In this document: one piece after another, positions 1 through 39,280 of the stretch
Layout of the letters: each line of letters begins with the position of its first letter
How positions within the stretch are numbered: the first letter of the stretch is position 1
Source of the DNA: Methanosalsum natronophilum
GTDB taxonomy: Archaea; Halobacteriota; Methanosarcinia; Methanosarcinales; Methanosarcinaceae
Assembly (NCBI RefSeq): GCF_024808815.1
Contig: NZ_JANUCS010000017.1
Location: 1-39,280 of the forward strand
Reading direction: 5' to 3'
DNA: 39,280 nt
Position numbers and translations under genes: made by a program
Notes under the pieces: generated by a model
Databases searched by the model: none
The model's input: only the letters and a program-made list of their open reading frames with translations
Told to the model about the DNA's origin: nothing

Positions 1-791
1 CACAACCTCAACTTGCAGTACGTTTTATGACAGTTGAAAGTAATAAATCTTTTAATCGCGCTATCTTTGTAGGTGGACCTTTTATACTAATGATGGCTGG
101 TGTTGCATATATAACAGGTGCTTTATCAAACGTTTATTTTTATGATAATTTTGGTCAGCTTGCAATTGAAGTTGCAGGTGGGAATACGGATCTTGTAATA
201 CCTGCATATATTAATAGTGCAATGCCGGATGCATTTGTAATTTTGTTTATGTTAGTGTTACTCGCAGCTTCAATGTCCACATTGAGTTCACAATATCATA
301 CAATGGGCACATCTATCGGTCATGATGTGTATAGAGAATATATTTTGAATGGTAATGTTGGTGAGACCGTTACTATTACTCGTATAGGCATTGCAGTTAC
401 TATTTTGATAAGTGTAATACTAGCCTATCTTCTTCCAATCAGTATTATTGCTAGAGCTACTGCTATTTTCTTTGGTTTATGTGCAGCTGCATTTCTCCCT
501 ATATATATAGGTGCACTTTTCTGGAAACGTATGAATAAACAAGGTGCAATTGCAGGTCTTGTAGTGGGCTCAATATCAAGTTTGTTTTGGTTAACTTTTG
601 TTCATGAAGCTAATGCTGTGCCACTTGGTATTTCTCAGTTCTTAACTGGAAATGAAACCATCATATCAGGTACGCTTACGTTAGTAGATCCGATACTAAT
701 AGCTACACCTCTAGCTGGGCTGGCAGCTATAGTAATAACTCTAATTACACCACCACCTAGTGAACAGACGAATGAAAAATGTGAGAAATAA
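1..791 (+). CDS. Sodium:solute symporter (SSS family), C-terminal part, cut by window edge
   Basis: This is the C-terminal part of a membrane symporter of the sodium:solute symporter family (PutP/SSF type), which couples Na+ influx to uptake of a solute such as proline or a betaine. The reading frame is open to the left edge (codons begin at base 3, reading QPQLAVRF before the first in-window Met at 27), so the ATG at 27 is not the true start. About 260 residues are visible, with several hydrophobic helices (for example VILFMLVLLAASMSTLSSQY and ITRIGIAVTILISVILAYLL). The HPQ/QPQ-x-x-VRFM segment and the AASMSTLSSQ helix are typical of the family. The tail is hydrophilic (PPPSEQTNEK). The substrate cannot be told from this part. 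An osmolyte role would fit the abl genes elsewhere in the window, but that is inference. Confidence 0.88.
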   Translation, partial: QPQLAVRFMTVESNKSFNRAIFVGGPFILMMAGVAYITGALSNVYFYDNFGQLAIEVAGGNTDLVIPAYINSAMPDAFVILFMLVLLAASMSTLSSQYHTMGTSIGHDVYREYILNGNVGETVTITRIGIAVTILISVILAYLLPISIIARATAIFFGLCAAAFLPIYIGALFWKRMNKQGAIAGLVVGSISSLFWLTFVHEANAVPLGISQFLTGNETIISGTLTLVDPILIATPLAGLAAIVITLITPPPSEQTNEKCEK

Positions 792-813
792 TCTAGAATA
801 AGCTAGTCTAACT

Positions 814-1644
814 TTAATTTTTATCATGCACCCAAAACTCACCATCAAAAGTAAACTCTTTTTTCCATATAGGTACTTTTTCTTTAACTAATTCTATAGC
901 TTCACTTAATACTGGAAATAGTTGTTGACGGTGCGATGCAGCTACTACTATATAAACAATATCTTCAGCAGGTTCAATGTGTCCTGATTTGTGATGAATT
1001 AAAACATCTACTATTCCTTCTTGTTGCTTTAATTTATCAGTTATTTCTTTAATTTGTTTTTGGGCTAAAATATCATATTTCTCAAATACAAGCCTTTGAG
1101 TTTGGAGATTTCCAGTAATCTCTCTAACAATCCCAGTGAAGGTCCCAACTGCTCCTGCTTTTTTTATGTTTGAATTTGACTTGACACGATTTATCAGTGA
1201 ATTTAATGTCACAGTATCTTCAAGTGAGTATATTATTTGTATAGCAGATTCAATTTCTTGCTCATTGAATGAGTCGATATGAGCTTTTATATTATCTATT
1301 CTTTCGTTTGAAGGTAGATTTCCAACTAAAATTTTTGGGACCCGGGTTTTTTTTCCTCCTTCGATAATTAAATATTTTATGCCAGAATTTGCCATATTTT
1401 CAATAGCATCAGTTAAACTAATTTTTTTACTATAAGTTATCATACCATCATCAAGGATACCTGTTACTACATTTGATCCAGCCTCAAAGTGTTTACCTGT
1501 ATCAGTATCAATATCCAAAAAGTTATGATTTTTCATATATTTGATAGTTCCAACTGGACCTTTTTCACTCAGTTTCTTAACTATTGTTGAAACTATTGTA
1601 GTCTTACCTGAGTCTTTTTTACCTACAATTGCAATGACTTTCAT
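814..1644 (-). CDS. MobB-MoaE fusion: molybdopterin cofactor biosynthesis
   Basis: This 276-residue protein joins two molybdenum/tungsten-cofactor domains. Residues about 1-125 resemble MobB, a P-loop GTPase linked to guanine dinucleotide addition to molybdopterin, with Walker A GKKDSGKTT at residues 8-16. Residues about 135-276 are MoaE, the catalytic subunit of molybdopterin synthase: GAVGTFTGIVRE near its start, then HHKSGHIEPAEDIV, AASHRQ and the lysine-bearing PIWKKEF near the end. The start is taken as ATG 1644 because GTGAT precedes it at good spacing; the frame also has a GTG at 1653. It converges on the symporter with a 22-bp gap. The product would serve formylmethanofuran dehydrogenase or another pterin enzyme. 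No MoaD partner is nearby. Confidence 0.87.
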   Translation of the reverse strand: MKVIAIVGKKDSGKTTIVSTIVKKLSEKGPVGTIKYMKNHNFLDIDTDTGKHFEAGSNVVTGILDDGMITYSKKISLTDAIENMANSGIKYLIIEGGKKTRVPKILVGNLPSNERIDNIKAHIDSFNEQEIESAIQIIYSLEDTVTLNSLINRVKSNSNIKKAGAVGTFTGIVREITGNLQTQRLVFEKYDILAQKQIKEITDKLKQQEGIVDVLIHHKSGHIEPAEDIVYIVVAASHRQQLFPVLSEAIELVKEKVPIWKKEFTFDGEFWVHDKN

Positions 1645-1666
1645 GACTATCACTTTTAGTAACTTA

Positions 1667-2494
1667 TTACTCTAAATGTTGAACACTGGTTTTAGGAGAT
1701 TGAAATAAATCCATGTAATCATAAAATTTTTGAGGCATTTGAGTCTGTACTGGTAAACCTAATTTGATAGCCTCTGATGCTTTGATTGGAGTTATATGTA
1801 TTAGTTCTCCACTATATAGTTTTTTAGATAGTTCTTCAAGCTTCTCTTTATCTTCATATTTATCATCTAATAGTTCATAAAAAACGGATTTTGTTAGATT
1901 AAGGGCCTTTTTTGAAATATCACTCATTATGACCGTGCTATCATCGGCTTTATCTCCTTTTACCTGTGCTGCATAAATCCAAGAAGGTGCAGGAAAGCTG
2001 CCTCTCATCCAATCACCTATCTGGGGATCAATGGGACCAAGTACAGCATTTGAATCCATTAATATTTCATCTGCTGCTAGTGCTATAATAGTTCCTCCCG
2101 ACATTGAATAATAAGGCACAATAACTCTTGTTTTTTCAGGATGACTTTTTAAGGCTCGTGCTATTTGTATACTAGCATGCATTTGTCCACCAGGTGTATG
2201 GACTATAATATCAATTGGTCTTTTACCGGCGGTTCTAATAGCTCTTATTATCTGTTCTGCATCATCTGAATCTATATATTGATAAACAGGCACGCCCAAA
2301 AACGAAAGTGCCTCTTTTCTATGAATCATTGAAAGAACTTTAGTTCCTTGTTCTTTTTCTATTTTTGTAATTGTTTTTTTCCTTCGTTTATTTATCCCTT
2401 TTAACTGGACTTGTGGATAGAAAATTACGTAAAAAATAAAAATAATTCCTACAACTATGATAATTGTCCAAATATCAATTAATTCAAAAACCAA
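1667..2494 (-). CDS. Membrane-anchored Clp-fold serine protease (SDH/DUF114 family)
   Basis: This 275-residue protein starts with one transmembrane helix (residues about 8-28, IWTIIIVVGIIFIFYVIFY) followed by a basic stretch (KGINKRRKKTITK). The rest matches the archaeal SDH-family Clp-fold serine proteinases (DUF114), relatives of SppA signal-peptide peptidase. Visible signatures are VHTPGGQMHASIQIARAL, the nucleophile region YYSMSGGTIIALAADEI and the GPIDPQIG segment. It probably cleaves membrane-associated peptides at the cytoplasmic face. The start codon is TTG, preceded by AGGGGAA. It lies 22 bp upstream of mobB-moaE in the same direction and may be cotranscribed with it, although the functions have no obvious link. 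Confidence 0.87.
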   Translation of the reverse strand: MVFELIDIWTIIIVVGIIFIFYVIFYPQVQLKGINKRRKKTITKIEKEQGTKVLSMIHRKEALSFLGVPVYQYIDSDDAEQIIRAIRTAGKRPIDIIVHTPGGQMHASIQIARALKSHPEKTRVIVPYYSMSGGTIIALAADEILMDSNAVLGPIDPQIGDWMRGSFPAPSWIYAAQVKGDKADDSTVIMSDISKKALNLTKSVFYELLDDKYEDKEKLEELSKKLYSGELIHITPIKASEAIKLGLPVQTQMPQKFYDYMDLFQSPKTSVQHLE

Positions 2495-2670
2495 TTTTAG
2501 TTCCCCTATTATATTTCTAGTATTCTAATTTACATTAAAGTAAATACTTCAGAAATAAATAGTTACTTATGGATTTAACTTAGTATAATAACTATAATAT
2601 AATATAATCAAGTTTAGGTTCTAATAGAATAATATAACTTGTAATTGCTCAATAAGCTCTTATTATTAGT

Positions 2671-2690
2671 AAAAAAGTTTATATTTATAA
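2671..2690 (+). promoter_or_regulatory. Promoter region of mmp11 in a 307-bp AT-rich divergent gap
   Basis: The gap 2495-2801 separates the divergent DUF114 protease and mmp11. The best core promoter for the plus strand is AAAAAAGTTTATATTTATAA, a purine-rich BRE followed by a TATA box, which predicts transcription start near 2710 and a leader of about 90 nt. The leader has T-runs (2735-2760) but no clear hairpin. The rest of the gap is AT-rich with TATAATA-like repeats (2581-2605) and no gene. Confidence 0.5.
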
Positions 2691-2801
2691 TTCTACGATA
2701 GCTGAAAAACAAAAGCATTTTTAGGAATTAGATTTTTGTTTTTGATAGTCTTTTTTCTAGACTTAAATATTATTGTTTTATTTGATTTATAGGAAGATGG
2801 A

Positions 2802-3710
2802 ATGATGAAAAAAGTAGAATTAAGCGATCCATATACAGTACCGTATAAAAAAATATGTGCGATTTGTGATGAAAAGAATGAGATTGCTGAGATAATTGAA
2901 TTTTTTGACTGCTATGGTGGTGCTGCATGGTCAAGATACCACTATTCAAATTCTCCTCTGGTTGAAGATGCATATGTTCTTGGAGATACAATAAGATACC
3001 TTGTAAAAACTGGCCAGAAAAACCTTAATCTTAAGCCTTCAACTGCGGCAGCAGGTATAGAATCATTTATTGTTAAAGATAATGAGGCTCATATCACATA
3101 TTCTGGTCTTGGTGGTGGAGGAGTTGGAGCCACAAAATGTAGAAGCTCTGCGGATGGAATATTGCGGTCTAGTTTCACAGATTCTGGGGGAAGTAGAGTT
3201 GCTAAGGGAACAATTGTAGTACCTAGGATGGAACGACTTATTATAGGTATTGATGACACAGACTCTAAAGAAGAGGGTGCTACATGGTCACTTTGCCATA
3301 ATATTGCAAAAGAAATAGATTCTCATGAGAAAAGATATTTGTCCCATTCACTTGTACAGCTATATCCCGTTCCAACTAAAACTCAAAACTGTGTCGCTAC
3401 AGTTCTTGAATTTGGCTGTAGCTCTGAAAAAGCTAAGGATATAATTATTGATGAATTGAAAAATGCTTTGTTAAAGTATAGTGTCTCAAATGAAACAGGT
3501 ATGGTTGCAATCTCATCTTTTAGTGCAGATAAATATCAAGATTATAGTAAGTTATGTAGGACGAGACAACTAACTAAAGCGTTTGCTCTAGATTATGCCA
3601 AAAAAAACCAAATTAAAATAATCTTAAATGGAAATGGAGTGATTGGTGCACTTGCAGCACTTGCATGGGTTGCTAAATCTGATCAATCTATTATTATGGA
3701 AGCTGACTAA
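2802..3710 (+). CDS. mmp11: Methanogenesis marker protein 11
   Basis: This 302-residue protein matches the methanogenesis marker 11 family, which is largely confined to methane-metabolising archaea and has no proven function. Recognisable segments are YGGAAWSRYHYSNSPLVEDA in the N-terminal half, the glycine-rich SGLGGGGVGATKCRSSADG around residues 100-120, and GIDDTDSKEEGATW at about 148-161. That last motif resembles the GIDDTD nucleotide-binding signature of TiaS-like proteins, so an ATP- or RNA-linked activity is conceivable. The start is ATG 2802 (a second ATG follows at 2805), with AGGAAGATGGA upstream. The next gene begins 1 base after the stop, so the two are probably translated from one message. 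Confidence 0.88.
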   Translation: MMKKVELSDPYTVPYKKICAICDEKNEIAEIIEFFDCYGGAAWSRYHYSNSPLVEDAYVLGDTIRYLVKTGQKNLNLKPSTAAAGIESFIVKDNEAHITYSGLGGGGVGATKCRSSADGILRSSFTDSGGSRVAKGTIVVPRMERLIIGIDDTDSKEEGATWSLCHNIAKEIDSHEKRYLSHSLVQLYPVPTKTQNCVATVLEFGCSSEKAKDIIIDELKNALLKYSVSNETGMVAISSFSADKYQDYSKLCRTRQLTKAFALDYAKKNQIKIILNGNGVIGALAALAWVAKSDQSIIMEAD

Positions 3711-3711
3711 A

Positions 3712-5277
3712 ATGAGGAATTATGCTGAAAATGGTAATGGAAATCAAGTTAATGATCATATGCCATTTACAGGACTTGAAGCTTTAGTTATTGCAGCAGA
3801 GGATGCTGATGTAGAGGTAGCTGTAGCAGTACCTGGTTATCCTATTACAGCTATTATGGAGAATTTCTTTGATAGAGGTACTATTAACGCAAATTGGGTT
3901 ACAAATGAAAAAGTAGCCCTTGAAATTGCTTTAGGGTCATCTGTTGTTGGGATGCGATCTCTAGTACTAACAAAACATGTAGGAGTTAATATATTATCAG
4001 ATACATTAATTACATCATGTACACATACCATTGGTTCAGGTATAGTGATAATTGCAGGAGATGATCCAGGTGTAGTTGCATCACAAAATGAACAAGATTC
4101 TAGGTCTTATGGTTTTATTGTAGAAAATGCAGTATATGATCCTTCAACTCCACAAGTACTATATGAATCAATTCATCATGCTTTTAATATTTCTGAGAAA
4201 GCTTCTATGCCTGTAATTATTAGAGTCACTAATAGAATCCTACAATTATCTTCCACGATTGAAAGAGTAAATACTGAAAAAAACTCTAAGCTTTTTGACC
4301 GTAACATATGGAAATTAACTATGCGTGGAAAACATCAGCGTTTCCATAAAGTAGCCTACCCACTTATGAAAGCTGAAAGTGAGATTACTACTTTAAATAT
4401 GGTTATCAATAGAGGTAAAAGTATTGGAATAATTTCATCGGGATATGTATCACATGTTATAGAAAATGACCTAAAGTATTGTATCAACCAAAAAAAAATA
4501 TCACACTTAATGTTAACGATGATATTTCCATTACCTAAATTACATTTAGATGATTTTATTAAAAAACATGAATATATACTTGTTATTGAGGAAACTGAAC
4601 CTGTTATTGAATCTTTTCTTAATTCAACTGGATACAAAAAGATATGTGGGAAAAATACCGGACATTTACCTTATGGTTTAATTGAAATAAATGATATAGA
4701 ATTTGCAATAGAAAATGCACATAAGTATTATGTAAATAACCAAATAACCGTTCAAACAATTAAAGAACGTGGATCAAGATCATTGTGTAAAAAATGCCCT
4801 TTTATTCCTTTATATAATGCATTAAGTCATTTTGATGTTCCGATTGCAGGGGATCTTGGATGCTCAATACTTACAGCCCCAAAACCATTTGAGCTTGTTG
4901 ATACCGGCTTTTCGTTAGGCTCATCAATATCTGTTGCTATGGGATTTAAAAGAAAAGGTATTGCAATTATTGGTGATTTTGGATTAGCCCATACAGGAAT
5001 AATTGGATTGATAAATGCAACCCATATCAACTCAGACGTTTTGATTATAGTTTTACAAAACGAAATTGCTGCTATGACTGGAGGACAAAATGTACCTGAT
5101 CTGACCAAAATTGTAAAAACAATAGTGAAAGACACAACAATCATAGAAACTGATAAATTAAGCAAATCACTTTTAGAAGAAGATATTTACAATATTGTAA
5201 ACTCCAAACTATCACATGATGGAGTTTCTGTTTTATTAGTAAGAGGTACTTGTGAGAAAAGTTATTACTTAGACTAA
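3712..5277 (+). CDS. IorA-like thiamine pyrophosphate protein without ferredoxin domain
   Basis: This 521-residue protein has the architecture of the indolepyruvate:ferredoxin oxidoreductase alpha subunit (IorA). The N-terminal pyrimidine-binding domain holds VPGYPITAIMENFF and a conserved glutamate in NEKVALEIALG. A middle domain follows. The C-terminal pyrophosphate-binding domain carries CKKCPFIPLYNAL, GDLGCSIL and the TPP motif region GDFGLAHTGIIGLINATHIN. Ordinary IorA proteins exceed 600 residues and end with two [4Fe-4S] clusters; this one stops at GTCEKSYYLD with no such motif. No IorB partner is in the window. The start at ATG 3712 is preferred over the upstream in-frame start at 3643, which would lie inside mmp11. 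Its substrate is unknown; pairing with mmp11 hints at a role specific to methane metabolism. Confidence 0.75.
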   Translation: MRNYAENGNGNQVNDHMPFTGLEALVIAAEDADVEVAVAVPGYPITAIMENFFDRGTINANWVTNEKVALEIALGSSVVGMRSLVLTKHVGVNILSDTLITSCTHTIGSGIVIIAGDDPGVVASQNEQDSRSYGFIVENAVYDPSTPQVLYESIHHAFNISEKASMPVIIRVTNRILQLSSTIERVNTEKNSKLFDRNIWKLTMRGKHQRFHKVAYPLMKAESEITTLNMVINRGKSIGIISSGYVSHVIENDLKYCINQKKISHLMLTMIFPLPKLHLDDFIKKHEYILVIEETEPVIESFLNSTGYKKICGKNTGHLPYGLIEINDIEFAIENAHKYYVNNQITVQTIKERGSRSLCKKCPFIPLYNALSHFDVPIAGDLGCSILTAPKPFELVDTGFSLGSSISVAMGFKRKGIAIIGDFGLAHTGIIGLINATHINSDVLIIVLQNEIAAMTGGQNVPDLTKIVKTIVKDTTIIETDKLSKSLLEEDIYNIVNSKLSHDGVSVLLVRGTCEKSYYLD

Positions 5278-5631
5278 CTTAAAAAATAGAACCTTGTCTG
5301 TTATTTCACAATAAAATTTATAAAGTTAAATTTTTGTTTATCTTAATATAGCTAAAATTAAATGAATGCATAGTGCTTAAACAATCAGACGAAACTAAAT
5401 AATCATTTTTCTTACTGGTTATAAGATTAACTTATTTAACATTCTATCTTGTTGCCATCTACAATATATATAATGTGATTCAGCTTGTTTAATATGGCTT
5501 TTTACTCGATTAAATCCAGCTGAACCTAATGTCGAACCTATATAAAAATTGAAGCTTAAATAAAGATTAAGGTAACCTATTTTGCCTACATGTATATTGT
5601 AGGAGTTGAATATGAGAATATTAATATTTTT
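5278..5631. other. 354-bp intergenic region between convergent genes
   Basis: The region lies between the IorA-like gene (plus) and mmp12 (minus). It contains one clear hairpin, CCTACA(7 nt)TGTAGG at 5585-5603. On the minus strand a 39-codon open stretch ends at a TAA near 5420 and spans to about 5540. It includes GSAGFNRVKSH and YCRWQQDRM, looks protein-like, but has no start codon and an in-frame stop just upstream. It may be the tail of a decayed gene or chance. No RNA gene was recognised. Confidence 0.4.
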
Positions 5632-6609
5632 TTAATCTAACTTAACATTAATCCCCAGTATATTATTTTTACCTTTATAAATATCTCTTGCAATTTCTGC
5701 ACATCCAATTGCTGCGCTCCATTTATTTAGTATATGCGCATTTATATCTAAAAGTTCGTTTATTTTGTTAGTAACATATTCTACTTCTGCAACTGAACCA
5801 GCTAGTATTACATCGCCAAAAGTTCCATTTTGTTCCTTCAGCAGCAATTGTAGGCTAGTTATTTCCATGGCACTAAAAAGTGATATGGTATCAAGTGCTA
5901 AAATTGCATCTTGCTCTTTTTTTTCAAGTCCTGTTAAAATTTCAGCTAAATTAGAATAAGGTGTTCTTTTTATCACACCAGCTGTAGTGAAAGCTTCATT
6001 TGCAGTATATTTATGGGAATCTACATCTCTAATTGCAAGAACATCAAGAGGGCCATGATGAATTCCAGGTGCAAAGATACATGCATCTATTGCACCAACG
6101 AGTTTACTACTAGCAACAGCTAAAGTAACAGTATTAGAACTAATATCTGATATTACGAAGTTAGTGAATCCCTTACATAAAGAATGATATGCGATACCAA
6201 TTTTTTCGGGGCTGGTCGAGTGAGAAAAAATATTTAACCTAGAATCTGTACTACTTTTTGCATGAATACCTGGTATAACAAAAGTAGGTATTTGCGAACA
6301 TTTTATGGCGTCAAAAACACGTTCACCTGCACCAGTTTTTACCCCTACTCCTTTGTTACTAATAATTCCTCTATTGATAACTTTATTTATGTTTTCTATA
6401 GAATTAATGCCATCACCCATAGAATATGTAATAGCTGCCATTTTTACCTGTTTAATTTGAATATCAAGCTTAGAGGTCAAAAGGTTAATTATTTCATATT
6501 CTGACATTATTGCTAAAGTATTTCGTTGGATAGCAATTTTTTTAATGTTATCATAATCAATTGTAGCAACACGGACAGCAGTGGTTCCATGATCAATTCC
6601 CAAAAACAT
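5632..6609 (-). CDS. mmp12: Methanogenesis marker protein 12 (DUF1464, sugar-kinase-like ATPase fold)
   Basis: This 325-residue protein is methanogenesis marker 12. It opens with FLGIDHGTTAVR, a phosphate-1-type motif of the ASKHA (acetate/sugar kinase, actin, Hsp70) fold. Other family segments are ITYSMGDGIN, GVKTGAGERVFDAI, VIPGIHAKSSTDSRLNIFSH, IFAPGIHHGPLDVLAIRDVD and the C-terminal LAGSVAEVEYV and WSAAIGCAEIARDIYKG. The length agrees with the family. The biochemical role is unknown; the fold suggests ATP binding. It is the last gene of the long minus-strand operon, 21 bp behind the DUF2103 gene, and GGAT precedes its ATG. Confidence 0.87.
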   Translation of the reverse strand: MFLGIDHGTTAVRVATIDYDNIKKIAIQRNTLAIMSEYEIINLLTSKLDIQIKQVKMAAITYSMGDGINSIENINKVINRGIISNKGVGVKTGAGERVFDAIKCSQIPTFVIPGIHAKSSTDSRLNIFSHSTSPEKIGIAYHSLCKGFTNFVISDISSNTVTLAVASSKLVGAIDACIFAPGIHHGPLDVLAIRDVDSHKYTANEAFTTAGVIKRTPYSNLAEILTGLEKKEQDAILALDTISLFSAMEITSLQLLLKEQNGTFGDVILAGSVAEVEYVTNKINELLDINAHILNKWSAAIGCAEIARDIYKGKNNILGINVKLD

Positions 6610-6630
6610 GTTTTCAATCCGGTAAAAATA

Positions 6631-6975
6631 TTATTTATCAATTAACAGGGCTTGATTTATATTATTCCTAATCCTTTCACCTGCTTTTTTATCCCCAGCC
6701 GTAGTAACAAGTCGAATCTCTTGAGTAGTTGTTCCTTGAGATATAAGCAACCTAAGATTACCTCTATCATCAGCTCTCATTATTTTGCAATTCAAAGATC
6801 CTCCAGAAACTCCTTTTCCTTTAACTTTGATGAATGAAGGTATTATTTTTTTTATTTCAGAGTTTAAACTAATAGTTTTCAGGACTTTTTTACCTAAACG
6901 ATCACCAACTATAGTTGTATGCGATCCTCCAAGCTTTTTTTTGAGACTCTCGTTACTATCTGACTTTTCTTTCAT
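6631..6975 (-). CDS. DUF2103 family small protein, function unknown
   Basis: This 114-residue protein resembles DUF2103. It shows LGGSHTTIVGDRLGKKVL near the N terminus, then IKKIIPSFIKVKGKG, LRLLISQGTTTQEIRLVTT and a terminal helix (AGERIRNNINQAL). The order of a GSHTT-like segment, an 'I-P-x-I-K-V-K-G' strand and 'G-T-T-Q-E-I-x-x-V-T' fits the family, which is known from archaea and cyanobacteria but uncharacterised. It is basic and small, so a nucleic-acid or ribosome partner is possible. It lies 21 bp after idsA and 21 bp before mmp12 in the same direction. No strong Shine-Dalgarno precedes the ATG, so it may depend on coupling to idsA. Confidence 0.65.
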   Translation of the reverse strand: MKEKSDSNESLKKKLGGSHTTIVGDRLGKKVLKTISLNSEIKKIIPSFIKVKGKGVSGGSLNCKIMRADDRGNLRLLISQGTTTQEIRLVTTAGDKKAGERIRNNINQALLIDK

Positions 6976-6996
6976 GTGAGTATCAAAATCTGAATG

Positions 6997-7965
6997 TCAA
7001 TAATCTCTTTCAATCATATAATCCGCAATTCTCTTCAACTTATCTTTAGCATCTGAATCTGGTAAAACTTCAAGCTTTTCTTTTCCTTCTCGTATATATG
7101 AGAAAGCTAGCTCTTCTGCGTACTTTATTGAACCAGATTCATGGAGTAATTGAACAGAAGCCTCAATTTCACTATTAGTAGCTTTGCCTTTCCCGAAAAT
7201 ATTTATATCTACATTTTTTTCTCGAGCATGTATTGCAATTAGTGTTTTTTTACCCTCAAGTATATCACTACCACGAGATTTACCTAATATTTCTTCTGGT
7301 GTTATTAAATCCAAAACATCATCATATATTTGGAAACCAACACCTACCAGTCTACCATAATCGTAAAGTGCATCTGCAACTTCTTCAGACGCTCCACCAA
7401 GTATTGCACCAACTTTGGCAGCTGCTGCATAAAGGACAGAAGTTTTTTTCTCAACCATCTTAAGGTATTCTTCTTTAGTTACATCATCCCTGTTCTCAAA
7501 CTCAATATCCATCCATTGTCCTTCACATATTTGTGTGCATGTTTTTGAGAGGACGCCTATTGATTTATTTAATCTATCAGGATCATTATCCATACCTGAA
7601 ATAATTTCAAAAGCTTTTGAATAAAGGGTATCACCTGCTAAAATAGCACCTGAACACCCCCATTTAACATGTACAGCTTCCATACCACGTCTCACTGGAT
7701 CCTCATCCATTATATCATCATGAATCAATGTAAAGTTGTGAACAAGTTCTACTGATACTGCAGCTGGTAAAATATCGTCTAAATTTGCACCAACTGCTTG
7801 AGCAGCAAGAAGTAAAGTAGCAGGACGAAGTCTCTTCCCACCCGCATCTGGCAGATATCTTGAAGCTCTATAAAGTTCAACTGGTTGATTTATAGGTAGC
7901 ATTTTGGAGATTTCTTCATCCACATCAGCTGTAATTCCACGCAATTCATCAATAATATTTGGCAT
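6997..7965 (-). CDS. idsA: Short-chain isoprenyl diphosphate synthase (geranylgeranyl/farnesyl-PP synthase)
   Basis: This 322-residue trans-prenyltransferase condenses dimethylallyl diphosphate with isopentenyl diphosphate to make the C15-C20 chains of archaeal ether lipids. Visible motifs are GGKRLRP (about 42-48), the first aspartate-rich motif DDIMDED (83-89) and the second, YDDVLD (about 216), followed by GKSRGSDILEGKKT. The start is ATG 7965, preceded by GTGAT at the usual spacing; a GTG at 7974 is in frame but less likely. The gene follows RNase J by 28 bp and completes the isoprenoid block mvk-ipk-fni-rnj-idsA. The chain length is not certain from the sequence. Confidence 0.93.
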   Translation of the reverse strand: MPNIIDELRGITADVDEEISKMLPINQPVELYRASRYLPDAGGKRLRPATLLLAAQAVGANLDDILPAAVSVELVHNFTLIHDDIMDEDPVRRGMEAVHVKWGCSGAILAGDTLYSKAFEIISGMDNDPDRLNKSIGVLSKTCTQICEGQWMDIEFENRDDVTKEEYLKMVEKKTSVLYAAAAKVGAILGGASEEVADALYDYGRLVGVGFQIYDDVLDLITPEEILGKSRGSDILEGKKTLIAIHAREKNVDINIFGKGKATNSEIEASVQLLHESGSIKYAEELAFSYIREGKEKLEVLPDSDAKDKLKRIADYMIERDY

Positions 7966-7993
7966 ATATATCACAAATCCAAAATTATAATTC

Positions 7994-9343
7994 TCATTCT
8001 TGAATGTAGAGTTCTAGTTCTTCTCCGTTTCTTAATAAATGAACAGTATCTCCCATAATATAACCAGCATCTTCTGCCAGTTCGATATAGGAACTGTGCA
8101 TATTAATATTACCATGTGCAGGTATCACATGTTTTGGTTTTACCATCCTAAGTAGTTCCCAATGGTCTTCTCTATATGCATGCCCTGAAACATGTACGTC
8201 AGTGTAAAGTCTCGCACCTTTCATCTTAAGCTTAGTTTCAACAGCATATCTATTAGCTTGTGTCATTGGACTAGGTATCACATTAGCTGAGAAAATAACC
8301 CTATCTCCAGGGTCAGTTTTAAAGGGTGTGTCACCATTTGCTACTCGAGTTAAAATTGCACCTGGTTCTCCTTGATGACCTGTAACTATTGGCAAATACT
8401 TTTCTTTACCTTCCTTCATGATTTTTTTAAAGGCATTATCTATCTCTTTTCTCGATCCATAAACTTCAGCGTTTTCTGGAAGGTGAATATAACCCATTTC
8501 ATTTGCTGTCGTAACGTATCGATCCATAGATCGACCTAATAATATTGGCGTTCTACCCATTTCACCTGCAAATTGTATAATTGAGTTCATCCGAGCTATA
8601 TGTGATGCAAATGTAGTTACAATCATACCCACTTCAGGTTCTTCAGTACCAAGCAAAACATCACGTAACATATCATGAGCAACTTGTTCAGATGGTGTTT
8701 TTCCAGAAACCCCTGAATTAGTACTTTCAGTAATTAAAGCAACTACACCCTCATTACCAAGCTCTCTTAATCTTGCAAAATCTGGTGGTTCACCGAGTGT
8801 TGGCATTCTGTCTAGTTTAAAATCACATCCATATAAGATGGCACCAATTGGCGTATGTATAGCGATAAATACACAATCTATTATACTATGTTGCATTCTT
8901 ATTAGTTCGATTGAAATTTCATCAGTTACTTGATAAGTCCCACCAGCATCAATACCTATTATTTTGTTTTTCACACCAAACTTTCTTTCGGAATCAATTT
9001 GGTGCTGAATTAAAGCTGATGTATAAGGTGTACTTATAATAGGAGCTGAGTATCTATGGGCTAGTTTTGAAATAGCTCCGATGTGATCTAAATGGCCATG
9101 CGTGCATGCGATAGCTTTAACATTACCGTTTATCTGTTTCATTATAGTATCATCAGGTATAGCTCCCATTTGAATTAGTTCAAGTGAATGCATTTTATCA
9201 ATTTCTACATCCTCATGAATTTGAACCCTATCTAGCCTTAGTCCCATATCGATAATAATTATATCTTCGTCTATTCTTATAGCAGTCATATTTCGGCCCA
9301 TTTCATTGTAGCCACCAACTGCAATTATCCCTATTTCTGTCAT
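7994..9343 (-). CDS. rnj: Archaeal ribonuclease J (metallo-beta-lactamase/beta-CASP)
   Basis: This 449-residue protein is an archaeal RNase J, a 5'-3' exo/endoribonuclease of the metallo-beta-lactamase fold with a beta-CASP domain. The N terminus GGYNEMGRNMT is typical. The metal ligands are in THGHLDH (81-87), and the C-terminal metal and RNA-binding motifs are in HVSGHAYREDHWELL and VIPAHG. The length is standard for archaeal members, which lack the long bacterial C-terminal domain. GGAGAT lies just upstream of the ATG. Placement between the IPP isomerase and prenyl synthase genes is common in euryarchaea and probably reflects shared expression rather than a lipid role. Confidence 0.93.
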   Translation of the reverse strand: MTEIGIIAVGGYNEMGRNMTAIRIDEDIIIIDMGLRLDRVQIHEDVEIDKMHSLELIQMGAIPDDTIMKQINGNVKAIACTHGHLDHIGAISKLAHRYSAPIISTPYTSALIQHQIDSERKFGVKNKIIGIDAGGTYQVTDEISIELIRMQHSIIDCVFIAIHTPIGAILYGCDFKLDRMPTLGEPPDFARLRELGNEGVVALITESTNSGVSGKTPSEQVAHDMLRDVLLGTEEPEVGMIVTTFASHIARMNSIIQFAGEMGRTPILLGRSMDRYVTTANEMGYIHLPENAEVYGSRKEIDNAFKKIMKEGKEKYLPIVTGHQGEPGAILTRVANGDTPFKTDPGDRVIFSANVIPSPMTQANRYAVETKLKMKGARLYTDVHVSGHAYREDHWELLRMVKPKHVIPAHGNINMHSSYIELAEDAGYIMGDTVHLLRNGEELELYIQE

Positions 9344-9414
9344 TATAAATCTCCAATTTTTTAATTTTTTAATTTTTGTTCTTACAAATCCCTAGATTTT
9401 TATGATAAAATGAT

Positions 9415-10506
9415 TTATAGTACATCAGGTTTTAATGCAAAATAAGATGTGTCAAAACCTCTTTGCGCTAAATATTCTTTTGTCCATCCTGTAACTGTTA
9501 ATGGGGATTTTTTTAGCTGCGATATATTTTTACATCCAGTAAGAAACATTGAAATTTTCAATTCTTCAATTATTTGTTCTATTTTTTTGGTTACGAATTG
9601 TGAGCCTTTAAAGGCCGGCTCAATGAAAGGAAGTGCTGAGCTAGCTACAGATGCACCAAGTGATATAGATTTAGCAACATCAAGGCCACTTCGAACACCA
9701 CCTGTAGCTATTATTGGCAAAGAAACATCACATTCTACTATACTAGCTACTGTAGGAATGCCAAAGTCCCAGAAAAGTTCACCTACATTTTGCCTATAAG
9801 AATCTGTGCTTTGGGTGTTGGCACGATACACTTCAACACCTGCCCAACTAGTACCTCCAACACCTCCCACATCTATAGCTGAAACACCTGCTTTTTTCAA
9901 TAAAATAGCATCTTCGTGGGATATACCACATCCAGTTTCTTTTACAATAATTGGTATATCGAGTTCACATATTTCTGAAATTGAATCTATAACACCTGTA
10001 GCATTAACATCTCCTTCAGGTTGTATTGCTTCTTGTAAAAAATTAAGATGAATAGCAAAAGCATCTGCATCGATTACTTCTATCATTTTTTCCATAGCTT
10101 CAATTCCATACTCTCTTATTTGTGCAGCGCCTATATTACCATATATGAAAGAGGTTGGGGCCTTATCACGCACAATAGTAAAGGAGCTTTCTTGTTCAGG
10201 GTCTTCAATCGCTGCTCTTTGACTTCCAACTCCAATACCAACTCCTGTTTCTTCAACGGCTTCTGCAAGAGCAGCATTAATAGCAGTTGTATCAGGATGT
10301 CCACCTGTAATTGATGCAATTAAAAAAGGTGTTTTAAGCTTTTTTCCAAAGAAAGATACTGAATGGTCAATTTCATTCATATCCATTTCAGGCAATGCTC
10401 GATGTACTAAGCTAATATCATCAAATCCAGAATTTTTGAATCTTGATTCTACTGGACTGCTAGAACACAATTTTAAATGCTCAATCTTTCTTTTGGAAGT
10501 ACTCAT
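9415..10506 (-). CDS. fni: Isopentenyl-diphosphate delta-isomerase, type 2
   Basis: This 363-residue FMN- and NADPH-dependent type 2 isomerase interconverts isopentenyl and dimethylallyl diphosphate, supplying the starter for prenyl chain synthesis. Family segments include an N-terminal RKIEHLKLC, SITGGHPDTTAINAALAEA, GVGSQRAAIEDPEQESSF, HLNFLQEAIQPEGD, IIVKETGCGIS, DVGGVGGTSWAGVE and IIATGGVRSGLDVAKSISLG (flavin-phosphate binding). The length agrees with the family. The ATG has AGGT upstream. It lies 34 bp after ipk and 71 bp before rnj in the same operon. Confidence 0.95.
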   Translation of the reverse strand: MSTSKRKIEHLKLCSSSPVESRFKNSGFDDISLVHRALPEMDMNEIDHSVSFFGKKLKTPFLIASITGGHPDTTAINAALAEAVEETGVGIGVGSQRAAIEDPEQESSFTIVRDKAPTSFIYGNIGAAQIREYGIEAMEKMIEVIDADAFAIHLNFLQEAIQPEGDVNATGVIDSISEICELDIPIIVKETGCGISHEDAILLKKAGVSAIDVGGVGGTSWAGVEVYRANTQSTDSYRQNVGELFWDFGIPTVASIVECDVSLPIIATGGVRSGLDVAKSISLGASVASSALPFIEPAFKGSQFVTKKIEQIIEELKISMFLTGCKNISQLKKSPLTVTGWTKEYLAQRGFDTSYFALKPDVL

Positions 10507-10540
10507 TGTAAAACCTATTTTATTTAAGTGATATAATTCA

Positions 10541-11311
10541 TTATTTCTCTATTTTAGTACCAATATTATTCCCATTAAGGAACTCTCTAATGTTATTAGG
10601 AACCCTTCCATTGAAAATATAAGAGGTGGTATTAGTTTGTCTTGATAATTCTAAGAGTTCTTTGACTTTACCAAGCATACCGCCAGTAACATCTATTGAT
10701 TCTGAAGGGCCAATATATTCACTGACTTTCTGATAATTGCTAGTGTTAATAGTAGTTATGGTATTACCACTTGAATCCAGCACACCGTTTTCAAAACTTC
10801 CTATACCTATTCTGGAAGCTTTAAGCTTGTGGGCAATAAAGGTGGTTATTTGATCGCCTGAGATAACAGAAACCTTCAAATTTTCATCCATGACTACATC
10901 TCCATGTAGAACAGGGATTATTCCTTCTTCAACCATAATAAGGATGTTATCTAAAAACATTTCAACAATTCTTCCATTCTTAGAGATACAGTTGCTTAAT
11001 GGGTTTACTGAATATGCTTTGGACCCCTTATTATTCAGCTGTTTTACGAAAAGAGAATTAAGTTCTTTAACTGATTCATGTGTCAGAAAACCGCCATTAA
11101 TGTTAGATGTATTCTTCAGATTATATTTTTTAGCTAATGGGTGACCAAAGGACCCTGCTCCATGAATTATTATAAGTCTCTTATTGCAGATACTTATTTC
11201 TTCACAGATTCGTTCAATTTCATTTAATTGTGGGCTGCCAAAATCTGAACTTTTATCAGTTATTAAACTGCCACCGATTTTTAATATTGTAATGTCATTA
11301 ACAGTTTTCAT
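10541..11311 (-). CDS. ipk: Isopentenyl phosphate kinase
   Basis: This 256-residue amino-acid-kinase-fold enzyme phosphorylates isopentenyl phosphate to isopentenyl diphosphate, the last step of the archaeal modified mevalonate pathway. It opens with ILKIGGSLITDKS (ATP-phosphate loop), followed by IIHGAGSFGHPLAKKY, which contains the histidine characteristic of isopentenyl phosphate kinases. Later come PVLHGDVV, VISGDQIT and DVTGGMLGKVKELLEL. The start overlaps the end of mvk by 14 bp and its GGAG site lies within mvk, indicating translational coupling. Confidence 0.94.
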   Translation of the reverse strand: MKTVNDITILKIGGSLITDKSSDFGSPQLNEIERICEEISICNKRLIIIHGAGSFGHPLAKKYNLKNTSNINGGFLTHESVKELNSLFVKQLNNKGSKAYSVNPLSNCISKNGRIVEMFLDNILIMVEEGIIPVLHGDVVMDENLKVSVISGDQITTFIAHKLKASRIGIGSFENGVLDSSGNTITTINTSNYQKVSEYIGPSESIDVTGGMLGKVKELLELSRQTNTTSYIFNGRVPNNIREFLNGNNIGTKIEK

Positions 11312-12221
11312 ATTTTGACTCCACGTTCACACCACAATTTGTTGTATTTGTGATTAATGAATCTCCACCATTAGCAATTATTGCTTTAGAGATGTTATCA
11401 ACATGGTCTTTACTTGTAAGCGAAAACATACAACCACCACCACCAGCACCAGTAGTTTTAGATCCGTAAGCACCAGCACTTCTTGTAGCATAAACAAGAT
11501 TTGATAGTTCCTTAACATTAACACCTAATGAATCAAGAAGGCCATGATTAATGTTCATTAGTTCACCTATCGCACCATAATTTTTTTTTTCAAGGTGCTT
11601 TTCTCCAATATTAGGAAGTTCACCTATTATGTTTATAATTTGGTCTATCAATTGGGGGTATTCTAACCTTAGCATAGAGACGTCATTTACAATTTCTTTT
11701 GTTGAAGATAACTTATTAGTATTTCCAATAACTACGCCACATTCAATTAATGGTAACTTTTTGCAATTGGACATTTTAATCACTCCACCATGAGTGGAAA
11801 CATAGGTATCTGTTAAACTTGCGTTGTTCTGTACTTTCATCTCTACTTTGTGGCCTAATTTTGCTATATCATTATGCGTTAGATTACATTCAAACAAAGA
11901 ATTTAAGGCACCTATAGTTGCAACTGTTACTGCTGCCGATGAACCTAAACCTGAACCAACTGGAATATTCGAGTCAACTTTTATAGCAATACCTGTAAAT
12001 GATACTAGCTTTCTCATTTCTTCAACCACAGTTGAAATATATGGATGAATATCGAAGTCTAAACCTGTAACTCCCAATGAAGACAGTATAGTAGTTCCAC
12101 TAGATTTAGTAGCAGTTACCCACGTTCGAAGGTCTATTGCACAGCAAATTGCATCTTTGCCATACACAACAGCATGCTCACCAAAAAGGTAGATTTTACC
12201 AGGAGCTGAACAAATTACCAT
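11298..12221 (-). CDS. mvk: Mevalonate kinase
   Basis: This 307-residue GHMP-family kinase phosphorylates mevalonate. The N terminus has APGKIYLFGEHAVVYGKDAI. The glycine-rich ATP loop is PVGSGLGSSAAVTVA (about 88-102), and the C-terminal GHMP motif is KTTGAGGGGCMFSL. The length is normal. It is the first of the clustered isoprenoid genes, 33 bp after the MEMO gene, and it overlaps ipk. Downstream steps from mevalonate 5-phosphate to isopentenyl phosphate are not encoded in the window. Confidence 0.95.
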   Translation of the reverse strand: MVICSAPGKIYLFGEHAVVYGKDAICCAIDLRTWVTATKSSGTTILSSLGVTGLDFDIHPYISTVVEEMRKLVSFTGIAIKVDSNIPVGSGLGSSAAVTVATIGALNSLFECNLTHNDIAKLGHKVEMKVQNNASLTDTYVSTHGGVIKMSNCKKLPLIECGVVIGNTNKLSSTKEIVNDVSMLRLEYPQLIDQIINIIGELPNIGEKHLEKKNYGAIGELMNINHGLLDSLGVNVKELSNLVYATRSAGAYGSKTTGAGGGGCMFSLTSKDHVDNISKAIIANGGDSLITNTTNCGVNVESKYENC

Positions 12222-12254
12222 TTAAATTCCATAAAATCAAGTTTTCTAGACGTT

Positions 12255-13049
12255 TTATTCCACTATAATAGCACCATAGCCAACAACTGAACGCATATCC
12301 CCAATAATATCTCCGCTTGTTTGATATCTAATAAGTCGAGATTTTTTGGCTCCTAATAAAGTAGATGCAGTTAACATAGAAGCTATTGGTCCAAACCCAC
12401 AGGCTGAAATATTAAGTTCATTGATTCTATTGTAAATTTCTGGAACAGCCAGGTTTTCGACAGCTTCAATTAAATATTTATCATTATTGTAAGCAACTTC
12501 TGCACTTTCATAATGTGTAAAGTCACTGGATGCAATTATGACAACATTTTTTCCAGTTTGTTTAACTGCTTTAGCTATAGCGTTTCCTACATTAATAGCA
12601 GACTTTTCATCTTGAAGCCCCATACAAATATTTAAAATTTTGAAATCATCATGGATGTATTGTAGAAAAGGCAATTGAACTTCAATTGAGTGTTCTAAGC
12701 TATGTGCAAGCTCATCTTCAACAATGATTGATCCAGTTAGATTTTCAGCAAGTTCAGTGTCTGACTTAATTTCCCCTAGTGGTGTAATCCATGTATCCAT
12801 GGATAATGATACAGGTTCTCCATAGCCAGTATGGTTTGGTCCGATTATTATATAAGTCTCAGCCTTTGGAATTTTTGAATAGACCTCTGCAGCTACAGAT
12901 CCTGAGAAACTATAGCCTGCATGTGGTACAACAGCACCTAACATATTTGTAGGTGTCACTTCAATGTCCATAAAACAATTTCTTAATTCAACTATTAAAG
13001 CGTTCGAATCAGATGGATAAAACTGACCCGCAACAACTGGTTCTCTCAT
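12255..13049 (-). CDS. MEMO1 family protein (AmmeMemoRadiSam system protein B)
   Basis: This 264-residue protein belongs to the MEMO family, which has a fold related to extradiol dioxygenases and unknown activity in archaea. Visible segments are REPVVAGQFYPSD at the start, GAVVPHAGYSFSGSVAAEVY, YIIIGPNHTGYG, EHSIEVQLPFLQY and IASSDFTHY. The conserved histidines in PHAGY, GPNHTG and EHSIEVQLPF form the putative metal or catalytic site. It is encoded between rpsB and mvk, an arrangement widespread in euryarchaea. The matching AMMECR1 and radical-SAM partners are not in the window. Confidence 0.92.
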   Translation of the reverse strand: MREPVVAGQFYPSDSNALIVELRNCFMDIEVTPTNMLGAVVPHAGYSFSGSVAAEVYSKIPKAETYIIIGPNHTGYGEPVSLSMDTWITPLGEIKSDTELAENLTGSIIVEDELAHSLEHSIEVQLPFLQYIHDDFKILNICMGLQDEKSAINVGNAIAKAVKQTGKNVVIIASSDFTHYESAEVAYNNDKYLIEAVENLAVPEIYNRINELNISACGFGPIASMLTASTLLGAKKSRLIRYQTSGDIIGDMRSVVGYGAIIVE

Positions 13050-13081
13050 GATTAGATTGCACCTTCTAATTATTCTTTTAT

Positions 13082-13828
13082 TTACACTGGCATTTTCAAT
13101 TCTGCTTCAAAATCTTCTATATTATAAGTGAAAATAGAATCGTTTAATTTAGCAATTTCTCTAGCTAAAAGCCAATATACAAGGGAAAGTGCTTTCCTTC
13201 CTTTATTGTTTGTTGGAATAACAAGATCAACTTTGGATGTCATGTTATTTGTGTCACATAATGCAACTACTGGAACTCCTACTTTAACAGCTTCTTTGAT
13301 AATCTGTGCATCACCTGCAGGGTCAGTAACTATCACAACATCAGGCTCAAAAAAACCTCTTAATGCGGGATTTGTTAGAGTTCCTGGTATGAATCTTCCG
13401 ACCATGGCTTTTGCCCCAATTGCCTGGGCAAACCTTTTTGCTGGATATTGGCCATATTGTCTAGCTGAAGTTACAAGAATCCTTGAAGGATCGTATTTTG
13501 ACAAAAAGTTTGCTGCCATCTTGATTCGTTCATCAGTTGCTTGTATATCGAGAACATAAAGGCCATCGGTTCTAACACGATAAACAAAGTTCATCATATC
13601 TTGTGTTTTTTGTTGAGTTCCAATATGTACACCTGAGGCTAAATATTCATCGATTGGTATTAGGGAAGCCTGTTGACCTGTAGTTTCGTCTTTACTTATA
13701 TCTTCTTCATGCAAGGTTGTATTTGGTGAGATTACTTCATTTTCCTCACTTGTTTCAACAGGTTTTTCTTCGATTTCATCAATTTTACTTGCATCTTCCT
13801 GGATATCATTAGTATCTTTATTTTCCAT
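13082..13828 (-). CDS. rpsB: Small-subunit ribosomal protein S2 with acidic N-terminal extension
   Basis: This 248-residue protein is ribosomal protein S2 (archaeal uS2). The conserved part begins near residue 60 with [19 protein letters not shown] and continues through [45 protein letters not shown] and [19 protein letters not shown]. Residues 1-55 are a strongly acidic, low-complexity extension ([20 protein letters not shown] and onward), probably disordered. The ATG overlaps the rpoK stop codon by one base (TAATG), and its GGTGAT site lies inside the end of rpoK, so translation is coupled. Confidence 0.96.
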
Positions 13829-14019
13829 TAAATCACCTTTTTATTATAATCTCTTTTAACAGTTATAGGAATAACACCTTCTTCAAGTTCTTTCATTGCT
13901 AAATGTAAAGGATCCATGTCAGGTTCATCAATCAGTACAGGTGCTCCCATTGAAATCTGTAAAGCACGTGCACCAATAATTCTTGCGCGTTCATATTTTG
14001 TAAAGCCCTTTAGGTTCAA
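13828..14019 (-). CDS. rpoK: RNA polymerase subunit K (Rpo6)
   Basis: This 63-residue subunit is the archaeal equivalent of eukaryotic RPB6 and bacterial omega, and it stabilises the RNA polymerase core. The conserved region reads [20 protein letters not shown], then [19 protein letters not shown]. The start is placed at TTG 14019 rather than the in-frame TTG at 14052. AAAGGTGATTTA sits immediately before 14019 with the same spacing seen before rpsB, and the resulting N terminus ([12 protein letters not shown]) matches the family length. Confidence 0.94.
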
Positions 14020-14087
14020 TAAATCACCTTTTATTGAATAGTTAATTAACAAATTGTAAAAAGCAAAATCAGCTAATATTAAATTGA

Positions 14088-14097
14088 AATATATTTG
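14088..14097 (-). promoter_or_regulatory. Candidate internal promoter for rpoK onward
   Basis: On the minus strand ATCCAAATATATTTCAATTT contains a TATA-like box. It would place a transcription start near 14066, about 47 nt before the rpoK start codon. The 204-bp gap between rpoN and rpoK is much larger than other spacings in this superoperon, which supports a separate promoter here. The evidence is the motif and spacing only. Confidence 0.4.
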
Positions 14098-14134
14098 GAT
14101 GGTTATAATAAAATACCCGCTAAATATATTGGGT

Positions 14135-14155
14135 TGTTCAGAATCCCTCTGAACA
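14135..14155 (-). other. Perfect 8-bp hairpin in the rpoN-rpoK gap
   Basis: TGTTCAGA and TCTGAACA form a perfect 8-bp stem with a 5-nt loop between rpoN and rpoK. On the minus strand it is not followed by a long T-run, so it is not a simple terminator. It could be a processing site, an attenuator or a stabilising 3' end for the upstream ribosomal transcript. Confidence 0.45.
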
Positions 14156-14223
14156 TGGTTTTATTCTATCAAATTTCAATAAGTGTACTAGATGAATCTT
14201 GGCATAATTTTATTTAAGCTCGT

Positions 14224-14412
14224 TTAATAGTAAGGAGCAATAGTATCAACCAACTCTACATGGGATAGCATCATTCTTCTGCAACAATATCTTGTTACAC
14301 GAAGGTCATCCAAAATGGTATCAGAGCTTTCTCCTTCATAGACTCTCCTCTTAAATTCTTCCCATTTATTGGCTATTACACCACCACAACTAAAACATCT
14401 TACTGGAATCAT
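14224..14412 (-). CDS. rpoN: RNA polymerase subunit N (Rpo10)
   Basis: This 62-residue zinc-binding subunit is the homologue of eukaryotic RPB10. It has the diagnostic IPVRCFSCG at the N terminus and [13 protein letters not shown] near the C terminus; together these supply the C-x2-C and CC zinc ligands. The start is ATG 14412, giving [10 protein letters not shown], which is the family N terminus. The in-frame upstream start at 14430 would add six atypical residues. AGGGATATAT precedes the ATG. It follows rpsI by 20 bp. Confidence 0.96.
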
Positions 14413-14432
14413 ATATATCCCTACTCGCAAGT

Positions 14433-14837
14433 TTACCTGTAAGACTTTTGGTACTTTGCCCTTGCTCCAGGTCCACCAAATTTCTTTGTTTCCTTTTGTC
14501 GTGAATCACTTACTAACAAGTTTCTATCATAATCTGAAAACTTATCACGGATGTTGGTATCATTTGTCCATTCTACAATACCTTTCGAAATAGCTGTTCT
14601 TATAGCATTTGCTTGACCTACAATTCCACCACCTTTTGCATCAACATCGATGTCAAGTTCTGAAACTGCATCTTTTGCGAGGATTAGAGGTTCCATAATT
14701 TTCAATTTAGCAAATTCTGGCTGGAATATTTCTATTGGTACTTTGTTAACTCTAATTTTACCTGTACCTTGCGTAACGGTTGCGCGTGCAATTGCTCTTT
14801 TATTTTTACCTGATGATGTGACAACTTTAGTAGACAC
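14433..14837 (-). CDS. rpsI: Small-subunit ribosomal protein S9
   Basis: This 134-residue protein is ribosomal protein S9 (uS9). Conserved segments are [39 protein letters not shown] and the C-terminal [17 protein letters not shown], whose basic tail reaches the P-site tRNA. The start codon is GTG with AAGGTG upstream. It lies 13 bp after rplM in the conserved archaeal order L18e-L13-S9-RpoN-RpoK-S2. Confidence 0.97.
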
Positions 14838-14850
14838 TTAAACACCTTCC

Positions 14851-15270
14851 TTAATATTTAGATCCCAAACGCTTACTTACATCTCCAAGCTTGACATATT
14901 TGTTTGAGCTTAGACGCGTTATACTTGCTTCGTCGAAAGTAACTAATTCACTGTCTTTAAGTTCAACGGGTATTCCTACATAAACTTTTAAGTTGGATAA
15001 TGCATCTTTACCTCTTTTGCTCTTATAAGGTAGCATTCCTCTGACAGTTCTTTTTAGAATTCTATCAGGTCTTTTTGGAAAATATGGCCCCCATTCACGA
15101 GTTCCAATCTCTTGAAACTTAACATAATCTTCTATTGTTTTTATTTTGGATCCAGAAATAATGGCATTCTCTGCATTAACAATACTTATTTCTTCTCCAG
15201 CTAGTAATTTTTGAGCAACTATACTTGCAAGCCTGCCCATTATAAGTCTATTAGCATTAATTACCGTCAT
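14851..15270 (-). CDS. rplM: Large-subunit ribosomal protein L13
   Basis: This 139-residue protein is ribosomal protein L13 (uL13). Recognisable parts are [51 protein letters not shown] and the C-terminal [20 protein letters not shown]. The length is normal for archaea. AGGTGT precedes the ATG. It follows L18e by 9 bp. Confidence 0.97.
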
Positions 15271-15279
15271 TTAAAACAC

Positions 15280-15660
15280 CTACTTTAAAATCCTAACTCC
15301 AGATCCACTTGGGTTTTCATCAAGCAAGGATTCAATGGAAATACATTTCCCGCCAACTTCTGCTACTTTTTGTTTTGCAGTTTCACTAAATCCGAGTGCA
15401 GCAATTTTAACAGCATGTTTTAGTTCACCTGCTCCAAGAACTTTACCAGGCACTAGAATTAGCTCATTATCTATAGAATTTCTATTTATTTTGCTTAGAT
15501 TGACCTGTGCATATGTTCGTCTTGGTTTTTCAAGTCTTTTTGCGATATCTTTCCAAATCAAGGCATTTTCTTCATATGACTTCTTTTTTAAGGAAGAAAT
15601 CAGTTCCGGCATCTGTGGATTAGTTTTACGTTCAATTTTTTTTCTAGATAATTTACCCAT
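15280..15660 (-). CDS. rpl18e: Large-subunit ribosomal protein L18e
   Basis: This 126-residue protein is archaeal/eukaryotic ribosomal protein L18e (eL18), the first gene of the superoperon. Conserved segments are NPQMPELISSLKKKSYEENA, IWKDIAKRLEKPRRTYAQVN and VPGKVLGAGELKHAVKIAAL. The start is ATG 15660 because a strong GGAGG lies six bases upstream; the in-frame start at 15675 would add only five residues and has no comparable site. Confidence 0.96.
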   Translation of the reverse strand: MGKLSRKKIERKTNPQMPELISSLKKKSYEENALIWKDIAKRLEKPRRTYAQVNLSKINRNSIDNELILVPGKVLGAGELKHAVKIAALGFSETAKQKVAEVGGKCISIESLLDENPSGSGVRILK

Positions 15661-15692
15661 AATCTTCCTCCGCAAGGTTAAAATTCTTACTC

Positions 15693-15743
15693 ACGCAGTT
15701 AATGCGTTCGAATAACTGGGTGTAAAATCAATATATTTTAAAT
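15693..15743 (-). promoter_or_regulatory. Promoter and leader hairpin of the L18e ribosomal superoperon
   Basis: On the minus strand TTTAAAATATATTG (about 15731-15743) is a TATA box predicting a start near 15706. A perfect 5-bp inverted repeat ACGCA/TGCGT with a 5-nt loop (15693-15707) falls at the very start of the predicted transcript, so the message may begin in a short hairpin. This suits a site for autogenous or stability control, but that is not shown. Confidence 0.45.
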
Positions 15744-15797
15744 CGTTGCATGGATAACTCTACTAGTACATAAATATTTTGCATTCAAATTGCATAT

Positions 15798-16265
15798 TTA
15801 CTCTGATAGGTAATCATCTAATATATCATAGAATTCATTTAAATCACAACCTAGTTCTCTGCCTACCAAAATCGCTATGATTTCAATATCAACTAGCTCA
15901 TGAAATTGATTTTGTTTTTCATTAACTTTAGCAATAATCTCTTTTTTATCCATTTTGCACTCTGCGCTGATTTTATTTATAATGAGTTCAAAGTTATTGT
16001 TTTCTTCTTTTAAAATAGTTGATAGTTCTGAAGGCCTAACTCCTTTTCCTATATCTACCTCATTAAAATTGAATGTTGGTTGTAAGGTTCCATATATATC
16101 CTTTAAGATACCAGTTTCAATAGCTTTTTTTCTCAATGAAGCTGCCTCCTTTGGAGACATCCATTTAAAGTCAAGTGAAAGAATAAAATCAAATTCTTTA
16201 GGCGATATTTTATTTTTTTTCTTTTTCTTGAATGGAGCTGCGATAATTTCTATTAGTGTGCTCAT
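15798..16265 (-). CDS. DUF2240 family protein, function unknown
   Basis: This 155-residue protein matches the archaeal DUF2240 family. It begins LIEIIAAPFKKKKKNKISPK, followed by EFDFILSLDFKWMSPKEAASL and a segment IETGILKDIYGTLQPTFNF. That pattern resembles a small winged-helix-like domain preceded by a basic patch. The C-terminal half is predicted helical (KKEIIAKVNEKQNQ) and ends in an acidic tail (DLNEFYDILDDYLSE). Its role is unknown. It sits alone ahead of the L18e operon in the same direction, with 137 bp between them. Confidence 0.8.
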   Translation of the reverse strand: MSTLIEIIAAPFKKKKKNKISPKEFDFILSLDFKWMSPKEAASLRKKAIETGILKDIYGTLQPTFNFNEVDIGKGVRPSELSTILKEENNNFELIINKISAECKMDKKEIIAKVNEKQNQFHELVDIEIIAILVGRELGCDLNEFYDILDDYLSE

Positions 16266-16615
16266 CTTGTTTCACTTCTTACTTCTTGAATTATAGTATC
16301 AGCAGTTCTTCTACAACCAACTCTCTGGAACCGTTAATTTATTTATATCTAAAAAGGAAAAGTATTATATTCGGCTTCTTCACGAGCTATATGTGTATCT
16401 CCTTTTCTAACATAAAATTCAATTAAATAACTTTATTGTATTTTTATCCCAAAATGAATTTTCTATGAAATAGCTTGTGATAGTTTTGACTCTCACATAT
16501 CTTATTTTTTTAAAGTTATCATATTTTGATAAACTATTCTAAAATAATTCATATTTTATTCATGGTTATGTATTTAGATATTTAATAAAAACTAATGTAT
16601 AAAAAATGGATTTGG
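16266..16615. other. 350-bp intergenic region upstream of the DUF2240 gene
   Basis: This AT-rich stretch lies between serA and the DUF2240 gene. On the minus strand a GGAGAT (16397-16402) sits upstream of a short open run with no standard start codon. A separate 23-codon open run (including RVGCRRTADTIIQEV) ends in a TGA that overlaps the DUF2240 ATG as ATGA, but it has no start codon. These may be remnants of a lost upstream gene. No RNA gene or clear terminator was recognised. Confidence 0.35.
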
Positions 16616-18187
16616 TTAAAGTTTCACCAGCTTAGCATCTAAAAGCCCTTCTATGTTCCTAATTTCTTCAAGAATTGTTTCAGGAACTTCACTATCTACA
16701 TTAAGTGCCATTATAGTAATTCCACCAATCTCGACTCTACCAACTTGCATACCTGAGATATTGATGTTATTTCTACCAAGAATAAGACAACATGGACCTA
16801 TTACATTTGGTTTGTTTATGTGATTTGAAACTATCATATATCCTTGAGGAACAAGATCAACTCTATAATTATCAATCTGTATGATTTTTGGATTGTTTCC
16901 TATAACTGAACCTGTAACTGTCTTGCTTTCCCCATCTTTAGTCAGTCTTATAGATATAGTTGAGGTGAACTCATCCTTGTTTTCTGATTTACTTTCTATA
17001 ATTTTTATCTTTCTAGAATTAGCCACATTATGAGCATTGACATAATTTACACCTGATCCAAGAACAGTTTCCAATAAACCTTTCAAAGCCGCAGTTGTAA
17101 CTGGTCTTGTATCTTTTTCTGCAATATCACCATTATATGAAACTTCAATAACTTGATGTTTACCACTAATTAACTGTCCCAACATGCTACCCATTGTTTC
17201 TGCTAAGTTAACATAAGGCTGTAAAAAAGCCATCATTTCGGGTTTGATTGATGGTATATTAATAGTATTCTTTGCAAAGCCTCCATTTAAGACAGAAATA
17301 ACCTCTTCAGCTATTGAGACAGCAACATTTACTTGTGCTTCTTCAGTTGATGCACCAAGATGTGGTGTAGTAATAACATTCTCAAAGTCCATTAGTGGTG
17401 AATCAAAAGGTGGCTCTTCAACAAATACGTCAAGTGCTGCACCGACAATTTTTTGTTCTTTTAATGCTTCTACAAGAGCATCTTCATTTATGATGCCACC
17501 ACGTGCACAATTTATTACTCTTACACTCTTTTTCATTAAGCTAAATTCATGGCTATCAATAATATTCTTAGTTTCTTTTGTAAGGGGTGTGTGTACAGTT
17601 ATAAAATCAGCTTTTTTAGCAATTTCCTGAACGGATGCTAATTCTATCCCCAACTCTTTTGCTCTGTCTTCAGAAATATATGGATCATATGCTATAATTT
17701 TCATTTCTAAGCCCTGAGCACGTGTAGCTACTTCAGTTCCAATTCGTCCCAAGCCAATGACGCCAAGTATTTTATCTGTAACTTCTACACCCATAAATTT
17801 TTTTCTTTCCCATTTTTTGGATTTTAGGGACATATGGGCCTGTGGCACATTTCTAGCTAAAGACATTAACATAGATATAGTATGTTCAGCAGCCGATATC
17901 ATATTGCCTTCAGGTGCATTAACAACAATGATACCTTTTTCAGTAGCTGCTTGAACATCAATATTATCTATACCTACACCTGCTCTGCCAATGATTTTTA
18001 GACTTTTTGCATTTTCAATTATTTTTCTAGTGACTTTAGTTCCGCTTCTTATTACAAGTGCATTAAAATCTTTAATTTTATCTGCAAGTTGATCTTCGGA
18101 AAGTCCAACCGCGATTTCAACTTCACATGCTTCTTTTAATTTTTCAACTCCTTCTTCTGACAAGGGGTCACTTACTAATACCTTCAT
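16616..18187 (-). CDS. serA: D-3-phosphoglycerate dehydrogenase
   Basis: This 523-residue enzyme oxidises 3-phosphoglycerate to phosphohydroxypyruvate, the first step of serine synthesis. The NAD-binding motif GVIGLGRIG is at about 142-150. The catalytic arginine is in NCARGGIINEDALVEAL, and the glutamate and histidine of the triad are in FVEEPPFD and TTPHLGAST. An intervening domain follows, then a C-terminal ACT domain (MIVSNHINKPNVIGPCC, ISGMQVGR) that probably binds serine. This long form is typical of methanogens. GGAG precedes the ATG. It is separated from lig by a 148-bp gap with its own AT-rich promoter region. Confidence 0.95.
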   Translation of the reverse strand: MKVLVSDPLSEEGVEKLKEACEVEIAVGLSEDQLADKIKDFNALVIRSGTKVTRKIIENAKSLKIIGRAGVGIDNIDVQAATEKGIIVVNAPEGNMISAAEHTISMLMSLARNVPQAHMSLKSKKWERKKFMGVEVTDKILGVIGLGRIGTEVATRAQGLEMKIIAYDPYISEDRAKELGIELASVQEIAKKADFITVHTPLTKETKNIIDSHEFSLMKKSVRVINCARGGIINEDALVEALKEQKIVGAALDVFVEEPPFDSPLMDFENVITTPHLGASTEEAQVNVAVSIAEEVISVLNGGFAKNTINIPSIKPEMMAFLQPYVNLAETMGSMLGQLISGKHQVIEVSYNGDIAEKDTRPVTTAALKGLLETVLGSGVNYVNAHNVANSRKIKIIESKSENKDEFTSTISIRLTKDGESKTVTGSVIGNNPKIIQIDNYRVDLVPQGYMIVSNHINKPNVIGPCCLILGRNNINISGMQVGRVEIGGITIMALNVDSEVPETILEEIRNIEGLLDAKLVKL

Positions 18188-18335
18188 TGTTATTTTCTCC
18201 AGCTCAAATAAATATCATATCAAACTTATCTATAATTATATAATATCAAGAACTTTTATTTTATTTGGATTTGTTGAATTGGCTTTATAGTAAAATAGGT
18301 ATCGGTTTTATACTTACTTCTACTTTAACTAGCAA

Positions 18336-20021
18336 TTATTTTCTTTGAGAATTGTACAAATCTTTTATTCTATCAAGTGTTTCAATTTCATCTGCGGATT
18401 TATCTGTTCTTAAGTTAACAAGTCTCGGAAATCTCAATGAATATCCCGAAGCATAGTTCTTACTCTTTTGTATCTCCTCAAATGCCACTTCAAAGACTAC
18501 TTCAGGCTTAAATTCTAAATTTCTTCCATTTTCTAATAAAATAAGACTTGAAAAAAGCTCCGTAAGTTCAGATAAATTCTCATCTGTAAGACCAGTACCT
18601 ACTCGTGCAATTGGCAAATATTCTCCACTTTTTTCATCATGACATGCTAATGTGAACGAGCCGATGAAATTCGTTCTTCGCCCATAGCCCCATTCACCTC
18701 CTATTACTACAAGATCAAGAGTCTCCATTATAGGTTTCTTTTTGAACCAGTTATTGCCTCTTTTACCTGGAGTATATGGAGAAGAAGGATTTTTAATCAT
18801 TATTCCTTCATGACCATCATCAATTGCCTCAAAATAAATCTGTTCAACTTTTTCTACATTATCAGTAACAATTTGGTCACTAACGCTTAAAGAAGAACTA
18901 TCTGTTATTATATTATGCAGAACTTTGCGACGTTCAGTGAGAGGGAGATCAACAAGTGATTTTCCGTTACAGTACATGACATCAAATATCTTAACAGTGA
19001 TTGGTATATCTCGAGTAGTCATCTCAATGTCATATTTTCTGCGCAATCTTTTTAATATTTCTTGAAATGGTTTTGGCTTTCCATCTTCATCTATCGCAAA
19101 GGTTTCAGCATCAAGAATAACGGTATCTGTAGTTACTTGGGCTTTTACATAGCTTACCACATCTGGCAAGGAATTAGTAATATTTTCAAGTTTACGGGAA
19201 AATATAGTTACATCATCAAAATTTTTGTGAATTTGTAACCGTGCCCCATCAAACTTCCACTCAATAGCTGCATTATCCATATCTTTGATAGCTTTCAAAA
19301 TGTTTGGTGCTACTTGTGCTAACATAAGTTTTATAGGTCTATCAATTTGAATGCTAAGTTCTTTGACTTCATCTATACCACCTTTTTTAGCGGCTAAAGC
19401 TACTACTCCTAAATCATTAGTTAACATGTAACCTCGCTCTATGAGTTCAGAGGGCACATTAAATGATTTAGATATAGCATTTCTTACAATACCTTCTCCT
19501 ACACCAATTCTTAATTGCTCTAAAACAAGACGAGCCAAATATTGAGCTTCTTCAGGTGTAGTTTTACTGAAAAGATACTGTAGCATTTTCAGCTTATTTT
19601 CGTGGGAACCTTTCCCATTGATTGCAGCTATTTTTTTAAATGTAGTATAAACATCATTAAGTGTTAGTTTTGATTTTAATTTATTGAACATATCAAAAGT
19701 AATTTGGCTACCAGATCTTTTGTCTATAACTTCAACTGTAGTTTTTCCAATATCACCTTTATCTCTAACTATCTTTTTTATTTCATCTACTGAAAACCCA
19801 GATGCTTTTGATAACGAAGTATAAAACAAACCTGTACCAACACCTAAGTCATAATCACTCCAATCAGGAAAAACATCTCCCATTATGAAATATATGGCAA
19901 TATGTAATTCTTCAGTATCAACCAATTTAAAAAATTCTGCGACTCTTTCAGTCATTTCAAGAGAACTACTAATATTCTCAATTTCTCTACAAACGTTTGC
20001 AAAGTCAGCGAAGGATGTCAT
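18336..20021 (-). CDS. lig: ATP-dependent DNA ligase
   Basis: This 561-residue archaeal replicative DNA ligase seals nicks using ATP. The N-terminal DNA-binding domain covers about residues 1-210. The adenylation motif I EWKFDGARLQIHK contains the catalytic lysine (about residue 251). Other nucleotidyltransferase motifs are VILDAETFA, EGIMIKNPSSPYTPGKRGNN and WFKKKP. The C-terminal OB domain carries VVIGGEWGYGRRTNFIGSF and the terminal SLRFPRLVNLRTDKSADEIE. No strong ribosome site is seen before ATG 20021, but the N terminus MTSFADFANVCREI fits the family. It lies 21 bp after hom. Confidence 0.96.
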   Translation of the reverse strand: MTSFADFANVCREIENISSSLEMTERVAEFFKLVDTEELHIAIYFIMGDVFPDWSDYDLGVGTGLFYTSLSKASGFSVDEIKKIVRDKGDIGKTTVEVIDKRSGSQITFDMFNKLKSKLTLNDVYTTFKKIAAINGKGSHENKLKMLQYLFSKTTPEEAQYLARLVLEQLRIGVGEGIVRNAISKSFNVPSELIERGYMLTNDLGVVALAAKKGGIDEVKELSIQIDRPIKLMLAQVAPNILKAIKDMDNAAIEWKFDGARLQIHKNFDDVTIFSRKLENITNSLPDVVSYVKAQVTTDTVILDAETFAIDEDGKPKPFQEILKRLRRKYDIEMTTRDIPITVKIFDVMYCNGKSLVDLPLTERRKVLHNIITDSSSLSVSDQIVTDNVEKVEQIYFEAIDDGHEGIMIKNPSSPYTPGKRGNNWFKKKPIMETLDLVVIGGEWGYGRRTNFIGSFTLACHDEKSGEYLPIARVGTGLTDENLSELTELFSSLILLENGRNLEFKPEVVFEVAFEEIQKSKNYASGYSLRFPRLVNLRTDKSADEIETLDRIKDLYNSQRK

Positions 20022-20042
20022 ATTGCTAAATCAGTCCAATTT

Positions 20043-21044
20043 TTAATTGTCATTATTACATATAGCAATGAGATCACTTAATATTGCACTCGCAGTTTCT
20101 ATTGAACCGGCACCTCTACCTGTTATAGTAACTGGACCTGCTAGATCAGTTTGAACTGAAGCAACATTCAATGTATCTCCTACAGATAAAGGATGTCCAA
20201 CAGGAACTAAACGAGGTCCTACACTAAGCTTTCCATTACGTACCTCACCTATAAGTTTGGTTACATAACCGTCATTATAAGCTAACAACATTGACTCTGG
20301 AGTGATTTTAGTTATTCCTACAGAATCAACATCTTTATATGTTGAATCCATGTCAAAAACACTATTTGCCAAGATTACTAGTTTACATGCAGCATCGATT
20401 CCTTCAACATCGTATGTAGGATCTGTTTCTGCAATACCTCTTTCTTGAGCTTCAGCTAACATTTGTTCATAAGATGCTTCTTCTTCAAGCATTCTAGTAA
20501 GAATATAGTTGCATGTACCATTGAGGATACCCTGTATACTCAAAATATCATTTCCAGCTAAAACACCTTTAATCAAATTGATTATAGGCATTGCTCCACC
20601 CACAGTTGCTTCAAATTTAAACTTACATCCGGATAAATTTGCAGTATCAACAAGATATTTATATTTAAGAGCAAGAGGACCTTTATTTGAAGTAATTACA
20701 TGTCTACCATTTTCAAACGATGCAAGCATGTTTTCTAACCCTACACCACCATCTTCAATATTTGTGGGAGTTGTTTCTATAACAACATCATGCTCAATTT
20801 CGTTAATTATTTCAACGCCTGTTTTTTGGACATTTGCTACAGTTCCTTTTTGCCTTTTCTGTTCAAGTGCAGAATTAAGGTCGATACCGTTTTGATTTAT
20901 GAACGAACCCTTTGAATCAGAAATTGCAATCACTTTAATGTCTAAGCCCATTTTGGTTAGATAATCTTGTTTTTTCATAAGAACTTCTGCTACACCTTGT
21001 CCTACTGACCCAAATCCAATAATTGAAATACGTACTTGTTTCAT
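20043..21044 (-). CDS. hom: Homoserine dehydrogenase
   Basis: This 333-residue enzyme reduces aspartate semialdehyde to homoserine for threonine and methionine synthesis. It begins [19 protein letters not shown] (NAD(P)-binding). The substrate region includes [14 protein letters not shown] with the catalytic lysine, followed by [33 protein letters not shown] and [23 protein letters not shown] 21044 is chosen over the in-frame start at 21086 because GAGTGAT precedes it and the earlier start would overlap the ACT gene. It has no regulatory ACT domain of its own; the separate ACT protein encoded 13 bp upstream probably supplies that function. Confidence 0.95.
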
Positions 21045-21057
21045 GAAATCACTCTCA

Positions 21058-21564
21058 TTAAATAAACTGAGTTTCAATAGGCTCAATGACTAAAAGGTCT
21101 TTTTTATTTGCTACATTCTTAAGTAATGAAAGAGCTTCATTTAACTCTTTCTTACCAGTTGCATCAATCTTTAAAAAAGCAGACGATGGTTGGTTTACAC
21201 GCGGCATGGATAAAGTTAAGCCAACCACTTCAGCAAATCCAGTAGAATCAATTTTATCAATTGTATCTTGAATATTAGTGTGGACAATGTGACCTATTAT
21301 TATAACTGCACAATGTTCAAGAAACCTTTCTTCTCCAACTCTTACTACACTTACACCACTATCTTCCAGTCTACTAATCAAATTATCAAGTTTTTCTGAA
21401 TCAATCTCAAAAACTATCTGTACTGGAATTGTGCCACGTGGTGTATGTTTCTCATGATGATGGACTACAGAAATTAAGTTACCCTTTAGATCGGAGATTG
21501 GCTGTAAGGCTAGCAGTAGCTGTCCTGGAATGTCTTTTAGTTCAAGGTCCATTGAAACTCGCAT
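21058..21564 (-). CDS. ACT-domain amino-acid-binding regulatory protein
   Basis: This 168-residue protein consists of two ACT-like modules. The first is about residues 5-85 ([20 protein letters not shown], then the [14 protein letters not shown] loop); the second is about 85-168 ([31 protein letters not shown]). Such proteins are typically encoded next to homoserine dehydrogenase in methanogens and probably sense an amino acid such as threonine. It lies immediately upstream of hom and very likely shares its message. GAGGG precedes the ATG. Confidence 0.85.
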
Positions 21565-21836
21565 ATATACCCTCTTTTGATTTGATAAATGTTCGACATT
21601 TATATGTGATTTTAGTTATTCTATTGTTATATTGATTAAAGATATGTTATTTAAGTATGTATCATAAAACTAACTTATGGAATACGCAGAATATAAGATT
21701 TTACAATAGCTTAATATAGTTATTTTTATAAAAAATTATAAATATAAACTGCTGTATAATAAGTAACCATTAAATAGAGTAATTAATAATATAGGAACAA
21801 AACTTATTGATATGGTTCTAAATAAAAGTGATTAAT
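21565..21836. promoter_or_regulatory. Divergent promoter region, ACT/hom (minus) and htpX (plus)
   Basis: This 272-bp AT-rich gap holds promoters for both directions. On the plus strand TTTTTATAAAAAATTATAAA (about 21723-21742) is the clearest TATA cluster. AAAGTGATTA just before 21837 serves as the htpX ribosome site. No hairpin or RNA gene was recognised. Confidence 0.4.
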
Positions 21837-22682
21837 ATGAGTAACGCTATCAGGACTACTTTATTGTTGGCAACTTTAACTGGATTGCTGGTTTTAGTTG
21901 GTGCGGTTGTAGGTGGACAAGGTGGAATGATTATTGCATTTATCTTTGCTATTATCATGAATTTTGGCACTTATTGGTATAGTGACAAAATTGTACTTAA
22001 AATGTATAAGGCACAGGAAGTCACGGAGGCTGAACAGCCACAACTATATAATACAGTACGTAAGCTTGCGGACAGAGCTAACATGCCAATGCCACGAGTT
22101 TATATAGTTCACACTTCTATGCCAAACGCATTTGCAACTGGTAGAAACCCCGAAAATGCCGCAGTTGCTGCAACAACAGCCTTAATGAATCTATTAGACA
22201 CAGAAGAACTTGAAGGAGTACTTGCACATGAACTAGCTCATGTAAAAAACAGAGATACATTAATTAGTGCCATTGCTGCTACAATAGCCGGTGTTATTAC
22301 CTTAATTGCTACTTGGCTTCGATGGAGTGCGATTTTTGGTGGACTTGGAGGTAGAGATAATCAAGGAAGTATAATTAGCTTTATTGCTTTAGCTGTAATA
22401 GCACCGCTTGCTGCAACAATTATTCAACTAGCTATTTCAAGGTCAAGAGAATTTGCAGCAGATGCCGAAGGTGCACGGATTTCTCAGAAACCTTGGGCTT
22501 TAGCAAATGCTTTACATAAGCTGGAACGTGGTGTGGGACATCAGCCACAACGAGAGAACATAAATGAAGGTACAGCACATATGTTCATCGTAAATCCATT
22601 CAAAAAAGGTGCACTAACAGCTTTATTTAGGACTCACCCACACACTGAAGAAAGGATTAGACGATTAAAAGAAATGAAATAA
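21837..22682 (+). CDS. htpX: HtpX-family membrane zinc metalloprotease
   Basis: This 281-residue integral membrane protease takes part in membrane protein quality control. Two N-terminal transmembrane helices span residues about 8-46 ([19 protein letters not shown], then [14 protein letters not shown]). The zinc motif [10 protein letters not shown] starts at 131, with two more hydrophobic segments following. The third ligand is in [11 protein letters not shown]. The start is ATG 21837, preceded by AAAGTGAT; the in-frame GTG at 21828 is part of that ribosome site. It ends in a T-rich stretch (22728-22737) that may terminate transcription. Confidence 0.94.
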
Positions 22683-22850
22683 TCGTTTAAATTATCTTTC
22701 TTAAAAGTAATCACATACTTTAAATCTTTTTTTTATTCATTTAGTATATAAAGTTTAATAGTTAAACAACAAAGTAATGATTAACTTGATGGCTAAGATA
22801 AAACTTTAGATAAATGTGAATTTTACTCATTTCACTTTGGAGATACTTTT

Positions 22851-23498
22851 ATGACAGAACAATTAGTAGGAAGGATAATAAAAGCAAATAGTATAAGTGA
22901 TGCATGGTATCGTGGTTTGAATATTATATGGAAACACGGCACTAAAATTACTGATGAAAGGGGAACTGAAATAAAAGAATTTCTTAACCTTATGATTGTG
23001 ATAAAAGACCCTTATACTAATCAAATACCAGCGGATATATCGTGGAATACTGAAAGACTAGAAGAATATGCAAAGCAACTTATATCTGGAGACAATTTAC
23101 AAGATTTTGAATATACTTATGGACAACGTCTTAGAAACTGGAACGATGAAATTGATCAAATACAATATGTAATCGACAAGTTAAAAAATAACAGCAATAC
23201 TCGTAGAGCTACAGCAGTTACATGGATACCCTCAATTGATACTAAAGTTGATGAAGTACCATGTATGATAATCGATGATTTAAAGATTAGAAATGGTCGT
23301 GTTAATTTAACTACTCTATTTAGAAGCCATGATTTTGCAGGCGCCTATCCTGCTAATTTATATGGCCTCTCAAAATTACTAGAATACATTGCTGACAGGG
23401 TTGGCTTAAAACCTGGGAAAATAACTACAGTTAGCGTTTCTGCACATATATATAATCATGATTGGGATAAAATCGAACAAATTGTTGAAGGTGTATAA
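22851..23498 (+). CDS. thyA: Methanogen-type thymidylate synthase
   Basis: This 215-residue protein is the short thymidylate synthase of methanogens, which methylates dUMP to dTMP using a reduced pterin (tetrahydromethanopterin or tetrahydrosarcinapterin derivative). Visible features are the arginine pair in NTRRATAVTW (about 116-125), the nucleophile Cys138 in VPCMIID, and the dUMP-binding RSHDFAGAYPANLYGLSKLL. It is much shorter than bacterial ThyA, as expected. The ATG has GGAGAT upstream. TAGTATATAAAG near 22743 is a candidate TATA box. It is followed 3 bp later by aroA. Confidence 0.9.
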   Translation: MTEQLVGRIIKANSISDAWYRGLNIIWKHGTKITDERGTEIKEFLNLMIVIKDPYTNQIPADISWNTERLEEYAKQLISGDNLQDFEYTYGQRLRNWNDEIDQIQYVIDKLKNNSNTRRATAVTWIPSIDTKVDEVPCMIIDDLKIRNGRVNLTTLFRSHDFAGAYPANLYGLSKLLEYIADRVGLKPGKITTVSVSAHIYNHDWDKIEQIVEGV

Positions 23499-23501
23499 AT
23501 A

Positions 23502-24776
23502 ATGGAAGTGCATATTGAAAAATCGAATATCCAGGGTGAAGTATATGCACCTTCTTCTAAGAGCTACACACATCGGGCATTAACAATTGGCTTATTATCA
23601 AATAATACTACTATTTATAGACCATTATTATCAAATGATACTAAATCTACAATATATGCATGTAAAATGTTTGGTGCTGATATCAAAATTGATGATCACA
23701 AAATAGTTATTAAAGGAGTAAATGGTGCTCCAAAAATTCCTGATGATGTAATAAATATAGGAAATTCGGGGACTACTCTAAGATTTATGACATCTATTTC
23801 TAGCCTAACAGATGGGATTACAGTACTCACGGGTGACGAATCTATCAGAGCAAGACCTAATGACCCTTTATTAAAAGCCCTAAGCACTTTAGGCGTGCAA
23901 GCATTTTCTACAAGAAATAATGGATGTGCTCCTTTAGTAATAAAAAGTGGGTTTAAAGGTGGTCATGTTGAGATAAATGGGTCTATTAGCTCACAGTTCA
24001 TTTCATCTTTGTTATTAACTTGTCCTTTACAAACAGAAGATGTTACTATTAATGTAAATGGAAAGCTCAAATCAAAACCTTATGTTGATATTACATTACA
24101 GTTAATTGAAAAATCAGGTGTACATATTATAAATGATAATTATTCTAGATTCTGCATAAAGGCGGGTCAAATTTATAATTTAAATGAATATACAGTTCCG
24201 GGTGATTTTTCTTCTGCTTCTTATATCCTTGCAGCTGCAGCTATTTTAGGTAATGGTGTTACTGTTAGGAACCTATATCCTTCGAGTCAAGGCGATATGT
24301 ATATTCTAGATATTTTGAAGAAAATGGGTGCTGATGTCCAGTGGAATAAGTCAAAAGGAGATGTGGCTGTACGACCAAGTAACTTAAAGGGAATCACTAT
24401 TGATGTAAGTAGTACTCCTGACCTTGTACCTACAATAGCAGTCTTAGCCGCTGTAGCTGATGGTAAAACTATCATAACTAATGCAGAACATGTGAGATAT
24501 AAAGAAACTGATAGGTTACATGCAATGAACATTGAACTAAGTAAGATGGGAATAAATGTAGTCGAGAAAAAAGATGAACTTATTATCATGGGAGGTAAGC
24601 TTAAAAGCGCAAGCCTTGATGGCTGGCATGACCATCGTATAGTCATGGCACTCACAATCGCAGGACTTGTCGCAGGTAATACTACAATTACAAAAGCTGA
24701 ATCTGTATCAATATCATATCCAAATTTCTTTGATGATTTGAGAGATTTAGGTGCACTTATTCAGAATATTTACTAA
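23502..24776 (+). CDS. aroA: EPSP synthase (3-phosphoshikimate 1-carboxyvinyltransferase)
   Basis: This 424-residue shikimate-pathway enzyme transfers enolpyruvyl from PEP to shikimate 3-phosphate. Signatures are PSSKSYTHRAL near the N terminus, INIGNSGTTLRFMTS (about 84-98), SISSQFISSLLLTCPLQ, and RYKETDRLHAMNIELSKMG with DGWHDHRIVMALTIAGL in the C-terminal half. The length is normal. GGTG precedes the ATG and the gene is nearly contiguous with thyA, so the two form one unit. Its 3' end faces mcrA. Confidence 0.95.
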   Translation: MEVHIEKSNIQGEVYAPSSKSYTHRALTIGLLSNNTTIYRPLLSNDTKSTIYACKMFGADIKIDDHKIVIKGVNGAPKIPDDVINIGNSGTTLRFMTSISSLTDGITVLTGDESIRARPNDPLLKALSTLGVQAFSTRNNGCAPLVIKSGFKGGHVEINGSISSQFISSLLLTCPLQTEDVTINVNGKLKSKPYVDITLQLIEKSGVHIINDNYSRFCIKAGQIYNLNEYTVPGDFSSASYILAAAAILGNGVTVRNLYPSSQGDMYILDILKKMGADVQWNKSKGDVAVRPSNLKGITIDVSSTPDLVPTIAVLAAVADGKTIITNAEHVRYKETDRLHAMNIELSKMGINVVEKKDELIIMGGKLKSASLDGWHDHRIVMALTIAGLVAGNTTITKAESVSISYPNFFDDLRDLGALIQNIY

Positions 24777-24783
24777 AATACTA

Positions 24784-24834
24784 TTTTTTTTAAAAAAAGA
24801 TGTAATGAAAGAGCTAACTATACAGTTAAACTCT
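24784..24834. terminator. Bidirectional terminator between aroA and the mcr operon
   Basis: The 79-bp gap between convergent aroA and mcrA holds a T8 run (24784-24791) followed directly by A7 (24792-24798), which provides a U-tract in either direction. Next to it is an imperfect hairpin, arms 24810-24819 and 24824-24834 with a 4-nt loop. On the minus strand the order is hairpin then T7, a good mcr operon terminator; on the plus strand T8 alone can end aroA. Confidence 0.65.
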
Positions 24835-24855
24835 CTCCTTAATTCAACAATTGAT

Positions 24856-26574
24856 TTATTTTGCAGGTATGATAAGAGACCTTTCACCGGCTGGTGAGAA
24901 TTCTCTAATTGCTCCACGACCAAATTCTTTTCTTGGCTGTGTGAAGTCAAATGGTAATAAATCATCTGCAAAGCAAATCTTTAGCAGTGGGTTTAATGCG
25001 AATGCATCGCCACGTCCAGCATGTGCAGCTGAAGTGATTGCAGCATATCCACCTTGGTGACCTACGTTCATTGCATAGTTTGGATAGTTAGGTCCACGTA
25101 GTTCAACTGGTGCACCTTCATCAGATTGATATGAAAATACGTTAGTTGCACCACATTGATCTTGTAGATCGTACCCAAAGAAACCTAGACGACCATGTGC
25201 TTCTTTATGCAAATACATAGAGAGATACCATGCTGAAAGACCTGCATTACCATGTCCTGTTGCAATTGCAGTTGCTGCACCAGCTGCAGCTGACATGACG
25301 GTTGCTCTTTGTGAGCCACCAAAGTGGTCCTCAAGTGCAGTTGGGTATTTTTCATAGTTCTCTAGACCATAGATTGTTGATTCTGTACCGATATCTTTAA
25401 TCACATCAATTGTTGGTTTAATTTTGTTGTCAGTACCGGTGTTTGCTGCACCATCGTATTTATCGTTGATGTAATCAATGTCATAGTATAGGTTATCATC
25501 AAGTATGTTGTTTGTATATGCTGCAGTTGCATATTGTGTGAAACCTACACCACCAGACATGTAAGATCCTAACCAGATTTGGTCGTAAAGCATACATCCA
25601 GCACCTACAACTTCTAATGCAATGTTTGCAGGGTCTTCAGGTGTGATTCTGCTTGTTTGTACTATGTCTGATAAGTGACCAAAGGTTAGACCTCCAGGTT
25701 CATTTGGTGCACGCGCACGTCTTGCTGGTAGCATGTCACCCATTGAAACCACTGCTGCGTGTTTTGCAGCATATGATAAATCAGCCACAGCTGCTTCACC
25801 AGCACACATATTGTATGCGGAAATGAAAGACATACCAACTTGCATTGCAATCCATCTGCTAGTTTGACCACCATCAGTTGTTCTGCTTACTACAGTTGGA
25901 ATATGGGCAGCCTGCCATGTGGTTTTACCAATAGATTCCTTTAGTTGTTCAGCTTGTTCTTCAGGGAATTCTTTGTTGATGTCTATAAGGAATTGATCAT
26001 CAATTTCATCTGCGAGGTCATCGTCTCCTGTGAACACTTTGACGTAACAATCGTCTACAAGTGCTGGATGGGTTTCTACCATATATTCCTGAACTACTGC
26101 TCCGCCTGGTAATGCATGATTCAATACTTCTAGATAGTGGTTGATGGTCTCAGGTGTTACTTCAATACCCAACCTTTTCTCTAGTGTCTCGTGAGCCATA
26201 TCTAGACCAACGACACAGGTTCTTCTGATGTCATCCCACATTTGCTGCATTGCTGCATTGTTGACATAGTGAAGATCATCAGGTTCAACCATTATATCGG
26301 TGCCTGATACAAATGATGGAGTGATTGCCCTTTGACCTAAAGGAATACCACCACAATGCATCATTGGATTATAACCAACAAGTCCTCTCTCTTTAGCAAT
26401 CTTTTGTCCTGCTTCTTTCATTTCACGTTTTCTTGGATCTTGGTCAACACCAAGTCTGTGATATTTGTTTGCTTTGTCGGTGATTGAACCGCCGTCTTGC
26501 TTGTTGTCACCGAATTCTTTAGTAAATTTGATTTCAAGCTGCTTTTTGAATTTTCTTTCTCTATCAGTTGTCAT
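24856..26574 (-). CDS. mcrA: Methyl-coenzyme M reductase subunit alpha
   Basis: This 572-residue catalytic subunit binds coenzyme F430 and releases methane from methyl-coenzyme M and coenzyme B. The mcrA signature [15 protein letters not shown] is at 341-355. Modified residues known in other Mcr enzymes have counterparts here: the methylhistidine site His272 (KHAAVV), the 5-methylarginine motif LPARRARAP with Arg285/286, thioglycine Gly467 (GFFGYDL) and S-methylcysteine Cys474 (QDQCGATN). The nickel-ligand region GRTDGG-like [10 protein letters not shown] is present. The arginine is the expected target of the Mmp10 encoded nearby. A strong GAGGTGAT precedes the ATG, and mcrA is the last gene of the operon. 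Confidence 0.99.
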
Positions 26575-26585
26575 TTTGTATCACC

Positions 26586-27344
26586 TCAGTCATTGTATAC
26601 TTTTGGTTGGAAACCATATTCAGTTCTTGTTTCCCATACTCTGTGCACCCATTCAACAGCCTCATCATCATCTCTGAAAGCTACATTGTCTACACGGTAA
26701 ATGGTTGTTCTCTTAGCGGCTTCTTCTTCAGACATTGGTTTTCCAAGATCTACTTTTTTGTCAAGTGGTCTGCCTACTTGATCTTTGTCCATGATGATTG
26801 TACCGTTTTCGAGTCTCCTTCTGTCAAGCATGTCAAACATCACACCATCTTCTTGAAGACGTAATGAGTGACCGTGGACTGTAGCACCTCTTAAACCTGA
26901 GAGTGCAGGACAGCTGATTTCAGTTTCTAATGATTCTTTTGCTAGTTTTTCCATATCTCTCTCACGAGCTTCTACAACTTGTCTTCCTGAGAGCGTACCT
27001 GGATCAACACCCCTAAATTTTATTGCAGCATAGTATGCTCTAAAATATGGTGTTGCTGGAGCATTGTACATAGAGTCTGCAAACTGGACGTATCTAACAC
27101 GGTCCCCAGCTTTAGCTCCTTCTGTTGGTTCGACGAGTTCTCTTATTGAACACTCTGGTTCACCCATTTCAGCTAATGGTGGGTGTGTGCTTGGGTAATC
27201 ACTACCTGGTGCACGATGTCCTAGAACTAATGTCAGGTCTTCATCTGAAATTTCTCTAAGCTTTTCAAGATTTCCTGACATATGCTTTCTTCTATTTTCA
27301 GCAATTATTGTGTTTCCTGGATAAAATTGTGGTTCATATGCCAT
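26586..27344 (-). CDS. mcrG: Methyl-coenzyme M reductase subunit gamma
   Basis: This 252-residue subunit is the gamma chain of the (alpha-beta-gamma)2 reductase. Conserved parts are YEPQFYPGNTIIAENRRKHM, LVLGHRAPGSDYPSTHPPLA, VQFADSMYNAPATPYFRAY and RGVDPGTLSGRQVVEARERD. The start is ATG 27344, preceded by AAGGAGTG; the frame is open three codons further. It sits 12 bp after mcrC and 11 bp before mcrA. Confidence 0.98.
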   Translation of the reverse strand: MAYEPQFYPGNTIIAENRRKHMSGNLEKLREISDEDLTLVLGHRAPGSDYPSTHPPLAEMGEPECSIRELVEPTEGAKAGDRVRYVQFADSMYNAPATPYFRAYYAAIKFRGVDPGTLSGRQVVEARERDMEKLAKESLETEISCPALSGLRGATVHGHSLRLQEDGVMFDMLDRRRLENGTIIMDKDQVGRPLDKKVDLGKPMSEEEAAKRTTIYRVDNVAFRDDDEAVEWVHRVWETRTEYGFQPKVYND

Positions 27345-27356
27345 ATTTAGCACTCC

Positions 27357-27962
27357 TTAATTTTCAATTTCTTTCATTGTAAGTCTTACATCTTTGACGA
27401 GTTTATTTAAAACATCTCTTGTAGAGGTTTCTCCTCTAACAACTCCCGTCACGATTTCCATAACGATTCCTTTTGTTTGGATATTTTTATCCTTTGGTTT
27501 TACTACTCTAGTTAAAATTCCTGCTTTCGCAAAATCTTCAAAATCTACAGGTGGCTGACATACTACTATTGCGGGAATCTCTACATAAGACAAAATTTCC
27601 CTTGCCTTTTTCATAATATGGTCAGGGATATTGCCTAGATGGATTATAGCAAGTTTATGTCTTGATATTTGTTTTATTTCTTCTTGGGATATTCCAAATG
27701 AACCTGATCTCATTTCTACGTCAGGTATTCCAGATCCAGCTTGTAACACAAGTACACTAACCTGGATATCTTGTTTTCTCATTCCATAGGTCAGTTCACA
27801 TACTGGTTTTGTGATATGACGTCTACCCGGACTCATAGCTAGTACTATAACATCGGAACTGCCGGCTTCTGAAAGAGTTCCTCTTTGTGCAAGACCTCCT
27901 CCTCTACCTAGGCCCATTCCATGCCTGCAATCAACTACTTGTGTCCCTCTATCAAACATCAT
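27357..27962 (-). CDS. mcrC: McrC, component linked to methyl-coenzyme M reductase activation
   Basis: This 201-residue protein is McrC, encoded within most mcr operons and reported as part of the ATP-dependent complex that reductively activates the F430 nickel. Family features are the N-terminal QVVDCRHGMGLGRGGGLAQR, followed by VIVLAMSPGRRHITKPVCEL and a Gly-rich VLQAGSGIPD. It is not part of the final enzyme. Two adjacent ATG codons (27962 and 27959) could start it. It lies 6 bp after mcrD. Confidence 0.96.
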   Translation of the reverse strand: MMFDRGTQVVDCRHGMGLGRGGGLAQRGTLSEAGSSDVIVLAMSPGRRHITKPVCELTYGMRKQDIQVSVLVLQAGSGIPDVEMRSGSFGISQEEIKQISRHKLAIIHLGNIPDHIMKKAREILSYVEIPAIVVCQPPVDFEDFAKAGILTRVVKPKDKNIQTKGIVMEIVTGVVRGETSTRDVLNKLVKDVRLTMKEIEN

Positions 27963-27968
27963 ATTAAT

Positions 27969-28472
27969 TCACTTGTTCTCAATATCGTTATCTGATCTAT
28001 TTAAGAAGCATATCTGTTCATCAAGACTTGCTTTTGGATCAAAGAGACCGCGTAAGTTAGGGTCAGCATCTGGACCACGTTTTGCGTAATCTGAAACCGT
28101 GGACCTCTTTGCAATAAAAGTACCTTCTCTGAACTCAAACCCAAAGGGTAAAAGATTTTCACATACCTCTCGTACACGCTCTTTTACTTCAAAGTCGCGA
28201 ATTTCCATTCTGATTCTTCCAACCAGAATTGCTAATTCAAATGTTGTATCATTTATTTGAACTATTTTTCTATCTGGATGCAGAACATTTTCTCCAGTAG
28301 CTGGTCCATAGGGAACTTTGAGAGGTAAACGAGGTCCCTGAATTACTGCCCTTAAAATACCTTCTATTTGATTAAGTTCTAAGAGCAATTTTTGTGCACG
28401 CTCTGGTCCAAGTAATCTTTTAGGAAATATCTCGATTTGTATAGGATTTTTTGTATTCGAAGCAGAAACCAT
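27969..28472 (-). CDS. mcrD: McrD, accessory protein of methyl-coenzyme M reductase
   Basis: This 167-residue protein is McrD, a non-structural protein that associates with Mcr and probably assists assembly or F430 loading. Recognisable segments are IQIEIFPKRLLGPERAQKLL, IQGPRLPLKVPYGPATGENV and LPFGFEFREGTFIAKRSTVS, ending DPNLRGLFDPKA. The ATG follows AAGGTTTTATACT. It lies 21 bp downstream of mcrB. Confidence 0.96.
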   Translation of the reverse strand: MVSASNTKNPIQIEIFPKRLLGPERAQKLLLELNQIEGILRAVIQGPRLPLKVPYGPATGENVLHPDRKIVQINDTTFELAILVGRIRMEIRDFEVKERVREVCENLLPFGFEFREGTFIAKRSTVSDYAKRGPDADPNLRGLFDPKASLDEQICFLNRSDNDIENK

Positions 28473-28493
28473 AGTATAAAACCTTTGGAATTA

Positions 28494-29798
28494 TTAAAGA
28501 GCTTCTGATATTGAACTTATAGGTTCTCTGAATTCTTTGATTGATCCAAACACGTCACCAATTAAACCTGAGGTCTTTTCAATTGTGAACATCTGTGTAC
28601 CTGCATCTAATGATACCGCAGCTGATACACATGGAATTGCAAATCCTCTGGAGTGTCTTGTAACAATGTGGTTTCCATTGAAAATACCTGGTCCACCACC
28701 ACCATAGATAGAGTGGCTGAAGAATGAGAAACCTACAGCTGTACCTTGGACTTTACCAAAGTCACATCCTGGAAGTCCAGTTTCTTTCTCTAAGATATCA
28801 TTATAGTATAATAATGTGGATGAAACATTTTGTGCTGCTCTTCCTGCACCAACGTTAACCATGGTTGCTGCTAAACTACCAGCAGCTGCACATGCATTCC
28901 ACATAGCTACGTCATCAGCTTTGTAGAAATTATATCCAGATGGAGCTGTTTTATCGACTGAAATAACTCCAGCTTCAAGTGCTTTTTCTACAGTTGATTG
29001 GACTACTGTACCTACTGTGCCATCTTTCGCATTATCTTTTACAATATCGTAGACTATGTTGTTAGCATTAAGACCCTGATATGCAAATCCGAGTAATTGG
29101 AATCTCTCAAACATTCCAACTGCATTACCCATTTCATAAATTCCTGCTTGTTCATAAATTGATGAAAGAGCAGCAGCATTCATTGCTTTACGGTTAGTAA
29201 TTGCAGCAATGTGATTTGTCATAATGTTTCTTAATGAGAAACCTAGACCTTCATTTTTCTGAGGGATACTTAAAATTGAGGCTACGTTTCCACCTGCAAG
29301 GTCCATCGTTTGTGGATAACTTCCCCATACTGCAGCTTTAACGTATGGTGCATCAAAGATATCAGTATTGAATTGGTTCATGATTGATTGAACAACTGCA
29401 GCTGCTCCGACTGTAACAGCGGAAACATAATCTGCACCTACGTTTGTCCTTGATGTTGGTACTTGTACTAGAAGTTGTTTTCCACCACCAAGAGTTTCTA
29501 CGTTTGTGTCATCACCATTACTTACTTGGACAAGCTCTTGTACTTCATCCTGAATTGCACCAGCATTACCTACTATGTCATAGTCTAGCTCGTTTCCAAG
29601 AATTTGTCTGCCTTTTCCGCCCATTTTACCTGTAGCAAGGGCTTTTTCGATACCAGCAAGGTTTATTGCAACAGATCTCTTTGTTTCTGTGACAATCTTT
29701 TGAATTGCATCATTTCTTGTTGGAGCAATGTCTATAAGATCGACGCCGCTTTCCAACAGTTTACCTCTGTCGTCATAAATGTCTATTTTTTCAGACAC
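28494..29798 (-). CDS. mcrB: Methyl-coenzyme M reductase subunit beta
   Basis: This 434-residue subunit is the beta chain of the reductase and the first gene of the operon. It begins [20 protein letters not shown]. It contains the coenzyme-B-pocket region [20 protein letters not shown] and the conserved terminal segment [20 protein letters not shown]. The start is GTG 29798, with AGGAGG nine bases upstream (29808-29813). The order B-D-C-G-A is the classic Methanosarcina type. Confidence 0.98.
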
Positions 29799-29832
29799 GT
29801 TTACTTTCCTCCTATTTTTACTTTAAAAATCA

Positions 29833-29944
29833 CTTATTAGGCACATGGTTGTATTCAAAGATTTCATTATGCCACTTTACAGTACATATTGTAGTGTACC
29901 TAATTGTGAGATTGATATGATTCTTTGAAACTCCTCCTAATAAG
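29833..29944 (-). promoter_or_regulatory. Structured leader of the mcr operon (three nested helices)
   Basis: On the minus strand, upstream of mcrB, three complementary pairs nest inside one another. The outer pair is CTTATTAGG/CCTAATAAG (9 bp, plus-strand 29833-29841 with 29936-29944). The middle pair is TTCAAAGA/TCTTTGAA (8 bp, 29854-29861 with 29922-29929) and continues, past a small bulge, with 4 bp more (29864-29867 with 29917-29920). The inner pair is GTACA/TGTAC (29882-29886 with 29895-29899). A full anti-Shine-Dalgarno match AGGAGG (29932-29937) straddles the end of the outer helix and has no start codon at proper distance. This is a candidate RNA regulatory element; function is unknown. 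Confidence 0.6.
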
Positions 29945-29967
29945 CTTATGATAATCATAGATGTATT

Positions 29968-30037
29968 AACTTTTAAAGGTTTTCATTCATATCTTCTGCA
30001 CTTTATTTTGTAATGATAAATAATGCATATTTATAGA
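29968..30037 (-). promoter_or_regulatory. Candidate mcr promoters
   Basis: Two TATA-like boxes precede mcrB on the minus strand. TCTATAAATATGC (30025-30037) would start transcription near 30005, giving a leader of about 207 nt. CCTTTAAAAGTT (29968-29979) would start near 29948, which is just 4 bases before the outer helix of the structured leader and gives about 150 nt. The choice between them is not settled by sequence. Confidence 0.45.
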
Positions 30038-30143
30038 CTCTTTATACTAACATATAAAATTTGTTTTATGTAGATGAATTAACTTTTTATAAAATGATTA
30101 TATATCGAAATTGGTAAACAACACTAAACCAATGAATAGCTGG

Positions 30144-30174
30144 AGAGAAAATTTTCTCTAAAAACTTATATATT
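30144..30174 (+). promoter_or_regulatory. mmp10 promoter with 16-bp perfect palindrome
   Basis: AGAGAAAATTTTCTCT (30144-30159) is a perfect palindrome. It is followed directly by a BRE/TATA unit, TAAAAACTTATATATT (about 30159-30174), whose centre is about 26 bp before ATG 30197. The palindrome therefore occupies about -38 to -53, a typical site for an archaeal dimeric regulator. The TATA spacing puts the transcription start at or next to the start codon, so the mmp10 message is probably leaderless. Confidence 0.6.
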
Positions 30175-30196
30175 GGTATTTACTACTCAACTTAAC

Positions 30197-31420
30197 ATGG
30201 ATATAGTTGCAGATATTGGTGGAAGTCCTGGAATAGATTGTCAAGGGTTTTGTAAGTACTGTTATTTTAAAAGTGTAAAAGAGGTGCTTCCATTTGGCTG
30301 CAAACATTGTTTTCCATTTCAAAAAGGATGTGATTACTGCACAAGAAGTGTTAAGGAATCCTATCCAGGATTTAATCATCCACAGTATGTAGTTCAACAA
30401 ATAACTCAATCGTTTCATTTAGGGAATGAAAAAATAAATAAAATTACAATAAGCGGTGGAGGAGATATTAGTTGTTATCCAGGACTTTTTGATCTAGTGA
30501 AACAAATAGCACAATTTAATACACCTATTCATCTTGGTTATACTAGTGGAAAAGGGTTTAAAGATAAATCAGAGGCCCATACTTTAATAGAATATGGGGT
30601 AAAAGAGGTCTCATATACTGTTTTTGCTACAGATTTAAAATTAAGAAGAGAATATATGAACGATAAAAATGCACAAGCTTCAATTGATACACTAAAGGTT
30701 TTCTGTGAGCAATGTGATGTATATGCAGCAATTGTTATAGTTCCTGGAGTTAATGATGGAAAAGTTTTGGATAAAACATTGAAGGATTTGGAGGACTTTG
30801 GGGCTAAAGGAGCAATTTTAATGAGATTTGCTAATGAATCGAGTCAGGGTTTGATTTTAGAGAATGCACCAATTTTATCTAATATTAAACCACAAACTAT
30901 TGAAGAATTTGTAAAAACAGTGCATGCATGTAACGATAAATTTGATTTAAGAATTTCCGCAACACCATTAGAAGATCCCTTAATAGGTTCTCCTTTTGCA
31001 ATACGGAACAATAAAAATGCTTTATCTAAGCTACCAAAAGTGAGTAAAGCTGCAACTCTGATAACAGGGTTAATTGCAGCTCCTAGAATCGCTCAAATTT
31101 TTAATGAGTTAAATAGTGATGTGAACATTGTTCCTTTGAATAAAGATATTAGTTGTTTAATTACAATAGATGATTTCAAACACATTGATCTGAAGATGGT
31201 TAAAGAAACTGTAATCTTACCAGGAAGAGTATTTGCCCATGATTCTGAAATGAAAAATATTTTTTTAAAAGATGGGATTGATAGGCTCGTAAGAAGGGGA
31301 CCTGAATCCTTAACATACGATGGTGAAATGTCTATTAGTATGAAGTATGATGAGGTTATAGATTTTGAAATTCAGAAGTTTACTGAACTGATTGAACAAA
31401 TTAATGCCATAGGCACATGA
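30197..31420 (+). CDS. mmp10: Methanogenesis marker 10: radical-SAM McrA arginine methyltransferase
   Basis: This 407-residue protein is Mmp10, the cobalamin-dependent radical-SAM enzyme that C5-methylates an arginine of McrA. The N terminus DIVADIGGSPGIDCQGFCKY contains the radical-SAM motif C15-x3-C19-x2-C22. A second cysteine set, C35, C38, C45 and C48 (FGCKHCFPFQKGCDYC), is the extra metal-binding loop typical of the family. Later come TISGGGDISCYPG, VIVPGVNDGKVLD and ATPLEDPLIGSPFAI. The start is ATG 30197, giving the family N terminus; the in-frame TTG at 30173 lies inside the TATA box. No ribosome site is seen. It is divergent from mcr, whose McrA product is its substrate. Confidence 0.95.
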   Translation: MDIVADIGGSPGIDCQGFCKYCYFKSVKEVLPFGCKHCFPFQKGCDYCTRSVKESYPGFNHPQYVVQQITQSFHLGNEKINKITISGGGDISCYPGLFDLVKQIAQFNTPIHLGYTSGKGFKDKSEAHTLIEYGVKEVSYTVFATDLKLRREYMNDKNAQASIDTLKVFCEQCDVYAAIVIVPGVNDGKVLDKTLKDLEDFGAKGAILMRFANESSQGLILENAPILSNIKPQTIEEFVKTVHACNDKFDLRISATPLEDPLIGSPFAIRNNKNALSKLPKVSKAATLITGLIAAPRIAQIFNELNSDVNIVPLNKDISCLITIDDFKHIDLKMVKETVILPGRVFAHDSEMKNIFLKDGIDRLVRRGPESLTYDGEMSISMKYDEVIDFEIQKFTELIEQINAIGT

Positions 31421-31451
31421 TTTATCAATTAAAGTTAATATTTATATATAG

Positions 31452-34400
31452 TCACATAAAATCCGACAATCCCATTTGTTTTGATTGATCGTTTTCGAAA
31501 AGTGATTTTATATCAAGCGCTATTAAGTCAATTCTTTGTTTAGTATAACTAGAAACATTGTATTTTTCAGAAACTTTCATTGAAATATCTAAGTATTTTT
31601 TTACTGCCCCTTCGTGCACCGTAAGTATTACTTTTCCATTATTGCATTTATTACATTTTCCGGTAAGAGGTGGTCTTCTAAATTTTGCACCACACTTTAG
31701 ACACCTTGTACCTTGTCGAGAAAATGCACGAAGATTACCATACATGTCAGGTAGAAAATGAGAAATTAAAACTCTTTCAGCAACATCTGATGCATCCACT
31801 GAACGTAAAATATCTGCTAAATTCAATTGGGCGTCTATTTTTTCAATCATTGTCCCCAATGTCTTATAAGCACTTTTTACTGGACCGCATGCAATGTCAG
31901 AAGTATCGTGTGTAAACATAAATTTTTCATATTGATCACAAGTACCTAATCTATTACTTATTATGTCCATTTTATCTTCTATATCTTTTGGGTTCGTAAA
32001 TTTCTGAGCTGCTCGATAAAACTCTAAGGGATATCTCGAACATACATCAATATTATGTGCTTCTTTATCAACTTCATTTGGATCTAGCCTAGTAGTAAGA
32101 ACGAGAGGTGCATCCATCTTTCCACCTCTTTTGTTTGGTAGAAATTCGTAAGAAAAATTTAAAAGACCATCCATGAGAAGCATCACACAATCCTCATCAC
32201 CATCACAATTTCTTCTTTTTGCTGCATGGAAGTATGGATGAGCAAAGCCTACAGCTGCTTTAGTAAATCCAACCAATCTTCCCAATACACCAGCAGAAGT
32301 ATGTGGGGCCAACCCAATAATTAAAGAACCAATAATATCATCAATTGTTTTAGCATTATAATATGGTTCCTTTTTATAATGTTTGATTAATAGTTCATCA
32401 ATATAATTTGTTGCCCTTAATAAATAAAGGGCAGCATCATAAGATATTACTATATCTTGTACTTTCAGCTGTAATATCTGAGAGCTTTTTTCTAGTGGGT
32501 TACCATATATATCTTCAGTATAACCAAGTTCCTTAATTTTGTCAACAGATACTGCAATTTCTGATGGACGTATATGTGTTAGTGGCATATCAGACATGTC
32601 ATAACGTATTGTTCCATCTTTAAATGTAAATAAGTCGTGTTTAGCACGTAAAATACCTTTTTCTAAAGATTCTGGAGTCATATGCTTTGACATTAATTTT
32701 TTTACACCTTTAAAAGAATCTAGACAGTTACGTTCACCTAAATTTTTAAAAGCATTTTGATAAATTGATTTGAAATCAACATTCCTTGTATCTATAGATG
32801 TTGAATAGCTACCACAACGTGGACATTTATCAGTATTAACAGTTATCTCACAACGCTGACAGAACAGTTTAGGAGCTGTATATTTACCACAGCTGCATCT
32901 ACATTCATGTGTTTCCTTATTGCAAGAGGGGCATATACGATTACCTACTTGAATTGATATTTCACCTACTTTACTGTTCATAGACTCTTTAAAGCAGGAT
33001 GCGGCATTTATATCTCTTTTATTCCCTCCAAAATCACCGATTGGAAATAATACGTGTGGAGCAGGTGACATTTTTCTGCGATTTGACTTTTCGGGTCTAC
33101 CCATCCTTGCACCTATTCGGTATGGGGATCTAGGAAATATTTTCAAGTCACTTAACTCATTAATAATTGATAAAGTATCAAATTTATTATAATCTATTTC
33201 AAGGACTTGTTTTTTATATTCTAGCTTATTGTTCAACCCAAGAGAGTATAATAGAGGTAAAGGCTCATCAATAAAAAGCTTGGATTGATCAACTCTATGT
33301 AAAACTAGAAGCTTTTCTAGAATTGATTTTATAGTATATGCATCAGGCTTCTCTAGGCTAAAAGTTAATAATTTGGTATTATTTTCTAATTTAGAATGAT
33401 CATGGAAAAATTTACTCAACAGTTCTATTTCATTTGTAGTTACATCATGCCATAAATAAGTGAACTTTGGATGAAGAGGAACATTATATTTAAATGAAAG
33501 TTCAAGAGCCATATCTTGTGAAGGATTTTTGAATTTTTCTTCATCACATTCAAAGGATGAAGATGAAACTTTGCATTCTTGTATCCACCATTCAAAACAG
33601 AAGGAAGAAGGAATCAGTGGATGATTATTTTCAAGGAAATCTCCATAATTAATCAGAACTTCACCTAGATCTAACACACAGTCAACTTGTGCTTTAATAG
33701 CTCTTGCCTCAATTTCATTATCTATACGAATAACACATCCGCTTCTTAATCTGACAGTAGAACCTTCAATAGAATCTACAGGTGCTACACCAGCTGCTTT
33801 TCCAGGACGCTCAGTTTTTATCTGAGTACCTGTAACTATAAATTCATCCATTAGTATCATGCTAGCAGGATTTATTCCAAGGGAAGCAAAAGATGTGTTT
33901 CGAGACCTTCCATACCTTAATCTAAAACCGCCTGGTCTTGATGGATATGAAAGTACTGGTCTACCTGCAATTAGATCGCGTAAATACTTATCACTTGGTT
34001 TAATTTTAGAACTATTATCATCAGAAATCTTATCGCCATTCGTATTACCACCAGAAATTAATGAATCTAGCCATTCCCAACCACCTATATTGAGCTTTTT
34101 AACATGTTTTTGTATTTTAGGGGCTTTTAAGGCTAAACCTTCTGCAAGAACAAGAGCCATACCTCCCCTTGCTCTATTTGTTGGTATACGTTCAAGATTC
34201 CTATAGCCTTCAACTTCCGCTTGTTCGGTGGGTTCTCCATCAATACATACTGGACAATTACTAACAATCAGTCTCATTTCTTCTTCTGATGGCATATATT
34301 GAAGACTTGCTACATTCTTGTAGAGGTTAATTTCTTCAATGTAGCGTTCAATTTCTTCATTACGTGGTTTAAATCTATCAACTTTAATTCCACGTCTTAC

Positions 34401-34895
34401 ATAATCACCGACAAGTATGGATAGAGCTTGAGCTGTTCCTCCTGCACTTCTAATGGGACCTGCATAATAAATACATATGTATTCAGAACCATCATCATTT
34501 TGTTTTATGTCTACGCGATCTATACCTTCAATTGGTGCAGCAACCACTCCTTCTGTTAACATCGCTACAGACACTCGAATTGCATTTTCAACTGCTTCAA
34601 CTCTTGAATCAAAGCAAATGATTTTATTTTCAGCAATTTCTTTTCCAATAGCAAGTGCAGCTTCTTCTCTAGACATTTGTTCTTCAAGTTGTCTTATTCT
34701 TCCAGCAACCCCAGGTACACCTATAAGATTTTCTACACGTTCAGCTAAGTCTTTTGCTAGTGGTATTTCTACTGTTGGCTTAGGATCTCTACCATTAGCC
34801 CTTGCATTATTGGCTATCTTGATTTCTTTATGTAGTTTTACTTCCAAATCACTAAAGTATTTTTCAGTTAACTTACCAAATGAATCTTTTTGCAT
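31452..34895 (-). CDS. polC: DNA polymerase D large subunit (DP2)
   Basis: This 1147-residue protein is the catalytic subunit of archaeal polymerase D. Near the N terminus are [20 protein letters not shown] and [20 protein letters not shown]. Around the middle is a zinc-ribbon cluster ([18 protein letters not shown], then [16 protein letters not shown]). The catalytic aspartates are in [21 protein letters not shown] second cysteine cluster, [10 protein letters not shown] with CNKCNNG, lies near the end. The last residues QMGLSDFM look like a PCNA-interacting peptide. There is no intein: the length and the conserved blocks are continuous. ATG 34895 has AGAGGT upstream; the in-frame TTG at 34937 would overlap ablB. 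The small subunit DP1 is not in the window. Confidence 0.97.
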
Positions 34896-34933
34896 GGTGA
34901 AAATACCTCTAAGTAACAGTTTCAAAAAGCTAC

Positions 34934-35767
34934 TCAAATATGCTTATACCAGATATTCATGTTCTCGAGGTTACCAGCAATGTTAGTATTATTTACAAGC
35001 TTTCCTGTAAATTTGTATCCAGCTTTTGAAAAAATTATATTGATCCCGTAAGAACATGACCTACATATAGTATATAAGGTAAGTATGTTTCTATCTTTCA
35101 TTTCAGATTCCATTTTTGTTAAAAGGAACCCTGATAATCCTTTGCTTCTAAAATTAGGAATAGTTGCAAAATCAGTCATTTCTGCATTTTGTGAAGCAAA
35201 GTCAATCTCCGTTGAAGAAACAGAAACCAAATCATTATTCTTAAAAACACCAAAATAAACAACATTATCTTCCATAGTGTCTTTAATATATTTTGGATCT
35301 TGTATAGGAAATGGATAAGTTTCAAAAACTATGCTATAGACCCTTGCAATTGCTTCAATATCTTTCTCATTGCATATACGGTAATCATATTCAGAACCTA
35401 ATAAACCAATATTACTTTCATTTGATTTTGTTAGTGCTGTTTTGATTACTTCTTGATCAATATTTTCTGACATATCTATCTTCCGATTTTCAGAAAAAAA
35501 CTTCCCTAAAAAGGAAACATCTTTATACCCAGAATAAAACTTTGGGATATAAGCTTCTTCTTTATAACCATATTGGAAAAACTTAGTATTATATTCACGC
35601 GGGACTTTAACAAATATCTTTGAATACTTTTTTTCCCCTGCAAGTTCGTCAAGATAATAGATAATTTCAGGTAAATCTTTAGTGTTTGTTTTCATTAGAT
35701 AAATACGATCATTAAACTTTCCATGCTGGATGATAGAGTTATTTATCATTTCAACTTTATCACTCAC
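34934..35767 (-). CDS. ablB: Beta-lysine N6-acetyltransferase
   Basis: This 277-residue GNAT-family enzyme acetylates beta-lysine from acetyl-CoA to make N-epsilon-acetyl-beta-lysine, a compatible solute of methanogens. The N-terminal half contains [20 protein letters not shown]. The GNAT domain occupies about residues 125-277 with the acetyl-CoA loop in [20 protein letters not shown]. The family ending is [20 protein letters not shown]. It starts with GTG, preceded by GAAGGAACA, and overlaps the ablA stop by 8 bp, indicating translational coupling. Confidence 0.93.
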
Positions 35768-37088
35768 TGTTCCTTCTCTCCATCCTAGCTGTATCTTCAG
35801 GAATAAGACTTACCTCATCATCGTGGTCTGACAAAAGCTTAGAGATGCCAATTGCTTTGTATTCTTGAGCATCATCAAGTTTTAATTGTAGTTTGCAATC
35901 ATCACAGTTGCGATCGCAAAAAATAGCTTCATAAGTATCAGGTTCTTTATAAGAAGTTATTACACCTTCATAGTTTCGTAGAATAACTTTGTTAGTAGAC
36001 CAAGATACTAAGTAGTTTGGCATAACTGGTATTTTACCCCCACCACCTGGAGCATCAATCACATATGTAGGAATTGAAAAACCACTAGTATGACCTATTA
36101 AATTTTCCATTATTTCTATTCCTTTACCAACAGGTGTTCTAAAATGAGCTAACCCCTCAGACATATCACATTGGTACAAATAATAGGGTCTAACACGGTT
36201 ATGAACAAGTTTGTGAATTAAGCTTTTTATAATTCTATGACAATCATTTATACCTGCAAGCAAAACAGTCTGATTACCCAGCGGTATACCTGCATCAGCT
36301 AGTTTTTTTAGAGCATTCTTTGAAGAAGCTGTAACTTCTCTTGGATGATTAAAATGGGTGTTAATCCATAAAGGATGGTGCTTCTTTAACATGTTCACTA
36401 GATTATCAGTAATTCGGTACGGAAGTACTACTGGCATTCTAGTTCCTATTCTAACCACTTCTACATGAGGAATTTCGTCTAATTGTGTTAATATCCAGTC
36501 AAGATAATCATCAGGCAGCATAAAAGGATCTCCACCTGACAATAAGACATCTCTTACTTCATTATGCTCTTTAATGTATTGTAGCCCTTCAACGACTTCA
36601 TCTTTTTGTGGTATAGAATCTACATCACCAACCTTTCTTTTTCTAGTACAATGTCGGCAGTACATAGAACATGTATTACTTACATGGAAAAGAACACGAT
36701 CTGGATATCGGTGGGTAATGCCTGACACAGGACTATCTTCATCTTCAGATAATGGGTCGTTCATTTCACATTTATTCAATATAAGCTCGCTAGGCGATGG
36801 AAAAGATTGTAAAAATATAGGGTCATTATAGTAGTCCTCTGCTTCAATTAAGGACAAATAATAAGGAGTTATAGATAAAGGAAAAGTCTCAAGTGTTTTT
36901 TGCAGTTTCGACCGTTCATCTTTACTAAATTTTATACCAAGTAGATTTTCAAATGTATTTATATCTTGAATTGAATGTTTTAATTGCCATTTCCAGCTTT
37001 TCCAATTAGAAATAACGGTTTCATTATCAATTTTTTCTGCTATGCTTTTTTGTTGATCAGTGTATTGAGCCATAGTATGGTCACTCAT
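35760..37088 (-). CDS. ablA: Lysine 2,3-aminomutase
   Basis: This 442-residue radical-SAM, PLP-dependent enzyme moves the alpha-amino group of lysine to make beta-lysine, the precursor of the osmolyte. The cluster motif is C140-x3-C144-x2-C147 in [47 protein letters not shown] and [19 protein letters not shown] follow. The ATG at 37088 has no ribosome site. The in-frame ATG at 37073 has GAGTGA seven bases before it and gives [10 protein letters not shown], so it may be the true start. Control by salt is known for the family. Confidence 0.95.
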
Positions 37089-37376
37089 ATGAATTTCTTA
37101 AAAAATAATTAAATACTAAATTGCCTAGACAAATATATCATTATGTTATGAAATAATTCATAACGTAATTATACTTCATCTATATATTAGACAAAATGTT
37201 TATTGTAAAAGTATTTTCCATAATTTTAGATAATTAGATAGTTTTAATGTGTGGTAAACTTTTGTTTTATTCTATAAGTAATTAATTATTCATTTTAACG
37301 GAACATAAGTGAAGGACGTTAATCGACCTATAAATTAATTGTTTACTCATTTGTATTAGCTACCTATAAGAACATT
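37089..37376 (-). promoter_or_regulatory. ablA promoter region with 13-bp-arm palindrome at 37140-37169
   Basis: On the minus strand TGATATATTT (37131-37140) is the likely TATA box, predicting a start near 37107. Directly upstream lies an inverted repeat with 13-bp arms (37140-37152 and 37157-37169), one mismatch and a 4-nt spacer; arms read ATTATGTTATGAA and TTCATAACGTAAT. Its position, about -33 to -62, suits an operator for salt-dependent control. The rest of the 288-bp gap is AT-rich with no gene seen. Confidence 0.55.
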
Positions 37377-37610
37377 TTATTTTAGTTGGTTTATTTTATG
37401 TCTTATCATTAAGTTTGACCCGAGAGTGTAAATAATCAAAATAATACCTAACCAAAGTAATGGAGATGCAAATTCTTCATAACCAGCATAATATATCACA
37501 AGAGCAGATCCGATTATTACAAGATTTATTTTACTGATTTGTCTGTTCCGTTTCAGCGTACTTTGATATTTTTGTCTTCCAACAATGCTATTTTTTTTTT
37601 CACCTTTCAT
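37377..37610 (-). CDS. Small two-helix membrane protein, function unknown
   Basis: This 77-residue protein has a basic N terminus (MKGEKKNSIVGRQKYQSTLK) and two hydrophobic stretches, about residues 30-44 (LVIIGSALVIYYAGY) and 49-65 (SPLLWLGIILIIYTLGS), separated by an acidic turn. It ends in a basic tail. I do not recognise the family. It begins 17 bp after the end of sua5, preceded by AGGATGGATTTAT, and is probably expressed with sua5. The tight spacing and plausible ribosome site argue for a real gene. Confidence 0.6.
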   Translation of the reverse strand: MKGEKKNSIVGRQKYQSTLKRNRQISKINLVIIGSALVIYYAGYEEFASPLLWLGIILIIYTLGSNLMIRHKINQLK

Positions 37611-37627
37611 ATAAATCCATCCTATAA

Positions 37628-38686
37628 TTATAATATTTCATCTGCAGCTTTTCTCAATCTATTGAGTACAGCCACTCCAATACCTTCATTATTTATATTT
37701 CCATCAACTATTATTATATCAAAATTATTATCATCAAAGTATCTTAAACCTCTAAACAATGCTTTTCCAGCATCTATTGCATTTTTACCTAAAGAGAATG
37801 AATTATTAAGATGATAGTAAGATTTTATGTGTTGGCTAGTTTCTTCCATAAGGAGTAGGCCCACCTTTTTCTTTTTTTCTTTATTCTCTTTTTGAAGTTG
37901 CACAATCTTCTCAGCATGTTTTTCAATTGTGCTAGTTAGAAGTGCAAGTATGACATGAGACTTAGGAGAATAATGTTTATACTTCAAACCAGGTGACTTG
38001 ACTATTTTACTTTCTTCAGCATTATTGTTGTAACCAACTTCTACTCTATCTAAATGAGCACATAGGTCATTATAGCTAATATCTCCTGGGCGTAAAATGG
38101 TTGGATATGAAGAAGTTAGGTCCAAAACAGTTGACTCTAAACCAATTGTTACATCACCACCATCAATTATTATATCTATTTTACCATTTAAATCTTTGAG
38201 TACATGTTGAGCTGTTGTTGGGCTTGGTTTTCCAGATAAATTAGCACTTGGAGCTGCGATTGGACAACCCGAATTCTTAAGTAAACTAATAGCTATCTTA
38301 TTTGCTGGCATTCTAATAGCAACTGTATCTAGTCCCCCCGTAGTTATATCTGGAACAATTCTTTTTCTTTTCATAATTAATGTTAGAGGACCCGGCCAAA
38401 ATAAATCAATTAGTTTATGAGCCTGATCAGGTATCTCTAAAGCGATTTTGGAAATATCCTCTTTAGAGCTAATATGGACTATTAAAGGATTGTCTGCAGG
38501 CCTGCCTTTTGCTTCAAATATCTTGCTTACAGCTGAATGCTCTAAAGCATTTGCTCCTAACCCATAAACAGTCTCTGTAGGAAATGCAACAGTCCCTCCA
38601 TTATAGACTACACTAGATGCATATTCAATATACCTATTAAAATTTTTATTGTTAAGTTTTAAGAGTTGAGTTGAAGTTTTATACAT
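37628..38686 (-). CDS. sua5: L-threonylcarbamoyladenylate synthase (Sua5/YrdC family)
   Basis: This 352-residue enzyme makes threonylcarbamoyl-AMP, the donor for the universal t6A37 modification of ANN-decoding tRNAs. The YrdC domain covers about residues 15-215 with YNGGTVAFPTETVYGLGANA, IFEAKGRPADNPLIVHI and CPIAAPSANLSGKPSPT. A short linker (SPGLKYKHYSPK) leads to the C-terminal Sua5 domain. ATG 38686 is chosen because GGAAAG precedes it and the TATA box at 38727-38736 would start transcription near 38706, downstream of the in-frame ATG at 38719. Confidence 0.94.
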   Translation of the reverse strand: MYKTSTQLLKLNNKNFNRYIEYASSVVYNGGTVAFPTETVYGLGANALEHSAVSKIFEAKGRPADNPLIVHISSKEDISKIALEIPDQAHKLIDLFWPGPLTLIMKRKRIVPDITTGGLDTVAIRMPANKIAISLLKNSGCPIAAPSANLSGKPSPTTAQHVLKDLNGKIDIIIDGGDVTIGLESTVLDLTSSYPTILRPGDISYNDLCAHLDRVEVGYNNNAEESKIVKSPGLKYKHYSPKSHVILALLTSTIEKHAEKIVQLQKENKEKKKKVGLLLMEETSQHIKSYYHLNNSFSLGKNAIDAGKALFRGLRYFDDNNFDIIIVDGNINNEGIGVAVLNRLRKAADEIL

Positions 38687-38726
38687 TATGCTTTCCTTCA
38701 CTAGCAGATAGCGTAACATGTTATGT

Positions 38727-38736
38727 AAAATATAAA
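38727..38736 (-). promoter_or_regulatory. sua5 TATA box
   Basis: On the minus strand TTTATATTTT sits about 26 bp before a predicted transcription start near 38706. This leaves a leader of about 20 nt containing GGAAAG before ATG 38686, and it excludes the upstream ATG at 38719 as the main start. Confidence 0.5.
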
Positions 38737-38832
38737 TACTAAATGGTTCGTTAGATTTAGATACATTTAATGCTAGTCTAAATAGCTAAACTGCAAGCTT
38801 TACTTTTTAAATCAAATGCCGAATAAGAAAAA

Positions 38833-38843
38833 CTTATATAAAA
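38833..38843 (+). promoter_or_regulatory. TATA box of the candidate small RNA
   Basis: AGAAAAACTTATATAAAA (38826-38843) is a purine-rich BRE followed by a textbook archaeal TATA box. Its centre is about 24 bp before the first base of the inverted repeat at 38862, so transcription should begin at the stem. Confidence 0.6.
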
Positions 38844-38861
38844 TAGGTACATTAGAATTTT

Positions 38862-38926
38862 TGTGAGCGGGCCTTTTTTTTGAAACCCCACTCCCAAATT
38901 TACCCCCACTCCCCAACCCGCTCACA
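38862..38926 (+). ncRNA. Candidate small RNA: 10-bp stem enclosing C-rich tandem motif
   Basis: TGTGAGCGGG (38862-38871) and CCCGCTCACA (38917-38926) are perfect inverted copies enclosing 45 nt. The enclosed part has a T8 run (38874-38881) and then two copies of a CCCCACTCCC motif (38886-38895 and 38904-38913) separated by AAATTTAC. The GC-rich stem stands out in an AT-rich intergenic region and has a TATA box at the right distance. On the opposite strand the four G-runs satisfy the standard quadruplex pattern with loops of 3, 7 and 3 bases. I do not recognise a named RNA family. The T8 run could end transcription early, which is an argument against a full-length RNA. Confidence 0.55.
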
Positions 38927-39280
38927 TTAACACCTTAGATAAATATTGCTTTATAGAAACTATATTTCCTTTAAATCAATTTTATATGATAAATGGATAT
39001 TCCTATATTTCTTAATGCAAAAAGCAAACAAAATCAATAGAGATAATTTTTTTAAAAAAACTAATTATTTTAAGAGAAAGCATAAACAGGATTTGTTAAT
39101 TACCTTGCTTCTTATAATAATCTATTTTAGCAGCATATGAAACAAACTCTAACATTGTTCTAATAAGTAGACATTGTGGTTATTATGGTTGTGTCACTAT
39201 TTTGCTGTAAATTCTCCTGTACCACACTTTAGTTAGAGATCCATGTTTAAATATCTATTTCCTGTTAACCATTCTTCGTT
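38927..39280. other. 354 bp with no recognised gene at right edge
   Basis: This AT-rich stretch follows the candidate small RNA and runs to the window end. A 64-codon open frame at 38946-39140 starts with TTG, lacks a ribosome site and is dominated by Lys, Asn, Ile and Phe codons expected from AT-rich DNA, so I do not call it. No tRNA, repeat or terminator was recognised. Confidence 0.5.

Follow-up and report, generated by a model that had tools for sequence, protein, structure and literature searches.

The window analyzed here is a 39,280-nucleotide stretch of Methanosalsum natronophilum DNA (contig NZ_JANUCS010000017.1, positions 1 to 39,280) that carries the genes for methyl-coenzyme M reductase (MCR). 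MCR is the enzyme behind nearly all biological methane and catalyzes the methane-forming as well as the methane-consuming step in archaea. The first gene of its operon, mcrB, lies on the minus strand (29798..28494), and the leader upstream of it is therefore to be read on the minus strand. The operon, its predicted promoter and the elements of the leader are arranged as follows.

24856–26574, minus strand: mcrA, assigned by operon order and sequence
26586–27353, minus strand: mcrG, assigned by operon order and sequence
27357–27962, minus strand: mcrC, NCBIfam profile
27969–28472, minus strand: mcrD, NCBIfam profile
24856–28472, minus strand: remainder of the operon after mcrB (mcrD, mcrC, mcrG, mcrA)
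28494–29798, minus strand: mcrB (methyl-coenzyme M reductase beta), first gene of mcrBDCGA, GTG start at 29798; NCBIfam TIGR03257, E 3.5e-230
29808–29813, minus strand: Shine-Dalgarno sequence AGGAGG of mcrB, from sequence; predicted 92% unpaired with the leader folded
29814–29831, minus strand: A/U-rich spacer separating P1 from the Shine-Dalgarno site, from sequence and fold
29832–29841, minus strand: outer helix P1, 3' arm CCUAAUAAGU, from pairing and sister-species comparison
29854–29861, minus strand: second helix P2, 3' arm UCUUUGAA, pairing with 29929–29922
29864–29867, minus strand: inner 4-bp extension, 3' arm, pairing with 29917–29920; not conserved
29882–29899, minus strand: apical hairpin, GUACA 29899–29895 with UGUAC 29886–29882, 5 bp; not conserved as a helix, 2/5 pairs broken in the sister species
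29917–29920, minus strand: inner 4-bp extension, 5' arm, pairing with 29864–29867; not conserved, 2/4 pairs broken in the sister species
29922–29929, minus strand: second helix P2, 5' arm UUCAAAGA, 8 bp perfect, first 7 pairs conserved
29936–29945, minus strand: outer helix P1, 5' arm GCUUAUUAGG, whose first G pairs with U; 10/10 pairs retained in the sister species
29944–29936 with 29841–29833, minus strand: helix 1 (P1 core), CUUAUUAGG with CCUAAUAAG, 9 bp, perfect
29946, minus strand: predicted transcription start (+1)
29970–29984, minus strand: predicted proximal archaeal promoter, from sequence; BRE-like GAAAACC 29984–29978 and TATA-like TTTAAAAG 29977–29970

Nearly all relatives have a box of similar type in the corresponding position. 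It is this proximal box that relatives retain, which is why a more distal TATA-like box (GATATATAATC, near 30100) was considered but not used. The predicted start is the base that follows 23 nt downstream of the TATA box, in line with the spacing of ~23 nt described for Methanosarcina (PMC11409679). P1 thus starts at 29945/29944, which is +2/+3 from the predicted +1. A second AGGAGG (29933–29938, minus strand) lies in and beside the P1 5' arm, has no start codon nearby and is retained in the sister species. On the other side of the common intergenic region, mmp10 (30197–31420, plus strand; NCBIfam identity) is divergent from the mcr operon. Its product is the MCR-arginine methyltransferase, which acts on an McrA arginine. 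Expression of mmp10 has been reported to drop together with that of mcr (PMC11267899).

The first-pass annotation had described three nested complementary segment pairs (9, 8+4 and 5 bp) upstream of mcrB. All of these are present on the minus strand in the order given, and the minimum-energy fold of the leader includes every one of them, nested in order. When the leader is shuffled by dinucleotide, 5.6% of the shuffles contain a perfect helix of at least 9 bp, and 0.26% contain one that also encloses a second perfect helix of at least 7 bp. By folding energy itself the leader stands out only moderately (z between about −2.4 and −2.6). Of 146 other upstream regions, 7 are equally low, and single-sequence folding energy was rejected as too weak a proof of structure. 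The significance of the leader structure comes from its relatives.

Two sister genomes, in which mcrB is 94–95% identical and the promoter and leader are the same in arrangement, gave three sequences in total for comparison. The 17 outer pairs, 10 of P1 and 7 of P2, are retained in all three (17/17). Two double changes occur, one per helix (U-A to C-G and A-U to G-C), together with two one-sided changes in the outer helices that are tolerated only via G-U pairing on the mRNA strand. An RNA of the opposite strand could not form either of the two G-U pairs, which places the selection on the mRNA strand. Sliding the partners by 1–3 columns lowers pairing from 100% to 29–49%, while the shuffle control for the 17 outer pairs is weak with three sequences (55/500 shuffles attain the score). 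For the full set of 26 pairs proposed earlier, 87% of cells pair, a value that 3/500 shuffles attain, and every loss falls in the inner part, where the 8th pair of P2, the inner 4-bp helix and the apical 5-bp helix lose some of their pairing in the sister species. The covariation check in relatives divides the three-helix proposal. P1 and the first 7 bp of P2 are kept with compensating changes, and the 4-bp extension and apical 5-bp helix are not conserved.

The idea of one long interrupted hairpin in the mcr leader is strongly supported, and as a property of the class rather than of this organism alone. In nearly all mcr leaders examined from Methanosarcinaceae, ANME-2a/c/d, ANME-3 and Methanotrichaceae, a helix that begins at about +1 closes just before the Shine-Dalgarno sequence; across nearly all Methanosarcinia lineages examined it spans from the predicted ~+1 to 10–30 nt before the ribosome site. 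The families taken as ANME-2a, 2c and 2d, for example, have the helices CCAAGAAA/UUUCUUGG, CAAGGGAUUG/CAAUUUCUUG and CGGAAAAUUGC/GCGGUUUUCUG, which start at +1/+2 and end shortly ahead of the Shine-Dalgarno site. Methanotrichaceae leaders pair from the predicted +1 in the 14 that have an identified TATA box, and 10/25 consensus pairs show changes on both sides in Methanothrix. Covariation counts are strongest in Methanotrichaceae and in the genus of the window; within Methanolobus and Methanosarcina they are modest because the arms hardly vary. Conservation is higher in the leader than in the DNA preceding the promoter (0.76 versus 0.42, 0.88 versus 0.73, 0.74 versus 0.57, and 0.81 versus 0.72).

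The position of the helix relative to the transcript was assessed by folding leaders from the end of the TATA box, with TATA boxes picked per genus by motif, such that untranscribed DNA served as an internal control. Over 17 lineages, the mean probability of pairing as a 5' partner is 0.30 at positions −12 to −1 and 0.70 at +1 to +12 from the predicted +1. Pairing increases at the predicted +1 in 16/17 lineages, in one genus (g5) only slightly; Methanococcoides shows a fall instead, and its pairing does not begin at +1. Control leaders are flat (0.39 and 0.43; Mann-Whitney P = 0.002), this set being drawn from 400 kb of a sister genome in which only 17 background leaders had a usable promoter. 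The first 20 nt pair with the last 55 nt of the leader more than they do in shuffles (Fisher P 1.4e-8 over 13 Methanosarcinaceae genera); in the same test, ANME-2a/c/d and Methanotrichaceae individually mostly reach P 0.005–0.07. The lineages are related and not fully independent, so these P values and the Mann-Whitney value are indicative. Averaged by genus, the folding z combines to a Stouffer value of −9.6 (13 genera).

Covariance models built from the Methanosarcina-type, Methanolobus and Methanotrichaceae leaders found exactly one match per genome in 34, 29 and 24 genomes, respectively, and this match was the mcrB leader wherever mcrB had been located. The Methanolobus model also matches the mcr leaders of Methanomethylovorans (E 0.03–0.08), and the Methanotrichaceae model recovers genomes outside its training set (E 2e-10 or better). 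Rfam searches of the window and relatives, at the gathering threshold and with E up to 1, returned nothing above threshold and one sub-threshold SurA match (E 0.1), which we attribute to chance. A search of the open-access literature, with incomplete coverage, turned up no paper on a structured mcr leader, and an earlier description elsewhere is possible. Taken together, we are highly confident that the leader structure is real and conserved. The helices are well supported; the function discussed below, and every transcription start used, we infer.

Several variations on this theme were observed. In 32 Methanosarcina genomes (including locus L083), the 5' arm UCAUUGGGAAAGUGGACACU and the box GCGGUACUUGAU are nearly invariant, which exceeds the needs of pairing alone. 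One Methanosarcina genome (locus L082; G083, contig 1, 109055–109278) carries ~200–250 bp with inverted ends, GTAACTATTCAG ... CTGAATAGTTAC, between the leader hairpin and the Shine-Dalgarno site; this is a natural insertion that splits the leader element from mcrB. Outside the class, Methanomicrobia-type mcr leaders (L182–L194) have a short local hairpin, (U)GUCCC..GGGGAC/GGGAC, at the predicted +1, followed by a conserved GUGCARUAG, with no closed leader and no Rfam match, and are a looser parallel to the closed Methanosarcinia leader.

What might such a structure do? The first-pass annotation had offered a stability element, an attenuator or a ligand-sensing RNA, and the first of these fits best, given a helix that starts at the predicted 5' end, a free Shine-Dalgarno site and a structure that is conserved although no sequence is shared. 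We propose that the leader locks the 5' end of the mRNA as a stability and insulation element, the best-supported mechanism among those considered and one to which we give even chances. The outermost helix would pair the very first mRNA nucleotides with the segment just upstream of the Shine-Dalgarno site. The locked end could then shield the very abundant mcr mRNA from 5'-end-dependent decay, such as that by an archaeal RNase J working 5'-to-3'. Closure of the leader could insulate an A/U-rich, open ribosome site for constitutive translation start, with the apical part free to vary. Predicted folds leave most of the ribosome site unpaired in the window (92%), ANME-3 and Methanosarcina; in Methanohalophilus, as an exception, it is predicted to be buried (2–3% free in L021, L022 and L018, and 10% in L015). 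Conservation of position (from +1), of closure and, in most genera, of an open ribosome site is the anatomy expected of a 5'-end stabilizer and insulator. Against this stand Methanococcoides, which lacks pairing from +1, and the predicted burial of the ribosome site in Methanohalophilus.

Published work bears on this reading in both directions. The mcr transcripts are among those stabilized during methylotrophic growth (PMC5112694), and 5' UTRs are described as stabilizing the methanogenesis mRNAs mtaA and mtaC in Methanosarcina mazei zm-15 at low temperature, according to the account of Cao et al. 2014 given in PMC5378194. Both observations support the stabilizer reading. Stability changes between growth conditions in M. 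acetivorans are reported to show no genome-wide correlation with RNA folding energy (PMC5112694). Moreover, a 'minimal PmcrB', described as the core region only, still supports high expression, which the full M. barkeri promoter does not surpass (PMC11409679). The leader is therefore probably dispensable for high reporter output, and whatever effect it has is likely to be a graded one.

The main rival to the 5'-end stabilizer, possible but doubtful in our view, is a cis-regulatory RNA whose binding by a protein, such as an MCR subunit or an assembly factor like McrC or McrD, adjusts how well the operon is translated or how stable its mRNA is. It would account for an element present once per genome and only before mcrB, and for the strong sequence conservation within some genera such as Methanosarcina. 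It could also draw on a recurrent 3'-side bulge, UCGCU(C), present in 14/14 Methanotrichaceae, 8/8 Methanohalophilus, 3/4 ANME-2d, 5/10 Methanococcoides and 3/26 Methanolobus leaders. This bulge lies between two helices, is invariant in Methanotrichaceae (L163–L177) and is also seen in L135, L138, L025 and L018. It is a possible binding site, although it is not significant as a shared motif, was noticed post hoc and is absent from the genus of the window. No k-mer beats shuffles across 15 lineages, and two candidates for a shared core fell with this result: GGUAC, which is visible by eye in Methanosalsum, Methanosarcina and Methanolobus, and UCGCU itself (Methanotrichaceae, ANME-2d, Methanohalophilus, and some Methanococcoides and Methanolobus). 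A pmcrB-driven tetR reporter transcript, moreover, was unchanged under limiting MCR, an observation at the transcript level only (PMC11267899). A more ambitious version, which we consider unlikely, is an undescribed mcr-specific regulatory RNA, ancestral to Methanosarcinia and common to methanogens and reverse-running ANME, in which a protein or ligand reading the leader would couple the amount of MCR to its assembly or cofactor supply and the +1-anchored stem would act as a stability switch.

We consider it very unlikely that the leader is a riboswitch or thermosensor controlling access to the ribosome site. The leader is a structured 5' UTR ahead of a central metabolic operon, and the full-length fold of Methanohalophilus does bury the Shine-Dalgarno site. 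Purine-rich, Shine-Dalgarno-like 5' arms in several genera had suggested an anti-SD/anti-anti-SD switch, which was rejected when complementarity between the 3' half of the leader and the ribosome site proved no greater than in shuffles (combined P = 0.71, 13 genera). Lineages share no sequence core, the predicted fold leaves the Shine-Dalgarno site mostly accessible in the window, in ANME-3 and in Methanosarcina, and mcr is published as constitutive (PMC11267899). The earlier suggestion of a ligand-sensing RNA is likewise not supported: the element occurs in a single copy per genome and only before mcrB, shows no alternative folding in which the ribosome site is hidden, and has no core sequence common to the lineages.

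Transcription attenuation within the leader, another of the earlier suggestions, has a long folded leader ahead of a large operon in its favor. Archaeal intrinsic termination requires U-rich tracts. By inspection, which is not a statistical test, the window has UUUUU, Methanosarcina UUUU and several genera none, with no matching place among them and no conserved terminator-like feature. The mcr operon is also described as constitutive (PMC11267899), and we consider an attenuator highly improbable. That the segments of this A/T-rich DNA match by chance, or form an inverted repeat at the DNA level, is scarcely credible. In favor of this reading is the moderately low single-sequence folding energy (7/146 background regions equally low); it is already contradicted by the compensatory and G-U-compatible changes on the mRNA strand, by placement at the predicted +1 in 16/17 lineages against a flat control, and by arms that lie ~95 bases apart.

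The structured mcr leader is thus probably a built-in stability and insulation device without an entry in existing catalogues, and its absence from Rfam means that it could become a new family. The upkeep of the abundant mcr mRNA has been little studied, and a conserved folded leader points to post-transcriptional control via mRNA stability, which is testable by compensatory mutants in Methanosarcina. It also has a practical side, as the mcrB promoter is the standard expression part in Methanosarcina. At least some constructs include the leader, listed primers appearing to span it (PMC11549558), and 'minimal' versions are described as retaining only the core region.

Among known systems, riboswitches resemble the mcr leader in that it is a structured 5' UTR ahead of an archaeal gene, and a synthetic tetracycline riboswitch, an artificial device, has been placed in the mcrB promoter leader (PMC3942078). 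Unlike riboswitches, the mcr leader lacks both a shared core and an arm that could pair with the ribosome site; of the marks of a translational riboswitch, neither sequestration of the ribosome site, nor a conserved core, nor an Rfam match was found. Archaeal and bacterial leaders that bind proteins, those of ribosomal-protein operons among them (candidates in PMC7247131), likewise have a structured cis element at one operon, in one copy per genome. The mcr leader shares this pattern of a single cis element found only before its operon, where mcrB was located, but differs in that no conserved binding core was found in it. We know of no protein that binds it. The long mtaA and mtaC 5' UTRs of M. 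mazei zm-15 are also leaders of methanogenesis mRNAs with a reported role in transcript stability (cited in PMC5378194); they belong to other operons, and the likeness drawn here is one of reported function. To our knowledge, no class-wide conservation of the mtaA and mtaC leaders has been described.

The E. coli ompA 5' UTR carries a 5'-terminal stem-loop that slows 5'-end-dependent decay of an abundant mRNA with an open ribosome site, where structure matters more than sequence. The mcr stem differs in scale, closing the whole 100–170-nt leader in most lineages, and in its archaeal host, and its effect on decay is a proposed one. Like the ompA stabilizer, it appears to place a helix at the extreme predicted 5' end of an abundant mRNA, with the ribosome site accessible except in Methanohalophilus and with structure, not sequence, conserved.

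Follow-up and report, generated by a model that had tools for sequence, protein, structure and literature searches.

A C-rich hairpin near the end of the window (the whole 39,280-nucleotide stretch of DNA analysed here) is almost certainly a free-standing small-RNA gene with a conserved stem and a conserved loop, as judged from comparative sequence analysis, and the single copy seen by the initial annotation of this DNA is one member of a multi-copy, class-wide family. The family appears to be nearly universal in the class that holds the Methanosarcina, Methanothrix and ANME-2/Methanoperedens lineages, and it looks like a core regulator of that class. As a whole, the data are best explained by a class-wide family of small-RNA genes that would act in trans through antisense pairing, a proposal to which we give even chances of being correct. 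To our knowledge, few archaeal small RNAs are known beyond one genus. The RNA described here is present in practically every good genome, in several copies, across a class with methanogens that use acetate, methanol and methylamine as well as the methane oxidisers of the ANME-2/Methanoperedens lineages.

The hairpin element and its promoter

The element is built on an inverted repeat, TGTGAGCGGG (38862-38871, plus strand) and CCCGCTCACA (38917-38926, plus strand), with 10-bp arms that are 100% complementary and enclose a 45-nt loop at exactly the positions given by the initial annotation; covariation among relatives provides further support for both arms. Its account of the loop is equally exact. 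The loop holds a U8 tract (38874-38881, plus strand), a U-run kept in family members that may be a site for an Sm-like protein, and a direct repeat of CCCCACTCCCAAA (38886-38898) and CCCCACTCCCCAA (38904-38916), placed 18 nt apart. Within this region we distinguish a first C-rich motif, CCCCACTCCC (38886-38895, plus strand), identified through the direct repeat, and a second, ACCCCCACTCCCC (38902-38914, plus strand), which is the most conserved part of the family in the two alignments discussed below (A2 and A4). No other perfect 10-bp repeat in the 39-kb window has 7 or more G/C and a loop of 20-80 nt, and 200 shuffles of the gap in which this one lies yielded none. The element strand forms a single hairpin, with an RNA fold of -16.6 kcal/mol (z = -5.1 against 200 shuffles).

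A TATA box, CTTATATA (38833-38840, plus strand), identified by its sequence and by its spacing in family members as the RNA gene's own promoter, has its octamer centre 25.5 nt upstream of the first stem base. In 76 of 104 family members the best TATA match begins 35-27 nt ahead of the stem, and the spacing from which a start at the stem had originally been predicted is thus kept across the family. Since the TATA box lies at a kept distance, the RNA should start at the stem, and we place the predicted transcript start at, or within a few nucleotides of, the 5′ arm. Runs of T5 are only moderately more frequent downstream of the element (49/102) than upstream (32/100), too slight an excess to identify them as terminators. 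Coding potential was discarded: stop-free frames are common because the loop is almost without G, and their lengths are spread over all three residues modulo 3.

Covariation of the stem and conservation of the loop

The copies share a common anatomy, consisting of a TATA box, about 25-30 nt of spacing, the 5′ arm, a U-run, one or two copies of the motif ACCCCCACUCCCC and the 3′ arm. In alignment A2, 91.8% of cells are paired and double changes occur in 5 of the 10 pairs. Because the members of A2 had been collected with a pattern that contained part of the stem, a loop-first test was made, in which all sites matching the loop motif alone were taken from 13 genomes. With the GC-rich genome G372 left aside, 24 of the 26 sites are enclosed by a perfect stem of at least 8 bp; at random places a stem of 9 or more is found in 2.5%.

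The sequence of the stem varies freely while its pairing is kept, to the extent that whole stems have been replaced (GCTGACGGGTT/AACCCGTCAGC, TTGCACGGGTGG/CCACCCGTGCAA, TGCGGGGGA/TCCCCCGCA, GAGGCATGTGG/CCACATGCCTC and GTGGGCAGG/CCTGCCCAC). In alignment A4, compiled from members with varied stems, 96.1% of cells pair, a percentage inflated by selection because members were picked partly for having a stem, so that the loop-first test is the neutral one. Double changes occur in 8 of the 10 pairs of A4, whose covariation score of 0.483 exceeds both that of shuffles (0.222) and that of slid structures (0.11 at most). The compensatory stem changes that a covariance search of relatives had been proposed to detect are therefore present, and the lack of conservation in close relatives that the initial annotation had allowed for did not occur, both stem and loop being conserved.

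The loop, in turn, is nearly fixed, with a U-run followed by ACCCCCACUCCCC once or twice. Of 83 distinct members, 82 have a run of at least four U ahead of the last C motif, and 25 have a second copy of the C motif. The family loop is composed of 43% C, 28% A, 26% U and 3% G, and with so little G it stays single-stranded.

Two further C-rich hairpin-like loci of the host genome, on contigs C18 (position 15461, L419) and C6 (position 4317, L414), contain ACCCCCACCCCCC within long and quite different stems, and L419 has a TATA-like stretch upstream; both are possibly divergent family members. In Methanosarcina-like genomes, a sub-family with altered loops consists of paralogues (L082, L353-L355) that have a GGGCATCCGG stem and as many as three C-rich blocks, and it includes copies clustered within 1-2 kb.

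Distribution and copy number

When 100 related genomes were searched with BLASTN, 67 gave matches, and exact conservation of the second C motif and the 3′ arm recurred among these. A covariance model built from 45 members (R1) locates the RNA in 174 of the 186 genomes of the order, including 117 of the 118 good ones. A second model with more varied stems (R2) was run on a phylum-wide sample of 393 genomes at an E-value of 0.001; the 84 positive genomes all belong to one class, that of Methanosarcina, and no match was obtained outside it in this sample at this threshold. Three R1 matches outside the class (E 0.002-0.008) were discarded, since R2 did not recover them at E 0.001. Because members from these genomes had served to train the models, the E-values of those members are not independent.

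Named matches come from Methanolobus, Methanococcoides, Methanohalophilus, Methanomethylovorans, Methanosarcina, Methanothrix/Methanosaeta and Candidatus Methanoperedens. Genomes usually carry 1-5 copies, and one Methanoperedens-like genome reaches about 20 matches; copy numbers from the order and phylum searches are lower bounds, as these used stricter filters that lose weak matches. At E 0.1, three Methanoperedens-like genomes of a single genus (G131, G112 and G128; family f5, genus g19) show 15-21 matches each, far above other genera.

Two genera with small and mostly incomplete genomes of 1.3-1.8 Mb (g9 and g10) gave no significant model match, and their lack of the RNA offers a natural comparison. 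In the RNA-less genomes of these genera (G010, G023, G011, G024, G033, G041, G049 and G056), CdhC is either divergent (70-87 bits, against about 200) or gives no hit, which may be either coincidence or a shared loss of metabolic context. The idea that loss of the RNA goes with loss of ACDS was rejected, CdhC being present in divergent form (70-87 bits) in 6 of the 8 g9/g10 genomes searched.

Searches for viral carriage returned 19 hits, all in DNA of 53-68% G+C that has neither the family loop nor a TATA box, and bacterial hits from a pattern scan, mostly in GC-rich DNA without promoter or loop, were attributed to chance. In a Chitinispirillales metagenome-assembled genome (L106), TACCCCTCGACCCACTCCCCAACCCGCCGCGTCTTATCG recurs at several places and looks like a dispersed repeat unrelated to the C-rich hairpin family.

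Possible modes of action

In the mechanism that we favour, the gene's own TATA promoter would give rise to an RNA of roughly 65-85 nt, predicted to start at the stem, and the stem would close a long loop almost without G, displaying the U-run and one or two copies of ACCCCCACUCCCC. The RNA would act in trans and hinder the translation of several mRNAs, its C-rich loop forming short seed pairings with G-rich stretches in them that resemble Shine-Dalgarno sites, and the U-run may hold an Sm-like protein. By analogy with bacterial RNAs, we put forward tentatively, at slightly less than an even chance, that the element regulates in trans by base pairing of its loop with G-rich parts of mRNAs, Shine-Dalgarno sites among them. 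Within the loop motif lies CACUCC, the complement of the Shine-Dalgarno variant GGAGUG, which was seen 5 times before start codons in the host genome, with 0.6 expected (280 starts).

Searches of the host genome for targets were made by pattern and in selected stretches. A perfect complement to the motif over 11 nt occurs there nowhere but in the two RNA genes. Tolerating one mismatch brings in no site at a start codon; it adds the two C-rich hairpin-like loci on C6 and C18, the remaining copy of the motif in the window RNA and one site within a coding sequence. Full-length antisense pairing with an mRNA was rejected for want of a suitable site within one mismatch in this genome. Across 276 start regions, the motif paired no better than shuffled versions of equal composition. 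Pairing with the ribosome-binding sites of the ACDS operon, taken as the mark of M. mazei sRNA41, was also examined. The stronger pairing seen with the cdh operon (p 6e-7) was matched by shuffled motifs and left a residual p of 0.23 once Shine-Dalgarno strength was allowed for; the apparent preference for ACDS is accounted for by that strength and gives no specific support for targeting of the operon. GGGGAGT seeds before ATG outnumber matches to the reversed pattern (453 vs 305 in 11 genomes), an excess that is uneven between genomes and not interpretable as targets. These results are compatible with short-seed pairing, and antisense action is retained as a possibility that falls a little below the halfway mark.

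A serious though somewhat unlikely rival is that the RNA serves as a protein-binding decoy or RNP. The U-run and C-rich motif would then bind an RNA-binding protein (Sm-like, TRAM or some other binder of single strands), which the numerous gene copies would titrate or store, and the stem would act as a mere scaffold. In bacteria, CsrB-type RNAs titrate CsrA. Such a role would fit a motif that stays fixed, once or twice per RNA, while stems are exchanged, a gene copy number that varies up to about 20 matches per genome, and a host genome with no matching mRNA site and a motif that performs no better than shuffles at start regions. However, no partner protein is known or was found, and the pattern would look no different under antisense pairing through short seeds, as in the cuckoo RNAs (PMC10746234). 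We regard as unlikely the stronger proposition that the fixed U-run and C-rich loop are the recognition site of an RNA-binding protein, and that methanogens and anaerobic methane oxidisers thereby have a global post-transcriptional switch comparable to CsrA/CsrB.

Pairing with a specific RNA partner, in which the loop would bind imperfectly to another non-coding RNA or to a few conserved mRNAs in the manner of Yfr1/Yfr10 and Yfr2, appears quite improbable. The 13-nt motif is near-invariant over the whole class, which suggests a conserved partner, and the cyanobacterial RNAs Yfr1 and Yfr10 have a fixed motif in common and pair with the small RNA Yfr2 (PMC6778093). Against this, the searches of the host genome gave no G-rich partner within one mismatch, including any Yfr2-like small RNA with a near-complementary motif, and non-coding near-complements lie only on the antisense strand of other C-rich hairpins.

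Relation to known small RNAs

No match for the window was found in Rfam 15 at the gathering score, and representative copies matched no family except for a neighbouring tRNA. The literature yielded no description of such a family, in a comparison that lay outside the sequence lists of M. mazei small RNAs. The proposal that the element is a candidate archaeal small RNA of no known family is thus upheld, at the level of sequence, by the conserved stem, loop and TATA spacing and by the Rfam search. We rate it as an apparently new RNA family of a known kind, that of small RNAs displaying a C-rich motif in a hairpin, and as new in being a class-wide archaeal family.

The nearest parallel is with the cuckoo RNAs (alpha-r14, including NfeR1 and CcsR1-4), alphaproteobacterial hairpins present in several copies in which an ultraconserved C-rich CCUCCUCCC is unpaired and the stems are highly variable, and for which antisense action is predicted (PMC10746234). 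In the archaeal family, too, the stems vary in sequence around a conserved C-rich motif in the loop, but that motif is ACCCCCACUCCCC instead of CCUCCUCCC, there is one hairpin in place of three per RNA, the distribution is confined to Methanosarcinia, and a loop U-run and an archaeal TATA promoter are added. We therefore consider, by analogy, that it may work like the cuckoo RNAs without being a member of their family; if its loop does act as theirs, C-rich hairpin regulators would have evolved convergently in two domains. The antisense reading also finds a parallel in Yfr1 and Yfr10, for which such action has been demonstrated and of which the latter presents its fixed motif in a hairpin loop with variable surroundings (PMC6778093). 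The archaeal RNA resembles both in being small, almost universal in one large clade and endowed with a fixed single-stranded motif, and differs in motif and clade.

Among archaeal RNAs, the studied M. mazei sRNA41, sRNA154 and sRNA162 are reported to mask ribosome-binding sites through sequences of their own (PMC6560208, PMC5867862). They share with the present family an intergenic location and the same family of archaea, sRNA41 and sRNA154 being compared by description only. At 191 nt, sRNA162 has three stem-loops, and its sole homologues are those of M. acetivorans and M. barkeri (PMC3510493); identity with it is ruled out by the single hairpin and class-wide distribution of the family described here. 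Nine conserved cold-induced small RNAs, in several highly conserved copies in one genome, have been described in Methanolobus psychrophilus (PMC5378194), of the same archaeal family; compared by description only, these nine stand against 2-7 model matches per Methanolobus genome. The covariance models allow the RNA to be sought in existing dRNA-seq data of Methanosarcina and Methanolobus.

Genomic neighbourhoods

The RNA gene in the window lies beside a divergent Sua5/YciO threonylcarbamoyl-AMP synthase gene (37628-38719, minus strand; Pfam PF01300 and PF03481), which is outside the RNA gene and marks a conserved locus. A Sua5-family gene adjoins an RNA copy in 10 loci of other genomes, and in relatives the other flank is formed by a gene for antiporter subunit G that runs opposite to the RNA, a flank known from those relatives and not from the window itself, which ends at 39280. 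This neighbourhood is common to about a dozen genomes, most of them of other genera. Other copies adjoin RFC/topoisomerase VI genes, cofD, an ABC metal-transporter permease gene and others; as these neighbours are unrelated, they share no common cis-regulated gene, and each copy is a free-standing gene.

That the element acts at the level of DNA, as a mobile repeat, MITE or protein-binding palindrome, is highly implausible: it would agree with the presence of several copies in a genome, which reach about 20 matches in a Methanoperedens-like one, and with the tandem arrangement of some of them (L049, L050 and L155), but it is largely refuted by compensatory stem changes around a fixed, G-poor loop on one strand, and further opposed by a promoter at fixed distance, gene neighbourhoods conserved across genera and the lack of any viral copy with family loop and promoter among the hits.

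Elsewhere in the window (34934-37088, minus strand), a lysine-2,3-aminomutase-like gene (PF12544) is followed by an acetyltransferase-like ORF. Lysine-2,3-aminomutase and acetyltransferase together make N-epsilon-acetyl-beta-lysine, an osmolyte of methanogens, and the pair fits a halophilic host.
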